A stretch of DNA of 64,000 nt from Halorubrum sp. 2020YC2 (GTDB lineage Archaea; Halobacteriota; Halobacteria; Halobacteriales; Haloferacaceae): NCBI RefSeq assembly GCF_018623055.1, contig NZ_CP076019.1, positions 992,001-1,056,000 of the forward strand. The letters are read 5' to 3'. This document shows, piece after piece, positions 1 through 64,000 of the stretch; position 1 is the stretch's first letter; each line of letters begins with the position of its first letter. The notes beneath the pieces were generated by a model that made no database searches, was not told where the DNA came from, and saw nothing but the letters and a program-made list of their open reading frames with translations. Both the position numbers and the translations under genes were made by a program.

Positions 1-99
1 CTCGCGGAATGTGACGCGTAATAGCTGGCCATCAGTATAGCTGGTCGTTTATAAGTGAACCTCTACCTCGTGGCTATCTTTTGATAACTCGTTGCTGGC

Positions 100-500
100 G
101 GATTTGCGTTGGGCACCTCTGAAGCCCCGGTCGCTCACTTATAAATAGCTGACAGCGGATCGGCGGCGAACACTTCCAAAACCCCAGTCGCTCCCTTTTA
201 AATCGTTGCTGGCGGATCACCGGAGACCTCCTCCAAAGCCCCAGCCGCGAGGACAGCGCACACTCGTTGCGCTCCTCGCTCGTTCGCTTCGCTCCCTCGC
301 TGCGGTGCTTACGTCGTCTGCGCTGTCCTCGCGGCTGCCCCTTTGAGTCCCGCCCCGCCCAGCACAGCACCGCAGCCTCTCACCTCCCCAGCCTCGTCGG
401 CCGGCCTCCGCTTCGCTCCGGCCGCCCGACTCCCTCGCGCGTGCTGCTCGGCCGCAGGGCGGCCTCGCAGGCACGCGCCACCGCCTCATTTATAAATGAG
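100..500. repeat. Dispersed structured repeat, copy A
   Basis: Non-coding element whose core (about 238-493) is clearly homologous to 13020-13283 in the same orientation. It holds a perfect 19-bp inverted repeat (242-260 with 319-337, 58-nt loop), a second hairpin (398-404 with 418-424) and a third (437-444 with 471-478, containing 450-455 with 459-464). It ends in a perfect 16-bp palindrome, CTCATTTATAAATGAG (485-500). Upstream, about 100-240 holds degenerate direct units of roughly 60-70 bp, each with a GCCCCAGTCGC-like block and, between them, CTTATAAAT or TTTTAAAT. Reading frames across it are arginine-rich and unlike proteins. Whether it is an RNA gene, a MITE-like element or a regulatory array is not known to me. 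Confidence 0.8.
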
Positions 501-564
501 TGGCGCAGACTCGCTCATTGGTTTAAAAGTTGTATCGCAGTATCGTGCGGCCGCCGTACCGCCT

Positions 565-1434
565 TCAGGCATATCGTCGCGCCAACGCGTACAGGTCCGG
601 GAGAACGTACGCCACCCCGCCCACCGCGAGAGCGGTCACGAGCGGGACCCCCCACGGGCTGTACTCGTCGAGCCGTATCGACCACCTGAGCAGCCCAGCG
701 GCGTCCACGAGCGGCGGCACGAGGTACACGCTCGCCCCGACCGCAGCGGCCGCCGGTGCGTGAACCGCCGAGATTCGATAGCCGTACGCGCTGCCGGCGA
801 TGAGGGCGAGACCGAGGGCCATCACGAAGAGGCCGTGGATGAATCCGGGGAGCCCGCCGAGCGGGCCCGGCCCGTAGAGCCTGAACTCGTACACGCGTTC
901 GTTCTCGAACACGTAGTACAGCCCTCCCCGCTCGGGGGCCTCCGCTACCTCGACCCCGGTATCTCCCGGAGCCACGTCGAACCCCGAGGGAACCGGTTTC
1001 GTGATCGAGACGCTGCTGCCTTCGGACTCCGCTGCCACCGTGAAGAAGCGCTGTCCCCGGTCGGGGAGCTCCTCGTACTCGAAGGCGAACCCCTCGCAGT
1101 CGGTGAACGCGACGCTGACGCCCCCGGAGTCGGCGTCGTCGGTCGGGAGGAAGCACGCCAGTTCGCCGCCGTCGCTGACGAAGTTCCACGTCCTCGACCG
1201 GAACGCGGACGGGAGATCGTCGACGGCGACCTCACCGCCCTCGGCGCCCGCGTCGACGACGTCCCGTGCCGACTCGGAGAGGTCCGCGTATTGATGGACC
1301 TCGCCGTCCGTCTCGTCCACCACGTACGTTACCGGGCCTGAGTCCGTGGCGCCCGCGGCGCCGCCGAAGACGAGACCGACTCCGACGACGAACAGACAGA
1401 GGGCCGCGAGGAGTTCCGGGGACGGGCGGGCCAT
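565..1434 (-). CDS. Exported/membrane protein, unknown function
   Basis: A 289-residue protein. Residues 8-29 form a hydrophobic signal-like segment ending in GAAGA, followed by an acidic predicted extracytoplasmic domain to about residue 185 and then three to four hydrophobic segments (GLFVMALGLALIAG, AVGASVYLVPPLV, LVTALAVGGVAYVL). The layout suggests an external domain anchored by C-terminal membrane helices. I do not recognise the family. The ATG at 1434 is supported by a TATA-like stretch about 27 nt upstream on this strand. It is divergent from the gene starting near 1563. Confidence 0.75.
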   Translation of the reverse strand: MARPSPELLAALCLFVVGVGLVFGGAAGATDSGPVTYVVDETDGEVHQYADLSESARDVVDAGAEGGEVAVDDLPSAFRSRTWNFVSDGGELACFLPTDDADSGGVSVAFTDCEGFAFEYEELPDRGQRFFTVAAESEGSSVSITKPVPSGFDVAPGDTGVEVAEAPERGGLYYVFENERVYEFRLYGPGPLGGLPGFIHGLFVMALGLALIAGSAYGYRISAVHAPAAAAVGASVYLVPPLVDAAGLLRWSIRLDEYSPWGVPLVTALAVGGVAYVLPDLYALARRYA

Positions 1435-1457
1435 TACCCGTCCCGATTCTCCGACGG

Positions 1458-1468
1458 TGTATATGTCT
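1458..1468 (-). promoter_or_regulatory. TATA-like box for the 565-1434 gene
   Basis: The minus strand reads GACATATACA here, centred about 27-30 nt before the ATG at 1434, the spacing expected for a leaderless haloarchaeal transcript. Confidence 0.45.
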
Positions 1469-1562
1469 TGTGCGACCGCGACTCGTCGAACGCGCCCTCG
1501 GCGCGGTCGAACGGCCTCTCGCCGCCGAAACGCACACCATTCTCCGGCCCGTACGGACGTGC

Positions 1563-2057
1563 GTGTACGCCGGACTGAAGAACACCCCCTGCTGTCTGTG
1601 CGGCCGGGACGACACTCACACCCGGATCGCGGTGCCGCCGCGGGCGCTCCGGCTGATGGAGAACGGCGGGCCCATCGCGTGGCGCGACGTGGTCGGCACG
1701 GTGACGCTCCGGTTCTGCGCCGACGACTGGGAGCTCGTCAGCGACCTCGCGGTCGAGATGGACGCGCATCCCCTCTCGCGGTGTAACGCCGCACACGTCT
1801 CCTTGGACCTCCGCGAGGACCACGAGGCGCTGCTGTCCGCGACGAAGGCCGAGACCGACCAGACGGAACTGGAGGCGCGGCTCGAATCCGAGGCCGAGGC
1901 GACCCTCGACGCGGTCGACGACCCCTACACCGAGGGGCGCGACGTGGTGGAGGCGATAGTCGTCCTGCGCGCGCTGGAGGAACTCGGCGTGCGGGAGCGA
2001 CCGGGCGCCGAGGGCGCCGTAGACGCCGGGGAGTCGACGGCCGCGGACGACGACTGA
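1563..2057 (+). CDS. Small CxxC-containing haloarchaeal protein, unknown function
   Basis: A 164-residue protein if the GTG at 1563 is used. The frame is open further upstream, but that part overlaps the divergent neighbour and reads as arginine-rich shadow sequence. Near the N-terminus it has a CCLCGRDDTHT motif, possibly half of a metal site, then a glutamate/aspartate-rich helical region (about 85-130). The ATG at 1656 would remove the cysteines, so I prefer the GTG. No enzyme motif is visible. The acidic composition matches haloarchaeal cytoplasmic proteins. Confidence 0.65.
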   Translation: MYAGLKNTPCCLCGRDDTHTRIAVPPRALRLMENGGPIAWRDVVGTVTLRFCADDWELVSDLAVEMDAHPLSRCNAAHVSLDLREDHEALLSATKAETDQTELEARLESEAEATLDAVDDPYTEGRDVVEAIVVLRALEELGVRERPGAEGAVDAGESTAADDD

Positions 2058-2103
2058 GTCGCCGCCGCGCTCGCCGCCCGCGGCGCGCCGCCGGGACGGC
2101 GAG

Positions 2104-2382
2104 CTACCACCGGACTTCGAACCCGTTTTCGCCCTCCGGCGCGCCGTACTCGGCGTCCACGTCGTCGACCTCGGCGGCCTCGCTGCCGGTCTCGCACCAC
2201 GCCACCATGTCGCGGACGTCGCCCTCTGGACCCTCGAAGACGGCCTCGACCCGGCCGTCGTCGAGGTTCCGCACCCAGCCGTCGACGCCCTTCTCGCGGG
2301 CCGCGTCGCGGGTCGTCGCCCGGTAGTAGACGCCCTGAACGCGGCCCGAGACGAACACGTGCGCGCGAACGCGGTCGGTCAT
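2104..2382 (-). CDS. acyP: Acylphosphatase
   Basis: A 92-residue acylphosphatase, which hydrolyses carboxyl-phosphate bonds of acyl phosphates in the cytoplasm. The family signature is present: VFVSGRVQGVYYRATT with the catalytic arginine in GRVQGVYYR, and GWVRNLDDGRVEAVFEG with the catalytic asparagine. Length matches the family. The ATG at 2382 gives the standard N-terminus; the longer frame is arginine-rich and runs through the upstream repeat. A TTTAAG box lies about 25 nt upstream and sits in a duplicated 38-bp segment. Confidence 0.93.
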   Translation of the reverse strand: MTDRVRAHVFVSGRVQGVYYRATTRDAAREKGVDGWVRNLDDGRVEAVFEGPEGDVRDMVAWCETGSEAAEVDDVDAEYGAPEGENGFEVRW

Positions 2383-2400
2383 CGACCGAGGCTGGGACCG

Positions 2401-2476
2401 CGACCCGCTTAAACGCCCCGTCCGCAACCGACCGCCCGCGACCCGCTTAAACGCCCCGTCCGCAACCGACCGCCCG
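2401..2476. repeat. 38-bp perfect tandem duplication carrying the acyP promoter box
   Basis: The segment 2401-2438 is repeated exactly at 2439-2476. Each copy contains GTTTAAGCGGG on the minus strand, a promoter-like box. The first copy lies at normal distance from the acyP start and the second 38 nt farther away. The intergenic space before the divergent phosphohexomutase gene follows. Confidence 0.9.
2407..2414 (-). promoter_or_regulatory. TTTAAG promoter box for acyP
   Basis: GTTTAAGC on the minus strand, about 25-30 nt before the ATG at 2382. A second identical box is at about 2445-2452 in the duplicate. Confidence 0.5.
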
Positions 2477-2534
2477 CGACCGGCCTCCGCCCGCAACCGA
2501 CGCCTACTAACTCCCGCGCGGCGAGGGGGCCGAT

Positions 2535-4031
2535 ATGGACCTGTTCGGAACCGCCGGGATCCGCGGCGGCGTCGAGGACCGCGTCACGCCGGCGCTCGCG
2601 CTCGCCGTCGGGCGAGCCGTGGGCGCCGAGATCCGATCGCGAGACGGAGGAACGGAGACTGCCCCGACCGTCGTCCTCGCCCGCGACGGCCGGGTGACCG
2701 GCCCGGCGCTCGCGGCCGCGATGGAGGCCGGGCTCTCCGCCGGCGGCGTCGAGGTGCGCCGCGCCGGCCGCCTCCCGACGCCGGCGCTCGCGCACGCCTC
2801 GCGCGGCCGCTACGGCGTGATGCTCACCGCCTCGCACAACCCGCCGACCGACAACGGGATCAAGCTGTTCCGCGACGGAACCGAGTTCGACCGCGACGCG
2901 GAGCGCGCCGTCGAGTCCCGGGTCGCGGACGAGGAGTCGGTCGCCCCGTGGGACGAGTGGACCGAGGCGACCCGGACCGACCCGCTCGGCGGCTACCTCG
3001 ACGCCGTGCGCGAGTACGCCGCGGGGTTCGGCGCCGACCTCGACGGTCTCCGGATCGCCGTCGACTGCGGCAACGGGATGAGCGCGCCCGCGACGCCGAC
3101 CGTCCTCCGCGAACTGGGCGCCGACGTGGTCACGCTCAACGGCAACGTCGACGGCCACTTCCCCGGCCGCGGGAGCAAGCCCACGCCGGAGACGCTCGCG
3201 GACCTGCGCGCGTTCGTCGCGGACGCGAACGAGGGGATTGAGGACCCGGGCCGACCGGCCGGCGGCGAGGAGAGCGACGGCGACGAGGCGGGCGACGGCG
3301 GCGAGGCGGGCGAGACCGAGGGGTTCGCGTTCGCCATCGGGCACGACGGCGACGCCGACCGGATCGTGGTCGTCGACGCGGACGGGGAGGTCGTCCACGA
3401 GGACACGGTGCTCGCGGTGCTCGCGGAGCGGTACACGCGCGAGAGCGACGCGAGGGATCCCGTCGTCGTGACGACGCCGAACGCCTCAGGTCGGATCGAC
3501 GAGCGCGTCCGCGACGCCGGCGGCCGCGTCGAGCGCGTACGCCTCGGCGCGCTCCACGAGGGCATCGCCGCGGTCCGGGAGGCGGACGCGGAGGCGGGGA
3601 AGGAAGGCGGCGACGACACCCGGGTCGTCTTCGCGGCCGAGCCGTGGAAGCACATCCACGTCGCCTTCGGCGGCTGGATCGACGGCGTGACCTCCGCGGC
3701 GGTGATCGCCCGCCTCGTCGCGGACGAGGGACTCGACGCGCTCCGCGAGCCGGTCACCGAGCGCCCGTACCGCAAGGTGAGCGTCGAGTGTCCGGACGAG
3801 GCGAAGGAGCCGGTCATGGAGCGGTTGGAGACGGCGCTGCCCGAGGCGTTCCCCGAGGCCGCGGTCGACACCGACCACGGCGTCCGGCTGGAGTTCGAGG
3901 ACGCCTCGTGGACGCTGGTCCGCCCCTCCGGCACGGAGCCGTACGTCCGGGTGTACGCCGAGAGCGACGACGTCGACCGGCTCGTCGCTGCGGTCGAGGA
4001 CGTCGTCGAGGACGCGGTCGCGGCGGCGTAG
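2535..4031 (+). CDS. glmM: Phosphohexomutase, phosphoglucosamine mutase-like
   Basis: A 498-residue alpha-D-phosphohexomutase. It has the catalytic serine loop TASHNPPTDNGIK (about residues 98-110), the magnesium loop GHDGDADRIVVVD (about 268-280), a sugar-recognition loop AEPWKHIHV in place of the common GEQSGH type, and the phosphate-binding RPSGTEPYVRVY near residue 462. The start MDLFGTAGIRG is canonical. An acidic low-complexity insert (about 235-265) precedes the magnesium loop. Such enzymes isomerise hexose-6-P or glucosamine-6-P to the 1-phosphate for nucleotide-sugar and glycan synthesis. The exact substrate (GlcN, Glc or Man) cannot be told from sequence alone; the gene symbol is tentative. 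Confidence 0.85.
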   Translation: MDLFGTAGIRGGVEDRVTPALALAVGRAVGAEIRSRDGGTETAPTVVLARDGRVTGPALAAAMEAGLSAGGVEVRRAGRLPTPALAHASRGRYGVMLTASHNPPTDNGIKLFRDGTEFDRDAERAVESRVADEESVAPWDEWTEATRTDPLGGYLDAVREYAAGFGADLDGLRIAVDCGNGMSAPATPTVLRELGADVVTLNGNVDGHFPGRGSKPTPETLADLRAFVADANEGIEDPGRPAGGEESDGDEAGDGGEAGETEGFAFAIGHDGDADRIVVVDADGEVVHEDTVLAVLAERYTRESDARDPVVVTTPNASGRIDERVRDAGGRVERVRLGALHEGIAAVREADAEAGKEGGDDTRVVFAAEPWKHIHVAFGGWIDGVTSAAVIARLVADEGLDALREPVTERPYRKVSVECPDEAKEPVMERLETALPEAFPEAAVDTDHGVRLEFEDASWTLVRPSGTEPYVRVYAESDDVDRLVAAVEDVVEDAVAAA

Positions 4032-4251
4032 GGGACGACGGCCGCGTAAGCGGTGACGGCGAGTCGGGCGAGACCGAGCGGCCGACGGCCGGTCCGCCCC
4101 CCGGCGCTCTCGGCGGCTCGTGTTGCGCCTCGTTCACAACCGTGAGGGATTCGGGGTCGTGGATCAAAACGGCGCGACCGGCCGCCGATCCCCCCGAAAT
4201 ACGGCCGCTTCTTTTCACGAACGTGTCACCTCGATGCCGCGGGAACGACGA

Positions 4252-4258
4252 ATTTATG
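4252..4258 (+). promoter_or_regulatory. TTTAT promoter box for the BMP lipoprotein gene
   Basis: ATTTATG lies about 28-34 nt before the ATG at 4286. This is why I take the downstream ATG as the start, not the ATG overlapping the box at 4256. Confidence 0.5.
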
Positions 4259-4285
4259 CCGCGTTCCGACGCGGGTACAGACGAG

Positions 4286-5371
4286 ATGGCATCCGACTTC
4301 GATCGGCGGCGGTTCATCAAGGCGGCAAGCGCAGCGGGCCTCGTCGGCCTCGCGGGCTGTAGCGGCGGCCCGAGCGGCGACGGGGGCGACGGGGGCGACG
4401 GCGACGTGCCGGCGCGGGTCGGCATCGTCTACTCCGACGGCGGACTCGGGGACAACTCGTTCAACGACGCGGCCCAGCAGGGGATCTTCCAGGCCGAAGA
4501 GGAGTTCGGCATCGCGTACGACGAGTCGGAGCCGGACGGCGCCGGCGAGTTCGAGCAGTTCCAACAGCAGTACGCCGGCTCGACGGACCCGGCGTACGAC
4601 CTGGTCGCCACCATCGGGTTCAACCAGGGCGACGCGCTCGCCCAGACCGCGCCCGAGTACCCCGACCAGAACTTCATGATCGTCGACACCACGGTCGACG
4701 AGCCGAACGTCGCGAACTACCTGTTCCGCGAGCACGAGGGCTCGTTCCTGATGGGCGTGCTCGCCGCGCGGCTGTCCGAGACGGAGTTCTCCGCCGGGGC
4801 CGGCGAGACCGACCCGGACTCGACGACCGTCGGCTTCGTCGGCGGCGTCGACAGCCCGGTCATCCGTCGGTTCCAGGCCGGCTTCGAGGCCGGCGTCGAC
4901 TACGCGTCCGACGACGTCGACGTCACCACGAGCTACGTCGGCAGCTACGCCGACCCCACGGGCGGCCAGGAGGCGGCCCTGTCGATGTACCAGAGCGGCG
5001 CGGACGTGGTCTACCACGCCTCGGGCGCGACGGGCGTCGGCGTCTTCCGGGCCGCACAGGAGGAGGGTCGGTTCGCCTTCGGCGTCGACCAGGACCAGTC
5101 GGTCTCGAACGACTCGTTCGCGGACGTCATCCTGGCGTCGATGGTGAAACGCGTCGACACCGCGGTGTACGAGTCCATCTCGAACGTCGTCGACGGCGAG
5201 CACCAGGGCGGGTCGACGACGGCGCTCGGACTGGAGTCCAACGGGGTCGAGTGCGTCTACGGGCAGGAGATAGGCGGCCAGGTGCCCGACGATATCGCGA
5301 CCGCCGTGGCGGACGCGCGCGACGAGATCATCGCCGGCAACATCGACGTGCCGGAGACGACGGACGACTGA
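4286..5371 (+). CDS. BMP-family substrate-binding lipoprotein of an ABC importer
   Basis: A 361-residue solute-binding protein of the basic membrane protein (BmpA/PnrA) family. The N-terminus carries a Tat motif (DRRRFIKA, residues 6-13) and a lipobox LAGC with Cys25, so it is probably exported folded and lipid-anchored. A glycine/aspartate linker is followed by GIVYSDGGLGDNSFNDAA, the BMP signature, then FVGGVDSPVIRRFQAGFEAG and FGVDQDQS. Family members usually bind nucleosides or purines. The ATPase and two permeases of the same system follow directly. Substrate assignment is by family inference only. Confidence 0.92.
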   Translation: MASDFDRRRFIKAASAAGLVGLAGCSGGPSGDGGDGGDGDVPARVGIVYSDGGLGDNSFNDAAQQGIFQAEEEFGIAYDESEPDGAGEFEQFQQQYAGSTDPAYDLVATIGFNQGDALAQTAPEYPDQNFMIVDTTVDEPNVANYLFREHEGSFLMGVLAARLSETEFSAGAGETDPDSTTVGFVGGVDSPVIRRFQAGFEAGVDYASDDVDVTTSYVGSYADPTGGQEAALSMYQSGADVVYHASGATGVGVFRAAQEEGRFAFGVDQDQSVSNDSFADVILASMVKRVDTAVYESISNVVDGEHQGGSTTALGLESNGVECVYGQEIGGQVPDDIATAVADARDEIIAGNIDVPETTDD

Positions 5372-5498
5372 GCGGCGCGGCGGCGGAACGGTAGCCGGGG
5401 CGAGACGGCGGCGTCCGGACCGCTCTCGCGGGCGCGACTTCTCCGACGATCCGGTCAGACGAGCGACAGTACAGGCTCCGTCGGGCCGAAATCCGCGC

Positions 5499-5507
5499 GT
5501 TTTTAGG
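5499..5507 (+). promoter_or_regulatory. Promoter box before the ABC ATPase
   Basis: GTTTTTAGG lies about 24-32 nt before the ATG at 5531, suggesting the ATPase-permease part has its own start besides readthrough from the lipoprotein gene. Confidence 0.4.
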
Positions 5508-5530
5508 CTCCGGTGCGGAGTTACGGGTGA

Positions 5531-7183
5531 ATGAACCCGGCGGTCCACTTGGACGGCATCACGAAGCGATTCCCCGGGGTCGTCGCGAACGACGACGTCG
5601 ATCTCGCGGTGGAGCGCGGGAGCGTCCACGCCCTGCTGGGCGAGAACGGGGCCGGCAAGACCACGCTGATGAACGTGTTGTACGGTCTCTACCGGCCGAC
5701 CGAGGGGACCGTCCGCCTCGACGGCGAGGCGAAGTCGTTCGACTCGCCGCGCGACGCCATCGACGCCGGCGTCGGCATGATCCACCAGCACTTCATGCTC
5801 GTCGATCCGATGACGGTGTGGGAGAACGTCGTCTTGGGCAACGAGCCGACCACGTGGGGGGGCCTGCGGGTCGACAGGGAGGCCGCCCGCGAGGCCGTCG
5901 TCGAACTGAGCGAGCGGTACGGCTTCGACGTCGACCCGGACGCGACGATCGCGGACATCTCGGTGGGCGAACAGCAGCGCGTCGAGATCCTGAAGGCGCT
6001 GTACCGCGGCGCCGACGTGCTCATCATGGACGAGCCGACCGCGGTGTTGACGCCGCAGGAGGTCGAGGAGCTGTACGGCGTCTTCGAGGAGCTGACCGAA
6101 CAGGGGAAGACGATCATCTTCATCTCGCACAAGCTGGGCGAGGCGCTGTCGGCGGCCGACGACATCACCGTCCTCCGCGACGGCGTCAACGTCGGCACGG
6201 TCGCGTCCGCGGACGTGACGCGCGAGGAGCTCGCGGAGATGATGGTCGGCCGAGAGGTGCTGATGGACCCCGCGACGACGCCGCAGGAGGCGGGCGACCG
6301 CGTGCTGGAGGTGACCGGCCTCAGCGTCGAGGACGACCGGGGCGTCGAGGCGGTCTCCGACCTCTCCTTCGAGCTTCGCGCCGGCGAGATCCTCGGCGTC
6401 GCGGGCGTCGACGGCAACGGCCAGTCGCAGCTCGTCGAGGCCGTCACGGGGCTGCGCGAGGCGGCGTCCGGGGACGTCCGCTACCGCGGCGAGCCGATGG
6501 CGGGGAAGACGCGCCGCGACCGGATCGACCGGGGGATGGCGTACATCCCGGAGGACAGACAGGAGCGCGGGCTGGTGATGTCGTACGACCTCACCGAGAA
6601 CGGCATCCTCGGGAGCCAACACGACCCGCCGTTCGCGCGCGGCGGTCGCCTCGACTGGGGCGCCGCTCAGGACCACGCCGAGTCCGTGATCGAGCAGTAC
6701 GACGTGCGGCCGCCCGACGCGGGCGCCGAGGCCGAGTCGCTCTCCGGCGGCAACCAGCAGAAGTTCATCGTCGGCCGCGAGTTCGAGCGCGACCCGGACC
6801 TCGTCGTCGCGACCCACCCGACCCGCGGCGTCGACATCGGCTCGACGGAGTTCCTCCACGACCGGCTGCTCGACCTGCGCGCCGAGGGGAGGGCGGTCCT
6901 CCTCGTCTCCTCGAAGCTCGACGAGGTACAGGGCCTCTCCGACCGGCTCGCGGTGATGCACGAGGGCGAGTTCACCGGGGTCGTCGACCCCGCGACCGTG
7001 ACCGAAGAGGAGATCGGGCTGCTGATGGCCGGCGAGTCGCTCGACGACGACTCGGTCGAGGGGGCGGCGCTCCACGACGCCGCGGACGACGCGTCGGGCG
7101 GCGCGTCGGGCGACGGCACGGTCGACGGCGCGGATGACGGGATCGACGGAGCGACCGGCGGCGACGAGGGGGTGGACGCGTGA
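5531..7183 (+). CDS. ABC importer ATPase with two nucleotide-binding domains
   Basis: A 550-residue protein with tandem ATPase domains, as in sugar and nucleoside importers of the RbsA/MglA/NupA type. Domain 1 has Walker A GENGAGKTT (about 37), the signature SVGEQQRVEI (about 143) and Walker B VLIMDEPTAVLT (about 163). Domain 2 has a degenerate Walker A (GVDGNGQSQL, lacking the usual GKS/T), the signature LSGGNQQKFIVGREF and LVVATHPTRGVDIGS. The degenerate second site is usual in this subfamily. An acidic, glycine-rich tail (about 510-550) follows. It overlaps the downstream permease gene by 4 nt (GTGA). Confidence 0.95.
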   Translation: MNPAVHLDGITKRFPGVVANDDVDLAVERGSVHALLGENGAGKTTLMNVLYGLYRPTEGTVRLDGEAKSFDSPRDAIDAGVGMIHQHFMLVDPMTVWENVVLGNEPTTWGGLRVDREAAREAVVELSERYGFDVDPDATIADISVGEQQRVEILKALYRGADVLIMDEPTAVLTPQEVEELYGVFEELTEQGKTIIFISHKLGEALSAADDITVLRDGVNVGTVASADVTREELAEMMVGREVLMDPATTPQEAGDRVLEVTGLSVEDDRGVEAVSDLSFELRAGEILGVAGVDGNGQSQLVEAVTGLREAASGDVRYRGEPMAGKTRRDRIDRGMAYIPEDRQERGLVMSYDLTENGILGSQHDPPFARGGRLDWGAAQDHAESVIEQYDVRPPDAGAEAESLSGGNQQKFIVGREFERDPDLVVATHPTRGVDIGSTEFLHDRLLDLRAEGRAVLLVSSKLDEVQGLSDRLAVMHEGEFTGVVDPATVTEEEIGLLMAGESLDDDSVEGAALHDAADDASGGASGDGTVDGADDGIDGATGGDEGVDA

Positions 7184-8481
7184 GCGACTCGGACGCCGAC
7201 GGCTCCGACTCCGTCCTCGCCCGCGTGGTCGCGCCGTTCGTCGACCGGAGCGTCGCGGAGCGGCTCCTCATCAGCGTCGCCGCCATCTTCCTCTCGATCG
7301 CCGTCGGCTTCGTGCTCGTGCTCGTCTCCGGCCGCATCGCCCAGTGTTCGACCGCGGCCTGGACGCTGCCGTTCACGGGACTTGGGTTCTGCTACGACCC
7401 GGTCGAGGTGTACGTCGTGCTGTTCAACGGCGCGCTCGGCTACCCGTTCGCGACCGGCGACCCCGGGCTGTTGAACCCCGGGTGGACGCCGTTTAACCTC
7501 TCGTTCGGGCTAACGCTCTCGGAGACGACGCTACTGATCTTCACCGGACTCTCCGTCGCCGTCGCGTTCCGCGCCGGCCTGTTCAACATCGGGACGCAGG
7601 GCCAGCTCGTCGTCGGCGCGCTCGCGACCGCGCTCACCGTGCTCGCGCTCGCGCCCCTGCTCCCCGCCGGTCCCGTCGCCGGGCTCGTGCTGATAGTCGT
7701 CGGGACCGCGGCCGGCGCCGTCGGCGGCGGGCTATGGGGCGCCATCCCCGGCGCGCTCAAGGCGTACGCCGACGCCAACGAGGTGATCACGACGATCATG
7801 CTCAACTTCGTCGCCGCGAACGTCGCGTACGTGCTCGTGTTAGAGGTGTTCCGCGCCGAGGGCTCCTCGGTGGTCGCCACCAGATACGTTCCGGAGTACG
7901 CGCAGTTCCCGTCGGTGCTGTTCCCGCCGTCGACCGACTTCTCGCTGCTCGCGCTGCTCCTCGGGGCCGTCTTCATCGGCGCGCTCTACTACTTCGTCGA
8001 GCACACGTCGCTCGGGTACGACCTCCGGACGAGCGGCGTTCAGGCCGCGGCCGCCGAGTACGGGGGCGTGAACGCGAAGCTCACGACCGTTCGCGCGATG
8101 ACGCTCTCGGGCGCGCTCGGCGGCGTCGGCGGCGCAGTGTGGGTGCTGATGTCCGAGGGCCGGTGGATGGCCTCGATCCCGGACCTCGGCTTCGACGGCA
8201 TCACCGTCTCCATCCTGGCCGGGAACAACCCGATCGGCGTGCTGCCGGCGGCGTTCCTCTTCGGGGTCCTGAAGGGCGGCGCCCTAGAGATCGGGTTCCG
8301 GACGGACGTCCCGACGGAGCTCGTCGCCGTGCTGCGCGGGCTCATCATCCTGTTCGTCGCGATGCCGGAGTTCTTCCGGATGATCGGCCGGTACGCCGGC
8401 GTCTCCGGGGGCGGCGGCGTCGCGGCGTCGACGGAGCCGGACGAGACCGCCGGCGGCGACGGGGGTGAGACCGATGCGTAA
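7180..8481 (+). CDS. ABC importer permease (BMP/nucleoside type), first subunit
   Basis: A 433-residue integral membrane permease of the BPD_transp_2 family, with about eight to ten hydrophobic segments. The family motif VAFRAGLFNIGTQGQ is present around residue 130, and GVNAKLTTVRAMTLSGALGG in the later cytoplasmic loop. The GTG start at 7180 overlaps the ATPase stop codon, implying coupled translation. Residues 1-20 are acidic cytoplasmic sequence. It should pair with the permease that follows and with the double ATPase. It resembles the larger permease (YufP/NupB class) by length; this is inference. Confidence 0.93.
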   Translation: MSDSDADGSDSVLARVVAPFVDRSVAERLLISVAAIFLSIAVGFVLVLVSGRIAQCSTAAWTLPFTGLGFCYDPVEVYVVLFNGALGYPFATGDPGLLNPGWTPFNLSFGLTLSETTLLIFTGLSVAVAFRAGLFNIGTQGQLVVGALATALTVLALAPLLPAGPVAGLVLIVVGTAAGAVGGGLWGAIPGALKAYADANEVITTIMLNFVAANVAYVLVLEVFRAEGSSVVATRYVPEYAQFPSVLFPPSTDFSLLALLLGAVFIGALYYFVEHTSLGYDLRTSGVQAAAAEYGGVNAKLTTVRAMTLSGALGGVGGAVWVLMSEGRWMASIPDLGFDGITVSILAGNNPIGVLPAAFLFGVLKGGALEIGFRTDVPTELVAVLRGLIILFVAMPEFFRMIGRYAGVSGGGGVAASTEPDETAGGDGGETDA

Positions 8482-9472
8482 CTCCCTTCGACTGGTCGCC
8501 GGCGCCCTCGGCGCGGTCGCGCTGCTCGGGGTCGTCGGGCTCCTGTTCCCCGCCTCGGTCGCGGGCGACCTCGCCGGTATCGTCTTCTCGACCAGCACGG
8601 CGAAGTCGACCGCGCGGCTCGCCGCCCCCATCGTGCTCGCCGGGCTGGGCGGCATCTTCGCGGAGAAATCGGGGGTCATCAACATCGGGCTGGAGGGACT
8701 GCTGATCATCTCGGCGTTCGTCTCGATCTACGCCGTGTCGGTGGTCGGGGTCGGGAACGCCGTCCTCGGCGTCCCGGCGATCGGGGTCGCGTTCCTCGCC
8801 GGCATCGCCGCGTCGACGTTCCTGGCCGGGGTGTTCGCGGTCGTCTGTATCGAGTTCAAGGCGGACCAGATCATCGCCGGGCTCGCGGTCTGGCTCATCG
8901 CCTTGGGCCTCGCGCCGTTCATGTCGACCGTGTTCTTCGGCGGCGTCAACACGCCGAACTTCAACGTGGACGCCGGGTGGACGTACTCCGCGACCCTCGT
9001 GGTCGTCGCGACCGCGGTCTCGTGGTGGCTGCTGAACCAGACCGCCTTCGGGAAGCACCTCCGGGCGGCCGGCGAGAACCCGAAGGCGCTCGACACGGTC
9101 GGCGTCTCCGTCTCGAAGGTGCGGTACGCCGGCGTCCTGCTTTCGGGCGTCCTCTCCGGGGTCGGCGGCTCGGCGTTGGCGCTGTCGATCGGGCAGTTCG
9201 TCGGCTCGGGCGAGACGATGGTTCAGGGCAAGGGGTTCATCGCCATCGTCGCGTACCTGTTCGGCAACTACAATCCGCTCGGAACGCTCGGCGCGGGCGT
9301 CCTCTTCGCCGGGCTGGACGCGATGCAGATCCGGCTCCAGCAGCTCGGCTACGCGATTCCGGACACGCTGGTCCAGACGATCCCGTACGTCGTCGTGATC
9401 GTCGTGCTCGCCTTAGTCGGCCGGACGCAGATCCCCGAGGCCGCGGGCGAGCACTACGAGACGGAGGAGTAG
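8474..9472 (+). CDS. ABC importer permease (BMP/nucleoside type), second subunit
   Basis: A 332-residue permease, the shorter partner (YufQ/NupC class). It has an N-terminal hydrophobic segment, LGGIFAEKSGVINIGLEGLL (the paired-permease hallmark, about residue 55), FKADQIIAGLAVWLIALGLA, and about nine membrane spans. The ATG at 8474 lies inside the end of the upstream gene (8-nt overlap); an in-frame GTG at 8465 is an alternative. This closes the four-gene importer; the next gene is convergent. Confidence 0.93.
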   Translation: MRNSLRLVAGALGAVALLGVVGLLFPASVAGDLAGIVFSTSTAKSTARLAAPIVLAGLGGIFAEKSGVINIGLEGLLIISAFVSIYAVSVVGVGNAVLGVPAIGVAFLAGIAASTFLAGVFAVVCIEFKADQIIAGLAVWLIALGLAPFMSTVFFGGVNTPNFNVDAGWTYSATLVVVATAVSWWLLNQTAFGKHLRAAGENPKALDTVGVSVSKVRYAGVLLSGVLSGVGGSALALSIGQFVGSGETMVQGKGFIAIVAYLFGNYNPLGTLGAGVLFAGLDAMQIRLQQLGYAIPDTLVQTIPYVVVIVVLALVGRTQIPEAAGEHYETEE

Positions 9473-9545
9473 GTCGGGGTCGGACCCCCGCCGGGGAGAG
9501 CGGTCGGCCGGACGCGCGGGCCCGTCAGCCGGACGTGCGTGTGCG

Positions 9546-10346
9546 TTAATCCGACGCGCCGGCGTCGTCGGCCGGCGCCGGGAGCCGCAGGTCCGCGAAG
9601 TCGTCCGCGTCCCCGACGCCGGTCACGATCTTGACCTCGTCGGTGATCGGGACGCCGACGCAGGAGAGGCGGGCGTTCGCCTCGCGGATCTGCTCGTCGG
9701 AGAGGACCGACTGCCCGGGCATCGCCACGTCGCCGTCGACGACGACCACGGCGCAGTTCGAGCAGGCGCCGCCGCGACAGGCGTACGGCCACGAGCGACC
9801 GCCGCGCTCCGCGGCTTCGAGGATCGACTCGCCGGGTTCGACGAGGAACCGCCCGTACTCCGGGAGGTCGAGGTCGGCGTCGGCCGCCTTCGCGAAGAGG
9901 TCGTCGTCGTCGGTCGACCAGCCGCGCTCGGTCACGGCGTCGTGATCGAGGTGGTAGACGGTCGACGGCGACCCGGTCCGCACCGGCTCGACGGACCCCT
10001 CGGCGTACCGCCGGACCACGTCCGCCGCCTCCGCGACCGGCTCGCCGTCGAGGTCGTCGAACCAGTCGCGGACCGTCTCGGGCGCGAGGTTCGACGCCGC
10101 GGCGACCGCCTCGACGTCGACCCCTTCGAGCCGGGCGACCGTCGAGACGAACCGCGGCGAGTCGAGGGCGTCTATCGTCTCCCCGACCCACTCCTCGGAG
10201 CGGTCGTACCACGAGGCGAGCTCCGCCGTGCCGATCCCCCGGTCGTACGCGACGGCGACCATCAGCGCCGCGGTCGCCTCCGCCGAGCGGACCTCGGGGA
10301 GCCACGCGCGGAGCCGGTCGGCGTCGACCTGATCGAGTTGGCCCAT
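9546..10346 (-). CDS. 2Fe-2S ferredoxin with N-terminal helical domain
   Basis: A 266-residue protein. The C-terminal third is a plant-type [2Fe-2S] ferredoxin with cluster ligands Cys190, Cys195, Cys198 (ACRGGACSNC) and Cys229 (RLSCVG). The first about 125 residues form a helical, HTH-like region (AELASWYDRSEEWVGETIDA and ASNLAPETVRDWFDDLD) of unknown role. The longer frame upstream of the ATG at 10346 covers promoter DNA. The gene is divergent from a geranylgeranyl reductase gene, an enzyme class that takes electrons from ferredoxin, so the two may work together. Confidence 0.88.
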   Translation of the reverse strand: MGQLDQVDADRLRAWLPEVRSAEATAALMVAVAYDRGIGTAELASWYDRSEEWVGETIDALDSPRFVSTVARLEGVDVEAVAAASNLAPETVRDWFDDLDGEPVAEAADVVRRYAEGSVEPVRTGSPSTVYHLDHDAVTERGWSTDDDDLFAKAADADLDLPEYGRFLVEPGESILEAAERGGRSWPYACRGGACSNCAVVVVDGDVAMPGQSVLSDEQIREANARLSCVGVPITDEVKIVTGVGDADDFADLRLPAPADDAGASD

Positions 10347-10504
10347 GTCCCGCGAAGGCGTCTCGACCCGGTTAAACGACGAGCCTGAACAGTTAGGCAC
10401 CGGTCTGGGGATCGGCGGACGGGGGCCCAACGCGAAATCCGTCGCCGCGAGTCCGACCGAAACGGGAGCAAAGAGTTTTGCCGGGCGCACGACACGCTTC
10501 GATA

Positions 10505-11875
10505 ATGGATATCGACGAGTACGACGTCGTCGTGGCGGGCGCCGGAACCGCCGGCTGCTACGCCGCCGCGACGATCGCGAACGAGGGGCTCGACGTCGTC
10601 ATCGTCGAGCGGAAAGACGAGGAGGAGGCCGGCCACATCGCCTGCGGCGACGCGCTGAAGGGCGCGGACGCCTTCCCCGAGGCGATTCCGAAAGGGCGGC
10701 TCGAACCCGCGTTCACGAACACCGACGTCGACCACGGACGCTTCGAGATTCCGCAGGAGGACACGGTCTTGGAGATCCCGGTCCCCGGCGAACTCGCCGT
10801 CATCGACCGCTGGGAGTACGGCCGCCAGGTCATCTCCGGCGCCGAGGACGCGGGCGTCGACTTCCACTACGACACCGTTATCAACGACGTGGTACAGGAC
10901 GAGACGGGCCGCGTCACGGGGCTGCGCGCGGTGCGGAAGGGCGACCCCGTCACGTACGCGTCGGACGTCGTGATCGACGGCGCGGGGTCGCTCTCGCTGC
11001 TTCAGGACAAAGCGGACTTCGAGGGGACGACCTTCGACACGAACGTCCGATACTCGCAGTTCTGCTCGGCGTACCGCGAGATCGTCGACGTCCCGGAGCC
11101 GGTCGAGTGGGACGACGCCTTGGTGTTCAAAGCGACCGACCGCGCCGCGGGCTACCTCTGGTACTTCCCGCGCACGCCGACCGAGATCAACGCCGGGCTG
11201 GGGTTCCAGATGACCGAGGAGCCGATGCAGCTGATCGAGTCGCTGAAGCGGGACCTCCGGGACCGCCCCGAGTTCGAGGGCGCGGAGGTGCGCGACAAGC
11301 TCGGCGCCGCGCTCCCCACGCGGCGACCCTACGACTCGGCGGTCGCGCCGGGGTACATGGCGGTCGGGGACGCCGCCGGTCACGTGAACCCGACAACGGG
11401 CGGCGGCATCGCCGGCGCCGCGTACGCGGGCAAGTACGCCGGCGAGCAGGCGGTGAAGGCGATCTCGGACGGCGACGTGACCGAGGAGAACCTCTGGCGG
11501 TACAACACCCGCGTGATGGACCACTTCGGCGGGCGCTACGCCGGGCTCGACGTGTACAACGTCCTCGCGACCGCGGTCGACGTCGACGACCTGATGGGCC
11601 TGCTCGCGTCGCTGCCGGGCGAGAAGCTCGCGGAGGCGCTGTACGAGGGGTCGACCTCGATGTCCTTCGGGCTGAAGGTGAAGGCCGCGATCAAGAGCTT
11701 CGGCTACTGGGGGACGATCCGGAACTTCTACCAGACGAAGTCGCTGGCCGACGAGCTGATCGACCACTACGGCGAGTACCCGACCAGCCCCGCCGCGATG
11801 GCGAACTGGACCCGCGAGCGCGACGACATCATGGACCGCGTCTACGAGACGACCGGCGCCGACGCGAAGTACTGA
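10505..11875 (+). CDS. Geranylgeranyl reductase family protein (archaeal lipid saturation)
   Basis: A 456-residue FAD enzyme. It has the dinucleotide fold VVVAGAGTAGCYAA at residues 8-21, the family motif GYLWYFPRTPTEINAGLG (about 218), and the C-terminal FAD motif VGDAAGHVNPTTGGGIAGA (about 288). Members saturate the geranylgeranyl chains of archaeal lipids (digeranylgeranylglycerophospholipid reductase) or make phytyl/isoprenoid side chains. The ATG at 10505 gives the canonical N-terminus. A Rieske gene starts 4 nt after the stop and a ferredoxin gene is divergent upstream, so electron supply genes flank it on both sides. Confidence 0.9.
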   Translation: MDIDEYDVVVAGAGTAGCYAAATIANEGLDVVIVERKDEEEAGHIACGDALKGADAFPEAIPKGRLEPAFTNTDVDHGRFEIPQEDTVLEIPVPGELAVIDRWEYGRQVISGAEDAGVDFHYDTVINDVVQDETGRVTGLRAVRKGDPVTYASDVVIDGAGSLSLLQDKADFEGTTFDTNVRYSQFCSAYREIVDVPEPVEWDDALVFKATDRAAGYLWYFPRTPTEINAGLGFQMTEEPMQLIESLKRDLRDRPEFEGAEVRDKLGAALPTRRPYDSAVAPGYMAVGDAAGHVNPTTGGGIAGAAYAGKYAGEQAVKAISDGDVTEENLWRYNTRVMDHFGGRYAGLDVYNVLATAVDVDDLMGLLASLPGEKLAEALYEGSTSMSFGLKVKAAIKSFGYWGTIRNFYQTKSLADELIDHYGEYPTSPAAMANWTRERDDIMDRVYETTGADAKY

Positions 11876-11879
11876 GGCC

Positions 11880-12341
11880 GTGAGCGGGTACCGACTCACC
11901 ACCGTCGAAACGGTTCGCGAGCGGGGGTCGTGGGCGTTCACCGCCCGCGAGGGCGACGCGGACCGCGAGGTGTTCCTCGTGCCGTGCGCGGACGAGCCGG
12001 ACGGCAGAGTCGACGGGGACGGATCCGATGGGGACCAGCCCGTCCGCGCGTGGATCAACCGCTGTACCCACGAGGACCAGCGGCTCCACCGGGAGGGCGT
12101 CGGCGCCGTGACGCGGGGCGGCTCCGTCGTCTGCCCGAAGCACGGCTCGGCCTTCGACGCCTGCGAGGGGTCCTGCGACAACGGCGAGGCCGCGGGAACG
12201 ACGCTGCGCTCGATTGACCTCGACGTTCGCGACGGCGCGGTGTTCCTCACCGACGACGACCTCACCTACCTCTACGAGGGGCTGCCGGACGACGACGGCG
12301 ACGACGACGGGCCGTCGTCGAGTTCGCACCTGACGTTCTGA
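11880..12341 (+). CDS. Rieske [2Fe-2S] protein
   Basis: A 153-residue soluble Rieske ferredoxin-like protein. The cluster ligands are Cys62 and His64 (RCTHEDQRL) and Cys85 and His88 (VCPKHGSAFD). There is no membrane anchor. An acidic insert (about 38-55) and an acidic C-terminal tail follow the halophilic pattern. The GTG start is 4 nt after the geranylgeranyl reductase stop, so the two are co-transcribed. It probably moves electrons in the same redox step; a dioxygenase-type role is the alternative. Confidence 0.9.
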   Translation: MSGYRLTTVETVRERGSWAFTAREGDADREVFLVPCADEPDGRVDGDGSDGDQPVRAWINRCTHEDQRLHREGVGAVTRGGSVVCPKHGSAFDACEGSCDNGEAAGTTLRSIDLDVRDGAVFLTDDDLTYLYEGLPDDDGDDDGPSSSSHLTF

Positions 12342-12510
12342 GTCGAGTATGGTCCGGAAGGCGAGTTCGTGGTCGGGCGTTTATATAGTGTAGCTTCGCT
12401 AAAATCATCAGGAGTGACATATACCGCCTCGGTTCGCTCAGTACAGGTGAAGCACGTATCATTCAGTACGGGCGGCATTTTTACGTCGGTATTGCTCAAT
12501 TAGACGACTA

Positions 12511-12846
12511 ATGACCGAGTGGGAGCGAGTGAGAAAAGACCTCAAAGAGGCGGGCTATTCTGGATTCGAGTTCGATAGCGGCGATACGGCCGTGCCGGGA
12601 TTGTCCGGTGAGTGGGTATCCGGTAATATCCCACGCGAGGGAGGATTGAAACACGAGAACCAACCAGTTTGGATACGGATTCTCGACGCGCTACCGATAG
12701 GTGATACTGTGGAAGCCAACCCGGAAAATGCCCCGGAAAGCATACGCAACATCGCTACTGAACACGGGTTGGAAGTCGTGATATTCAGCGTCTCTGGCGA
12801 CGAGGCACGCATCGCACTTTGTGACCCCTCAAAACATGATTTGTGA
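12511..12846 (+). CDS. Orphan small protein, AT-rich gene
   Basis: A 111-residue protein starting MTEWERVRKDLKEAGYSGFE. I do not recognise it. Its codon use (many A/T third positions such as GAT, AAA, CCA, ATA) is unlike the rest of the window. It ends in SVSGDEARIALCDPSKHDL. Upstream is an AT-rich leader (about 12380-12510) with several TATA-like stretches. It is followed at once by the non-coding repeat (copy B). The base composition suggests horizontal transfer. No toxin, nuclease or phage motif is visible. Confidence 0.6.
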   Translation: MTEWERVRKDLKEAGYSGFEFDSGDTAVPGLSGEWVSGNIPREGGLKHENQPVWIRILDALPIGDTVEANPENAPESIRNIATEHGLEVVIFSVSGDEARIALCDPSKHDL

Positions 12847-12929
12847 CGGTGTATTCGCAGTTCACATCGACCGGCTGTTTCAAGAGAGAATATCTCTGAA
12901 GAAGAGGATTTCAACAGCATATTATCACT

Positions 12930-13290
12930 AACCGCTTCGCAATGACGTCCGTCGAAGCCCCAGCCGCTCGGCTGTACGCTTTCACTTATAAGTCCTCGAT
13001 CGGCACCGACACCATCGAAGCCCCAGTCGCGAGGACGGCGCACGCTCGCTGCGGTCCTCACTCGGTCGCTCACTATGTTCGCTCCCTCGTTGTGGTCCTT
13101 ACGTCGCCTGCGCCGTCCTCGTGACTGCCCCTTCGAGTCCCACCCCGCACAGCACCGCAACCGCACCTCACGCCTCCCCAGCCTCGTCGGCCTCCCTACG
13201 GTCGGCCGACTCCCTCGCGCGTGCTCCTCGCGGTCGCCGAGGGCGGCCGCTCGCAGGCACGCGCCACCGCGTTCATTTATAAAAGCGATC
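12930..13290. repeat. Dispersed structured repeat, copy B
   Basis: Second copy of the element at 100-500, same orientation. The stem is 13024-13042 with 13109-13127: 18 Watson-Crick pairs and one G-T. Compared with copy A, two stem positions have changed on both arms so that pairing is kept (C-G to T-A, and A-T to G-C). The second hairpin is 13186-13192 with 13204-13210; the third is 13217-13224 with 13257-13264, enclosing a 9-bp stem (13230-13238 with 13242-13250). It ends in TTCATTTATAAAA, like copy A. Upstream, 12942-13020 has two leader units with a GAAGCCCCAG block around CTTATAAGT. No protein gene is supported here. Confidence 0.8.
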
Positions 13291-13309
13291 GCGGACGCAT
13301 TTATTACTC

Positions 13310-13315
13310 AAAAAA
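13310..13315 (-). terminator. T6 run after the amidohydrolase gene
   Basis: The minus strand reads GCTTTTTTGAG about 37-42 nt past the stop of the amidohydrolase gene; archaeal RNA polymerase commonly terminates at such U-tracts. Confidence 0.45.
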
Positions 13316-13351
13316 GCGCTACACACGGGAAGGATTCCACGCTGAGCTTCG

Positions 13352-14632
13352 CTACGGCCGCGTCTCCGCGACCCGCCGGATCGCGCCGGCTATCACGTCG
13401 ATACCGATCGCGATGTCGTCCTCGACGACGTCGAAGTCGCTCGTGTGGTGGCCGCCGGGGTGGTCGGTGCCGACGCCGAGGTAGCAGGCGAGGCCGCCCC
13501 GGTCCTGAACGTAGTTCATCAGGTAGGTGGCGTCCTCGGAGCCGCCGAGGTCGTCGCTGTCGACGATGCTCGTGACGCCCGCCACGTCGCCCGCGGACTC
13601 GCGGACGAGACCGGCGAGCGCGTCGTCGCTCGACGCGCTGGGCGCCTCCCCGAGCGTCGATACCTCGACCTCGCAGTCGTGCATCTCGGCGGCCGAGCGC
13701 AAGATTCGGTCGGCGTGATCGGACATGTACTCGGCCAGCTCCGTCGTCTGCCCGCGCAGTTCGCCCTCGATGTGCGACTCCTCGGGGATGATGTTCGTCG
13801 CAGTGCCGCCGCCGACGAGCCCGGCGTTCACTCGGGTGGGGCCGTCGGCGTGTCTCGGGATGGCGTAGAGGTTCTGGATCGCGGCCGCCATCGCCTGAAC
13901 CGCGTTCCGGCCCTGCTCGGGGCGCGCCCCGGCGTGGGCGGGCTCGCCCTCGAACTCCGCGAGCAGGTGCCGCACCGCGAGGAACCCCTCGACGCCGCAG
14001 ACGACCTCGCCGGACGGGTGGTCCAGCCCGACGTGGACCGCGTAGAGGTAGTCGACGTCGTCGAGGTGGCCCGACTCTGCCATCGGCTTGCCGCCGGCGA
14101 CCTGCTCTTCGCCCGGCTGGAAGAACACCTTCAGCGTGCCGGCGAAGTCGGAGTCGAGGACGGCGTCGAGCGCGCCGAGGCCCATGGTGGCGTGGGCGTC
14201 GTGGCCGCAGGCGTGCATGAACCCCTCGTGTTCGGAGCGGAACCCCTCCCCGGCCGGGACGTGGTCGCCCGACTCCGACTCCGTGATCGGGAGCCCGTCG
14301 ATGTCGACGCGCAGGCCGACCACGGGGCCGGCGCCGCGCTCGACGACCGCGACGCAGCCGGTGTAGCCGCCCGAAAGCTGTTCGAGAATCTCGGGGTCCG
14401 CGCCCGCCTCGCGGGCCTGCCCTTCCCACTCCGCCAGCTCCTCGTCGTCGGGGACGTTCAGGCGCTCGTCGGTCGCTAACGCCTCCGGTCCGACGTGGAG
14501 TTCCGTGAGGTCGCGCTCGCGGAGCGCCTCCACGATGCGGGCGGTGGTGTAGAACTCGCGCCACGCCGGCTCCGGGTGGCGGTGGAGGTCGCGGCGGAAC
14601 GCGCGGTACTCGTCGTCGTCGAGAGCGCTCAT
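13352..14632 (-). CDS. M20-family amidohydrolase (AbgA/IAA-amino acid hydrolase-like)
   Basis: A 426-residue M20D-type metallo-amidohydrolase. Metal-site motifs are HRHPEPAWREFYTT near residue 18, HACGHDAHATMGLG (about 140) and FFQPGEEQVAGG (about 170) with the catalytic glutamate; GVGTDHPGGHHTSDFDV near the end holds a further histidine ligand. The spacing of the first region (a long insert with a loop at about 60-85) resembles the aminobenzoyl-glutamate hydrolase subunit A group more than simple IAA hydrolases. It releases an amino acid or acyl group from an N-acyl amino acid; the substrate is unknown. The ATG at 14632 is the family start. Confidence 0.88.
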   Translation of the reverse strand: MSALDDDEYRAFRRDLHRHPEPAWREFYTTARIVEALRERDLTELHVGPEALATDERLNVPDDEELAEWEGQAREAGADPEILEQLSGGYTGCVAVVERGAGPVVGLRVDIDGLPITESESGDHVPAGEGFRSEHEGFMHACGHDAHATMGLGALDAVLDSDFAGTLKVFFQPGEEQVAGGKPMAESGHLDDVDYLYAVHVGLDHPSGEVVCGVEGFLAVRHLLAEFEGEPAHAGARPEQGRNAVQAMAAAIQNLYAIPRHADGPTRVNAGLVGGGTATNIIPEESHIEGELRGQTTELAEYMSDHADRILRSAAEMHDCEVEVSTLGEAPSASSDDALAGLVRESAGDVAGVTSIVDSDDLGGSEDATYLMNYVQDRGGLACYLGVGTDHPGGHHTSDFDVVEDDIAIGIDVIAGAIRRVAETRP

Positions 14633-14718
14633 ACCCCTCGGTAGCCCGGCGACCGCTTAAACGATCGCCTCGCGGGGAGCGACGCGCACCGCTCCGAGAC
14701 CGCCCGCCCGCGCTCGAA

Positions 14719-15174
14719 TCACTCCTCCGCCGACCCCATCCGCTCCGAGTAGTCCCACGCGTGGAGCCGCTCGGGCTCGATCCGGATCTCGACCTCCTCG
14801 CGGTCCGGCCGGAGGAGCCGCTCCGCGGTCGGGTTGTCGGTCCCGTCGAGGTACTTCGTCAGCAGCGACCGCAGGAGCCGCTTGTCCTCGTCGGGGACGA
14901 CCGTCGCGCGGCCGCGGCCGCGGACCCCCTTGTACGGCGGGTCGTTCGTCGACACGTCGAAGGAGACGCTCTCGTCGTGCTCGACGAACTCGACGAGATC
15001 GGCGCTCGCGCTCGTCGCGCAGCGGATGGCGTCGGCGTCGGGGTCCCACGCGAACCACAGCGAGACGATCCACGGGCGGTCGCTCGGCGTCCGGCAGCCG
15101 AGCCGGATCGGGATGCGCGCGGCGGCGAGGAACTCGTCGACGCGGTCGCGGTCCCACGGGCCGGTCGGGTCCAT
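14719..15174 (-). CDS. Pyridoxamine 5'-phosphate oxidase-family (split-barrel FMN) protein
   Basis: A 151-residue split-barrel protein. PWIVSLWFAWDPDADAIRCATS and ESVSFDVSTNDPPYKGVRGRGRA fit the FMN-binding core of the PPOX/F420-FMN superfamily, and the C-terminal IRIEPERLHAWDYS is typical of this group. True PdxH function is unlikely; haloarchaeal homologues are generally unassigned flavin or F420 proteins. The gene is divergent from arcS, sharing an about 115-nt intergenic region. Confidence 0.8.
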   Translation of the reverse strand: MDPTGPWDRDRVDEFLAAARIPIRLGCRTPSDRPWIVSLWFAWDPDADAIRCATSASADLVEFVEHDESVSFDVSTNDPPYKGVRGRGRATVVPDEDKRLLRSLLTKYLDGTDNPTAERLLRPDREEVEIRIEPERLHAWDYSERMGSAEE

Positions 15175-15291
15175 ACCGATCCCTCGGTCGCGTTCCGCCT
15201 AACAGTTCCGGCGGGTTCCGCTCCCGCTCCCACGGTCCGCGGTGCGTCCGCGGAACACAAGAGAATTGACGGTCCCCGCGCGAGTGGAGGT

Positions 15292-17088
15292 ATGACCGAC
15301 TACTTCGAGGTCCACGAGCGCGACGGCGCCGCCCGCCTCGGGGAGGTCCGCCTCGCGGAGCCCGTCTCGACGCCGGCGCTCGCGGACCCCTTCCTCGACG
15401 ACGCCGGGAGCCTCTGGGCCGGCGACCGCGAGGTACCCGACGGCGACGAGACCGCGCTGACGGTGCTGCCGCACCGGTCGTTCCCGGCCGGTACGCGCGA
15501 CGAGGTGCGCGAGTCGTTCGCGGTCGAGCACCCCGACGCCGAATATCCATCGGCCGCGGTCGTCGACAGTCGGAGCGCCCGCGACCTCGGCGCCGACGCG
15601 TACCTCCTCTCGGACGCGCAGGGGTTCGTCGGCCACGGCGAGGCGTTCCGCGACGCGGTCGTCCGCGCGAAGGAGTCCCTGCCCCCCGACGCCGCGCTCG
15701 GCCTCTCCGGAGTCGCCACCCCCCGAAACGTCGCCGTCCTCGCGTACGCCGGCGTCGACCTCGTCGACGCGACGCTCGCGCGCACGAAGGGGACGCAGGG
15801 CATGTACCTCACGGCCGACGCGGAGCACTTCCTTGAGGACCTCGACGAGCTGCCCTGCGCCTGCCCGGCCTGCGCGACGCCCCGGAGCGAGTTCACGCGC
15901 GCCGACTGCGCCGACCACAACGTGAACGCGCTCCGCGCCGAACTCCGCCGCGTCCGCGAGCGGGTCCGGAGCGGCCGCCTGCGCGACTACGTCGAGGGAC
16001 AGGCGCGCCACGAGGGGTGGCTCACGGCCGCCTTCCGCGAGTTCGACGACCAGTGGGGGTACCTCGAACAGCGCACGCCGCTCATGCGCGACGCGGAGGT
16101 GACGGCGGCCTCCGCGGAGACGCTCGACCGCGTCGAGATCCGGCGGTTCGCGGACCGCGTCACGAGCCGCTACCGCAACCGCTTCTCCGACCAGCCGCTC
16201 GTGTTAGTCCCCTGTTCGGCCACCAAACCGTACAGCGACTCCCAGAGCCACCGCCAGTTCCACGACGCGATCAAGTGGCGCGGCCACACCGTCTCGATGA
16301 CCTCGCCCATCGGCGTGGTGCCGCAGGAGTTGGAGACGACCTACCCCGCCCAACACTACGACTCGGTCGTCACCGGCGACTGGAGCGAAGACGAGATCGG
16401 GTTCGTCGCGGAGGTCCTGCGCAGATACCTCGAACGCAACGACTACTCGCGCGTGATCGCGCACGTCCCCGAGGACGGCTACCGCGAGATCTGCGAGCGG
16501 GTCGAGGGCGCGGTCGACCTCGAGTTCGAGTACACCTGCGTCGACCACCCGACGACCGACGAGTCGCTCGGGGAGCTGAACGCCGCCTTACAGGGCGAAC
16601 CCGCCTACAGCAAGCGGGAGCGCGAGCACAACACCGTCCGCGCCATCGCGGACTACCTGCTCGGTGACGGCGCCGGCGACGACCTCTTCGGCGGGCCGGG
16701 CGAGGCCGACGTGCGCACCACCGGCCGCTACCCGAAGCTCCAGGTGTGGGGCGACGACCCCGACGCCGGCCGCGAGGGCGAGCCGGGCGAGCAGCTGGCG
16801 ACGATGGTCCCCCAGTACGGCACCCTCTCTTTCACCCTCGCCGGCGCGCGCCGCTGGGTCGCGAGTGACGCGCCGACGAAGCGGGTCGAGATCGACTCCT
16901 TCGTCCCGCACGGCTCGGTCCTCGCGCCCGGCGTCGTCGACGCCGCCGACGACGTTCGGGTGGGCGACGAGGTCGTGATCGAGGGACCGAAGGCGTTCGC
17001 GGTCGGCCGCGCGGCGATGTCCGGCCCGGAGATGGCGGGGTCGACGCGGGGGGTCGCCGTCGAGGTCCGACACGCCGACGAGAAGTGA
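15292..17088 (+). CDS. arcS: Archaeosine synthase subunit alpha
   Basis: A 598-residue ArcS, the enzyme that adds a lysine/amidine precursor to preQ0 at position 15 of archaeal tRNA. The ArcS hallmark PCSATKPYSDSQSHRQFHD is near residue 306. Upstream is a TGT-like barrel region (LSGVATPRNVAVLAYAGVDLVD) with zinc-type residues CPACATPRSEFTRADCADH (about 190-212); a C-terminal PUA RNA-binding domain is at about 520-595 (KRVEIDSFVPHGSVLAPGVV). The ATG at 15292 is chosen because the longer frame is the antisense of the PPOX gene. It acts after TgtA; no tgtA or RaSEA-type partner is in the window. Confidence 0.95.
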   Translation: MTDYFEVHERDGAARLGEVRLAEPVSTPALADPFLDDAGSLWAGDREVPDGDETALTVLPHRSFPAGTRDEVRESFAVEHPDAEYPSAAVVDSRSARDLGADAYLLSDAQGFVGHGEAFRDAVVRAKESLPPDAALGLSGVATPRNVAVLAYAGVDLVDATLARTKGTQGMYLTADAEHFLEDLDELPCACPACATPRSEFTRADCADHNVNALRAELRRVRERVRSGRLRDYVEGQARHEGWLTAAFREFDDQWGYLEQRTPLMRDAEVTAASAETLDRVEIRRFADRVTSRYRNRFSDQPLVLVPCSATKPYSDSQSHRQFHDAIKWRGHTVSMTSPIGVVPQELETTYPAQHYDSVVTGDWSEDEIGFVAEVLRRYLERNDYSRVIAHVPEDGYREICERVEGAVDLEFEYTCVDHPTTDESLGELNAALQGEPAYSKREREHNTVRAIADYLLGDGAGDDLFGGPGEADVRTTGRYPKLQVWGDDPDAGREGEPGEQLATMVPQYGTLSFTLAGARRWVASDAPTKRVEIDSFVPHGSVLAPGVVDAADDVRVGDEVVIEGPKAFAVGRAAMSGPEMAGSTRGVAVEVRHADEK

Positions 17089-17167
17089 CTGGACGACACC
17101 AAAGGCGTCAGTCGGCGGCGGAGTCCGAGGACCGACGCCGTTCGACGGCTCACGCGCCGGTCGCGCG

Positions 17168-17593
17168 TCACGTTCGCTGGTTCGGGAACACCATCACCGG
17201 CACGTCCGCTTCCCTGATGAGCCGTCCACCCGGGTCGCCGGTGATCGCTCGCTTCCACGCGTCGATGTCTCGCGGCGTGAAGGCGACGAGCGTCGCCTCG
17301 GTCATCCCGATCGCGTCGACGAGCGCCGCCGCGACCTCCCGGGCTTCGAGCGTCGCCCACTCGAACTCGAGGTCGTCTCGGTAGAGGATGTCGGCGAACG
17401 TCTCGTAGGTCGCTCCAGCGAACTGGTCTCGCCCGGTCTCGACCGTCGTCTCGTCGGTCGCGCCCTGTGTCACGTGCGTCACGATGAGCGTCGTGCCCGG
17501 ATCGAGGTGCGGCCGCAGCGCCCGCGCCGTGGCCTCGGCGTCGTCGGGTCCCGCGATCGGCACCAGAATGCGTTCGAATAGCTCGGGGTTCAC
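17168..17593 (-). CDS. Universal stress protein, UspA family
   Basis: A 141-residue UspA-fold protein starting with GTG at 17593 (NPELFERILVPIAGPDDAEA). The strand-helix pattern fits, but the usual C-terminal ATP motif GxxGSVS is replaced by ITGDPGGRLIREADVPVMVF, so nucleotide binding may be altered. It stands alone between convergent arcS and a small-protein gene. Function in stress adaptation is by family only. A second UspA gene is at 47894-48316. Confidence 0.82.
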   Translation of the reverse strand: MNPELFERILVPIAGPDDAEATARALRPHLDPGTTLIVTHVTQGATDETTVETGRDQFAGATYETFADILYRDDLEFEWATLEAREVAAALVDAIGMTEATLVAFTPRDIDAWKRAITGDPGGRLIREADVPVMVFPNQRT

Positions 17594-17811
17594 GGCCGTA
17601 CTCTCTTGGGGCTGACCAAAAGCGTGCGGGGCGCTCTCGGTTGCCGACCGTGCGACTCGCAACGCCGGCCGGCAGGCGGTGGCGAACGCCCCGCGAGTGA
17701 GCGCTTTCGCCTCTCCTCATCCGCGCGCGGAGGGCGCAAGTGAGGGCTCGCGGAGCCCGACTCGACCCCGTCCGGTAGCGGGTTTCCCGAGGTCTCATCC
17801 CCGAGGGCCGT

Positions 17812-18132
17812 TCACTCCTCGTCGTCGGTGCCCTCTGTGCCGGCGAGTTCGGAGACCGCTGCCTCCGACTCCTCCGCGTCCTCAAGGAGCAGCCCGGTCC
17901 CGCCCGCAGCGATCATGCCCACGCCGATCGCGCGCAGCTGCCGGATGTACGCCGGCTTCGCTTCGAGCTCGGAGGCGTTGTCGAAGTTCTTTCCGATCAT
18001 CTTCTTCGTGAGGCGGACGCTCGCCTGTGGGAACAGCGCCGTCACGACTCCCTGAAGCAGTATCATCGCTGAGCCGAACAGACGGCCTTTCTCGCAGTTT
18101 TTCACGCCGACACCTACGTGTCGCTGGCGCAT
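17812..18132 (-). CDS. Small membrane protein, unknown function
   Basis: About 106 residues from the ATG at 18132. A GTG at 18105 and an ATG at 18066 are alternatives, and the conserved-looking core begins at the last (MILLQGVVTALFPQASVRL). Two hydrophobic stretches (GSAMILLQGVVTAL and LRAIGVGMIAAGGTGLLL) flank a basic loop; the tail is acidic. It resembles small haloarchaeal proteins with a hydrophobic-loop-hydrophobic layout of unknown role. Upstream DNA is AT-rich (ATAAATATT). Confidence 0.6.
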   Translation of the reverse strand: MRQRHVGVGVKNCEKGRLFGSAMILLQGVVTALFPQASVRLTKKMIGKNFDNASELEAKPAYIRQLRAIGVGMIAAGGTGLLLEDAEESEAAVSELAGTEGTDDEE

Positions 18133-18295
18133 AAATATTGCTCGTATTATCCAATACTGGTTTTCACTCCGTCGTCTAACTTCGCCCCTCGCTGTAGCTA
18201 GCATATGAAATTGTGTTCAACTACAATACCGTTCACTAAGACGGCGTTCGCGTATCGCTCGCGAGGCGAGGCGTCGACCCGACTCGTCACCGGCT

Positions 18296-19933
18296 TCAGT
18301 CGTCCGCGGTCGCCTCGGGGCGGTACGCCTCGCTGATCGCCTTCCACTTGCCCGAGCGGAACCGCAGGTAGTTGATCGCGGCGGGGATCGTCGTCTCCGC
18401 CATGAACGCGAGGTACAGGCCCCAGAGTCCGATCGCGGGGAGCGCGACCTCCGGGACCGTGAACCCGACGAACGGGACCTCGATCACCGGGGTCGCGAAG
18501 CCGACGAGCGGGACCTCTACTCCCGGTATCGTGAGGACGTCGGGGACCGTTATCGCCGGCGTCGCGTCGTGCGCACCGACGTACGCGAGCGGGATCGACA
18601 CGCAGAACATCCCGAGGAACTGGCTCGCGAAGGGGATCTTCGTGTCGCCGGCGGCGTCGAGGGGCCCGGCCGCCCCGCCCGAGACCCCTTGGAAGATCAC
18701 CGCCGCGCAGGCCGCGTACACGAGGTTGACGGCGATCGGGATCTCGGGGCTGTCGGGCGACTGGGCGAAAAGCGAGACGATGTCCGTCGCGAACGCCGCG
18801 ATCAGCACCGCGGAGACGGCGTACGTCGCCACCGAGAAGCGGATGATGTCGCGGGCGTACGCCTCCGCCTCGTCGGGCCGTTCGACGCCGAGTTCCTGCC
18901 CGACCAGACTGGAGGAGGCGAGGCCGAACCCCCAGCCGGGGGTGTTCATGATCCCCCAGATGCGGCGGGCGATGACGAACGCGGCCACGGTGTTTTCCCC
19001 GAACACGTCGAGGATGGCGAGCATGGGGAACTCGGCGGCCGTCCACACGAGGTTGCGCGCGCCGACGGGCACGCCGATCTCGACGAGGTCGCGAAGCATT
19101 CCGGGGTTGAGGTAGGAGCCGGTCGGGTCGATCGCGACCGGGAACTCCCCGACCAGCGGGGCGCTCCCGCGGACGAGGCCGACGGTGAAGCCGGCGACCG
19201 CGAGCACGTTCGAGAGGACGGTGCCGACCGCGGCCCCCCCGACGCCCCAGCCGAACCCGAAGATGAACAGGGCGCTGAGGACGATGTTCGCGAGCGCGCC
19301 GCCCGCCCGCACCTGCATCGCGGTGTAGGCGTCGTCGCACCCGACGAGCACCCGGCTGCCGACGAGGTTGAGCGCGGCGAACGGGACGCCGAGGCCGACC
19401 ACCCGGAGGTAGTCGGCGCCGTAGGCGATCGCCGCCTCGTTGCTGCTTAAGACGTCGATGAACGCCGGCGCGTACAGCCAGAAGGCGCCGCTGACCGGGA
19501 CGGTGATCGCGACCGCGAGGAGGACGCTCGACCGGACCGCGTCCCCGAGTTCGACGAACGCCTCGGCGCTGTACCGCTGGGAGACCAAGGCGATGGTGCC
19601 GCCGGCGACGCCGCCGCCAAACGCGAACGCGAGCCCCCAGTAGGGCCCCGCGAAGCCGACGCCGGCGACGGCGCTGGTGCCGACCGCGACGCCGACCATC
19701 GCGACGTCGACCGCGTTCTTCGACATCCGGGCGATCCCGGTGACGATCCGCGGCCACGCGAGGTCGGTGGTCCGGACCACCCGGTGGCGGTCGATCAGCC
19801 CGGCGCGCGCGAGGGCGAAGCCGATGTATAAGATTAGCAGGCGGAACGGGTTCGGGAGGCGAGCGCGTAGCGCACCGAGCAGTTCCCGGAGGCGAGTGAG
19901 GAGCGCGCGGAGCGATTTCGGCAGGCGAGACAC
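18296..19933 (-). CDS. MATE-family efflux transporter with an unusual insert
   Basis: A 545-residue multidrug/toxin extrusion type antiporter, longer than the usual 450-480. About twelve hydrophobic segments are visible, with the duplicated MATE halves (MSKNAVDVAMVGVAVGTSAVAGVG and FVIARRIWGIMNTPGWGFGLASSSLVGQELG). Between two late helices, about residues 460-505, there is an extra proline- and valine-rich stretch with internal repetition (VPLVGFATP, VPFVGFTVP). The first about 30 residues are basic and amphipathic. Substrate unknown; such proteins export cations or drugs using H+ or Na+. Confidence 0.9.
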   Translation of the reverse strand: MSRLPKSLRALLTRLRELLGALRARLPNPFRLLILYIGFALARAGLIDRHRVVRTTDLAWPRIVTGIARMSKNAVDVAMVGVAVGTSAVAGVGFAGPYWGLAFAFGGGVAGGTIALVSQRYSAEAFVELGDAVRSSVLLAVAITVPVSGAFWLYAPAFIDVLSSNEAAIAYGADYLRVVGLGVPFAALNLVGSRVLVGCDDAYTAMQVRAGGALANIVLSALFIFGFGWGVGGAAVGTVLSNVLAVAGFTVGLVRGSAPLVGEFPVAIDPTGSYLNPGMLRDLVEIGVPVGARNLVWTAAEFPMLAILDVFGENTVAAFVIARRIWGIMNTPGWGFGLASSSLVGQELGVERPDEAEAYARDIIRFSVATYAVSAVLIAAFATDIVSLFAQSPDSPEIPIAVNLVYAACAAVIFQGVSGGAAGPLDAAGDTKIPFASQFLGMFCVSIPLAYVGAHDATPAITVPDVLTIPGVEVPLVGFATPVIEVPFVGFTVPEVALPAIGLWGLYLAFMAETTIPAAINYLRFRSGKWKAISEAYRPEATADD

Positions 19934-20019
19934 GGCGGGTGCCCCCCTTTCCCGCTGGCGGCTAAAGGGGTTTCGTCACGCGGCAGACGGTTCCGGATCG
20001 CGGGGCGCGAGACCCGCCG

Positions 20020-20460
20020 TCAGGCCCCGGAGACCAGGTACACGGCCGCGGCGGCGAAGACGATCCCCAGCCCCTTGCGGGCCGTGAACGACTCGCCGAG
20101 GAACAGGAAGCCGATCACCGACGAGAAGACGAGGAACATCGCGAAGATGGGCGTCACGACGCTCACCGGACCCAAGGAGAGCGAGCGGTACAGCGCGAGG
20201 ATGCCGATGGCGAGGAAGACTCCGGCCGCGAGCACGTGTGCCAGCTTCGGAGAGGCGAGGTGCGTGGTGAATCCCTGTCCGGTGTACGCGATCACGCCGA
20301 TCGCCATGGCGACGAGCAGGGTGTTCGAGACGACGACCGCGACGTCGCTCGGGATCGCGTTCGGACCGGTCGTAGCGACGCGCATCAGCGGAGAGACGAA
20401 GGCGTACGCGCCCATCGCGAGCAGCGCGTACGGGAGATACGTCGTGGCCGTAGCGTCCAT
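20020..20460 (-). CDS. Single-domain EamA/DMT transporter
   Basis: A 146-residue membrane protein with four to five hydrophobic segments and the EamA-type ending (LALYRSLSLGPVSVVTPIFAMFLVFSS, then GFLFLGESFTARKGLGIVFAAAAVYLV). Only one EamA repeat is present, against two in typical 10-TM members, so it probably works as a dimer. The ATG at 20460 is the standard start. Substrate unknown. Confidence 0.85.
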   Translation of the reverse strand: MDATATTYLPYALLAMGAYAFVSPLMRVATTGPNAIPSDVAVVVSNTLLVAMAIGVIAYTGQGFTTHLASPKLAHVLAAGVFLAIGILALYRSLSLGPVSVVTPIFAMFLVFSSVIGFLFLGESFTARKGLGIVFAAAAVYLVSGA

Positions 20461-20490
20461 ATCCCCGGGTGGCCCCCCGGCGGCAAGTGC

Positions 20491-22281
20491 CTATCGACCC
20501 GGACCGGGCGGCGACCCGAGCGGTGCCCGCTCGTCCCCGGCCGGTTCGTCGTCGGGGGACGGTTCGTCGCGGTCGGTCCCGCAGTCGTCGCCGTCCGCCT
20601 CCGACCGGTCGAGCGGGACGCAGACGGTCACCGCCGTTCCCCGCGGATCGCGCTCGTCGAACCGGATCCGACCGCCGAGGTGGTCGACGCCCCACTTGAC
20701 GATCCACAGCCCGATCCCGCTGCCGTGTCGCAGCGGCGTCTCCGTCCCGCGGTCCAGCACGTCGTACTCGGCGGGGTCGATCCCCGGCCCGTCGTCCGCG
20801 ACGGTGACGTCGACCCAGCCGTCCTCGGCGGCCGCGTCGATCCCGACCCACGGCGCCTCCGCGTCGTTGTGGCGGACCGCGTTCGAACAGAGGTTCTCCA
20901 AGACGACCCGCAACACGACCGGTACCGTGACGGCCGGCATCGGCCCGACCTCGACCGCCGCGTCGGGGTCGAGGCCCCGCGCGTCAGCGACCGCATCGTC
21001 GACAATCTCCGGCAGCGGCGCGGACGCGAACTCCTCGGTCGGGTCGAACAGCTCGCCGGCGGCCCGGGTGCGCTCGCTGAGTTCGAGCATCCGTCCCGCG
21101 CTCTCCTCGATGACGGTCAGGGCGCGCTCGTCGGTCGGGTCGGCCCGGAGCCGTTCCGCGTACCCCTGAATGAGGTTCGTCTCGGTGCGAACGTCGTGAC
21201 GGAACACGCGGTTCAACACGTTGAGCCGCTGCTGTTGCCCGAGATACGCCCCGACGTCGTGGAACGTTATCACCCGGGCGGTAGTGCGGTCGTGGTCGTC
21301 GACCACGCCCCGAACCGTCGCCTCGTACGGCCGCTGGCCGTCGCGTCCGACGATCGGGATCGCTCGCGGCTTTCCCCCGTCGCCGGCGTCGAGTTCGCGG
21401 ACCGCGTCGTACTTCGGAACGACCGCCGGGGCGGGCTTCCCGATCGCGGTGCGGCGGTCGACCCCGAACGTCTCGGCCGCGCTCTCGTTCAAGTCGACGA
21501 TGAACCCCTCGGTCCCGACGACGAAGACCGGGTCGTGGAGCTGCTCGAAGACGAGCTGGCGCGCGCGGCGGCGCGGGGCCGGCGCGAGCGTCAGCAGCCG
21601 GAACCGCGAGAGCGCGAGCAGGTACGCCACCCCGGAGACCGCGAACACCAGCGGCGTGGGGTCGAGCCCGGGAACCGGTATCGCGCCGGAGAGGTACGCG
21701 ACGCTGCCGGCCCACGGCGCCGCGGTCCCGATCAGCAGGGCCGCGCTCTGTCCCCGGAAGGGCCGGGCGTCGTCGCGGATCAGCCGGATCAGGGGGACCG
21801 ACCCGACCGCGCCGAGGAGGTAGGTGTACCCCGCGATGACGTAGTACAGCGGGCCGGGGACGACGTCGAGGACCGTCCCGACGCCGGTCTCCCGCACGAC
21901 GCGGTCGACCGCGAGGAGGCTGCCCGGGTCGCCGGCGGCGGCGACGGCGACGGTGGCGGCGGGCACGACGGCCACCAGCGCCACGGAGAAGGGTGTCACG
22001 TAGCGGTCGCGGCCGGTGTACTCCAGCGCGAAGAAGAACCACCCCACGGGAATCGCGACGACGCCGATCCACTGGACGTCGTACCACAGCGCCTTCGCGG
22101 GCAGCGTCGCCGCCTCCAGTTCGAAGACGAGGAACGTCGCCCACCAGACCTGCCCGGCGAGCAGCACCGCGAGCCACGTCGCGCCCGGCTCCGGCCGCTC
22201 CCGCCACGCGAGGAGCGCCGCGGCTAAGCCGATCGTCACGGCAACGAGGAGTGCGACTGAGAGCGGACTCAGCGCGGACAT
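20491..22281 (-). CDS. 7TM-PAS sensor histidine kinase
   Basis: A 596-residue membrane histidine kinase. The first about 220 residues carry seven hydrophobic segments of the 7TM histidine-kinase N-terminal type, followed by a PAS domain (about 245-350, ending RVITFHDVGAYL). The phosphoacceptor is in FRHDVRTETNLIQGYAE (about 365). The ATPase has N-box NLCSNAVRHN (about 464), G1 VADDGPGID and G2 RHGSGIGLWIVKWGV. The tail is acidic. No response regulator is adjacent, so it is an orphan kinase; its signal is unknown. Confidence 0.9.
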   Translation of the reverse strand: MSALSPLSVALLVAVTIGLAAALLAWRERPEPGATWLAVLLAGQVWWATFLVFELEAATLPAKALWYDVQWIGVVAIPVGWFFFALEYTGRDRYVTPFSVALVAVVPAATVAVAAAGDPGSLLAVDRVVRETGVGTVLDVVPGPLYYVIAGYTYLLGAVGSVPLIRLIRDDARPFRGQSAALLIGTAAPWAGSVAYLSGAIPVPGLDPTPLVFAVSGVAYLLALSRFRLLTLAPAPRRRARQLVFEQLHDPVFVVGTEGFIVDLNESAAETFGVDRRTAIGKPAPAVVPKYDAVRELDAGDGGKPRAIPIVGRDGQRPYEATVRGVVDDHDRTTARVITFHDVGAYLGQQQRLNVLNRVFRHDVRTETNLIQGYAERLRADPTDERALTVIEESAGRMLELSERTRAAGELFDPTEEFASAPLPEIVDDAVADARGLDPDAAVEVGPMPAVTVPVVLRVVLENLCSNAVRHNDAEAPWVGIDAAAEDGWVDVTVADDGPGIDPAEYDVLDRGTETPLRHGSGIGLWIVKWGVDHLGGRIRFDERDPRGTAVTVCVPLDRSEADGDDCGTDRDEPSPDDEPAGDERAPLGSPPGPGR

Positions 22282-22300
22282 AGAATTTTTTACGCGTATT

Positions 22301-22312
22301 GTATTTATAACT
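22301..22312 (-). promoter_or_regulatory. TATA box for the 7TM kinase gene
   Basis: The minus strand reads AGTTATAAATAC, about 20-31 nt before the ATG at 22281, a near-consensus archaeal TATA box for a leaderless mRNA. Confidence 0.6.
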
Positions 22313-22335
22313 CATCGGATCGGGTTATCAGATTG

Positions 22336-22341
22336 AAAAAA
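22336..22341 (-). terminator. T6 run after the UbiA-family gene
   Basis: The minus strand reads CGATTTTTTCAAT about 38-43 nt past the stop of the UbiA-family gene and just before the kinase promoter, a likely U-tract terminator. Confidence 0.5.
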
Positions 22342-22378
22342 TCGGTCGGCGCGGCCTCGGCGCCGCGGTCCTCGCGTT

Positions 22379-23344
22379 TCAGCCGCTGAGCGCGACGAGA
22401 ACCGCGCCGGCCACGAGGTAGCTGCAGTCGGGCGCCACGCCGAGTGCTGCGCCGTCGAGCCGGTCCGCTAACGCCGTGACGGCCACGGAGACCGCGAGGC
22501 CCGCGGCGAGCGCGACGAGGGCCGGCCCCGACGCGGCGCCGGTCGCGGCGACGACCGCCAGCAGTCCGGCGGCGACTGCGTCGACGCCGAGCAGGATCCG
22601 GCGCGTTCCGGCGACCCCGCACGCGACCGGGAGCGTCGACACGCCCCGCGCTGCGTCGGCCGCGACGTCCCTGACGTTCGGGACCTCGACGTCGACGAAC
22701 GAGCGGAGGGCGACGTACCCGAAGAGGAGCGCGACCGTCGGCGTCCCGACCGCACCGGCGGGGACGCCGGCGAACGCGAGCGGGGCGGCGACGACGGCGA
22801 CCGCCCACGCGAGCGCGACCGCCGCGGAGTTGAGGAGGAAGACGTCCTTCAGCCGCGGGACGGAGACCTCCCCGAGCGGCGCGGCGAGGTCCCCGAGGGC
22901 CGGCAGCCAGTCGGAGGCGTAGCCGATCCACACCGCGCCCGGGACGAGGACGAGCGCTGTCGCCGCGGGACCCGCGCCGACCGCGAGCGCGACCGCCAGC
23001 CCGTAGCTCAGCGCGGCGGCGGTCATCAGCTGATCGCCGTAGCGGAGGGCGACCCGCGCCCTCGCCGGCGTCGACCCCATGTCCCCCTCGGCGTCCGCGA
23101 CGTGGTCCGCGGCGTACACCGCGAACGCCACGAGGCCGACCGCGACCGGCGCGGTCGACCGCGGAACGCCGAGCGCGGCCGCCGCCACCGCCACCTCGAC
23201 GGCGGCGACGAGCGCCGCGAACGGCGCGCCCGCGGCGAACGCGGCGACCCCTCGGAGCACGCCCGAACCGCGGGTGGTTTGACGTGAACGAGACCCCTCT
23301 GTCGTGCCATCTGTCTTCGACGGTCTGGTCGGTTCGTTTGCCAT
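22379..23344 (-). CDS. UbiA-family prenyltransferase-like membrane protein
   Basis: A 321-residue multi-span protein. The aspartate motif YAADHVADAEGD (about residue 75-86) matches the first NDxxDxxxD-type motif of UbiA enzymes in a diverged form, and VPNVRDVAADAARGVSTLP (about 210-228) the second. Eight to nine hydrophobic segments follow the family layout. Members attach prenyl chains to aromatic or lipid acceptors; the acceptor here is not predictable. The ATG at 23344 is preferred over an upstream TTG. A strong hairpin lies directly before it. Confidence 0.78.
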   Translation of the reverse strand: MANEPTRPSKTDGTTEGSRSRQTTRGSGVLRGVAAFAAGAPFAALVAAVEVAVAAAALGVPRSTAPVAVGLVAFAVYAADHVADAEGDMGSTPARARVALRYGDQLMTAAALSYGLAVALAVGAGPAATALVLVPGAVWIGYASDWLPALGDLAAPLGEVSVPRLKDVFLLNSAAVALAWAVAVVAAPLAFAGVPAGAVGTPTVALLFGYVALRSFVDVEVPNVRDVAADAARGVSTLPVACGVAGTRRILLGVDAVAAGLLAVVAATGAASGPALVALAAGLAVSVAVTALADRLDGAALGVAPDCSYLVAGAVLVALSG

Positions 23345-23349
23345 TGAGC

Positions 23350-23375
23350 CGTTCGCCGCCGGGCGGCGGCGAACG
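23350..23375. repeat. Perfect 11-bp hairpin before the UbiA-family start codon
   Basis: CGTTCGCCGCC (23350-23360) and its exact complement GGCGGCGAACG (23365-23375), with a 4-nt loop. It begins 6 nt before the ATG at 23344, on the mRNA leader if the transcript starts upstream. Confidence 0.7.
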
Positions 23376-23523
23376 TCCGAAGTGAGCAACCGAGTCGTAT
23401 CTATCCACCCCGTACGGCGTTAATAAAACCGAACGTGCGGTGTGATTTGTTTGCCCGAGACGCCGCGGCGCCTCGGGCTCGGGCTTCAGTACGCTTTTGA
23501 CCCGAGCGGGCGATCCCTCGGGT

Positions 23524-24291
23524 ATGGACGGAACCTTCGACCACGTGATGATCCGCGTCGAGGACCTCGAAGAGAGCCTCGACTGGTACCAGACGCACCT
23601 GAACTACGAGGAGAAGGGCCGTTGGAAGGCCGACACGTTCACCAACGTCTTCCTCGGCCCCGAGGACGTCCACGAGGACGGCGCGCTCTTAGAGCTCACC
23701 TACAACCACGACGGCCGGAGCTACGAGATGGGCGACGCGTGGGGCCACATCGCGGTCCGCGTCCCCGAGGACGCCTTGCAGGAGTCGTACGACCAGCTGA
23801 TGGACGAGGGGGTCGAGGACTACCGCGACCCCGACTCGTGCGGGAACCGCTACGCGTTCGTGAAGGACCCCGACGGCCACGAGATCGAGATCGTCAAGCG
23901 CGACCACGGCGCGAAGTGGAGCATCGACCACGCGATGGTCCGCGTCGAGGACGCCGACGAGGCGCTCGGCTACTGGACCCGGAAGTTCGAGTACACCGAG
24001 TTCCCCGGCCGCTGGGAGGCCGACTCCTTCTCGAACTACTTCGTCGCGCCCGAGGACGCCGCGGACGAGGCCATGAAGCTCGAACTCACCTACAACTACG
24101 ACGGCCGCGAGTACACGATGGGCGACGGCTGGGGCCACGTCGCGGTCCGCGTCGACGACCTCGACGAGGCGTGGGACGACCTGATGACCCGCGAGGCGCC
24201 CGACTACCGCGACCCCGCCTCCTGCGACCACAACTACGCGTTCACGAAGGACCAGGACGGCCACGAGGTCGAACTGGTCACGCAAGAGTAA
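23524..24291 (+). CDS. Tandem VOC (glyoxalase-fold) protein
   Basis: A 255-residue protein made of two similar glyoxalase I-type modules. Module 1 (residues 1-130) has FDHVMIRVEDLEESLDWYQ, LLELTYNHDG and FVKDPDGHEIEIV; module 2 (about 133-255) repeats it as IDHAMVRVEDADEALGYWT, LELTYNYDG and FTKDQDGHEVELV. Histidine and glutamate metal ligands are kept in both. Lactoylglutathione-lyase-like, but haloarchaea lack glutathione, so the true substrate is probably another thiol adduct or unrelated. The ATG at 23524 starts at the first module. Confidence 0.9.
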   Translation: MDGTFDHVMIRVEDLEESLDWYQTHLNYEEKGRWKADTFTNVFLGPEDVHEDGALLELTYNHDGRSYEMGDAWGHIAVRVPEDALQESYDQLMDEGVEDYRDPDSCGNRYAFVKDPDGHEIEIVKRDHGAKWSIDHAMVRVEDADEALGYWTRKFEYTEFPGRWEADSFSNYFVAPEDAADEAMKLELTYNYDGREYTMGDGWGHVAVRVDDLDEAWDDLMTREAPDYRDPASCDHNYAFTKDQDGHEVELVTQE

Positions 24292-24354
24292 TCTGATCCC
24301 GACCGCCGTCGCGTCCGGCACCGCTCAGGCGGACTCGACCCGGTGACCTCGAAC

Positions 24355-24449
24355 CGCTCGCCCCGTTCTCGACCGCCCGCCCCGTTCTCGACCGCCCGCC
24401 CCGTTCTCGACCGCCCGCCCCGTTCTCGACCGCTCGCCCCGTTCTCGAC
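24355..24449. repeat. 19-bp tandem repeat, five copies
   Basis: Five head-to-tail units of 19 bp (CGCCCGCCCCGTTCTCGAC or with one C/T change), plus a degenerate start of a sixth. It fills the space between two convergent genes and stops 8 nt short of the DUF35 gene's stop. Confidence 0.92.
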
Positions 24450-24457
24450 CGCCCGTC

Positions 24458-24889
24458 TCAGTCACCCGTCGCGGGGCGGAAGACGACGAGTCGTTCGCCG
24501 TCGGTGACGCGCTCTCCGACCTCGACCGCGACCCGGTCGCCGGTCTCGACCTCGGGCGTCGCGTCGCCCTCGGGGTCGCCGTCGCGGACGATCCCGGTCA
24601 GCCGCGTCGGGCCGAAGTCGACCACCGCGGTCGCGTACGGCGCGTCGTCCGCGAAGCGCGGCGAGGGGACGTGAACGACGCTGTGCGCCTCGACGGTCCC
24701 CGTCTCGTCGAGGGGATCGCGAGAGAGGTCTGTCGACCCGCACTCGGGGCACACCCGGCGCGGCGGGAGCGACCCGTGCCCGCGCGGGCAGGTCAGCGCG
24801 AACCCGTCGTCGTCCGCCAGCGCGTCGAGCCACTCGGCGTACTCCCGGTCGGTCGGGACCCCCGGGTCTCCCCCGTCCTCGTCGCTCAT
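24458..24889 (-). CDS. Zn-ribbon/OB-fold (DUF35-type) thiolase partner
   Basis: A 143-residue protein with an N-terminal rubredoxin-like zinc ribbon (TCPRGHGSLPPRRVCPECGST, four Cys/His candidates) and a C-terminal OB fold (TGTVEAHSVVHVPSPRFADD, then TRLTGIVRDG and GDRVAVEVGE). In archaea such proteins bind thiolases and channel acyl-CoA. It overlaps the end of the thiolase gene by 4 nt on the same strand, so the two are co-translated. The start at 24889 gives the standard length. Confidence 0.88.
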   Translation of the reverse strand: MSDEDGGDPGVPTDREYAEWLDALADDDGFALTCPRGHGSLPPRRVCPECGSTDLSRDPLDETGTVEAHSVVHVPSPRFADDAPYATAVVDFGPTRLTGIVRDGDPEGDATPEVETGDRVAVEVGERVTDGERLVVFRPATGD

Positions 24890-26052
24890 TCCGCCACCTC
24901 CAGCACGTGGACCACCGCGCTGGCGACGGTTCCCCCCGCGTTGTGCGCGACGCCGACCTCGGCGTCGGGGACGTGCCCGCTGTTGGGGTGGTCGCCGCGG
25001 AGCAGACGGGTCAGCTCCGCGATCTGGGAGCCGCCGGTCGCGCCGACCGGGTGCCCCTTCGCCTTCAGTCCGCCCGAGAGGTTCACCGGGAGGTCGCCGT
25101 CGGCGGTCGTGACCCCCTCGCGGGCCGCCGCGATCCCCTCGCCCGGCTCGAACAGCCCCAGCGACTCCAGCGCCAGGACCTCGGCGATCGTGAAGCAGTC
25201 GTGGACCTCCGCGACGTCGACGTCTGTCGCCTCGAGCCCGGCGTCGGCGTAGGCCGCGTCGGCCGCGTCGTCCGCGGCGGGCGTCCGCGCGAGGTGCTCG
25301 CGGTCGCCCAACGCCATCCGGTCGGTCCCCTGACCGGTTCCCGTCACCGCGACCGACGCGTCGAGGCTGTGGTCGGCCGCGTACTCCTCGGACACCAACA
25401 CGAGCGCGCTCGCGCCGTCGGTGATCGGGCAGGCGTCGTAGAGGTGGAGCGGCTCCGCGACCGGGGGGGCGTCCATCGCCTCGTCGACGGACACCTCCTT
25501 GCGGTACTGCGCGTACTCGTTCGACACGGCGTTGGCGTGGTTCTTCGACGCGACGTGCGCGAGGTCCTCGCGGCTCCCGCCGTAGGCGTCGAAGTACGCG
25601 TTCGCCATGAGCGCGTAGGCCCCGGGGAAGGTGACGCCCGCGCGGACCTCGAAGAGGTCGTCGGCCGCGATGGCGAGCCCCTCCGTCACCTCGTCTGTCG
25701 GGAGGTTCGTCATACGCTCCATCCCGCCCGCGAGGACGACGTCGGCGTCCCCGGCGGCCACCGTCCGGACCGCCTCGCGCACCGCGACGCCGGCCGACGC
25801 GCACGCCGACTCGTAGCGCGTCGCCGGACAGCCGACCCCCGCGGCCTCGGCCATCAGCGGCGCCTGGTGGCCCTGGTGCTCCGCGAGCGCCCCCATGAAG
25901 TTCCCGTAGTTCAGCTCCTCGACGTCGGCCCTGTCGACGTCTGCGTCCTCGAACGCCCGCAGCGCGGCCTCGCCGAACAGGTCGCGACCGGTGCGCTCCG
26001 GGTGGCTACCGAAGCGCGTCAGCCCGACCCCGGCGACGCGTACGTCTGTCAT
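24886..26052 (-). CDS. Thiolase / acetyl-CoA acetyltransferase family protein (SCP-x type)
   Basis: A 388-residue thiolase-fold enzyme. The acyl-accepting Cys84 is in YESACASAGVA, with VHDCFTIAE (about 295) and the terminal GGLKAKGHPVGATGG and AHNAGGTV motifs. The arrangement fits the non-condensing SCP-x/archaeal thiolases that form a complex with a DUF35 protein. Expected role is claisen or thiolytic cleavage of acyl-CoA, for example acetoacetyl-CoA formation in the mevalonate route; HMG-CoA synthase is not next to it here, so fatty-acid or other acyl turnover is equally possible. Confidence 0.92.
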   Translation of the reverse strand: MTDVRVAGVGLTRFGSHPERTGRDLFGEAALRAFEDADVDRADVEELNYGNFMGALAEHQGHQAPLMAEAAGVGCPATRYESACASAGVAVREAVRTVAAGDADVVLAGGMERMTNLPTDEVTEGLAIAADDLFEVRAGVTFPGAYALMANAYFDAYGGSREDLAHVASKNHANAVSNEYAQYRKEVSVDEAMDAPPVAEPLHLYDACPITDGASALVLVSEEYAADHSLDASVAVTGTGQGTDRMALGDREHLARTPAADDAADAAYADAGLEATDVDVAEVHDCFTIAEVLALESLGLFEPGEGIAAAREGVTTADGDLPVNLSGGLKAKGHPVGATGGSQIAELTRLLRGDHPNSGHVPDAEVGVAHNAGGTVASAVVHVLEVAE

Positions 26053-26166
26053 ACAGGAACGATGATCGGGGATGCGGTTTATCTCTGCCGGAAGCGGGGG
26101 TTCCGGTCGCTCGACGGGAGCGAGCGGCGGTCGAAAAGGCGGGGCGGAACGGGTGAAATCCCTCTG

Positions 26167-26918
26167 TCAGCCGATGTATCGCAGGTCGTCGTCCGGCACG
26201 GCGGGCCCCTCCTGCATCTCGCGGATCTTGCCGACGACCTCCTCCATCTCCTCGGCGCGGTCCTCTAAGCTCTCGTAGTCGACGGCCATGTCGAGGACGG
26301 CCTCCAGGACCTCCAGCACGGCGCGCGCGCTCTTCGGGTCGACGAGGTAGCCGCTCGTCTCGCCCATCAGGCAGGCGGCGTCGAACCCGCGGCGCCCGCC
26401 GAGCCCGAGCACGAGCCCCGAGACGCCGACGATGCCGCCGGCCGGCTCGTCGGCCCGGAACTCCACGCCGGCCGCTTCGAGGTCGTCGACGAGGGCGCCG
26501 TCGGAGACGGCGCCGAGGACGGTGTACTCCTCGACGAGTTCGCCGGTCGGGACGCCGCCGAGCGCGAACGCCCGCTCGGCGCCGAACTCCGCCGCGACGT
26601 CGAGGAACGTCGAGGTGAGCCTGTAGTGGCCGGCGTTCGACCCGGCCTGGTGGTCCCCGGTCAACACGAGCAGGTCGGCGCCGTCGGTCTCGACGGCGTG
26701 GAACTCGGCGCAGGTCAGCTCCGCGACCCCCCGTCGTCGACGCTCACCTGCGGCGGGAACTCCGTGGCGTACACCCGGCGAACCAGTTCGCCGTCGAACT
26801 CTTCTAACAGGTGTTCGGCCGCGAGCTTCCCCACGTGGCCGACGCCCGGCAGCCCCTCGATCAACACCGGGTCCGTGAGCTCCGGCGTCGCGACCTCGTC
26901 GATCTCGATATCCTCCAT
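26167..26918 (-). pseudogene. PAC2-family proteasome assembly chaperone, frameshifted
   Basis: Two minus-strand pieces of one PAC2 protein. The start piece (26715-26918, MEDIEIDEVATPELTDPVLI, with LPGVGHVGKLAAEHLL) stops at VDDGGSRS; the rest (26167-26667 frame) continues GDHQAGSNAGHYRLTSTFLD, with GLGGRRGFDAACLMGETSG. The frames differ by one base: 752 nt from start to stop, one short of 251 codons. A run of six C at 26727-26732 is the break; one more base there would read through as VSVDDGGVAELTCAEF. This is the last gene of the Nop10/aIF2-alpha operon. A homopolymer sequencing error, real inactivation or slippage are all possible. Confidence 0.85.
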
Positions 26919-27058
26919 ACCGTACCCGTCGGGGCGGCGGTCACAAGAGCGTGGCTATTCCGGTGGCTCGCGTGGGTACCCGACAACCACGCCGGCGGCT
27001 CGCGTGGCCCGTCGACACCCGACAACCACGCCGCCGGCCCGGCCGGCGCGTCGGCGCC

Positions 27059-27241
27059 TCACTCCGAGTCGCGCCGCCGCGCGCGCCGGCGGTACTCGCC
27101 GTACGGGTCCTCCGGCCCGAACGGGGCCGGCGCGCTGTTCTCGGTCGGCCCGTCGCACGCCGGACAGCGGTCGCCCAGCGCGTACACCGGCCGGTCGTGA
27201 ACGGCCTCCCAGTTCGCGCAGACGCGGATGTCCGATTTCAC
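27059..27241 (-). CDS. nop10: H/ACA RNP component Nop10
   Basis: A 60-residue Nop10, the small zinc-containing core protein of archaeal H/ACA particles, which guide pseudouridylation of rRNA and assist tRNA modification. It shows MKSDIRVCANWEAVHDRPVY, CPACDG and the conserved ending NSAPAPFGPEDPYGEYRR. The GTG start is at 27241. It follows aIF2-alpha on the same strand with a 32-nt gap, the usual archaeal order. The C-terminus is arginine-rich. Confidence 0.93.
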   Translation of the reverse strand: MKSDIRVCANWEAVHDRPVYALGDRCPACDGPTENSAPAPFGPEDPYGEYRRRARRRDSE

Positions 27242-27273
27242 GATAAAAGGCGTGTCGCGGGTCGAATCGCGGG

Positions 27274-28074
27274 TTACTCGTCGTCTTCGCGCCGTTCGCG
27301 GTGGAACTCGCCGGCGCCGCCCGCGGCCTCGATAGACTCGCGGGCGCGGTCGGCGGCGGACTCCAGTTGCGCCTCGGCCGTCTTGTAGTTCGGCGCGCGG
27401 ACCTTGATGCGGTACTCGGGCGAGCCGACGTAGCCGACGTCGAGTTCGACGCCGTCCGGAATCTCGCCGTTCCCCTCGGCGACCGCGAGCGCGTCGCGCA
27501 CGTCGTCGACGCCGTCTGGGGCCGCCGACTCGAGGTCGACGTAGCCCGTCACGTCGACGTACGGGACGGAGACGTTGTCGCGGGCGGCCGTGACGATCTC
27601 GTCGACGGTCTCGTCGTCGACGTCGACGTCTTCGAGCGCCTCGTCGCCGCTGATCGCGGCCGCCTCGAAGGCGTCGTAGAGGCTCTCGTACTCGACGAGG
27701 AGGGCGTTCGCGACCGCGGTGTAGCGGTCGTCGTCCACGTCCTCCCCGAGCGCGATGAGCATCCAGTTGTCGGCCTTCTGGGCGTTCTTCCAGTCCTGGA
27801 TCGTCTCCTTGCGCTGGTGCTCGTTGACGTCTTTGATCGAGAGGTCGATCTGGTTCGACGACTCGTCGATCTCCAACACCTTCGCGACCACCGTCTGTCC
27901 CTCGCGGACGTGGTCGCGAACGTTCTTGATCCAGCCGGAGGCGACCTCGCTGATGTGGCAGAGGCCGCGCTTGTCCTCGTACTCGTCGAGGTCGACGAAC
28001 ACGCCGAAGTCGGCTATCTCGTCGACGTCGCCGACCACTAACTCGCCGGGTTCGGGCCAGCCGCTGTACTTCAT
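27274..28074 (-). CDS. eif2a: Translation initiation factor aIF2, alpha subunit
   Basis: A 266-residue aIF2-alpha. It has an N-terminal S1 RNA-binding domain (residues 1-85, [21 protein letters not shown] and IDLSIKDV), a helical middle domain ([13 protein letters not shown]) and a C-terminal alpha-beta domain ([19 protein letters not shown]). With beta and gamma it carries initiator Met-tRNA to the ribosome. The tail is charged. It lies in the conserved L44e-S27e-aIF2alpha-Nop10 run; the S27e stop is 18 nt upstream. Confidence 0.97.
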
Positions 28075-28092
28075 GACGGAGCGGTGAGGCGG

Positions 28093-28266
28093 TTACCGCG
28101 CCTCAACGGTTTCGACGATTTCGCCGTGAAGCTCCGCCTCCCCGCCGGTGGGGGTCGCGAGGGTCGTGCCGCAGACCGCACACGACACCGTCGAGGAGGC
28201 CTTGCCGAAGACGACCTGTTCGTTCTCGCAGTCGCCGCAGGCGACGCGGTGGAAGTCTCCCGCCAT
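28093..28266 (-). CDS. rps27e: 30S ribosomal protein S27e
   Basis: A 57-residue zinc-ribbon ribosomal protein with Cys10, Cys13, Cys29 and Cys32 (ACGDCENEQVVFGKASSTV and CAVCGTTLA). The ATG at 28266 follows the L44e stop codon by 2 nt, so translation is probably coupled. The length matches archaeal S27e. Confidence 0.97.
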   Translation of the reverse strand: MAGDFHRVACGDCENEQVVFGKASSTVSCAVCGTTLATPTGGEAELHGEIVETVEAR

Positions 28267-28268
28267 GA

Positions 28269-28550
28269 TTACTCCTGGAACGTGAGACGGCCGGCGCGCC
28301 ATCCCTCGCGCATGTGGGCCTTCCCGCAGTCGCCGCAGCGGTACTTCAGGTGGGTCTTCTTGGTCGGCTTGTCGCCACCGGGCACCTTCGAGTACCCGCC
28401 GGCGTTGCCGATCGTCGCGAGCGCGCGGCGCCGCTGCCGAGCGTCGCGTTTCATTCCGGTCGCGCGACCCGATCGAACCTTCTCCACCTCGTGCTCGTGG
28501 TGGGAGTCACAGTGGGGGCAGTACGTGTTGAAGCGGCGTGGCATTTCCAT
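28269..28550 (-). CDS. rpl44e: 50S ribosomal protein L44e
   Basis: A 93-residue L44e with two zinc half-sites, Cys11/Cys14 (YCPHCD) and Cys72/Cys75 (RCGDCG), and the basic loop [16 protein letters not shown]. Met3 is an alternative start, since [12 protein letters not shown] is the conserved beginning. It is the first gene of the translation operon that runs to PAC2; a GTTTTAAGC promoter-like box is about 36-45 nt upstream. Confidence 0.96.
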
Positions 28551-28585
28551 GGATATCGACCTTGAGACGCGGTTCGTCGCGGACG

Positions 28586-28594
28586 CTTAAAACG
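28586..28594 (-). promoter_or_regulatory. Promoter box of the L44e-S27e-aIF2alpha-Nop10-PAC2 operon
   Basis: The minus strand reads CGTTTTAAG, about 36-44 nt before the L44e ATG, implying a short leader. Confidence 0.45.
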
Positions 28595-28667
28595 GGTTTG
28601 GTCTGGGGCGCCCGCGGGAAGGAGGCGTTCCCCGTCGCTCCCGCTCTCGCGGCTTCGTCCCCGCTGC

Positions 28668-29336
28668 TCAGCCCTCCCACTCCGCGACGGCCCGCACCGG
28701 CGACCCGTCCCCGTCACGTAGCCGGAACGGGAAGGCGTACAGCCGGAACCGCGCGGGGAGGTCGTCGAGGCCGCACAGGTTCTCGACGATCGGGAGCGAA
28801 CTACCCAAGAGCACGTCGTGGGCGGGCGTTCCGGCCGGTTCGTCGTCGTCCTCTCTTAGCCCGCCGCCCGCGGTCGGCGTCGGGTCCGGCCCGAACGTAT
28901 CGAGGCCGATCCCGGCACCCGCCGCCCGGCAGCGCTCGGCGGCCGCCGGAGTCAGGTGCGGGTGATCGCGGTACCGGTCGCTACCCCAGCGCGAGGCCCA
29001 GCCGGTCCGGAGGACGAGGAGGTCGACCTCGGCGTCGACGTCGCTCGGGCCGGGGAGCGCCTCGGGTTCGATCGCTTCCCGCGGCTCCAGCGGTCGGAGG
29101 TCGACGAGCCGGGCCTCGAACGCGAACCGCCCGACCGCCTGCTCGTCGATCGTTTCCCCGTCGGGAAGCGTGTGCCGTGCCGCGTCGACGTGCGTTCCGG
29201 CGTGGGTCCCGGTCCGGAGTTCGCTCGTCGCGTAGCCGTCGGCCTCGTGAGTCGCGTCGGGCGCGAGCGTCACCTCCGGGTCGCCGGGGTAGGTCGGCAT
29301 GCCCGTCTCGATCGGTCGCGAGAGGTCGCGGAACAC
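28668..29336 (-). CDS. Cyclase-family metal-dependent hydrolase (kynurenine formamidase-like)
   Basis: A 222-residue protein of the cyclase/KynB fold. The metal motif HAGTHVDAARH (about 45-55) corresponds to HxGTHxDxPxH with alanine in place of the usual proline, and FRDLSRPIETGMPTYPGDPE begins the protein. A GTG at 29336 is the start: it lies about 27 nt after a CTTAAC box and keeps the conserved RDLSRPIETG segment that an internal ATG (29300) would drop. Known members hydrolyse N-formyl-kynurenine or isatin; no tryptophan genes are nearby, so the substrate is open. Confidence 0.85.
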   Translation of the reverse strand: MFRDLSRPIETGMPTYPGDPEVTLAPDATHEADGYATSELRTGTHAGTHVDAARHTLPDGETIDEQAVGRFAFEARLVDLRPLEPREAIEPEALPGPSDVDAEVDLLVLRTGWASRWGSDRYRDHPHLTPAAAERCRAAGAGIGLDTFGPDPTPTAGGGLREDDDEPAGTPAHDVLLGSSLPIVENLCGLDDLPARFRLYAFPFRLRDGDGSPVRAVAEWEG

Positions 29337-29507
29337 GGCCGGCGGTCGGACCGCGTCGCGGTTAAGTCGGTCGCCGTCGCTCGTCCGGCGGTCCGGCGAA
29401 GCCGTCTCCCCGCCGCCCGCCCGGCGATGCGGCGAGGCCGTCCTCCCGTCGCCCGCCGAGGTTCCGCGGCCCGAACGTATTTGCTGCGCCCGCCGCTGGG
29501 TGCGTTC

Positions 29508-31661
29508 ATGTCGGAACTGCCGCTGGACGCGTACTACGACCTGACGCAGATAGGCGAGGTCGCCGTCTCCCCGGCCGGCGACCGCGTCGCCTTCACCGCG
29601 ACCGAGCACGATCAGGCCGCCGACGAGGCGGTCTCCTCGCTGTTCGTCGCCCCGACGGACGGCTCCCGCGAGCCGCACCGCCTGACGAGCGCGTCGGGCG
29701 CCTCCGCGCCGACGTGGGGCCCGGACGGCGACCGTCTCGCGTTCGTGGCCGCCCGCGAGCGCGACGCCGAGCGACGAGTCGGCTGGCGCGACCGAGACGA
29801 GGACGAGGCCGACGGGGAGGAAACGGAGAGCGAAGGCGACGAGGGCGACGACGAGGCGGAGGCTGCCGAAGGCGAGGCGGCCGACGACGAGCCCCTCGGA
29901 AGCGGCGACGAGGAGCCGAAGCCGCAGGTGTGGGTGTTCGACCTCGCCCTCGGCGGCGACGCCCGGCAGGTCACCGAGCGCGACGAGGGCGTCGCCGGCT
30001 TCGACTGGGCGCCCGACGGCGACCGACTGGTGATCGAGTCCCGGGACCCGACCGACGAGGAGTCCGAGTACCTCGATCAGGTGCGCGAGGAGGGCGGCCC
30101 CATCGAGACGACCCGGCTCCAGCACAAGGTGAACGGCGCGGGCTGGACCGACGACGTGACGCGGTACCTCTTCGTCGTCGACCTCGACGACCCCGAGAGC
30201 GACCCGCGACGGCTCGACGACGCGTACGGCGGCGGCGCCTTCGAGGACCTCGCCGGCATGGACCCCGCGTGGGGGCCCGACGGCCGGATCGCGTTCACGT
30301 CCTGCCGGCTCGACCGCCCGGACGACACGACCGTCCGCGACCTGTACGCCGTCTCGCCCGACGGCGGCGACGCGGAGCGGCTCACGGGCGGCGACCTCTC
30401 CCACGGCGCGCCGGCGTGGCGCCCGGACGGCGACGAGATAGCGACCGTCGCGAGCGACCCCGACGACCCGCCGGCCCCGGCGGAGGTGTACCTCGTGAGC
30501 GAGAGCGGCGGCGAGGTCGCTTCGCTCACCGCCGACCTCGACCGGACGGTCGCCCGCGGCGGGGAGCCGATGTGGGTCGACGGCGCGATATACGTCCGAA
30601 TCGCGGACGAGAGCAGCACCCGCTTGGCCCGCGTCGAGACCGACGGAACCGTCGAGCGCGCCTTCGAGGCGCAGGGCCGCGACCGCGCGATGGCCGGCTT
30701 CGACGTGGCCGACGGCGGGTCGACGGCGGTGACGGTCCTGTCGGAGCCGGAGGACGGGAGCGACCTCTACGCGGTCGACGTCGCTGACCTCGACGCCACG
30801 GGTGAACCGGAGTCCTTCCGGCGGCTCACCCGCGTCAACGAGTCGCTCGTCGACGAGTTTTCGATGCCGACCGCCGAGCGCGTCAGTTGGGAGTCCGACG
30901 GCTGGACGCTCGACGGCGTGTGCTACCACGACCCCGAGGTCGACCCCGCGGACGGCGACCACCCGCTGGTGGTGGCGATCCACGGCGGCCCGATGTCGTA
31001 CGACGAGCCGGTGTTCAGCTTCGGGCACGCCGCCCTGACGAGCCGCGGGTACCTCGTCTTCCGCCCGAACTACCGCGGCGGGACCTCCCGGGGCCGCGAG
31101 TTCACCGCGGAGCTGACCGGGAAGTGGGGGACCGCCGAGGTCGACGACATCGCGGCCGGCGTCGAGTCGCTCGCGGACCGCGGCTGGGTCGACCCCGACC
31201 GCGTGTTCGGCCACGGCTTCTCGTACGGCGGCATCGCGCAGGGGTTCCTCGTCACCCAGGAGCCGGACCTGTTCGCCGCCGCGGCGCCGGAGCACGGCAT
31301 CTACGACCTCCGGTCGGCGTTCGGGACGGACGACACCCACGTCTGGCTGGAGGCGGAGTTCGGGCTCCCGTGGGAGAACCCCGAGGCGTACGACGCGTCG
31401 ACGGCGGTCCTCGACGCCGGGAACATCGAGACGCCGCTGCTCGTGATGGCCGGCGGCGAGGACTGGCGGTGCCCCTCCTCGCAGTCGGAGCAGCTGTACG
31501 TCGCCGCCCGCAAGCAGGGGGTCGACGCCGAACTGGTCGTCTACCCGGACGAACACCACAACATCGGTGACCCCGACCGCGCGATCCACCGGCTAGAGAA
31601 GATCCTCGACTGGTACGAGACCCACGACCCGGCGGTCGAGGCCGAAGCAGACGAGGAGTGA
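29508..31661 (+). CDS. S9-family serine peptidase (acylaminoacyl-peptidase-like)
   Basis: A 717-residue prolyl-oligopeptidase family enzyme. The N-terminal propeller has repeated blade motifs (WGPDGDRLAFVAARE, WAPDGDRLVIES, WRPDGDEIATVAS). The alpha/beta-hydrolase domain begins near 470 (PLVVAIHGGPMSYDE), with the nucleophile Ser about 572 in GHGFSYGGIAQGF, Asp about 651 (GGEDWRCP) and His about 683 (DEHHNIGDP). A long acidic insert (about 85-145) interrupts the propeller, a halophilic feature. It probably degrades peptides in the cytoplasm; no signal peptide. A GTATTTGC box precedes the ATG by about 27 nt. Confidence 0.93.
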   Translation: MSELPLDAYYDLTQIGEVAVSPAGDRVAFTATEHDQAADEAVSSLFVAPTDGSREPHRLTSASGASAPTWGPDGDRLAFVAARERDAERRVGWRDRDEDEADGEETESEGDEGDDEAEAAEGEAADDEPLGSGDEEPKPQVWVFDLALGGDARQVTERDEGVAGFDWAPDGDRLVIESRDPTDEESEYLDQVREEGGPIETTRLQHKVNGAGWTDDVTRYLFVVDLDDPESDPRRLDDAYGGGAFEDLAGMDPAWGPDGRIAFTSCRLDRPDDTTVRDLYAVSPDGGDAERLTGGDLSHGAPAWRPDGDEIATVASDPDDPPAPAEVYLVSESGGEVASLTADLDRTVARGGEPMWVDGAIYVRIADESSTRLARVETDGTVERAFEAQGRDRAMAGFDVADGGSTAVTVLSEPEDGSDLYAVDVADLDATGEPESFRRLTRVNESLVDEFSMPTAERVSWESDGWTLDGVCYHDPEVDPADGDHPLVVAIHGGPMSYDEPVFSFGHAALTSRGYLVFRPNYRGGTSRGREFTAELTGKWGTAEVDDIAAGVESLADRGWVDPDRVFGHGFSYGGIAQGFLVTQEPDLFAAAAPEHGIYDLRSAFGTDDTHVWLEAEFGLPWENPEAYDASTAVLDAGNIETPLLVMAGGEDWRCPSSQSEQLYVAARKQGVDAELVVYPDEHHNIGDPDRAIHRLEKILDWYETHDPAVEAEADEE

Positions 31662-31704
31662 GTCGGTCGAGCGGGGTCCGGTAGGGCCCCCGCCATTACC
31701 GCTC

Positions 31705-32091
31705 TCAGTGCTCGACGAACTCCACGAGCACGCCGCCCGTCGACCGCGGGTGACAGAACGCCACCTCGTGGCCCCACGCGCCGGGGCGCGGCCCCTCGTC
31801 GACGAGGTCGATCCCGAGGTCGCGCGCGTGGTCGAGCGCGGCCGGGAGGTCGTCGACCGCGAGCGCGACGTGGTGAACGCCGGGCCCCTCGCGGTCGAGG
31901 TAGTCGGCTATCGTCCCGCCCGCGTCCGGTTCGAGCAGCTCGAAGTAGCCGCCCCCGTCGAGTTCGAGGAAGACGATCCGCATGTCGTCGAACGTCTCCT
32001 CGTGGGCGACCGGTGCGTCGAGCAGACCGCCGAACAGGTCGGCCAAGGCGGTGGCGTCGCGCGTGGCGACGCCGACGTGGTCGAAGCGCAT
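31705..32091 (-). CDS. mce: Methylmalonyl-CoA epimerase
   Basis: A 128-residue VOC-fold epimerase that interconverts (S)- and (R)-methylmalonyl-CoA. It shows FDHVGVATRDATALADLFGGLL, YFELLEPDA, GVHHVALAVDD and HPRSTGGVLVEFVEH, matching the family end to end. The mutase large subunit is 1.6 kb away (33725-35398), so this region handles propionyl-CoA breakdown or its reverse. Confidence 0.94.
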   Translation of the reverse strand: MRFDHVGVATRDATALADLFGGLLDAPVAHEETFDDMRIVFLELDGGGYFELLEPDAGGTIADYLDREGPGVHHVALAVDDLPAALDHARDLGIDLVDEGPRPGAWGHEVAFCHPRSTGGVLVEFVEH

Positions 32092-32322
32092 GCCCGAGCG
32101 TACGAGCGTCCGCGACTTATAACGGGCGACGCTCCGGGGAGCGCCGCCGTCGTCGACAGCGAGTTCCCGAAACTAATATGAATTCGAACATATCTTTTTT
32201 CTGGAAATTTCTGAGTAAAATCGCAGTACCTCGACCGCCTCGATCTTGTTTATTTGTTTTGATATTCCGAAACAGAAATGTTGTGTTACAGTTAACCGGG
32301 GCGGCGAGAGCAGACGAAGGGA

Positions 32323-32823
32323 ATGTCTACTGAAGAAGCACACGGCGTACGACACGAGGCCGGGACGACCGGCATCAACGTGATGGACGGCGAGTCCGTC
32401 CTACAGAACCGACACCCCGGATGGGGCCTCTGGTGGAAACACCTCGGCGTCGCGGCCCTGATCCTCCTGTTCAGCCTCGGGGCCGGCCTCGACGGCTTCT
32501 TCGGCGGCCTCGTCGTCGCCGGACTCGTCGTCGGCTACGTCGCGTTCGCCCGGAGCCAGTCCCGGTACATCGTCACCGACGAGCGGGTGAAAAAGGAGGT
32601 CGGCTTCCTGCGGAGCGACACCCGCGAGTACCGCATCTCCGACATTCAGGGCATCGACACCTCCCAGAGCCTCATCGGGCGGCTCCTCGGGCACGGCCAC
32701 ATCGACGTCCGGACGTCCGACGGCACCCACATCCCGTGGGTCGGCGTCCCCGACCACGAGGGCGTCGCGCAGTCGGTCCGGACCCACCAGCGCAAGTACG
32801 ACTCGTCGATGGACCGGAAGTAA
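32323..32823 (+). CDS. PH-domain (bPH2-like) membrane protein
   Basis: A 166-residue protein with two close hydrophobic segments (about 40-75) and a C-terminal bacterial-PH-like domain (SRYIVTDERVKKEVGFLRSD, then IQGIDTSQSLIGRLLGHGHI and RTSDGTHIPWVGVPD). Such proteins are usually membrane-associated and unassigned. About 200 nt of AT-rich DNA precedes it, with a GTTAACC box about 27 nt before the ATG. Confidence 0.82.
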   Translation: MSTEEAHGVRHEAGTTGINVMDGESVLQNRHPGWGLWWKHLGVAALILLFSLGAGLDGFFGGLVVAGLVVGYVAFARSQSRYIVTDERVKKEVGFLRSDTREYRISDIQGIDTSQSLIGRLLGHGHIDVRTSDGTHIPWVGVPDHEGVAQSVRTHQRKYDSSMDRK

Positions 32824-32889
32824 CCGCCCGGATCGCCGCGACCCGAACTTTTGCTTGCGTGCCGGGACAACCGTCGAGCGAGTGAATCC

Positions 32890-33693
32890 GTGAGCGACTC
32901 ACAGACCGACGCGGCGACGGAGCAGATGTCGTCCCGGAACATCCTCGGCTCGCTGCTCGAGACCGGGCTTCACGAGATGAACCGGGAGCGGTCCGGGCTG
33001 CTGTTGTCGGGGCTGTCGGCGGGGCTGGACATTGGGTTCGGCCCGCTGATGATGGCCGTCGTTTTGACCCTCTCACCGGGCGGCTTCGGTGACCTCCCGA
33101 CCGAGCTGCTGTTGGCGAGCGTCTACTCCATCGGCTTCATGTTCGTCATCTTGGGTCGCTCGGAGCTTTTCACCGAGCACACGACGCTGGCGGTGATCCC
33201 CGTGATCGACGGGCAGGCCTCGGTCCGACAGCTGGGGCGGCTCTGGGGGCTCGTGTACGTCGGCAACATCGTCGGCGGACTGCTGTTCACCCTGCTCGTG
33301 ACCCTGCTGATGCCCGAACTCGGCGTCGTCGACCCCGCGTCGTTCGAGACCATCGCGCTGAAGCTCGTCGACCACGACCTCCCGTGGCTGTTCGTCGGCG
33401 GTGTGTTCGCCGGGTGGCTGATGGGGCTGCTGGCGTGGCTCGTGACGGCGGCGCAGGACACGACCGCGCGGATCCTCCTCGTGTTGATCGTCACCGGCAC
33501 GATCGGCCTGCTCCACCTCCCGCACTCGATCGCGGGCAACGTCGAGGTGCTGTTCGGGCTGCTCGTCTCGTCGGCCGTCACCCCGATGGACTACGTCGGG
33601 TTCCTCGTGCTGGCGACGCTCGGCAACGCGTTCGGCGGCGCGGTGTTCGTCGCGCTGCTGAAGTACGGACACGTCGTCCGCGGCGCGAACTGA
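32890..33693 (+). CDS. Formate/nitrite transporter (FNT) family channel
   Basis: A 267-residue membrane protein with six hydrophobic segments and the FNT motif FVILGRSELFTEHTTLAVIP (about 85-105), plus GNAFGGAVFVALLKY at the C-terminus, a repeat half-motif. FNT proteins are pentameric anion channels for formate, nitrite or hydrosulfide. The GTG at 32890 starts VSDSQTDAATEQ, an acidic cytoplasmic head; transport preference is not predictable. Confidence 0.87.
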   Translation: MSDSQTDAATEQMSSRNILGSLLETGLHEMNRERSGLLLSGLSAGLDIGFGPLMMAVVLTLSPGGFGDLPTELLLASVYSIGFMFVILGRSELFTEHTTLAVIPVIDGQASVRQLGRLWGLVYVGNIVGGLLFTLLVTLLMPELGVVDPASFETIALKLVDHDLPWLFVGGVFAGWLMGLLAWLVTAAQDTTARILLVLIVTGTIGLLHLPHSIAGNVEVLFGLLVSSAVTPMDYVGFLVLATLGNAFGGAVFVALLKYGHVVRGAN

Positions 33694-33724
33694 CCCCGTT
33701 CCGCGGACCGGGGTTCCCGACGGC

Positions 33725-35398
33725 CTAGCGACCCGGCTTGTACTCCCCGAACTCGTCGCGGAGCACGTCGGATATCTCCTGAACCGTCGCGTACGCCTTC
33801 ACCGCGTCGACGACGTGGGGCATCACGTTCTCGGTCCCCTGTGCGGCCTCGCGGAGCCCGGCGAGCGCGTCCTCGACCGCGTCGTCGTCGCGGTCGGCCT
33901 TCACCCCGTTCAGGCGCTCCCGCTGGTTCTGCTCTTGGTCGGGGTCGACCTCTTCGAGGTCCATCTCCGGCTCCTCGTCCACCTCGAACTCGTTGACGCC
34001 GACGATGATCCGCTCGCCCTCCTCGATCTCCTGTTGGCGCTCGAAGGCCACGTCCTGGATCTGCCGCTGGACCCAGCCGCTCTCGACGGCCTCCAGCATG
34101 CCGCCGCGGCGGTCGACCTCCTCTAAGATCTCGAACGCCTCCTCCTCGATCCCGTCGGTGAGGCTCTCGACGTAGTACGACCCCGCGAGCGGGTCGATCG
34201 TGTCGGCCGCGCCCGACTCGTGAGCGAGGATCTGCTGGGTGCGCAGCGCGGTGCGGACGGACTTCTCGGTCGGGAGGGCGAGCGCCTCGTCTTTCCCGTT
34301 CGTGTGGAGGCTCTGGGTGCCGCCGAGGACCGCGGCGAGCGCCTGATACGAGACGCGGACGACGTTGTTCTCGATCTGCTGGGCGGTGAGCGTCGAACCG
34401 CCGGTCTGGGTGTGGAACTTCAGCTGCTTCGACTTGGGGTTCTCGGCGCTGAACCGCTCCTCCATGATCTGCGCCCACATCCGGCGGGCGGCGCGGAACT
34501 TCGCGGCCTCCTCGAAGATGTTGTTGTGAGCGTTGAAGAAGAAGGAGAGCTGGGGGGCGAACTCGTCGACGTCGAGTCCGGCGTCGAGCGCGGCCTCGAC
34601 GTACTCGATGCCGTCCCCGAGGGTGAAGGCGATCTCCTGGGCCGCGGTCGAGCCGGCCTCCCGGATGTGGTACCCCGAGATGGAGATGGTGTTGAAGCTG
34701 GGGGTCTCGGCCGCGCAGAACTCGAAGATGTCCGTGATCAGCCGCATCGACTGCTTCGGCGGGTAGATGTAGAGGTTCCGCGCGATGTACTCCTTCATGA
34801 TGTCGTTCTGGATCGTCCCGCGGAGCTGGTCGCGCGGGACCCCCTGCTCGTCGCCCATCGCGACGTACATCGCGAGCAGCACCGCGGCGGGGGCGTTGAT
34901 CGTCATCGACGTGGACACCTCGTCGAGCGGGATGCCGTCGAAGACCGTCTCGAAGTCGTCTAAGGTGTCGATTGCGACGCCCGAGCGCCCCACCTCGCCC
35001 TCGGCCATCGCGGCGTCGGAGTCGTACCCCATCTGGGTCGGGAGGTCGAACGCCATCGACAGCCCGGACGACCCCTCGTCGATGAGGTACTGGAACCGCT
35101 CGTTCGTCTCCGCGGCGGTGCCCATCCCGGCGTACTGGCGCATCGTCCACAGCCGCCCCCGGTGCATCGTCGAGTAGACGCCCCGGGTGTACGGCTCCTC
35201 GCCGGGGTAGCCGAGGTCCTCGCGGTAGTCGGTCTCGACGTCGGCCGGGGTGTAGAGGGGGTCGACCTCCTGCCCCCCGGTGTCGGTGGTGAACGTCTCC
35301 TCTCGCTCGCCGAACCGGTCGACCGTCTCGCCGTAGGTTCCGTCCTCCCACGACTCCTTGGCCTCCCGGATCGCGGCGAGTTCCTCAGGGTCGTACAT
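33725..35398 (-). CDS. Methylmalonyl-CoA mutase, large (catalytic) subunit
   Basis: A 557-residue protein of the MutA/McmA type. It has the catalytic barrel with [16 protein letters not shown] (substrate contacts Tyr and Arg region, about 86-101), [29 protein letters not shown] and [14 protein letters not shown]. The B12-binding domain is not on this chain and not in the window; haloarchaea encode it as a separate small subunit. It converts (R)-methylmalonyl-CoA to succinyl-CoA. A CTGTTAAG box is about 27 nt before the ATG. The epimerase gene is close by. Confidence 0.95.
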
Positions 35399-35423
35399 TA
35401 TTGAATCGGTCGACCGAGCGGGA

Positions 35424-35430
35424 CTTAACA
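35424..35430 (-). promoter_or_regulatory. Promoter box for methylmalonyl-CoA mutase
   Basis: GTTAAGT on the minus strand lies about 26-32 nt before the ATG at 35398. Confidence 0.5.
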
Positions 35431-35439
35431 GTTTTCAGG

Positions 35440-35528
35440 GGCGGGGCGGTGCGGCGGGTGGGAACGAGTCGATGCGGCGGGCGGGAGCGGGGCGGCGAGC
35501 GGGAGCGGGGCGGTGCGGCGGGCGGGGG
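35440..35528. repeat. GC-rich imperfect repeat tract
   Basis: A G-rich tract between divergent genes made of recurring blocks (GGGGCGGTGCGGCGGG at about 35443 and about 35507, with GCGGGAGCGGGGCG in between). It contains no gene and is low-complexity. Confidence 0.6.
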
Positions 35529-35573
35529 TGTGGCGTCCCGACCGGGGCGCGACGCCGACCAATCCGCCGGTCC

Positions 35574-35582
35574 GATTTAAGT
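35574..35582 (+). promoter_or_regulatory. Promoter box for the O-methyltransferase gene
   Basis: GATTTAAGT lies about 23-31 nt before the ATG at 35605. Confidence 0.5.
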
Positions 35583-35604
35583 GTCGGGCGTCCGACGTGG
35601 CGAT

Positions 35605-36270
35605 ATGGACGTGTTCACCGACCCCGCGCGTCGGTTCCTCTCCGCGACGGCGCCGGAACACACCGCGGTCCAGTCGGAGATGGCCGACCTCGCGGACGAG
35701 TGGGGGTTCCCCGTCATCGGTCCCGAGGCGGGGGCGGTCCTCCGCCTGCTCGCGCGGCTGACGGACGCGGACCGGGTCTTCGAGTTCGGCTCCGGCTTCG
35801 GCTACTCCGCCACGTGGTTCCTCCGCGGCGGGGCCGAGCGCGTGGTGTGCACCGAGTTCGACGCCGACGAGGCCGAGCGCGGCGTCGCGTTCGCCGCCGA
35901 TCACGGCTACGCCGACGAGGTCACCTTCGAGGTCGGGGACGCGATGGAGACGGTCGAGCGCTACGACGGTCCCTTCGACGTGGTCCTTATCGACCACCAG
36001 AAGGGGCGGTACGCCGACGCCTACCGGACGGTCCTGCCGAAGGTCCGCTCCGGGGGCGTGGTCGTCGCTGACAACGTCACCCGCGGCCCCATCGACTTCG
36101 AGGCCCTCGTCGCGCACTTCGAGGCGGGCGAACCGCTCCCGGACGACGCGGTCGACGGGGAGACGCGCGGCATCGGCGAGTACCTGGGGACCGTCCGCTC
36201 GGACGACGCGGTCGAGACGGCGGTACTCCCCGTCGGGTCCGGCATCGCCGTCTCGACGGTCGTCCGGTGA
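35605..36270 (+). CDS. O-methyltransferase (SAM-dependent, COMT-like)
   Basis: A 221-residue class I methyltransferase. The SAM motif is VFEFGSGFGYSATWFLRGG (about 52-70), with TEFDADEAERG, GDAMETV and VVLIDHQKGRYADAY (post II) and VVADNVTRG near 155. This pattern matches the O-methyltransferase 3 / catechol group. The methyl acceptor is unknown. The ATG at 35605 is chosen over a GTG at 35581 because a promoter box sits over the latter. Confidence 0.88.
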   Translation: MDVFTDPARRFLSATAPEHTAVQSEMADLADEWGFPVIGPEAGAVLRLLARLTDADRVFEFGSGFGYSATWFLRGGAERVVCTEFDADEAERGVAFAADHGYADEVTFEVGDAMETVERYDGPFDVVLIDHQKGRYADAYRTVLPKVRSGGVVVADNVTRGPIDFEALVAHFEAGEPLPDDAVDGETRGIGEYLGTVRSDDAVETAVLPVGSGIAVSTVVR

Positions 36271-36316
36271 CCCCGAGCGAAACGGTTATCATGTCGAGTA
36301 AAGAACATCATCGCGG

Positions 36317-38986
36317 ATGAGCGGAGGGATCGAAGCCGACGGGTCGAACGGTGCCCGAGGGCGCTCGGTGGTCCGCGTGCTCGTCGTCGACGACGAGCCG
36401 GGGTTCGCGGACGTGGCGGCGTCCCTCCTCGAGGAGCGCGACGACCGGATCGAGGCGACGCCGGCCGAGAGTGCGGCGGCGGCGCTGGACGCGCTGTCCG
36501 CGTCGACGTTCGACTGCGTCGTCTCGGACTACGAGATGCCCGGGACGGACGGGATCGAACTGCTCGAAACCGTCCGCGAGCGGCACGGCGACCTCCCGTT
36601 CGTGCTGTTCACCGGCGAGGGGTCGGAGGCGGTCGCCAGCGAGGCGGTCTCGGCGGGCGTCGACGAGTACCTCCGCAAGGGCGCGGAGCCGGAGGGGTAC
36701 TCGCGGCTCGCGGCCGCGGTCGGTGACCTCGTCTCGCGGACGCGGGAGTCGCGCCGGATCGCTCGGCACCTGGACCGGGTGTCCGACGCGTTCTGCGAGA
36801 TCGACGTCGACTGGCAGGTGACGTACCTCAACGACCGCGCGGTGCGGATGATCGACCTCGACGCGGACGACCTGCTCGGGGAGCGGATCTGGGACCTGTT
36901 CCCCGAGACCGCTGGCACCGACGGCGAGGCGGCCCTCCGGGAGGCCGCCGCGACGGGCGATCCGGTGCGGTTCGAACAGCACGTCGACCGGCTCGGCGCC
37001 GACCTCGTCGTGAACGCCTACCCGACGGACGACGGGCTCGCGCTGTACTTCCGGGACGTGACGGAAAAGCGGGAACAGGAGCGGGAGCTCCGCGAGCTGT
37101 CCGAGCGGCTCCGACTGGCCGTCGAGGGGGCCGACGTCGGCGTCTGGGACTGGAACGTCCGGACCGACGAGGTCCGGTTCGACGAGCGGTGGGCGGCGAT
37201 GCTCGGGCACGAAACCGACGAGATCGCCTTCGACCTCTCCTCGTGGGAGGACCGGGTCCACTCCGACGACATCGAGGACGCCTGGGACGCCATCGAGGCG
37301 CACTTCGCCGGCGAGGCGGACCTCTATCAGGCCGACTTCCGGATGCGGACGAAGTCGGGCGACTGGAAGTGGATCCGCGACCGCGGTCGCGTCGTCGAGC
37401 GGACGGATGCGGGAGAGCCGCTCCGGGCCGTCGGGATCCACATCGACGTCACCGAGGAGAAGGCGCGCGAGCGGGAGTTGGAGCGATATCGCCGCATCGT
37501 CGACGAGCTGCCCGAGTCGGTCTGTATCTACGACGCCGACGGGCGGTTCGACCTCGTCAACGACCACCTCGCGGACGTGTACGGCGCCTCGCCCGAGGGG
37601 CTCGTCGGAGAACAGAGCCGCCTCATCGAGCGGGTCCGAGAGACGAGCGACGGGGACCCGTTCGGCGCGCTCGTCGACGGCGACCGCGACTCGCTGACCG
37701 GGACGACGGAGCTCGACCTCCCGACGAAGTCGGACGCGATCATCGACTACGCCCTGACGCGGCTCGTCATCGACGGCGAGTTCGACGGGGTGCTCGGCAT
37801 CTCGCGGGACGTGACGGGGGACCGACGCCGGCAGCGCCGGCTCGAACACACCTCCGCCCGGCTGGAGGCGCTGTTCGAGCGCTCCCCGGACATGGTCGAC
37901 ATCCACGACGAGTCGGGGGAGATCGTCGACGCGAACCGGGCGATGACGGAGGCGCTCGGGTACGAGCGCGACGAGGTCGTCGGGAGGGACGTCTGGGAGG
38001 TCGACGCGGAGCTGACCCCGGAAGAGGGCGTGCGGCTCTGGAACGACCTGGAGATGGACGAGACGGTCCGGCTGGAGACCTCGTTCGTCCGGGCCGACGG
38101 CTCGACGTTCCCGGTCGAGGTCAACGTCAGGCGCATCGACGTCCGAGGCGAGGACCGCTTCCTGGCGAGCAGCCGCGACATCTCCGAACGGAAGGCGTAC
38201 GAGCGCCGGATCGAACGCGAGAACGAGCGCTTAGACGAGTTCGCGAGCATCGTCTCCCACGACCTCCGGAACCCGCTCAACGTCCTCTCCGGGTACCTGC
38301 GGCTCGCCCGCGAGACGGGCACCGACTCCTATTTCGACCGCTGCGAGCGCGCGCTCGACGAGATGGAGCGGCTGATAGAGGACGTGCTCGCGCTCGCCAA
38401 GCAGGGCGAGGCGGTCGGGTCGGTCGAGCGCGTCGACCTCGGGGACTTGGCCGCCGAGTACAGCGACGACGCGTTCGGCCCCGCCGACGGCGAGGACCCG
38501 TTCGGCTCGGACGGCGACTCGGAGGGGCCGTCGGTCGAGGTCGCCGTCGAGACCGACGGGGAGATATACGCCGACCCCGGGCGGGTCCGGCAGCTCCTCG
38601 GGAACCTGTTCCGGAACGCCGACGAGCACGGCGGCGAGCGCGTCGTCGTCGACGACCTTCCGGACGGGTTCTACGTCGAAGACGACGGGCCGGGGATCGC
38701 CCCGGACGAGCGCGACGAGGTGTTCGAGAGCGGCTACACCACCTCCGAGACGGGGACCGGCTTCGGGCTCGCGATCGTCGAGCGCATCGCCGAGGCGCAC
38801 GGCTGGGAGGTCGCCGTCGCGGAGGGTGACGGCGGCGGCGCCCGCTTCGAGTTCGTCGACGTCGACCGGCCGGAGTCGGCGGGCGCGGAACCGGGCACGG
38901 AGGACGGTGAATCGAGCGTCGCGGGCGGCGGGTCGACCGGCGTGGGCGGCGAGTCGGCCCCCGGAGAGGCGGGGCAGCGGGACTAG
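36317..38986 (+). CDS. Receiver-PAS-PAS-PAS-PAS sensor histidine kinase
   Basis: An 889-residue soluble kinase. A CheY-like receiver (about 17-135) has the phospho-Asp in VVSDYEMPGTDGIELL and the conserved Lys in YLRKGAEPEG. Four PAS regions follow (about 150, 255, 390 and 520), the second with a PAC-type ending (HIDVTEEKARERE). The dimerisation helix has SHDLRNPLNVLSGYLRLA (His about 648), then N-box NLFRNADEHG, EDDGPGIAP and TGFGLAIVERIAEAHG. The glycine-rich tail is acidic. No membrane spans, so it senses in the cytoplasm. It is an orphan; a phosphorelay with the kinase at 20491-22281 is only a possibility. Confidence 0.93.
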   Translation: MSGGIEADGSNGARGRSVVRVLVVDDEPGFADVAASLLEERDDRIEATPAESAAAALDALSASTFDCVVSDYEMPGTDGIELLETVRERHGDLPFVLFTGEGSEAVASEAVSAGVDEYLRKGAEPEGYSRLAAAVGDLVSRTRESRRIARHLDRVSDAFCEIDVDWQVTYLNDRAVRMIDLDADDLLGERIWDLFPETAGTDGEAALREAAATGDPVRFEQHVDRLGADLVVNAYPTDDGLALYFRDVTEKREQERELRELSERLRLAVEGADVGVWDWNVRTDEVRFDERWAAMLGHETDEIAFDLSSWEDRVHSDDIEDAWDAIEAHFAGEADLYQADFRMRTKSGDWKWIRDRGRVVERTDAGEPLRAVGIHIDVTEEKARERELERYRRIVDELPESVCIYDADGRFDLVNDHLADVYGASPEGLVGEQSRLIERVRETSDGDPFGALVDGDRDSLTGTTELDLPTKSDAIIDYALTRLVIDGEFDGVLGISRDVTGDRRRQRRLEHTSARLEALFERSPDMVDIHDESGEIVDANRAMTEALGYERDEVVGRDVWEVDAELTPEEGVRLWNDLEMDETVRLETSFVRADGSTFPVEVNVRRIDVRGEDRFLASSRDISERKAYERRIERENERLDEFASIVSHDLRNPLNVLSGYLRLARETGTDSYFDRCERALDEMERLIEDVLALAKQGEAVGSVERVDLGDLAAEYSDDAFGPADGEDPFGSDGDSEGPSVEVAVETDGEIYADPGRVRQLLGNLFRNADEHGGERVVVDDLPDGFYVEDDGPGIAPDERDEVFESGYTTSETGTGFGLAIVERIAEAHGWEVAVAEGDGGGARFEFVDVDRPESAGAEPGTEDGESSVAGGGSTGVGGESAPGEAGQRD

Positions 38987-39030
38987 ATCGGTCGGGACGC
39001 TGATGAAAACGAGTGCGGTGTCCGGACGGC

Positions 39031-39429
39031 TCAGAACGCGCCGGGGTAGACGCTGACGTCGGCGTGGAGCCCCTCGCGGAGCGCGCTGTGGACGTGACAG
39101 ATGCCCTCGGCGCGCTCGGCGATGTCGGCGGCGGTCTCGTCGTCGAGGTCGGCCTCGACGTGGACGTCGAACGCGATCGATTCGAGGTCGTCGTCGTCGT
39201 CGAGTTCGGCGCTCGCGTCGATCTGGATCGTGCCCAAGTCCTCCTCGCCGCGCTGGCTCCCGCCGACGCGGAGCGCGGGGAGGTAACAGGAGGCGTACGT
39301 CGCGACGAGCGTCGCGTTCGGGTTCGGTCCCGTCTCGTCGGTCGCGTCGATCTGGAGGTCGAACTCCCCGACCTGACTGGTGCTGGCGTACCCTTCTTCG
39401 GAAACCGTGGACGTCTCGATGTCTGCCAT
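39031..39429 (-). CDS. OsmC-family protein (peroxide reductase type)
   Basis: A 132-residue OsmC/Ohr-fold protein with both redox cysteines: Cys48 in ATYASCYLPAL and Cys111 in GICHVHSALREG. These reduce organic peroxides with thiols. The acidic linker ELDDDDDLESIAFDV is a haloarchaeal feature. The ATG at 39429 gives the family start MADIETSTVSEEG. It is convergent with the hybrid kinase gene. Confidence 0.87.
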   Translation of the reverse strand: MADIETSTVSEEGYASTSQVGEFDLQIDATDETGPNPNATLVATYASCYLPALRVGGSQRGEEDLGTIQIDASAELDDDDDLESIAFDVHVEADLDDETAADIAERAEGICHVHSALREGLHADVSVYPGAF

Positions 39430-39524
39430 AGTCGTCCGTCCGTTCGGCCTCACGACGATAAAGGTTGCCGGCATCGGCACGGAGAGGGCGCACCGACGGT
39501 CGGCGGTCCGCAGCCTCCGGCGCG

Positions 39525-40922
39525 TCAGTCGTCGCCGGAGGCGTCCGCCGTCATTCCGGTCGCGCCCCGGAGGTCGGCCTCGATCGCCTCCAAGGTCCGG
39601 CCGTTGGTCTCGGGGACGGTCCGGTAGGTGAACAGGAGGGCGACGACGCTACAGGCGCCGAACAGCCAGAACGTCGCCGGCGTGCCGATCCCGTCGAGCA
39701 GCACCGGGAACGACAGCGTCACCGCGAGGTTCGCGAGCCAGTTGGCGACGGTCACGATCCCCATCGCGCTCCCGCGGACGGCGAGCGGGTATATCTCGGA
39801 GATGAGCAGCCAGAACACCGGCCCGAGTCCGATCGCGAAGAACGCGACGAACGAGATGAGCGTGAGCGTCGCCAGCCACCCCAGTCCGCCGGTCGGGTCG
39901 GCGAACTGGAAGACGAGCCCGGCGACGGTGAGCGACCCGATCATCCCGCCGGTCCCGACGAGCAGGAGCGGCCGGCGTCCCACGCGGTCGACGAGGAGAA
40001 TCGCGACGACCGTCATGACGACGTTGACGGCGCCGATAGCCACCGACGCGAGGATCGACTGCGAGCTTCCGAACGCGGTCGACTCCAGCACGGTCGGCGC
40101 GTAGTACATCACCGCGTTGATCCCGGTGATCTGCTGGAAGACCGCCAGCCCGAGACCGACGATCAGCGCCGGGCGCATCCACGGGCTGAGGAGGTCGCGG
40201 ACCCCGCTGTCGGACTGGGCCTCGACGGTCGTCTCGATCTCCGACAGCTCCGAGTCGACCTCGCCGTCGCGCGTGCGACGGAGGACGGCGCGGGCCTCGT
40301 CGGTCCGCCCCCGTTCGTAGAGCCACCGGGGGCTCTCGGGCATCCGGGCCATCCCGGCCGCGAGCACGACGGCGGGGACCATCCCCGCGCCGAGCATGAT
40401 CCGCCACGACCCGGAGCCGGAGAAGGCGTAGTTGACGAAGTACGACGAGAGGATCCCCACGGTGACCATCAGTTGGTTCAGCGACGTGAGCCCGCCGCGG
40501 ACGGACGGCGGCGCGATCTCGGAGATGTACAGCGGGCCGACGATCGAGGCGAACCCGATCGCGACCCCGTCTATCATCCGCCCCGCGACGAGCACCTCGA
40601 CGGTCGGCGCGACCGCCATGAGGAACGAGCCGAGGAAGAACACCCCGGCCGAGATCAGGATGAACCGCTTGCGGCCGATGCGGTCGGATATCTGCCCGCC
40701 GACGGCCGCCCCGGCGGCCGCGCCGACCATCGCGCCGCTGACGACGATCCCCTCGATCAGGGGACTCAGTTCGAAGGTGGTGTCGATAAAGAGGATGGCT
40801 CCGGAGATGATCCCCGTATCGAACCCGAACAGGAGTCCGTTGAGCGCCGCGAGCGCGGAGACGACGTACACGAAGCGTCCGCCGTCGCCCCGGATCACGG
40901 CCCGCATATCAGCGGTTGACAT
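39525..40922 (-). CDS. Sugar-porter family MFS transporter
   Basis: A 465-residue transporter with twelve hydrophobic segments. The sugar-porter signatures are GFDTGIISGA, DRIGRKRF, RMPESPRWLYERGR, FQQITGINAVMYYAP, DRVGRRPLL and the C-terminal VPETNGRTLEAIE. This is H+-coupled or facilitative uptake of a monosaccharide; which sugar is unknown. The AT-rich 300-nt upstream region with a dyad suggests transcriptional control. Confidence 0.93.
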   Translation of the reverse strand: MSTADMRAVIRGDGGRFVYVVSALAALNGLLFGFDTGIISGAILFIDTTFELSPLIEGIVVSGAMVGAAAGAAVGGQISDRIGRKRFILISAGVFFLGSFLMAVAPTVEVLVAGRMIDGVAIGFASIVGPLYISEIAPPSVRGGLTSLNQLMVTVGILSSYFVNYAFSGSGSWRIMLGAGMVPAVVLAAGMARMPESPRWLYERGRTDEARAVLRRTRDGEVDSELSEIETTVEAQSDSGVRDLLSPWMRPALIVGLGLAVFQQITGINAVMYYAPTVLESTAFGSSQSILASVAIGAVNVVMTVVAILLVDRVGRRPLLLVGTGGMIGSLTVAGLVFQFADPTGGLGWLATLTLISFVAFFAIGLGPVFWLLISEIYPLAVRGSAMGIVTVANWLANLAVTLSFPVLLDGIGTPATFWLFGACSVVALLFTYRTVPETNGRTLEAIEADLRGATGMTADASGDD

Positions 40923-41230
40923 GGCGTACCAATTCGGCCCTAACCAACTTTTATTTAGAAGTCTTTTGGTTTATTATTAATTTAAATATATTCAATATAT
41001 TTGTGCTGACGGAGGCGAACGGAATCTATCGCTGCGCGGATTATATTTATTCGGATCTGAATAGTATTCTACGGCTGCCGCGTGCGACGGCTCGGTTGCG
41101 GAACGGGAACCGCGTACGCCGGGGACGGTGCGAACGCCGCTCGCGGACCCCGCGCTCTCAGGTCGCGCTACCGTTTATAAAAGATGGTCGTCGCCCGCGT
41201 TGTCGACGGGGCGTCCGCGGTCCTCTCGCG
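40923..41230. other. AT-rich intergenic region with a dyad
   Basis: No gene is visible in about 308 nt. It is AT-rich to about 41060 and holds the dyad AAATATATTCAATATATTT (40984-41002) about 62-80 nt upstream of the sugar-porter start, plus several TATA-like stretches. GTTTATAAAAG at 41173-41183 is near the UPF0173 gene end. Confidence 0.6.
40984..41002. promoter_or_regulatory. Perfect 9-bp dyad, candidate operator
   Basis: AAATATATT and AATATATTT are exact inverted repeats around one C. It lies upstream of the sugar-porter gene, a plausible regulator site or AT-rich promoter. Confidence 0.45.
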
Positions 41231-41953
41231 CTACTCCAGCGTGTACGTCTCGTCGCCGTCGAGGACGATCGGCTCGGCGGCGGCGCCCGCCGCCTTCACC
41301 TCGTTGACGAACTCGCGGGTCTCGATCTCGATCGGCCCGAACGAGTCGTAGTGCATCGGGAAGACGACGTCGGCGCCCACCCAGTCGGCGGCGATGCCGG
41401 CGCCCGCGGGCCCCATGGTGAAGTGGTCGCCGGCGGGCAGGGCGGCCGCGTCCGGTTCGAGGTACGGCGCGATCACGTCGACCATCTCGGACATCAGGCC
41501 CGTGTCGCCGGCGTGATAGAACGTGGTGCAGTCGGCGTCCGACTCCTGGGTCGGCTTCTTGTCTCCGATGACAAACCCCGCCGGCATGCCGGCCGAGTAG
41601 TCGGGGTCGTTCTCGATCCCGTTCGTGTGGTCCGCGCGGACCATCGTCACCCACGCGTCGCCGCACTCGGCGGTGCCGCCGATGTTCATCCCGCCGGCCG
41701 GGAGCGTGTGCTCGTGGCCGAAGTTCTCCTGAACGTAGGCCGTGAGCTCCGGGGTGGCGACCACGGTGGCGTCCTCGAACTCGGCGGCGTCGGCGACGTG
41801 GTCCGCGTGCCCGTGGGTCAAGAGGAGGTAGTCGGGGTCCAGCTCCCCGGGGTCGACGTCGGTCTTCGGATTGTCGAAGAACGGGTCGATCAGCAGCTCC
41901 GTGTCCTCGACGACGACGTGCCACGTGGAGTGGCCGTGCCAGGTGAGTTCCAT
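41231..41953 (-). CDS. Metal-dependent hydrolase, UPF0173 (metallo-beta-lactamase fold)
   Basis: A 240-residue MBL-fold protein starting [20 protein letters not shown]. It has the metal motif [11 protein letters not shown] (about 45-55), [20 protein letters not shown] (about 150) and [13 protein letters not shown] near 205. It matches the UPF0173 group of small MBL hydrolases with unknown substrate. The longer frame upstream is the antisense of the following gene, so the ATG at 41953 is used. Confidence 0.9.
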
Positions 41954-42058
41954 GGTCCGTTCCGCACGTCTCGTCGCGACGTAATAAAACTCGACGCCGC
42001 GGAGCCCGTCCCCGGCGGCGAAAGCAATTAACCGGGCCGAGCGCGAACGCTCGGACGG

Positions 42059-43126
42059 ATGCCCTCCGAGACCAGCGACCCGGGCGCCCCCCCGGCCGCG
42101 TGTCCGACCTGCGGCGAGGCGGTGCCCGCCGGTGCGGGCTTCTGTCCCGACTGCGGCGCCGACCTGGGTGACCCCGCCGACCCCGCGTACTGCGCCGCGT
42201 GCGGCGAGGCGTTCGACGACGCCGACCGGTTCTGCTCCAACTGCGGCGCGTCGCGGTCGAGCGGCGGGCCGACCGCGGTCGGGGCCGAGCGTCCGACCGA
42301 GGCGCCACAGCGGCCGAGCGGCGCGGACCCCTCTCCGTCGCATGCGGCGTCGACCCCGGAAGAGAGTTCCAACGCCTTCCGCCGCCGGGTACAGGACCAC
42401 CTCGACGCCGGCTGGGAGATAGAGCGGGACGACGGCGACCGCGTCGTCCTCGTCGACAGGGGGATCGGTTCCGTCGGGATCCACATCCTCCTGTTTTTCG
42501 CTACCAGCGGGGTCGGGAACCTGCTGTACGGCTGGTGGCACTACTCCAAGCTGGCCGAGCGCCGTCGGCTCGTCCGCGGCGACGAGACGCCCGCACGCGA
42601 ACCCACCCCCGGTAGCGGGGACAAGACGCAGGTGGAGACCGTCTCGGCGTACCTCATCGCCGTGCTGCTGCTGCTGATCGGCGGTTGGATCGGCTTCTTC
42701 GCGGCGATGATCGGTTCCCCGCCCGCCGCGCTGATCGGACTCGCGTTCGCCGGACTCGGCCTCGGCGTGGCCCCGCCGGTGCGCCGGCGGCTCGACCGCC
42801 GCCACGGGATCACGGAGTTCGGTCGGCAGCGGACGGTCGACGACCGGATCGTCCGGCCGCCCGAGTCCGTCGACGAGGCCTGCGTCGTCTGCGGCGAGGA
42901 GTTCGAGCGCGGCCTCGTCAGGCGGCGCCGCGACGAGACGGTCGTCGCCGGCGTCCCGATCCGGACCCACTCGACCCGTCACAACCACTACTGCGCCGAC
43001 TGCGCGCGGTCCGAGGTGTTCGGCGACCGCGTCGAGCCCTCGCTCGACGACCTCGCGGACGGCGACCTCGCGGACGGCGAGGAGGCCGACGAGCCCGTCC
43101 GCGAAGCGGCCGACTCGGCCGAGTGA
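42059..43126 (+). CDS. Zinc-ribbon membrane protein, unknown function
   Basis: A 355-residue protein with two N-terminal double-CxxC zinc ribbons (CPTCGEAV...FCPDCGADL, then YCAACGEAF...FCSNCGAS), a linker, a soluble segment and two to three hydrophobic segments ([41 protein letters not shown]). Late in the chain are a [11 protein letters not shown] and [11 protein letters not shown] pair, a further zinc site. The C-terminus is acidic with a doubled [10 protein letters not shown] unit. Not otherwise recognised. Confidence 0.78.
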
Positions 43127-43230
43127 ACCGGCGGGAACTCGGCGGTCGCCGTCGCCGCTCGTCTCTCCGACCACCGTCTTGGCTTGCCCCTCCGCGAACC
43201 CTTTTCGGGCGGCCGGCCGTTCGACCCCGT

Positions 43231-43974
43231 ATGTACCGCGCACGGTTCCGCGACCCGGCCGGATCGATCCGCGAGGGCGAGTACGACCCGGCGACCGACA
43301 CGGTCGCCTTCGGCGGCGAGGAGTACGCGCTCTCCGACCCGGACATCGACGTGCTCGCGCCGACCGACCCCTCGAAGATCGTCTGTATCGGCCGCAACTA
43401 CGCCGACCACGCCGAGGAGCTCGGCAACGACGTGCCCGACCGCCCGCTGCTCTTCTTAAAGCCCCCGAACGCGGTGGCGAGCCACGGGGACACGGTGACC
43501 GTCCCGGCCGGCAAAGACCGGATCGACTGGGAGGCGGAGTTCGCCGTCGTGATCGGCGAGCAGTGCAAGGCGGTCGACGCCGCGGACGCGATGGACGCCG
43601 TCGCCGGGTTCACCTGTATGAACGACGTGTCGAACCGCGACGACCAGAACCGCGAGCAGAACTGGGTGCGCGGAAAGGCGTTCGACGGCGCCGCGCCGCT
43701 GGGTCCGGTGCTCGCGACGCCCGACGAGGTGCCCGCCGACGCGAGCGTCGAACTCCGGGTCAACGGGGAGACGAAGCAGTCGAGCGACCGCGAGCACATG
43801 ATCTTCGACGTGCCGACGCTGATCGAGGAGATCACGACGTACCTCACGCTCGAACCCGGCGACGTGATCGCGACGGGCACCCCCGAGGGCGTCGGCGCGC
43901 TCTCCGACGGCGACACCGTCGAGGTGGAGGTCGAGGGCGTCGGCACCCTCGAACACGACGTTCGGATCCCCTGA
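43231..43974 (+). CDS. Fumarylacetoacetate hydrolase-family protein
   Basis: A 247-residue FAH-fold enzyme. It has [17 protein letters not shown] (about 50), the metal ligand region [17 protein letters not shown] (about 104), [12 protein letters not shown] and [20 protein letters not shown]. These enzymes cleave C-C bonds or isomerise oxo-diacids such as 5-carboxymethyl-2-hydroxymuconate or acylpyruvate; the substrate is not predictable. The ATG at 43231 gives the standard start; an upstream frame is shadow sequence. Confidence 0.88.
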
Positions 43975-44013
43975 AGGCCGCGCCGCCCGTCCTCGGTTTC
44001 GGGCCTCGACAGG

Positions 44014-44020
44014 CTTTTTT
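44014..44020 (+). terminator. T-rich run after the FAH-family gene
   Basis: GCTTTTTTGGG about 40 nt after the stop of the FAH gene, a likely U-tract terminator; it could also be part of the hflX promoter, which starts about 70 nt later. Confidence 0.4.
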
Positions 44021-44087
44021 GGGCTTCGGTACCACACCTCGTTTCCGGTGAACGGTCCCCTGCGATCCGACGCCTCCCGGCGACCAG

Positions 44088-45467
44088 ATGCGCCCCGACC
44101 GAATGTCACGAGACCACGACGCGACGGACGACGCCGACGAATCGGGTCGAGGGAGCGACGCCGACGCCCCGGCCGCGGACGCGACGCCGGCCGTCGTCGC
44201 CGCGCGGGCCGACGGCGAGCCGCCGGACACGACGGAGATCCGTGAACTGGCCGTCGCGGCCGGCTACGCGGTGGTCGGTGAGGTCAGCCAGCGCCGCCGC
44301 GAGGACCCGACGTACGGCCTCGGTCGCGGGAAGGCCGAGGACCTGATGCGGCTCGCGGCCGACGTCGGCGCCGAGGCAGTGATCTACGACGGGGGGTTAT
44401 CGCCCGGCCAGACGTTCTCGCTGGGCGACCTCCTTCCGACCGGGACCGCGGTGATCGACCGCCCGCGGCTCGCCTTGGAGCTCTTCGCCGGCGCCGCCGA
44501 CTCCCGGGCCGCCGACAGACAGCTGGAGCTGGCGCGGCTGCGCTACGAGCTCCCCCGACTCCGGGAGGCCGTCGCCCGCGACGCGAGCGAGGACGTGCGG
44601 CTCCGACCGGAGGGGGACGGCCGCGTCCGCGACGTCGAGAGGCGCATCGAGTCCGCGGAGCGCGCGCTCGACGAAATCGCGGACGACCGGGCGGCGCGGC
44701 GGGCGGAGCGCCGGGACGCCGGCTTCGACCTGGTCGCCGTCGCGGGCTACGCCGACGCCGGCAAGTCGACGCTCGCGCGGCGACTCGCCGGCGAGGTCGA
44801 CGACGAGGAGGCGTTCGCGGCCGCCGACCGCCCGTTCGAGACCCTCTCGACGACGACGCGGCGGGCGACGATCGGCGGCCGACGGACCCTGCTCACCGAC
44901 ACCGTCGGCTTCCTCGACGGGCTTCCGCACGAGGCGCTGCGCTCGTTCCGGACGACCCTCGACGCGGTCCGGGCGGCGGACTGCGCGCTGCTCGTCGCGG
45001 ACGCGAGCGACGACCCCGCCGACCTCCGGCGGAAGCTCCGGGCGTCGCTGTCGGCCGTCGAGGCGACCGACGGTCCGGCGATCCCCGTGCTGTCCAAGGC
45101 GGACGCGGCCGGAGCCGACGGACTCGCCGCCGCGGTCGAGGCGTACGAGGACGCCGTCTCCGACCTCGACCCCCGGGAGTCGCCGGTCGTCGACGCCCTC
45201 CGCGCCCCCGTCCCGGTCAGCGCGCGCGACGGGACGGGCCTCGCTGCCCTCGCAGACGCGGTGGCGGACGCGCTCCCGACGGCGACGGCGACCGCGGAGG
45301 TCCCGAACGGCGGCGACGCGCAGGCCGCGCTCTCGTGGGCGTACGACCGGGGCGTCGTCGCGGGCGTCGACTACGCGGGTGAGACGGTTGCCGTTGACCT
45401 CGCGGGACGCCCCGACGTCGTCGCGGAGGCGGAGCGGCGGCTGGCGGACTCCGGCTCGTCGCCGTGA
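44088..45467 (+). CDS. hflX: GTPase HflX
   Basis: A 459-residue HflX-type ribosome-associated GTPase. The N-terminal HflX domain (about 45-190) has YGLGRGKAEDLMRLAAD and SLGDLLPTGTAVIDRPRLAL. The G domain has G1 GYADAGKST (about 220, with Ala-Asp where Thr-Asn is usual), switch I (STTTRRATIG), G3 DTVGFLDGLPHEALRSF and G4-like LSKADAAG. The start is acidic; ATG 44088 or 44103 are both possible. It probably splits or rescues ribosomes under stress. Confidence 0.9.
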   Translation: MRPDRMSRDHDATDDADESGRGSDADAPAADATPAVVAARADGEPPDTTEIRELAVAAGYAVVGEVSQRRREDPTYGLGRGKAEDLMRLAADVGAEAVIYDGGLSPGQTFSLGDLLPTGTAVIDRPRLALELFAGAADSRAADRQLELARLRYELPRLREAVARDASEDVRLRPEGDGRVRDVERRIESAERALDEIADDRAARRAERRDAGFDLVAVAGYADAGKSTLARRLAGEVDDEEAFAAADRPFETLSTTTRRATIGGRRTLLTDTVGFLDGLPHEALRSFRTTLDAVRAADCALLVADASDDPADLRRKLRASLSAVEATDGPAIPVLSKADAAGADGLAAAVEAYEDAVSDLDPRESPVVDALRAPVPVSARDGTGLAALADAVADALPTATATAEVPNGGDAQAALSWAYDRGVVAGVDYAGETVAVDLAGRPDVVAEAERRLADSGSSP

Positions 45468-45490
45468 GCGGCCGGCCGCCAAGACCACCC

Positions 45491-45496
45491 TTAAGC
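45491..45496 (+). promoter_or_regulatory. Promoter box for hisC
   Basis: TTAAGC (CCCTTAAGCC) lies about 24-29 nt before the ATG at 45520, the spacing of a leaderless promoter. Confidence 0.5.
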
Positions 45497-45519
45497 CCGA
45501 CGGCCACCGACTCCCGGGC

Positions 45520-46614
45520 ATGCAGCCACGGGATCTCTCCGATCACTCGCCGTACGTGCCCGGGCGGGGCGTCGAGGAGGTCGCCCGCGAGCGCGGGATC
45601 GACCCCGACGACCTCATCAAGCTCTCTTCGAACGAGAACCCGCACGGCCCGAGTCCGGCGGCCGTCGAGGCGATCCGCGACCACGCCGACCGGGTGAACC
45701 AGTACCCGAAGTCCTCGCACACCGACCTCACCGCGAGGCTCGCGGAGAAGTGGGACGTCGACGACGAGCAGGTGTGGGTGTCGCCGGGCGCCGACGGCTC
45801 GATCGATTACCTCTCGCGGGCCGCCCTGGAGCCGGGCGACGAGGTGCTTGTTCCGACCCCCGGCTTCGCCTACTACGCGATGTCGTCGCGGTATCACCAC
45901 GGGGAGGTGTCCGAGTACGACCTCTCCCCCGCCGACGGCTTCTCGCAGGACGCGGAGACGGTCTTGGCCGCCTACGGCGGCGAGCGGATCGTCTACGTCA
46001 CCTCGCCGCACAACCCCTCCGGCTCGACGATGCCGCTCGACGAGGTGGAGGCGATCGCGGACGCGACCGCCGAGGAGACGCTCGTCGTCGTCGACGAGGC
46101 GTACGGCGAGTTCTCGGACGTCGACAGCGCGATCCCGCTCGTCGACGGGCGCGACGACGTGGCGGTCCTGCGCACCTTCTCGAAGGCGTACGGCCTCGCG
46201 GGGCTCCGGATCGGCTACAGCGTGGTCCCCGAGGCGTGGGGCGAGGCGTACGCCCGCGTCAACACGCCGTTCGCGGCAAACGAACTGGCCTGCCGGGCCG
46301 CGCTCGCCGCGCTCGACGACGACGACCACGTGGAGCAGTCGATCGAGACGGCCCGCTGGGCCCGCGAGTACATCGCGGCCGAACTCGACGCCCCGACCGT
46401 CGACTCCGCGGGGAACTTCGTCCTCGCCGCGGTCGGCGACGGCGAGCACGTCGCAGAGGCGGCCCAAGAGCGCGGCGTGATCATCCGGGACTGTACCTCG
46501 TTCGGCCTCCCGGAGCACGTCCGGATCTCGACGGGCACCCGCGAGGAGACCCGCGAGGCGGTCGACCTGCTCAACGAGACGCTGGCCGACCTCGGACTCG
46601 GTGTCAGCGCGTGA
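45520..46614 (+). CDS. hisC: Histidinol-phosphate aminotransferase
   Basis: A 364-residue PLP aminotransferase that makes histidinol phosphate in histidine synthesis. It has LSSNENPHGPSPAAVEAI (about 28-45), VWVSPGADGSIDYLSRAALEP, TSPHNPSGSTMP and the Schiff-base Lys222 in TFSKAYGLAGLRIGYSV. The C-terminal RISTGTREETREAVDLL is HisC-like. Its stop overlaps the next start (GTGA), so it is translationally coupled to the adenylate-kinase-like gene, an odd partner for a histidine gene. Confidence 0.9.
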   Translation: MQPRDLSDHSPYVPGRGVEEVARERGIDPDDLIKLSSNENPHGPSPAAVEAIRDHADRVNQYPKSSHTDLTARLAEKWDVDDEQVWVSPGADGSIDYLSRAALEPGDEVLVPTPGFAYYAMSSRYHHGEVSEYDLSPADGFSQDAETVLAAYGGERIVYVTSPHNPSGSTMPLDEVEAIADATAEETLVVVDEAYGEFSDVDSAIPLVDGRDDVAVLRTFSKAYGLAGLRIGYSVVPEAWGEAYARVNTPFAANELACRAALAALDDDDHVEQSIETARWAREYIAAELDAPTVDSAGNFVLAAVGDGEHVAEAAQERGVIIRDCTSFGLPEHVRISTGTREETREAVDLLNETLADLGLGVSA

Positions 46615-47237
46615 GCGACCGCTCCGACGCCGAAGCCGCGGCGGGCGCCGAGACCGCGGCGGACGCCGAGACCGCGGCGGACGCCGAGACCGCGGTGGAC
46701 GCCGACGCCGGCGCCGACCGTGCCCGCGCCGACCGCGTCGCGGTCACGGGCACCCCCGGGACCGGGAAGTCGACCGCGACGGCGCTGCTCGAAGGCGAGT
46801 ACGACGTGATCCACCTCAACGACCGGATCAAGTCGGACGACGACCTCTGGACCGAGCGCGACGACGACCGCGACACGCTCGTTGCCGACCTCGACGCGGT
46901 CCGCGAGGACCTCGGAGACTGGTCCGGCGTCCTCGACTCCCATCTCGCGCACCGGTTCGACGTCGACCGCGTGGTCGTCCTGCGCTGTCGCCCGGAGGCG
47001 ATCGACTCCCGGCTCGAAGCGCGGGGCGAGTCGCCCGAGACCGCCGCGGAGAACGCCGAAAGTGAGGCCCTCGACGTGATCCTCTCGGAGGCGGTCGACG
47101 AGCACGGGGTCGAGAACGTCTACGAGGTCGACGCCACCGACCGCGACCCCGAGGCGGTGGCGGACGCGATCCGCGCGGCGGTCGAGGGGGAACGCGAGCC
47201 GAGCGCGGGCACCGTGGACTTCATCGATTATATATGA
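46611..47237 (+). CDS. AK6/Fap7-like adenylate kinase
   Basis: A 208-residue P-loop kinase. Walker A is VTGTPGTGKST (residues 45-55), followed by IHLNDRIKSDDDLW, LDSHLAHRFDVDRVVVLRC and DRDPEAVADAI, the pattern of AK6/Fap7 adenylate kinases that take part in small-subunit rRNA maturation in eukaryotes and archaea. The first about 40 residues are an Ala/Asp/Glu head with three copies of an 18-bp unit. The GTG start overlaps the hisC stop. Confidence 0.88.
   Translation: MSDRSDAEAAAGAETAADAETAADAETAVDADAGADRARADRVAVTGTPGTGKSTATALLEGEYDVIHLNDRIKSDDDLWTERDDDRDTLVADLDAVREDLGDWSGVLDSHLAHRFDVDRVVVLRCRPEAIDSRLEARGESPETAAENAESEALDVILSEAVDEHGVENVYEVDATDRDPEAVADAIRAAVEGEREPSAGTVDFIDYI
46641..46694. repeat. 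18-bp in-frame tandem repeat in the kinase N-terminus
   Basis: Three near-identical units GAGACCGCGGCGGACGCC (the last with T for C), encoding ETAADA; the kinase head is a low-complexity acidic leader. Confidence 0.75.
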
Positions 47238-47263
47238 GCCGGCCGCGAGCGTCGGGACGTTAG

Positions 47264-47866
47264 ATGACCCTCGACCAGTACCGCTCCGTGGCGGACCGCC
47301 TGCTCGGCCCGTGGGTGTCGGCGGCCGACAGGCTCGGTCTCTCGCCCGACCAGGTGAGCGTGCTCGCCTTCCTCGTCGCGGTCGGGGCCGCCGCCGCCTT
47401 CGCCGCCGGGTCGGCGCCGCTGTACGCGGCCGGCGCGCTGCTCGTCCTCCTCAACGGGTGGCTCGACGTGGTCGACGGGGCGCTCGCCCGCCATCAGGGG
47501 GTCGCCTCCGACGGCGGCGACTTCCTCGACCACGTCCTCGACCGCTACGCCGACGTGGCGATCATCGCCGGGTTCACCGCGGGGATCGAGGCGTACGCGC
47601 TCGGCTTCGCCGCCGTCACCGGCGTCCTCCTCACCTCCTACCTCGGCACCCAAATCCAGGCGGTCGGCATCGGCCGCGAGTACGGCGGGCTCCTCGGGCG
47701 GGCCGACCGGCTCGCGCTGTCCGGTATCGTCGGCGTGGTCGCCGCGATTTACGCCGCGCCGGTCGTCGCCGGGCTGAACGTCGTCGGCCTGCTGCTCGCG
47801 CTGTTCGCCGTCGTCGGCCACCTCACCGCGGTCCAGCGGTTCCTCGGCGCTTGGAGCGACCTCTGA
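47264..47866 (+). CDS. CDP-alcohol phosphatidyltransferase family protein
   Basis: A 200-residue membrane enzyme with the CDP-alcohol motif D68xxD71G72xxA75R76...G85xxxD89xxxD93 in LDVVDGALARHQ and GGDFLDHVLDRYAD, and five to six hydrophobic spans. It transfers an alcohol head group onto a CDP-lipid, in archaea usually CDP-archaeol with serine, glycerol-P or inositol-P. The basic loops and position after the AK6 gene (26 nt) recall archaetidylinositol-phosphate synthase, but that is inference. Confidence 0.9.
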   Translation: MTLDQYRSVADRLLGPWVSAADRLGLSPDQVSVLAFLVAVGAAAAFAAGSAPLYAAGALLVLLNGWLDVVDGALARHQGVASDGGDFLDHVLDRYADVAIIAGFTAGIEAYALGFAAVTGVLLTSYLGTQIQAVGIGREYGGLLGRADRLALSGIVGVVAAIYAAPVVAGLNVVGLLLALFAVVGHLTAVQRFLGAWSDL

Positions 47867-47893
47867 GCGACCGTGTCGGCGATGGGCGACGGG

Positions 47894-48316
47894 TCATCGC
47901 TGAACCGCGAGCACGGGAGCGTTCGCGTGCCGGACGACCTCGTCGGTGATGCTGCCGAAGACGATTCGCTCCGCTCCGCTCCGGCCCTTCGTGCTCATCA
48001 CCACGAGGTCGATCGCGTTCTCTTCGACGTACTCCGCGATCACCCTCGCGGGACTGCCGAACTCGACTGCGATCGTCGCCTCGACCCCATCGGGCGCGGT
48101 CTCCGAGACGATCCGTTCGGCCGCCGAGACCCGGTCGGCGCGCCGCTCGTCGAGTTCCGTCTCGTCGCGTCCGGCGGTTCCGAGTCCGCTGGCGAGTTCA
48201 ACGATCGAGAGGACGTGTATCTCCGCGTCGTACCGCTCCGCATGACTGAACGCGTGTTTCGAGGCGCGGATCGTTGCCTCGCTGCCGTCGGTCGGAAAGA
48301 GGATTGTCTCGTACAT
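47894..48316 (-). CDS. Universal stress protein, UspA family
   Basis: A 140-residue UspA protein with an ATP-binding-like loop STKGRSGAERIVFGSITDEVVRHA (the GxxG and S/T motif is present) and FPTDGSEATIRASKHAF at the N-terminus. This copy keeps the nucleotide motif that the UspA at 17168-17593 lacks. It stands beside a small membrane protein gene on the same strand. Confidence 0.92.
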   Translation of the reverse strand: MYETILFPTDGSEATIRASKHAFSHAERYDAEIHVLSIVELASGLGTAGRDETELDERRADRVSAAERIVSETAPDGVEATIAVEFGSPARVIAEYVEENAIDLVVMSTKGRSGAERIVFGSITDEVVRHANAPVLAVQR

Positions 48317-48370
48317 GCTGTGTAAGGCGTTAGGGTCTCGGTAGTCGTCGTTTGAACCGCGATAGTCGAG

Positions 48371-49018
48371 TCACTGTCGGCGGGCGATGAGCGCGGCGTC
48401 GGCGAGCACGTCGTGGCCGATCGGCACGAGGTGAACGACCGCACCGATCGCGAAGATATTCAGGGTGACGAACGCGCGCAGTGGACCGAGGCTCCCAGCG
48501 AGGAGCCCGAGCGTCGCCACGCCCGTGACCGCGTAGACGACGCGTTCTTGTTGCCGTATCTGCGGGCTCTCCCAGTTGTACAGCGCCGTGATGAGGTAGC
48601 CGATCCCGATCGCCGCGAGCCACGGGTGCCAGTACGCGTACCGTTCCACGGCGGGCGGAACGACCCCGACGAGGGCGCCGACGTTGACCACGGTCGCAGC
48701 GACGTTCAGGCCGCCCCAGATCAACCAGACGCGGTTCCGGCGCACGGTCGGTGACGTGTAGGTCACGCCGAAGAAGACGATCCCGGCGGTCAACACGATC
48801 CAGACGGCGACGATCGACTGGACCAATCCGAAGGGAGCGAGGCCCGGGTTCCGACTGAACGCCCAGGAAAGCCCCCACCCGACCACACCTTCGAGGAATC
48901 CGAACAACAGCAGTCCGTCTCCCGGGAGCGGTGGCGACAACAGGCGTCGGAAGTACAGTGTCAACGCGACCCGCGACCGGCGGAGCCGACCGGGTCGATC
49001 CGTCTTCTCACCGGTCAT
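48371..49018 (-). CDS. Membrane protein, unknown function
   Basis: A 215-residue protein with six hydrophobic segments and a basic N-terminus (MTGEKTDRPGRLRRSRVALT). No transporter motif is visible. It is followed at 54 nt by the UspA gene on the same strand, possibly in one transcript. The ATG at 49018 is chosen over an upstream start that would add arginine-rich sequence. Confidence 0.7.
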   Translation of the reverse strand: MTGEKTDRPGRLRRSRVALTLYFRRLLSPPLPGDGLLLFGFLEGVVGWGLSWAFSRNPGLAPFGLVQSIVAVWIVLTAGIVFFGVTYTSPTVRRNRVWLIWGGLNVAATVVNVGALVGVVPPAVERYAYWHPWLAAIGIGYLITALYNWESPQIRQQERVVYAVTGVATLGLLAGSLGPLRAFVTLNIFAIGAVVHLVPIGHDVLADAALIARRQ

Positions 49019-49205
49019 GAGCGCCCTGTCCTCTCTGGTCGGCAGTCGGCGATCCTCGCCCCCTCTCGGAGACACGAATCGTACATAACCGTGTAACGCA
49101 CGGCAGACAGAAATGATCGGGGGTCGTGCGGCGGCGCTCGGAGACGCCCGTGCGGCCGCCGGCGCCTGACGCGACCGCTATCCGCCCGCTCTGACCCCGA
49201 CTCCT

Positions 49206-49853
49206 TCAGAACGGCGCGTCGGTCGAGCGACCCCGCCCACTCGCACCTCCCGTTCCTCCCGTCGGGTTCGATCTGACTCCGGCCCCGTCGTCCGACTCGG
49301 CCTCTACGTCGCCCGTTTCGAGGTACGCCGACTCCAACTCTGCGAGCCGGTCGTTCACCGCCTCGCTCTGGTTGTGCATCGGGGCCGCGCGGACCCGGAC
49401 GAGGTCGTACTCGTGGCGGTCGGAGAGCCCGTTCCACGCCCGGAACGCGCCGATCGTCAGCGTGTGCGTCTGCGGGCAGAACGCCGTCGTCGGCGTGAAC
49501 TCGGCGCGGAGGACGCGGTCGACGCCGCCGTCGAAGGCGGCCGCGTCGACGTCCGCGGGATGGACCGCGTCCGGGGCGTCGCCGCGCTCGACGGCGTAGC
49601 GGAACCCGGCGTCCCCGTGGCGCGTATCGAGGTTCAGCCGCGCGAGGTTGTAGTCGAACGTCATGTCGTACACCTTCCGCTCCTCGAAGCAGTCGCGGGT
49701 GAGCCGGTGGAACGCGAGGTGGTCCGCCCCCGCGAGGACGTCGTGGCCGTCGAGGAACGCGCCCGGACGCGGGAGGTCGTCGTCGACGAACTCGTCGTAG
49801 CCGTCGAACAGGTCGTCGTCGTCGGAGCCGAAGGGAGACGGGAAGCCGGGCAT
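49206..49853 (-). CDS. Hypothetical protein
   Basis: A 215-residue protein that I do not recognise. It starts with an acidic phrase (MPGFPSPFGSDDDDLFDGYD), has a central region with LNLDTRHGDAGFRYAVERGDAP, RAEFTPTTAFCPQTHTLTIGAFRAW and RVRAAPMHNQSEAVNDRLAELE, and ends in a Gly/Ser-rich tail. Its composition is typical of haloarchaeal proteins. The cysteines in KAFCPQTHT and RDCFEERK might bind metal, but nothing is clear. Confidence 0.7.
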   Translation of the reverse strand: MPGFPSPFGSDDDDLFDGYDEFVDDDLPRPGAFLDGHDVLAGADHLAFHRLTRDCFEERKVYDMTFDYNLARLNLDTRHGDAGFRYAVERGDAPDAVHPADVDAAAFDGGVDRVLRAEFTPTTAFCPQTHTLTIGAFRAWNGLSDRHEYDLVRVRAAPMHNQSEAVNDRLAELESAYLETGDVEAESDDGAGVRSNPTGGTGGASGRGRSTDAPF

Positions 49854-50004
49854 GTCTGCTGTTTGTCGTCCCGTCGGGGTACCCCTGACCCCGCAGATGT
49901 TCGGGACGTCCTCGCACGGTCCGAACGAACCCGCCGACGCGTCCCGTCGCCGTCGACCGCGAGACGAGGGATCAATTTAAAAGCGTCCGGTCGGAACGGG
50001 AGGT

Positions 50005-50241
50005 ATGCCCACTTTCGAACTGAACCTCTCGGACGACGTGTACGCGGAGTTTCAGCAGCTGGCCGAAGAGGAGTTCGTCACCGAGGAGCAGGCGGCGGAG
50101 GACCTCATCGCGTCCGGCATCGAGGCGTACAACGTGAGCGTCGTCGACGACGACCGGCGCGACGAGATGCTCGACGGCGCCGAGAACAACATGTTCGACA
50201 CCGCCGAAGACCCGGGAAGCATCGAAGACGACCGGCTCTGA
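50005..50241 (+). CDS. Small RHH-like protein
   Basis: A 78-residue acidic protein. The first half, TFELNLSDDVYAEFQQLAEE followed by a helix, has the beta-alpha-alpha pattern of ribbon-helix-helix DNA-binding proteins (CopG/Arc type), but the family is not certain. The tail DTAEDPGSIEDDRL is acidic. No partner toxin lies beside it. A TTTAAAAGC box is about 27 nt before the ATG. Confidence 0.65.
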   Translation: MPTFELNLSDDVYAEFQQLAEEEFVTEEQAAEDLIASGIEAYNVSVVDDDRRDEMLDGAENNMFDTAEDPGSIEDDRL

Positions 50242-50281
50242 GTCGCCGCGCGTCCCGCCCTCGTTTTGCGTCCGTCCCGGC

Positions 50282-51466
50282 TCAGTAGCCGAGGTCCAAC
50301 AGCCGGTTGGCCGAGAGCGTCGCCAGCCCGAGCGCCATCACGCAGGCGAGCAGTCCGAACGCGACGGCCCAGCCCGTGGCGTCGGAGACGGCGCCGACGA
50401 CGACGCTGCCCGACGCGCCGGTCACCATGTACGCGGTCCGGACGAGGCCGAAGCCGGCGCCGCGCTCTTCGTCGGACAGCAGGTCCATGAACCGCGACTG
50501 GACCGGCGCGCCCCACGACATCGCCAGTCCGACCAGACCGACCGCCGGGACCACCGCGAAGAGATCCAAGTCGAGCGTCGCGGCCGCGACGAGGCCCCCG
50601 TAGCCGAGGACGCCGGCCCCCATCGTCACCATCGCGGTGGCGTCGCGGCCGATCCGGTCGGACACCGCCCCGGTCACCGGCTGGGTGCCGCCGTGGACGA
50701 GGAAGTACACGGAGAACAGCAGCGCCGACAGCGCGCTCGACAGGCCGGTCCCGACCTCTAGGAACGTCGGGAGGAAGGAGGCGGTCGCCTGCCACGTGAA
50801 CGCGCCCATCGTCGCCAGCGCGGTCGTGTAGAGGATCCGCGGCCGCGAGAGCAGTTCTGCCAGCGGCCCGAGCGCGAACCGCTCGCCCATCGGCTGGTCC
50901 GGGCGGAGCGGCTCGGTCGGCTTGACCCGCCACGCGAACAGGGCGAACACCGGGACCGCGACGACGGCCCCGAGGAGGACGCCCGCGCGCCAGCCGTACC
51001 GCGACCCGACCAGCGCGGCGGCCGGCGGGGCCGCCAAGCCCGCGAGCGGCCCGCCGGCGACGTGGACGCCGACCGCCCGGCCGGTGTTGTCGAACTGCCG
51101 CGTGAGGAACGTCGTCGCGACCGAGTAGTGAAGCCCGGCGCCCGCGCCGAGCGCCGCCGCGAACAGGGCGAACGCGGCGATCGACGGCGACGCCGCGAGG
51201 AGGACGGAGGCGACGGCGGTGGCGCCGACCGCGGTGAGGATCACGCGCCGCTCGCCGTACCGGTCGCCCAACACGCCGGAGGGGAACTGCGCCAGCGCGT
51301 AGGTGAGCCACATCCCGCTGAGCGCGAGGCCGACGGTGCCGTTGGTCACGCCGAACTGCGCCGTGATATCCGGGACGAGCGGGCTGACGACAAGTCGCGC
51401 CACCATCGTCCCCGTGAACGCGAGCGTACAGAGCGCGAGCGCCGTGTGTTCGTACCGCCAGTTCAC
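50282..51466 (-). CDS. Major facilitator superfamily transporter
   Basis: A 394-residue transporter with twelve hydrophobic segments. MFS loop motifs include GVLGDRYGERRVILTAVG (motif A, about 64) and a second half with GAVSDRIGRDATAMVTMGAG. This resembles the multidrug or organic anion group without clear substrate. The gene is convergent with the small RHH-like gene. Upstream, past its start, is a 25-bp tandem repeat. Confidence 0.88.
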   Translation of the reverse strand: MNWRYEHTALALCTLAFTGTMVARLVVSPLVPDITAQFGVTNGTVGLALSGMWLTYALAQFPSGVLGDRYGERRVILTAVGATAVASVLLAASPSIAAFALFAAALGAGAGLHYSVATTFLTRQFDNTGRAVGVHVAGGPLAGLAAPPAAALVGSRYGWRAGVLLGAVVAVPVFALFAWRVKPTEPLRPDQPMGERFALGPLAELLSRPRILYTTALATMGAFTWQATASFLPTFLEVGTGLSSALSALLFSVYFLVHGGTQPVTGAVSDRIGRDATAMVTMGAGVLGYGGLVAAATLDLDLFAVVPAVGLVGLAMSWGAPVQSRFMDLLSDEERGAGFGLVRTAYMVTGASGSVVVGAVSDATGWAVAFGLLACVMALGLATLSANRLLDLGY

Positions 51467-51510
51467 GGTCGCCGTACCTGATACGGGTCAAAGCGGCTTC
51501 CGATCGCGGT

Positions 51511-51585
51511 CGGACGGGCCGGTAGCTGACTCGGTCGGGCGGGCCGGTAGCTGACTCGGTCGGGCGGGCCGGTAGCTGACTCGGT
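51511..51585. repeat. 25-bp tandem repeat, three copies
   Basis: Three head-to-tail 25-bp units (about CGGGCGGGCC then GGTAGCTGACTCGGT), the first with one change, plus a partial fourth. It fills the space between the MFS gene start and the M24 peptidase stop, both on the minus strand, so it is also the MFS 5' region. Confidence 0.93.
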
Positions 51586-51647
51586 CGGGCGAGCCGGGGA
51601 TTCCTCGGGCACACGGACCGAGGCCCCCCGACCGCACGGGCCGGGGC

Positions 51648-52835
51648 CTATTCCGCCGCGAACCGGACCGGGTAGTCGGTGAGGTTCTCGTGGCCGTCCT
51701 CGGTGACGACGACGAGGTCCTCGATCCGGACGCCGCCCACGTCGGGGTCGTAGAGGCCCGGCTCGACGGTGATCACGTGACCCGGCTCCAGCTCGCCGCC
51801 GCCGCTCGCGAGCCGCGGCGACTCGTGGACGTCGAGGCCGATCCCGTGGCCGGTCGAGTGGATGAACCCGGTCTCCGTCTCCGGGTCGGTGCGGAACGTC
51901 GGCTCGCCCGCCTCCTCGTACACCTCGCAGGCGGCGGCGTGGACGTCCTCCCCGGTCGCGCCCGGCTCGACGGCGTCGAGCGCGGCGTCCAGCGCGCGCT
52001 CGGTGAGGTCGTACCACTCGCGGAGCGCCTCGGCCGGCTCCCCGACGCAGAACGTCCGCGTCATGTCGGCGTTGTACTTCGTCGCCTTCGAGCGCGGGAA
52101 GATGTCGACGATGATCGCCTCGTCCGCTCGCAGGGGCCCGGAGCCGCGGTCGTGGGGGTCCGCGGCCTGCGAGCCGCCGGCGACGATCGTCTCGTCGAGC
52201 GCGCAGCCGTGTCGCAGGAGCGTCACCTCTATCTTCTCGGTCACCCGCTCGCTGGTGAGCGGCTCGCCCTCGTGAAGCAGGACGCCGGGCTCGACGACGC
52301 CGTCCGCGGGGGCGTCCTCCCCGGCCACGTCGGCGCCGGCGATCAGGTCCTCGGCCGCTCGCATCGCCGCCTCGTTCGCCTTCTGCGCCTCGCGGATCGC
52401 GTCGATCTCCTCGTCGGTCTTCACCGCGCGGACCTCCTGAAGCCGGTCGTCGGTGTCGACCGCGACCTCGATACCGCGCTCGCGGAGGGCGTCGGCGGTG
52501 CCGACCGGGCCGCGCGGGGGCATCGAGACGGAGTCGATCCCCTTGTCGCGGACGAACTCGGCGTACATGTCGTTGCGGGCCTCGCGGCCGCCGTACTCGT
52601 AGCCGTAGTCGGCGTGCCGCTCGACCGTGTCGGCGGACGCCTCGGTCGTCGCGCGGCCGTACTCCAGCCCGCTGACGAGGACGTGGACCTCGCCGTCCGC
52701 GTACAGCGTGAGGAACGGGTCCGGACCGGTGAACCCGGAGAGGTACAGCTGGTTGGCGTCCTCCTGCGAGGCGTCGAACAGGTAGCCGTCCGTGTCGAGG
52801 GCCGCGAGCCGGTCGTCGAGTCGCGCTCGGTTCAT
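51648..52835 (-). CDS. pepQ: Xaa-Pro peptidase (M24 family)
   Basis: A 395-residue aminopeptidase P/prolidase-type enzyme. The C-terminal pita-bread domain has metal ligands in IIVDIFPRSKATKYNADMTR (Asp pair), HSTGHGIGLDVHESPRL (His), VITVEPGLYDPDVGGVRIEDLV (two Glu). The N-terminal domain is the M24 creatinase-type. It splits peptides with proline at the second position. The ATG at 52835 is preferred over one 27 nt upstream. The symbol is by family only. Confidence 0.9.
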   Translation of the reverse strand: MNRARLDDRLAALDTDGYLFDASQEDANQLYLSGFTGPDPFLTLYADGEVHVLVSGLEYGRATTEASADTVERHADYGYEYGGREARNDMYAEFVRDKGIDSVSMPPRGPVGTADALRERGIEVAVDTDDRLQEVRAVKTDEEIDAIREAQKANEAAMRAAEDLIAGADVAGEDAPADGVVEPGVLLHEGEPLTSERVTEKIEVTLLRHGCALDETIVAGGSQAADPHDRGSGPLRADEAIIVDIFPRSKATKYNADMTRTFCVGEPAEALREWYDLTERALDAALDAVEPGATGEDVHAAACEVYEEAGEPTFRTDPETETGFIHSTGHGIGLDVHESPRLASGGGELEPGHVITVEPGLYDPDVGGVRIEDLVVVTEDGHENLTDYPVRFAAE

Positions 52836-53145
52836 GTCGGACCATGCTCGGGGGACGCTCAAAGCGGTTGCCCTCGCGGAACCCGCTGGCAGCGCGGCCG
52901 CCGCCGGCGACCCGCGAAACGCCTATATATTATATCCCGCTCAGCCACCGGGACTTTCGCTCTCGACCACCTTCCGCTCGACCCCTCGAAAATACCGAGT
53001 CTTACAGGGTTGTACACTTCGTTTTCGGGCGTGTCTCCGCGGTACCAAACACGCGAACATTTAAGTATTTGGGTCACTTACCCGAAGGTGAGGAAAACGC
53101 CGAGATTCGTCCCTCGGTTCCGTTGTTCCCTCCAGTACCAAACCA
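52836..53145. other. Intergenic region between peptidase and TFB genes
   Basis: No gene in about 310 nt. It contains an AT-rich TATATATTATAT (52924-52935), possible promoter for the minus-strand peptidase, and CATTTAAGTATTTG (53058-53071), the likely TFB promoter. Confidence 0.6.
53059..53066 (+). promoter_or_regulatory. Promoter box for TFB
   Basis: ATTTAAGT about 80 nt before the ATG; the mRNA would carry a leader of roughly 55 nt. Confidence 0.45.
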
Positions 53146-54123
53146 ATGAGCGAGAACCTTCGAACGTACACGGCAGAGACCGTCGACGACGAGAGCGAGA
53201 CCGAGTCGGAAACCGAGGAAGAGGAGCTTCGGTGTCCCGAGTGCGGCGGCCAGTTAGCGACGGACACGGAACACGGCGAGACCGTCTGCGTCGACTGCGG
53301 GCTCGTCGTCGAGGAGGACGAGATCGACCGCGGGCCGGAGTGGCGGGCGTTCGACTCCAAGGAGAAGGATAACAAGTCGCGGGTCGGGGCCCCGACGACG
53401 AACATGATGCACGACAAGGGGCTCTCGACGAACATCGGCTGGCAGGACAAAGACGCCTACGGCAAGTCGCTGTCCAGCCGCCAGCGCGAGAAGATGCAGC
53501 GGCTGCGGACGTGGAACGAGCGGTTCCGCACCCGCGACTCCAAGGAGCGCAATCTCAAGCAGGCGCTCGGTGAGATCGACCGCATGGCCAGCGCACTCGG
53601 CCTCCCGGACAACGTCCGCGAGACCGCTAGCGTCATCTACCGCCGCGCGCTCGACGAGGACCTGCTCCCCGGTCGCTCCATCGAGGGCGTCTCGACGTCG
53701 TCGCTGTACGCGGCCGCCCGGCAGGCGGGAACGCCGCGCAGCCTCGACGAGATAGCGGCCGTCTCCCGGGTCGAGAAAGACGAGATCGCCCGGACGTACC
53801 GATACGTCGTCCGCGAGCTGAAACTGGAGATCCAGCCCGCGGACCCCGAGAGCTACGTCCCGCGGTTCGCCTCCGACCTCGGCCTCTCGGACGAGGCCGA
53901 GCGCCGCGCCCGCAGCCTGCTCGACACGGCGAAGGAACAGGGGATCCACTCCGGGAAGTCGCCGGTCGGGCTCGCCGCCGCCGCCGTCTACGCCGCCTCA
54001 CTGCTCGTCAACGAGAAGGTGACCCAGAGCGAGGTGAGCGAGGTCGCGAACATCAGCGAGGTCACCATCCGAAACCGGTACCACGAGCTCCTCGAGGCCG
54101 AGGACTCGGTCGCGCTGAACTGA
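53146..54123 (+). CDS. tfb: Transcription initiation factor TFB
   Basis: A 325-residue TFB, which with TBP recruits archaeal RNA polymerase to promoters. An acidic head is followed by a zinc ribbon (Cys30, Cys33, Cys48, Cys51), the B-finger region (GPEWRAFDSKEKDNKSRVG), and two cyclin folds (about 120-215 and 215-320; DEIAAVSRVEKDEIARTYRY and EVSEVANISEVTIRNRYHEL recognition helices). Haloarchaea encode several TFBs; which paralogue this is cannot be told here. It is followed directly by a tandem repeat. Confidence 0.97.
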   Translation: MSENLRTYTAETVDDESETESETEEEELRCPECGGQLATDTEHGETVCVDCGLVVEEDEIDRGPEWRAFDSKEKDNKSRVGAPTTNMMHDKGLSTNIGWQDKDAYGKSLSSRQREKMQRLRTWNERFRTRDSKERNLKQALGEIDRMASALGLPDNVRETASVIYRRALDEDLLPGRSIEGVSTSSLYAAARQAGTPRSLDEIAAVSRVEKDEIARTYRYVVRELKLEIQPADPESYVPRFASDLGLSDEAERRARSLLDTAKEQGIHSGKSPVGLAAAAVYAASLLVNEKVTQSEVSEVANISEVTIRNRYHELLEAEDSVALN

Positions 54124-54190
54124 CGTCCCTCTTCTGACGCCCCTCTTCTGACGTCCCTCTTCTGACGTCCCTCTTCTGACGCCCCTCTTC
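54121..54190. repeat. 14-bp tandem repeat, five copies, starting at the TFB stop codon
   Basis: Five units of TGACGTCCCTCTTC (some with C for T at one position), beginning with the TGA stop of the TFB gene, plus a partial sixth. It fills the 3' region before the Nudix gene. Confidence 0.95.
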
Positions 54191-54263
54191 TGACGCGTCT
54201 CGCTCTCGTCTCGGCGTTCGTCCGAGCCGAAACCGCGAAGGCGACGCGTCGCCACCCGAACCC

Positions 54264-54737
54264 ATGGAGACGACGCGTCACTTCACCGCGACGACGTACA
54301 TCGTCAACGACGGGGCGACCGCGCTTCACGAGCACGAGCGGCTGGGAATCAGGCTGCCGCCCGGCGGCCACGTCGACCGCGACGAACTCCCACACGAGGC
54401 CGCGCGCCGCGAGGTCCGCGAGGAGACGGGGCTGAACCCCGAGCTGATCGCGACCGAGTCGTCGATTACGGGCCCGAACACTCGCGGCCTTCCGGAGCCG
54501 GCGCACCTCATGCTCCACGACATCAACGTCCACGAGGACGGCTCGGTCGGCCACCAGCACGTCGACCACCTCTACTACGCGCGGGTCGACGACCGTGCGA
54601 TCGCCCCCGACGGCGACGACGAGGTCGACCCGGAGCGCTGGCGTTGGTACGCGCCCGCCGAACTCGCGGCGAGCGACCTCCCCGAGGACGTCGTCGACCT
54701 CGGCCGGGAGGCGATCGCCGCTGTCGACGACGACTGA
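54264..54737 (+). CDS. Nudix hydrolase
   Basis: A 157-residue Nudix protein with a full Nudix box: the glycine of PGGHVDRDELPHEA begins it, then ARREVREETGLNP (residues about 36-58). It splits nucleoside diphosphates linked to some X. The insert LHEHERLGIRLPPGG and FxRVDD tail are unusual but the catalytic glutamates are intact. Start MetThr-ETTRHFTATTYIV is standard. Substrate unknown. Confidence 0.9.
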   Translation: METTRHFTATTYIVNDGATALHEHERLGIRLPPGGHVDRDELPHEAARREVREETGLNPELIATESSITGPNTRGLPEPAHLMLHDINVHEDGSVGHQHVDHLYYARVDDRAIAPDGDDEVDPERWRWYAPAELAASDLPEDVVDLGREAIAAVDDD

Positions 54738-54817
54738 TCGAGGGTCGTCGCGGCGTCAGACGGCCGTCTCACGCTCCGGAAGGTATTTGAGGCGGTGTTG
54801 GCGACGTAAACCCAAGG

Positions 54818-57058
54818 ATGGACGCACAGCGAAGGGAAGCGATTGCCGAGTGGGACGACCGCTCGTTCTCCGACGGGTTCGCGGGGCTCGGACGGGTCGT
54901 CAGCGACGGGTTTTCCGGCGCGGCGACGGACGGGACCGGCTGGCTCTTCCTCGTCGACGGGCAGGTCGTCGGCGTCGTCGACGGGACGCTCGACGCCTTC
55001 GCCGACGCCTCGGGGACGGTCTACCGGGCCCCGGACGACGCGCTCCCCGTGCTCTTCGCGATGCAGGAGCTGGGCGGCGAGCCGCGGGCGAAGTACTACA
55101 CCAACGACACGCCGCTGACCGAGGCCGACCGCAAGCTCTCGCAGGGGGGGTTCACCGGCTACATCGAGCTGTCGGAGAACGTCCTCTCCGGCGACTACTA
55201 CGTCGCCTACACGGGCGGCGAGTCGATGGCGGCGGCGTACGTCGGCAACGCCCGACGGCTGGAGACCGGCGACGAGGCGTTCGACCTCGCCGCCGACGAG
55301 GTCGGCATCTACACCGTCTACGAGGTCGACCTCGACGTTCGGCCGCTCCCGGACGGGGACGGCGCGAGCGACTCCGCGGCCGCGACCGACGCCGACGGCG
55401 CGTCCGACTCGGGCGCCGCAACCGACGCGGACGCGGACCCGAGCGACGCGGACGAGAAGCCGGCCGCCGGCGTCGAGGACGTCGGAATCGACCGCGAGGC
55501 GGAGGACGGCGACGAGGGGGAGCCGGCGACCGAGGACGACGCCGGCACCCCGACGGACCCCGCTGCCACCGGTCCGACCGACGGCCGAGGTTCCGACCCG
55601 GCGGGGTCGGCCCGGAACGGCGGGGCGACCGCGGCGGACCGCTCGAACGGAGCCGAAGCCGGGGGCGTCCCGGCCGACGACGCGGAGGCGGGCGGCGAGG
55701 CCGGCGACGCCGACGGGGCGGGACCGGCCGCGGTCCGGATCGAAGACGACGACGGCGCCGGTCAAGTCCCCGCCGACTCGCGCGGGGTCGACCCGGACGC
55801 CGCCGACGCGCCAGACTCCGAGGATGTCTTCTCGGAGGAGGCCGAGTGGCGCGAACAGAAGTCGATCCCGGCGCTCGACCCCTCCGAGGCGGGCGACGAG
55901 GACCGTGCGACGGACGACCGACGCGACGCGTCGTCGCAGCGCTCTCGGTCGGTCGACGAACGCGCTCGGTCCGAGCGGGGCTCGTCGGGAGCGAACGGCG
56001 GGTCGCCGTCGCCCCGTTCGACCGGGCGGTCGGCGTCGACGCCGTCGGCGGTCTCGAAGCGCGACGCGGGCGGTGGTGCGACTGGCAGCGCGGACCAGGA
56101 TCGGATCCGGAAGCTCGAAACCGCCCTGGAGGAGACCGAAACGGAGCGACAGTCGCTGGCCGACGAGGTCGAGCGGCTTGCGGCCGAACGCGACGAAATC
56201 GGGGCCGAGCGCGACGATCTGGCCGACGAAGTCGAGCGGCTCGAGGCCGAGACCGACGACCTCAGAGAGGAGCGCGACCGGCTTCGCCGCGAGCTCTCGA
56301 ACGCGAAAGAGCGGCTCCCGGACGCGGAGCGGACGCTCACGCCCCCCGAGGCGCGCAACGGGACGAACCTGTTCATCAGGTACGAGTCGAAGGAGGGTGC
56401 GACGCTGGCCGACGCTCACGAGGGAGGCGTCGACCGCGAGGCGCTCCGCGAGAACCTGCGGGTCGAACACCACACGAGCTTCGAGACCGACGGGCTGGCG
56501 GTGGACGGGCGGCCGTTCGAGGAGTTCCTCGAGGACACCATCGAGTACGGGTTCACCCGGTGGCTCGTCGAGGACCTCCCGTTCGAGGTCCGCGGGACCG
56601 GAAACGAGGGGAAGCTCCGCGACCTCTACGACGCGCTCCCCGAGATCGACCGCGCCGAGATCGGGGGGACCGTGTCGATCCAGCTCCGGGAAGGCGGCGA
56701 GGAGACCCGCGAACAGCGGGCGTTCGATCTCGTGTTGCGCGACCGGATGGGACATCCCCTGTTCGTCGCCGACCTGAACGACAGCCGGGACCCCACGGCG
56801 GAGGGGACGCTGGAGTCGCTCGTCGAGAACGGACGCGACGTCGCGGACTCGAACGAGACGTTCGCCGGCGCGTTCGCGGTGACGGAGAGCTTCTTCGAGC
56901 CGGGCGCCTTAGAGACCGCCAGCGACGCGGTCGGCGGCGGCCTGCTCAGCCGGTCGAAACGAGCGAGCTTCGTGAAGCTATCGCGCAAGCGGGGGTACCA
57001 CCTGTGCCTCGTCGAGGCGCGCGACGGCGGCTTCCACATGACGGTCCCCGACCTGTAG
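54818..57058 (+). CDS. Large protein with acidic linker, coiled coil and C-terminal domain, unknown function
   Basis: A 746-residue protein. Residues 1-170 form a folded N-terminal domain (GWLFLVDGQVVGVVDGTLDA, DYYVAYTGGESMAAAYVGNA). About 175-420 is a highly acidic Ala/Asp/Gly low-complexity linker. About 430-500 is a coiled coil (RIRKLETALEETETERQSLA onward). The C-terminal 510-746 domain has FEEFLEDTIEYGFTRWLVED, AFDLVLRDRMGHPLFVADLN and GLLSRSKRASFVKLSRK, a pattern weakly reminiscent of a degenerate nuclease-like fold, without a clear catalytic set. I do not recognise the family. It stands alone, before a wHTH gene on the other strand. Confidence 0.8.
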   Translation: MDAQRREAIAEWDDRSFSDGFAGLGRVVSDGFSGAATDGTGWLFLVDGQVVGVVDGTLDAFADASGTVYRAPDDALPVLFAMQELGGEPRAKYYTNDTPLTEADRKLSQGGFTGYIELSENVLSGDYYVAYTGGESMAAAYVGNARRLETGDEAFDLAADEVGIYTVYEVDLDVRPLPDGDGASDSAAATDADGASDSGAATDADADPSDADEKPAAGVEDVGIDREAEDGDEGEPATEDDAGTPTDPAATGPTDGRGSDPAGSARNGGATAADRSNGAEAGGVPADDAEAGGEAGDADGAGPAAVRIEDDDGAGQVPADSRGVDPDAADAPDSEDVFSEEAEWREQKSIPALDPSEAGDEDRATDDRRDASSQRSRSVDERARSERGSSGANGGSPSPRSTGRSASTPSAVSKRDAGGGATGSADQDRIRKLETALEETETERQSLADEVERLAAERDEIGAERDDLADEVERLEAETDDLREERDRLRRELSNAKERLPDAERTLTPPEARNGTNLFIRYESKEGATLADAHEGGVDREALRENLRVEHHTSFETDGLAVDGRPFEEFLEDTIEYGFTRWLVEDLPFEVRGTGNEGKLRDLYDALPEIDRAEIGGTVSIQLREGGEETREQRAFDLVLRDRMGHPLFVADLNDSRDPTAEGTLESLVENGRDVADSNETFAGAFAVTESFFEPGALETASDAVGGGLLSRSKRASFVKLSRKRGYHLCLVEARDGGFHMTVPDL

Positions 57059-57128
57059 GCGTCTCGAAGTCGGCGTCGCGCACGGAGAGAAAACGCTGCG
57101 TCGTCGTCGGGCGAAATCGAAAGCGGCG

Positions 57129-57434
57129 TCAGTTCTCGAGTTCGGCGGCGTCGTCGATCCGCATGGAGCCGAGCTTGTCGACGGTCTCGTCGAGCTTCTC
57201 GTCGAGTTCGTCGACGAACTCGTGGGTCCGCTCCGTGGTGATCGCGCCCTGACTGGACGGCTCGATGAGGTTCTCCTCTTCGAGGACGCGAAGCGAGTAC
57301 CGCACCTTGTGGTGCGGGTAGCCGGTCTCGTTCGACATCTTCACGATGCCGATCGGCTCGTTTTCGATGACCATCCGCAGGACTTGGAGGTGACGTTCCA
57401 GCATGTCTACCTCCTTCTCTAGTCGATCTATCAT
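57129..57434 (-). CDS. Winged-helix transcriptional regulator
   Basis: A 101-residue protein with a winged-helix domain (IGIVKMSNETGYPHHKVRYS as the turn and recognition helix, then SLRVLEEENLIEPSSQGAIT for the wing) and a C-terminal helix (FVDELDEKLDETVDKLGSM) that may dimerise. It has no ligand domain. It is divergent from purA, sharing 300 nt; target genes are unknown. Confidence 0.85.
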   Translation of the reverse strand: MIDRLEKEVDMLERHLQVLRMVIENEPIGIVKMSNETGYPHHKVRYSLRVLEEENLIEPSSQGAITTERTHEFVDELDEKLDETVDKLGSMRIDDAAELEN

Positions 57435-57734
57435 GGCACATGTTAACTCGTCATGCCCCCGTTTAAAAGTTGCTGTCGGCGGCCGGGACGGCGGCCGCGA
57501 ACCGCGTGACCGAACGCTTCGACGTGCCAGTAATTAACGTGTTCGATCGCGGCACGGCGGACGTCCCTTCGTCGCCGCGGACGGCGGGAACGCGGGCGCC
57601 TTCGGTCGAAACGGGGACGATACACGAACGAGGGTATCGGCAGCGAAGCGGCTCAAGTGTGATCCACCTCCGTGGTGGTCTCGCGGTCACAGACCGTAAT
57701 CGGTTTTACCCCCCGCGGGGAACCGGCAGGTCGT
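57435..57734. other. Intergenic region between wHTH and purA
   Basis: No gene in about 300 nt. CTTTTAAACGGG on the minus strand (57461-57472) is a promoter for the wHTH gene; GGTTTTACC (57700-57708) is the purA box. A GTTAAC palindrome lies at 57440-57445. Confidence 0.6.
57700..57708 (+). promoter_or_regulatory. Promoter box for purA
   Basis: GGTTTTACC lies about 27-35 nt before the ATG at 57735. Confidence 0.45.
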
Positions 57735-59090
57735 ATGACACTCACCATCGTCGGCTCCCAGCTCGGCGACGAGGGCAAGGGCGCGCTCGTCGACCGATGG
57801 GGAGGGGACGCGGACGTCGTAGTCCGTTATCAGGGCGGCGACAACGCCGGCCACACCGTCGTCGAAGGCGGCGCGGAGTACAAGCTCTCGTTGGTTCCCA
57901 GCGGCGCGGTCCGGGGAACCGTCGGAATCTTAGGCAACGGCTGCGTCGTCAATCCGAAGACGCTGTTCACCGAGATCGACGACCTCCGCGAGCGCGGACT
58001 CGACCCGGACGTGCGCGTCGCCCGCCGCGCGCACGTCATCATGCCGTACCACCGCGTGCTGGACGGGATCGAAGAGGAGGTCAAGGCCGACGAGGACGCC
58101 GGCGACGAGGTCGGCACGACCGGCCGCGGCATCGGCCCGACCTACGAGGACAAGGCCGGGCGCCGCGGGGTCCGGATCGCGGACCTGCTCGACCCCGACG
58201 CGCTCCGCGACAAGCTGGAGTACGCGGTCCCGCAGAAGCGCGCGCTCGTCGAGGACGTGTACGGACTCGACGTCGACGCCGCCGACGACCGCGCCGCCGC
58301 GTTCGACGTCGACGCGCTCCACGAGGAGTTCGCCGCCATTGGCGAGCGCCTCGCCGACGAGGGGATGACCGTCAACTGCTCCGACTACCTCCACCGCCGC
58401 CACGAGGCGGGCGACGAGATTCTCTTCGAGGGCGCACAGGGAACGCACATCGACGTCGACCACGGGAACTACCCGTTCGTCACCTCCTCGAATCCGACCG
58501 CCGGCGGCGCGGCCGTCGGGTCCGGACTCGGCGTCACGACGGTCGGTGACGGCGAGGTCGTCGGCATCGTGAAGGCGTACCTCTCGCGAGTGGGCGAGGG
58601 GCCGCTCCCGACCGAACTCGACGGCGACGCCGACGAGGAGGCGCTCGCGGACGAGATCCGCGAGAAGGGCGGCGAGTTCGGGACGGTCACCGGCCGTCCC
58701 CGCAGGATCGGCTGGCTCGACCTCCCGATGCTCCGCCACGCCGCGCGCGTCTCCGGGTTCACGGGGGTCGCGGTCAACCACGTCGACGTGCTCGCCGGAC
58801 TCGACGAGCTGAAGGTGTGTACGGGGTACGAGCTAGAGGGAGAGGAGCTCGACACCGTCCCCACCACCACCGACCGGTGGGAGCGCTGCGAGCCGATATA
58901 CGAGACGCTCGACACGTGGGAGCCGTTCGACTCGGCCGCGGTCGCGGAGGCGGGCTACGACGCCTTACCCGAGGCGGCCCGCGAGTACCTGGAGTTCCTC
59001 GCCGCCGAGATCGACACCCCGGTGTACGCCGTCGGCGTCGGGCCCGACCGCGAGGAGACGGTCGAACTGACGAACCCGTTCGAGGAGTAG
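57735..59090 (+). CDS. purA: Adenylosuccinate synthase
   Basis: A 451-residue enzyme that joins IMP and aspartate using GTP, the first committed step to AMP. It shows the P-loop-like VGSQLGDEGKGALVDRW (residues 6-22, with catalytic Asp and Lys), GDNAGHTVV, TTGRGIGPTYEDKAGRRGVR (IMP-binding), EGAQGTHIDVDHGNYPFVTSS and VNHVDVLAGLDELKVCTGYE. Length fits the family. The GTP-site residues are intact. Confidence 0.96.
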   Translation: MTLTIVGSQLGDEGKGALVDRWGGDADVVVRYQGGDNAGHTVVEGGAEYKLSLVPSGAVRGTVGILGNGCVVNPKTLFTEIDDLRERGLDPDVRVARRAHVIMPYHRVLDGIEEEVKADEDAGDEVGTTGRGIGPTYEDKAGRRGVRIADLLDPDALRDKLEYAVPQKRALVEDVYGLDVDAADDRAAAFDVDALHEEFAAIGERLADEGMTVNCSDYLHRRHEAGDEILFEGAQGTHIDVDHGNYPFVTSSNPTAGGAAVGSGLGVTTVGDGEVVGIVKAYLSRVGEGPLPTELDGDADEEALADEIREKGGEFGTVTGRPRRIGWLDLPMLRHAARVSGFTGVAVNHVDVLAGLDELKVCTGYELEGEELDTVPTTTDRWERCEPIYETLDTWEPFDSAAVAEAGYDALPEAAREYLEFLAAEIDTPVYAVGVGPDREETVELTNPFEE

Positions 59091-59181
59091 CGTCGCGCCC
59101 GACTTCCGGATCCGACCGCGGCGTGCGGACGGCTACCGCGGACGGCCGACGCTTTTGTGAGTCGAAGGCGATCCCCGAGAC

Positions 59182-59997
59182 ATGGCCGAGCCCTCCACCG
59201 GTCCCTCAGACGGCGCGCAGTCCGCTCCCGAACCGATCTTCGAACGCACGTTCGCGCACCTCTCGCGGCTGCTCCCGCTCGCGCTCGTCCCACTCGCGAC
59301 CGCGCTGTTGAACGCGAGCGACCTGCTGGCGGCGTCGCGGACGAACGGGATCTCGATCCGGGCGTCGTTCCCCGTCTACCGGTACGACCTCTGGAGCTTC
59401 ATTGAGTCGCCGACCGGCGGCGGGCTGTCGGTGTCGGTCCCGTTCGGCACCGTAGAGTCGGTCGCGCTCCTCGCCCCGCTGCTCGGCGCGTACGTCGTCG
59501 TCTCGGGCGCGCTGAGCGCGGGCTACTTCGGCGCAATCGCCGAGGGGATCACGACCGGGCAGTTCGACTTCGCCGCGGGCGTGCGCCGGTTCGGTGTCCG
59601 GATGATTCTCCTCGAAGCAATCGCTATCGTCGGGTTGGCGGCCGTCTTCCTCCCGCTGCTCATCGTCCCGCCGCTGTTCGTGGCCGCGGTTCTCGCGGCG
59701 CTCGTGCTCTCGTACCTGTTTTTCCCGACGGTGTACGTCCTCGCCTTGGAGGACCGCGGCATCGAGTCCGCAGCCCGGCGGGCGCGCGAACTCACGGCCC
59801 GTCGCCAGCCCCTTGGCTTCTTCCTCGCCGTCGCACTCGTCACGGCGCTCTGTTCGGTTCCGCTGAGCCTCCTGACGCACGCTGGGCCCGCGGGCGCCCT
59901 GCTCGCTGCGGTCGTCGCCGCGCCGCTGGGGCTCGGGTTCAACGTCGCGACCGCGCTGAAAGTCGCCGAGATGGCCGACGTGGAGACGGTCGAGTGA
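59182..59997 (+). CDS. Multi-pass membrane protein, unknown function
   Basis: A 271-residue protein with five to seven hydrophobic segments and a longer extracytoplasmic loop (about 60-105). Sequence GYFGAIAEGITTGQFDFAAGVRRFG and LALEDRGIESAARRARELTA are typical of a haloarchaeal membrane protein family that I cannot name with certainty. A CTTTTGTGAG box is about 27 nt before the ATG. Convergent with the aldo-keto reductase gene. Confidence 0.75.
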   Translation: MAEPSTGPSDGAQSAPEPIFERTFAHLSRLLPLALVPLATALLNASDLLAASRTNGISIRASFPVYRYDLWSFIESPTGGGLSVSVPFGTVESVALLAPLLGAYVVVSGALSAGYFGAIAEGITTGQFDFAAGVRRFGVRMILLEAIAIVGLAAVFLPLLIVPPLFVAAVLAALVLSYLFFPTVYVLALEDRGIESAARRARELTARRQPLGFFLAVALVTALCSVPLSLLTHAGPAGALLAAVVAAPLGLGFNVATALKVAEMADVETVE

Positions 59998-60026
59998 GCC
60001 CTAGACCGGGGTGAGCCGCCCGTTTC

Positions 60027-60890
60027 TTACTGCGGGTCGATCCCGTTCAGCGCGGCTAGGTCCTCGTCGGCCAGCGACAGGTCCGCGGCCGCGAGGTTCG
60101 ATTCGAGGTGTTCGACGCTCGACGTGCCCGGGATCGGGAGCGTCACGTCGGAGTGGTCGAGCAGCCACGCGAGCGCGACCTGTCGGGTCGTCGCGTCGCG
60201 CCGCTCGGCCACCTCGTCGATGGCCTCGGCGGACTCCTCGTCGTCGACCGCGTACATCGGTCCCCACGGGATGAACCCCACGCCCTTCTCCTCGCAGGCG
60301 GCCAGCACGTCCTCGTCGTCGCGGTGGCCGACGTTGTACCGGTTCTGGACCGTGGCGACGTCGACGATATCCGTGGCGGTCTCTAACTGCTCGACGGTGA
60401 CGTTCGAGAGGCCGACGTGCGCGACCTGCCCGGCGTCTTTCATCTCCGCGAACGCGTGGACCGACTTCTCGAAGTCGGTGTCCGGGTCCGGGCGGTGGAA
60501 CTGGTAGAGGTCGATCGTGTCGGTTCCCAGCCGGTCGAGGCTACACAGCACCTGGTTCTTCAGGAAGTCCGGGTCGCCGTGGGGGAGCCACTCGCCCTCG
60601 CGGTTGCGGATCAGGCCGGCCTTCGAGGCGACGACGGCGTCGTCGGGGTCGCCGAGCGCCTCGCCGATCAGCCGCTCGGAGGCGCCCGGCCCGTAGGAGT
60701 CGGCGGTGTCAATGAAGTCGACGCCGAGGTCGACCGCGCGCTTGAGTACTTCCTTCGCGTCGTCTTCGTCCTCGGGGCGGCCGATGATGTCCTCGCCCGT
60801 GATCCGCATCGCGCCGAAGCCGAGGCGGTTGACGGTCAGTTTGCCGCCGACGTCGAACGTCTCGCTCCTGCCGGTGATCTCCGAAGCCAT
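60027..60890 (-). CDS. Aldo-keto reductase
   Basis: A 287-residue AKR barrel. The catalytic tetrad is in place: Asp and Tyr in FIDTADSYGPGASERLIGEA, Lys in VASKAGL, and His in YQFHRPDPDTD. NADP(H)-binding end LPIPGTSSVEHLESNLAA is present. Likely reduces sugar or short aldehydes; physiological substrate unknown. The ATG at 60890 is preferred to one 21 nt upstream. It is divergent from an Lrp-family gene. Confidence 0.92.
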   Translation of the reverse strand: MASEITGRSETFDVGGKLTVNRLGFGAMRITGEDIIGRPEDEDDAKEVLKRAVDLGVDFIDTADSYGPGASERLIGEALGDPDDAVVASKAGLIRNREGEWLPHGDPDFLKNQVLCSLDRLGTDTIDLYQFHRPDPDTDFEKSVHAFAEMKDAGQVAHVGLSNVTVEQLETATDIVDVATVQNRYNVGHRDDEDVLAACEEKGVGFIPWGPMYAVDDEESAEAIDEVAERRDATTRQVALAWLLDHSDVTLPIPGTSSVEHLESNLAAADLSLADEDLAALNGIDPQ

Positions 60891-61029
60891 GAGCGACCGA
60901 TCTCGCGCCACGCGGAAAGCCGTGCGGATGCCGGAAGGCGACGCGTCGCGGCCGTGACGAGCGCGACGCGCGGTTCGCCCGTGTTGCGCCCGTCGCTACT
61001 CATAAACCGCCCCCGCGTAATTTACGAGT

Positions 61030-61518
61030 ATGGACGCCGAGCGCGAGGTACTCGACGTGTTGGCGCGGAACGCCCGCGAGGACATCGACGACATCGCGGC
61101 CCAGACGGGCCTCGACGCGGACGCGGTCGCGGACGCGATCGACGCGCTGGAGGGCGACGGCGTCGTCCACGGCTATCAGGCCGTCGTCGACTGGGACCGC
61201 GTCGAGGAGGGGAAGATCCGCGCGGTCGTCGAGATCAACGTCGAACTCGACCGCGAGACGGGGTACGAGCAGGTGGCCGACCGGATCGCGAAGTTCCCCG
61301 CGGTCGACGCCTTACACCTCGTCTCCGGCGACTACGACTTCGCCGTCGAGGTGCTCGGAGAGAACATGCAGGACGTCTCCGAGTTCATCTCCGAGCAGGT
61401 CGCGCCGATGCCGGCGGTCACCCAGACGGTGACCCACTACATCATGGAGACGTACAAGGACGGCGGGATCCGGTTCGAGGACGGCGACGACGACGACCGC
61501 CTCTCCGTGTCGCCATGA
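61030..61518 (+). CDS. Lrp/AsnC-family transcriptional regulator
   Basis: A 162-residue regulator with an N-terminal helix-turn-helix (residues 1-50, EDIDDIAAQTGLDADAVADAI) and a C-terminal RAM ligand domain (VVEINVELDRETGYEQVADRI, then ALHLVSGDYDFAVEVLG). The acidic tail is haloarchaeal. Its stop overlaps the start of the aminotransferase gene (ATGA), so it may control that gene in response to an amino acid. A GTAATTTACG box is upstream. Confidence 0.93.
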   Translation: MDAEREVLDVLARNAREDIDDIAAQTGLDADAVADAIDALEGDGVVHGYQAVVDWDRVEEGKIRAVVEINVELDRETGYEQVADRIAKFPAVDALHLVSGDYDFAVEVLGENMQDVSEFISEQVAPMPAVTQTVTHYIMETYKDGGIRFEDGDDDDRLSVSP

Positions 61519-62654
61519 GGCTCTCGGACCGCGCGAACACCCTGCCGGAGTCGGGGATCCGGAAGTTCTTCGAGCTCGCGGAGGCGCGCGACGACGTCAT
61601 CTCGCTCGGGGTCGGGGAGCCGGACTTCTCTGCGCCGTGGGCCGCCCGGACCGCCGCGATCGACTCGCTCGAACGCGGGAAGACCTCCTACACCGCGAAC
61701 CGCGGGATGGCGGCGCTCCGCGAGCGAGTCGCCGCCCACCACGAGCGCTACGACCAGTCGTACGAGCCGGAGTCGGAGGTCCTCGTCACGACCGGCGCGA
61801 GCGAGGCGGTCGACCTCGCCTTCCGGGCCTTGGTCGACCCGGGCGACACCGTCGCCGTCCACGAGCCGACGTACATCTCCTACGGGCCGGGGATCGAACT
61901 CGCGGGCGGCGAGCAGCTGACCGTCCCCACGCGCGCCGCGGACGACTTCGCGCTCACGCGGGAGTCGCTGGAGGCCGCCGGCGCCGCCGAGGCCGATCTG
62001 CTCGTGCTCTGTTACCCGAACAACCCCACGGGCGCGACGATGACCGACGAGGAGTTGGCCGAGGTGGCGGCGTTCTGCCGCGACGAGGACCTCCGCGTGG
62101 TCGCGGACGAGATATACGCCGCGCTCACCTACGGGACCGATCACGCGTCGATCGCCACGCAGCCGGGCATGCGCGAGCGCACGGTGGTCGTCAACGGTTT
62201 CTCGAAGGCGTACGCGATGACCGGCCTGCGGCTGGGGTACGCGCTGGGTCCCGCGGAGGCGGTCGACGCGATGAACCGGATCCACCAGTACACGATGCTG
62301 TCGGCGCCGACGACGCCGCAGTACGCCGCCATCGAGGCGCTGGACCGCTGCGACGACGAGGTCGGGGAGATGGTCGAGGAGTACAACCGCCGGCGCCGGC
62401 TGATCGTCTCCCGGTTCAACGAGATGGGGCTCGACACGTTCGAGCCGGGCGGCGCGTTCTACGCGTTCCCGGAGTGCGACGGCGACGACGAGGCGTTCGC
62501 CGAGGAGCTCCTGGAGGCGCAGGGGGTCGCGGTCGTCCCCGGTTCCGTCTTCGGTGAGGGCGGCGAGGGGCACCTCCGCGTCTCGTACGCCACCTCGATG
62601 CGCGAGTTGAAGGAGGCGACCGACAGGATCGCGGCGTTCGTGGAGGGCCGATGA
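61515..62654 (+). CDS. Class I PLP-dependent aminotransferase
   Basis: A 379-residue aminotransferase of the aspartate/aromatic class I fold. It has ISLGVGEPDFSAPWAARTAA, LVTTGASEAVDLAFRALVDP, LCYPNNPTGATMTDEEL and Schiff-base Lys231 in VNGFSKAYAMTGLRLGYALG. The arginine for the substrate carboxylate is in LRVSYATSMRELK. Which amino acid it uses is not clear; the coupled Lrp gene suggests aspartate, alanine or branched-chain. Its end, FVEGR-stop, is followed by a tandem repeat of stop-start units. Confidence 0.92.
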   Translation: MRLSDRANTLPESGIRKFFELAEARDDVISLGVGEPDFSAPWAARTAAIDSLERGKTSYTANRGMAALRERVAAHHERYDQSYEPESEVLVTTGASEAVDLAFRALVDPGDTVAVHEPTYISYGPGIELAGGEQLTVPTRAADDFALTRESLEAAGAAEADLLVLCYPNNPTGATMTDEELAEVAAFCRDEDLRVVADEIYAALTYGTDHASIATQPGMRERTVVVNGFSKAYAMTGLRLGYALGPAEAVDAMNRIHQYTMLSAPTTPQYAAIEALDRCDDEVGEMVEEYNRRRRLIVSRFNEMGLDTFEPGGAFYAFPECDGDDEAFAEELLEAQGVAVVPGSVFGEGGEGHLRVSYATSMRELKEATDRIAAFVEGR

Positions 62655-62717
62655 CCGAGTTCGCGGGAGGACGATGACCGAGTTCGCGGGAGGACGATGA
62701 CCGAGTTCGTCGCGGGC
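62649..62717. repeat. 23-bp tandem repeat forming ATGA stop-start units
   Basis: Three units of 23 bp (62649-62671, 62672-62694, 62695-62717), the first two identical (CGATGACCGAGTTCGCGGGAGGA), the third diverged at its end. Each carries an ATGA so that one mini-ORF stop overlaps the next start. The first ATGA is the aminotransferase stop and the last is the start of the next gene at 62720. Confidence 0.92.
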
Positions 62718-62723
62718 CGATGA
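62651..62723 (+). CDS. Chain of three ATGA-overlapped mini-ORFs (MTEFAGGR, MTEFAGGR, MTEFVAGR)
   Basis: Three 27-nt frames (62651-62677, 62674-62700, 62697-62723) each encode eight residues and overlap the neighbouring frame by 4 nt (ATGA). They link the aminotransferase stop to the ATG at 62720. Whether ribosomes reinitiate through them is unknown; as coding units they are too short to judge. Confidence 0.4.
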
Positions 62724-63052
62724 TCGACAGGATCTGGCACGGCTGGACGACCCCAGAAGACGCTGACGAGTACGAGCGGCTGCTCCGCGAGGAGATCCTC
62801 CCGTCGTTCGCGGCGGCGGACAACGACGGCTACCGGGGCGCTCGCGTCCTCCGGCGCGAAGGCGACCCCGAAGTCGACGGCGACGAGGTCGAGTTCGTCA
62901 CGGTCCTCCGGTTCGACTCGTTCGAGTCGGTAACGGAGTTCGCGGGCGAGGCGTACCGGGACGCGCACGTTCCGCCCGCGGCCCGCGAGGTGCTCGAACG
63001 ATACGACGACCGCGCGCGCCACTACGAGGTGCGCGAGGAGCGCGAGTACTGA
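62720..63052 (+). CDS. Small ABM-like (antibiotic biosynthesis monooxygenase) protein
   Basis: A 110-residue protein with the dimeric alpha-beta barrel pattern of ABM/YgiN-type domains (MIDRIWHGWTTPEDADEYER, then VEFVTVLRFDSFESVTEFAG and VLERYDDRARHYEVREE). Such proteins often act on quinones or aromatic substrates or have no known function. It starts at the end of the mini-ORF chain, so its translation may depend on coupling with the aminotransferase. Confidence 0.75.
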   Translation: MIDRIWHGWTTPEDADEYERLLREEILPSFAAADNDGYRGARVLRREGDPEVDGDEVEFVTVLRFDSFESVTEFAGEAYRDAHVPPAAREVLERYDDRARHYEVREEREY

Positions 63053-63119
63053 GCGGCGCCTTTCTGCGTCCCCGCCGCCGCGACCGCGAACGCGCGAACC
63101 GTAAACGAACAACTCCTCG

Positions 63120-63129
63120 TAAATTTATC
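63120..63129 (+). promoter_or_regulatory. TATA-like box before the acyl-CoA dehydrogenase gene
   Basis: TAAATTTATC about 45-54 nt before the ATG at 63174, suggesting a short leader. Confidence 0.4.
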
Positions 63130-63173
63130 GGCGTTCGCCAACGATTATCACGTTCGATCCGGATCTACCGGCC

Positions 63174-64000
63174 ATGGAGTTCCAGCTAACGGACGAACAG
63201 AAGCAGCTGCGCGAGGAGGTACGGAAGTTCGCGGACGAGGAGATCCGACCGGTCGCCACCGAGTACGACGTCGAGGAGGCGTACCCCCACGAGGTGATGG
63301 ACAAGGCGGCCGACATGGGACTGTTAGCGCCGCACGTCCCGGTCGAGTACGGCGGGATCGGCTACTCCTCGCTGGAGAACGCGATCCTCACCGAGGAGCT
63401 GTTCGCGGCCGACCCGGGGATCGGGCTCTGTATCTCCAGCGCCGGGTTCGGCGCGGAGGCCCTGATGGAGTTCGGCACGGAGGACCAGAAGGAGCGCGTC
63501 CTCCCGGAGGTGACCGCGGGCGACGCGGTGATGGGGTCGGCCATCTCGGAGCCGCAGGCGGGGTCTGACGTGACCTCGGTCGCGACGCGCGCGGAGAAGC
63601 GCGAGGCGCGCAGCGCCTCGGAACGGAGCGGCAGCGCCGCGGAGAAGGACGGCGACGAGTGGGTGATCAACGGCTCGAAGATGTGGATCACGAACGGCAC
63701 CGTCGCGGACTACTTCGTCGTCGTCTGCGAGACGGACCCCGAGATCGACGACCGCTACTCCGGCTACTCGCAGATCCTCGTCGAGGGCGACCGCGACGGC
63801 CTCACCCGCGACAAGATCACCGGGAAGCTCGGGATCCGCGCGAGCGACACCGCGGAGCTGCGCTTCGACGACGTCCGGGTGCCCGAGGAGAACCTCATCG
63901 GGCAGCGCGGGATGGGCTTTCTCCAACTCATGCAGTTCTTCGACGAGACCCGCACCGCGGTCGCCGCGCAGGGCGTCGGCATCGCCCGCGGCGCGGCCGA
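63174..64000 (+). CDS. Acyl-CoA dehydrogenase, 3'-truncated by the window end
   Basis: The first 275 residues of an FAD acyl-CoA dehydrogenase, frame open to base 64000. It starts MEFQLTDEQKQLREEVRKFA and has AISEPQAGSDVTSVATRAEK, WVINGSKMWITNG, KLGIRASDTAELRFDDVRVP, and FFDETRTAVAAQGVG. These match the family up to the usual middle and C-terminal domains, which lie outside. At residues 143-158 an insert of about 16 residues (REARSASERSGSAAEK) splits AEK and DGDEW and duplicates AEK. Substrate chain length unknown. Confidence 0.92.
   Translation, partial: MEFQLTDEQKQLREEVRKFADEEIRPVATEYDVEEAYPHEVMDKAADMGLLAPHVPVEYGGIGYSSLENAILTEELFAADPGIGLCISSAGFGAEALMEFGTEDQKERVLPEVTAGDAVMGSAISEPQAGSDVTSVATRAEKREARSASERSGSAAEKDGDEWVINGSKMWITNGTVADYFVVVCETDPEIDDRYSGYSQILVEGDRDGLTRDKITGKLGIRASDTAELRFDDVRVPEENLIGQRGMGFLQLMQFFDETRTAVAAQGVGIARGAA
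63591..63647. repeat. In-frame 48-bp insert with 9-bp flanking duplication
   Basis: GCGGAGAAG occurs at 63591-63599 and again at 63639-63647, flanking an in-frame insert that holds the perfect hairpin CGAGGCG/CGCCTCG and other short palindromic segments. Length is a multiple of three, so the reading frame is kept. Confidence 0.7.

Follow-up and report, generated by a model that had tools for sequence, protein, structure and literature searches.

The two multi-hairpin elements in the 64,000-nucleotide stretch of Halorubrum sp. 2020YC2 analyzed here (hereafter the window) belong to a high-copy repeat that is spread over the chromosome and over most genera of the order. We judge it somewhat better than an even chance that this is a dispersed, structured, non-coding intergenic family, class-wide in haloarchaea and similar in organization to the REPs and REPINs of bacteria, whose minus strand is folded as single-stranded DNA and whose copies convert one another at fixed sites. 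About 140 chromosomal copies, a hairpin fold maintained by compensated changes, genus-wide orthologous positions, and replacement of whole hairpins in place were observed directly, and the strand, the nucleic acid, and the exchange process are discussed below with their alternatives.

Structure of the Element

Reading of 60-odd copies gave a common plan, which is, from 5' to 3', one to several 57-bp units, hairpin H1, a linker, hairpin H2, CTCCCTC, hairpin H3, CACCGC, and TTTATAAAT. Each 57-bp unit comprises a TTATAAAT-like box and the 5' arm motif AAAGCCCCAG, and the units within a single copy are sometimes near identical (e.g., copy L016), which suggests local duplication. The inner arm of H1 is built of two Watson-Crick pairs alternating with near-invariant TC/TC steps (tandem GA/GA on the minus strand), and its apex is frequently GCTTCGC (GCGAAGC on the minus strand). 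In eight copies (L011, L024, L028, L044, L049, L050, L055, and L195), inserts of approximately 50–60 bp consisting of two small hairpins were seen at varied points within H1, recalling the SMR-A inserts of PATE palindromes.

Copy 1 lies on the plus strand and begins with two tandem 57-bp units at 127–238 (profile matches at 127–191 and from 182), each with the AT-rich TTATAAAT-like motif and a AAAGCCCCAG-like end. Its H1 (234–345), defined by sequence, folding, alignment, and covariation, consists of helix P1 (234–238/341–345), a CCC/CCC internal loop (239–241/338–340), helix P2 (242–260/319–337), and an inner arm with TC/TC mismatches, which are GA/GA on the minus strand. The linker (346–395), unpaired and conserved, runs from AGTCCCGCCCC to CACCTCCCCAGCCTC and holds C-tracts at 349–351 and 353–356 (G-tracts on the minus strand). 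It is followed by H2 (396–430; sequence, folding, and orthologue comparison), H3 with the arms GCGCGTGC/GCACGCGC (437–478; sequence, scan for the H3 core, and folding), and the terminal palindrome TTTATAAAT (485–500; sequence), to which no strand is assigned. Copy 2, also on the plus strand, comprises a 57-bp unit (12959–13015; profile match), H1 (13016–13135) with P1 at 13016–13020/13131–13135 and P2 at 13024–13042/13109–13127, H2 (13186–13210) and H3 (13217–13264), both from sequence and folding, and the terminal TTTATAAAA (13275–13284; sequence, strandless). The two copies fall into one repeat family (D14), with 81% identity over 135 bp.

The preliminary description of the window reported two homologous cores with a 19-bp stem and drew the element too small, as 57-bp units precede the core in both copies. 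Read directly from the sequence, the stem of copy 1 (242–260, CAGCCGCGAGGACAGCGCA, with 319–337, TGCGCTGTCCTCGCGGCTG) is a perfect 19 bp, and that of copy 2 (13024–13042, CAGTCGCGAGGACGGCGCA, with 13109–13127, TGCGCCGTCCTCGTGACTG) has 18 Watson-Crick pairs and one G·T. The two double-sided changes and the single wobble between the copies are exactly as described, H2 and H3 do stand in matching places in both, and a third double change was overlooked immediately outside the stem, in the outer helix P1, which is CAAAG/CTTTG in copy 1 and CGAAG/CTTCG in copy 2.

Conservation of the Fold

Both copies are more stable than their dinucleotide shuffles, with folding z-scores of -4.9 (copy 1) and -4.45 (copy 2), and none of 200 shuffles was as stable in either case. 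In the MAFFT alignment of 44 H1 sequences, 16 of the 29 predicted pairs show double-sided changes. Among 98 distinct Halorubrum-type sequences, 96.8% of cells pair, double-sided changes occur in 22 of 29 pairs, and covariation across the family scores 0.352, whereas shuffles averaged 0.118 and none of 500 reached the observed value; when the pairing partners were slid, the score was at most 0.052. The 98 copies from other haloarchaea gave 96.2% of cells paired, double-sided changes in 26 of 29 pairs, and a score of 0.578 against 0.144 for shuffled sequences. Because both 98-sequence alignments were fitted to a covariance model, more weight should be given to the slid controls and to the original MAFFT alignment. 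The double changes are not to be counted as independent selected events, because recombination between copies appears to move whole hairpins. Unpaired positions are also conserved within the genus, the C-tracts mostly at 97–100% and the TC/TC steps at about 91–100%.

Pairing is thus kept through double-sided changes both in Halorubrum-type copies and in those of other haloarchaea, and the structure proposed in the preliminary description is supported. Copies keep their intergenic places over evolutionary time while the hairpins change and still pair, and this suggests selection on the fold more than a one-off RNA gene.

Copy Number and Genomic Context

The covariance model of H1 (R1) gave 144 matches on the 3.06-Mb chromosome of the window's genome (G000) and at least 150 in a congener (G037), so that the element is a high-copy dispersed repeat and not the pair of copies that it had seemed. 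The H3 core was found at 100 chromosomal sites (54 forward and 46 reverse), compared with one for a reversed-pattern control. A simple mobile or decayed repeat had been expected to show many further copies without covariation; the many copies were found, while the covariation among them is strong. Of 147 genomes sampled from the order, 96 have H1 homologues detected with model R1, and these represent 41 of 56 genera. All matches listed for a strict H1 pattern over species genomes were from Halobacteria, including Haloarcula, Natrinema, Natronococcus, Halorussus, Halobaculum, Haloparvum, and Halonotius. Each Halorubrum-type copy consists of one H1-H2-H3 unit; in other haloarchaea the core mostly has only H1, and the H1-H2-H3 layout was seen in loci of families f3 and f6. 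An inverted partner lies within 150 bp upstream in 20 of 81 H1-only copies, 17 of these at 26–35 bp.

The copies are intergenic (66 in the window's genome, and 0 of 80 elsewhere overlapping a called gene), as judged from the calls of our own codon-usage caller and not from curated annotation. They occur in both orientations, with no consistent orientation relative to genes and no strand or replichore bias (78/72; runs z 1.2). Three plasmid records matched the window's form and eight the H1-only form, Halorubrum salinarum being among the sources, and phage records gave no match. A Pfam scan of 118 flanking proteins showed them to be diverse and housekeeping, with no transposase among the 25 commonest families, and the transposase-flanked arrangement considered at the outset was not seen.

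Neighboring elements less than 3 kb apart are mostly head-to-head (minus then plus), in 9 of 11 cases in G000 and 12 of 15 in G037, and they often enclose single housekeeping genes, such as those predicted from their translations to be hisA, msrA, thi4, and ffh. Because the enclosed genes look like housekeeping genes, a partner gene between close elements was rejected.

A search of Rfam gave no match to the element, except for weak miRNA matches in copy L153 below the gathering score, in agreement with the preliminary description, which knew of no described family with this structure. Searches of open-access full text with organism terms and conserved strings likewise found no description of it.

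Conserved Sites and Replaced Hairpins

Downstream of the window gene at 13352–14632, an element is present in the matching place and orientation in 16 of 30 congeneric loci. At a second orthologous site the position is occupied, in matching orientation, in 23 of 30, the loci without an element having a short gap, other neighbors, or a contig end. The copies of G037 lie at G000 positions in about 11 of 30 loci, against approximately 14 predicted for complete sharing of positions, since about 47% of the G000 copies were sampled. A clean empty site was not recovered in the species-level comparison, in which element-free sites have other neighbors or a decayed remnant. Copies L072 and L178 are decayed or internally deleted remnants at orthologous sites.

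The hairpins at these sites are replaced in place, because hairpins at orthologous sites resemble one another no more closely than random paralogues do: identities are 0.75 and 0.69 for orthologues vs 0.71 for paralogues in H1, 0.60 and 0.64 vs 0.62 in H2, and 0.71 and 0.80 vs 0.74 in H3. Stem differences between orthologues are mostly double-sided (248 vs 65 in H1 and 234 vs 46 in H2, at the second site), and in the alignments complete hairpins and inserts are exchanged while the conserved segments on either side are identical. H1 is linked weakly to the other hairpins (Mantel r 0.12–0.19). From these replacement patterns we infer gene conversion among the copies. Identical H1, H2, or H3 cassettes shared between loci are very few, so such conversion must act on sub-segments or precede further change. 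Copies L052 and L192 carry the inner part of H1 in the opposite orientation to everything else in the element, which suggests recombination across the hairpin arms.

Comparison with Known Elements

BOX elements of Streptococcus pneumoniae, from an unrelated domain of life, have a modular boxA-boxB-boxC sequence in which the number of internal repeat units varies and the fold is conserved, and the layout of the haloarchaeal element may be comparable. The subterminal hairpins of IS200/IS605 elements are strand-specific and single-stranded; the haloarchaeal fold would resemble them in this respect, whereas no transposase lies in or beside the element and several high-copy genomes lack Y1. Compensatory hairpin changes have been documented in bacterial REPINs (PMC3116915), and a dispersed hairpin repeat that shows them therefore has a precedent. 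The element resembles REPs and REPINs as a high-copy, extragenic palindrome dispersed between genes, with compensatory changes in its hairpins (PMC3116915), and the inverted pairs seen in a minority of H1-only copies may correspond to the REPIN doublets. It differs from them in its length of about 135–320 bp, its up to three hairpins and 57-bp tandem units, the replacement of its hairpins at fixed orthologous sites, and its independence from a resident Y1 gene, the RAYT association not being seen in three high-copy genomes. The PATEs of Haloquadratum, at about 180 per genome, are likewise non-coding and palindromic, and small hairpins are inserted within the hairpins of the element as SMR-A is within PATE palindromes (PMC3119063). 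However, H1 has no detectable kinship to IS605-type ends or the ends of Y1 loci, its positions are conserved between species, where strain-specific insertions would mark a PATE, and it was scarce on plasmids and not found in phages, whereas a PATE is present in one virus and one plasmid (PMC10544981). The element works most like the REPINs, yet it is a member of neither the REPIN nor the PATE family, because the RAYT association is wanting in three high-copy genomes, kinship to IS605 ends was undetected for H1, and its positions are stable between species.

These likenesses bear on whether the element is a non-autonomous mobile element (a MITE, PATE, or REPIN) that a single-strand transposase, of the IS200/IS605 type or another, continues to move in trans, an account that we regard as possible but doubtful. 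Dispersed, non-coding, palindromic, intergenic copies, some of them in inverted doublets, with a strand-specific fold as a single-strand transposase would predict, fit such an origin, and PATEs and SMRs are similarly abundant in Haloquadratum (PMC3119063). Against it stand the genus-wide conservation of positions, the scarcity on plasmids and absence from the phage records, and the housekeeping genes on the flanks. The Y1 transposase was rejected as resident partner, as it is absent from G002, G004, and G005, all with many copies, and no H1 was found at Y1 ends; at the eight Y1 loci scanned with model R1, which covers H1 only, no match was convincing (best E 0.07). Linkage to TnpB was also rejected, as strong H1 matches lie more than 1 kb from TnpB genes and G076 has 91 copies with no TnpB match.

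Strand of the Folded Form

When distinct H1 outer stems were counted without alignment and read on the minus strand, G·T mismatches outnumbered A·C by 59 to 14 (18 vs 5 in copies of the genus and 41 vs 9 in others), and H2 showed no strand bias of its wobbles (14 vs 16). Strand-symmetric wobbles, as taken from alignment columns, were dropped after this count. The DNA fold energy is lower for the minus strand in 45 of 45 cases, and the conserved TC/TC positions, GA/GA on that strand, are a further signal of this kind. These sequence-based counts suggest that the minus strand of H1 is the single-stranded functional form, DNA or RNA; the G·T bias is compatible with both alike and cannot separate them. 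The pair of options offered in the preliminary description, a structured RNA or a DNA palindrome recognized by a protein, is still the right one.

A structured RNA transcribed from the minus strand of many copies, with its fold selected as RNA, would account for the wobble bias in the outer stem of H1 and for the tandem GA/GA positions, which are typical of RNA, and in Halorubrum-type copies the TTTATAAAT box stands directly upstream of H3 on the minus strand. We consider it unlikely: G·U makes up only about 2–3% of outer-stem pairs, Rfam has no match, copies are found in either orientation without a regular relation to genes, and 140 RNA genes of a single type would be unusual. In H1-only families no TATA-like enrichment or other promoter-like motif was found upstream on the minus strand, and this leans towards DNA over RNA.

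Proposed Mechanism

In the reading that we favor, the selected form would be the single minus strand, most likely as DNA exposed during replication or repair. This strand would form one long hairpin, with Watson-Crick pairs and tandem GA/GA steps in alternation and frequently a GCGAAGC turn at the tip, and a candidate host or formerly mobile protein may bind it. No partner protein for the element, and none of the RAYT type, was identified among the genomes examined. With the invariant unpaired segments as anchors, gene conversion would let copies overwrite one another's hairpins, so that stems drift as whole self-complementary cassettes at positions that do not move.

The same exchanges could leave a neutral relic, in which hairpin-templated repair or template switching re-perfects the palindromes, together with gene conversion, and the fold is unselected. 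The replacement of whole hairpins and the two inverted H1 interiors do show recombination in the palindromes, and non-Watson-Crick pairs are rare on both strands. We nevertheless think this improbable, as copying of arms alone would not keep the C-tracts and TC/TC steps invariant, a strand bias of mismatches would be unexpected, and families f3 and f6 have loci with the three-hairpin layout again.

Few positions in the family are as conserved as the four C-tracts at 239–241, 338–341, 349–351, and 353–356, which are G-tracts when read on the minus strand. As a long shot suggested by sequence only, these tracts (GGG.GGG.ACTSAAA.GGGG - hairpin - GGGG) might form a quadruplex-duplex hybrid in the molar-K+ cytoplasm and make the elements structural nodes of the chromosome; if so, the head-to-head bias around single housekeeping genes would reflect a role as insulator or boundary.

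A bidirectional transcription terminator or stabilizer of mRNA 3' ends is very improbable: each copy in the window is situated 3' of a gene, and one is flanked by convergent genes, but the mild convergent excess in the window's genome (23/66 vs 12/60) is not significant (p = 0.075), and other haloarchaea show none (convergent 12, tandem 41, divergent 23, vs background 91, 277, 92), the latter counts also leading us to reject an orientation-specific terminator.

Implications and Other Features of the Window

If the favored reading is right, a structured high-copy repeat that is ancient and apparently undescribed is present in most haloarchaea, and its sites last as long as the genus while the hairpins are rewritten. 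Gene conversion and selection for single-strand folds could then be followed in polyploid archaea as in a natural experiment, and there would be a testable entry to what recognizes the element. The family also cautions that compensatory changes in a multi-copy element need not imply an RNA gene.

The window further contains two short tandem arrays, at 24353–24474 with a period of 19 bp (ACCGCCCGCCCCGTTCTCG) and at 54106–54209 with a period of 14 bp (CTGACGYCCCTCTT), and a predicted tRNA-Ser (GGA) at 55230–55299.
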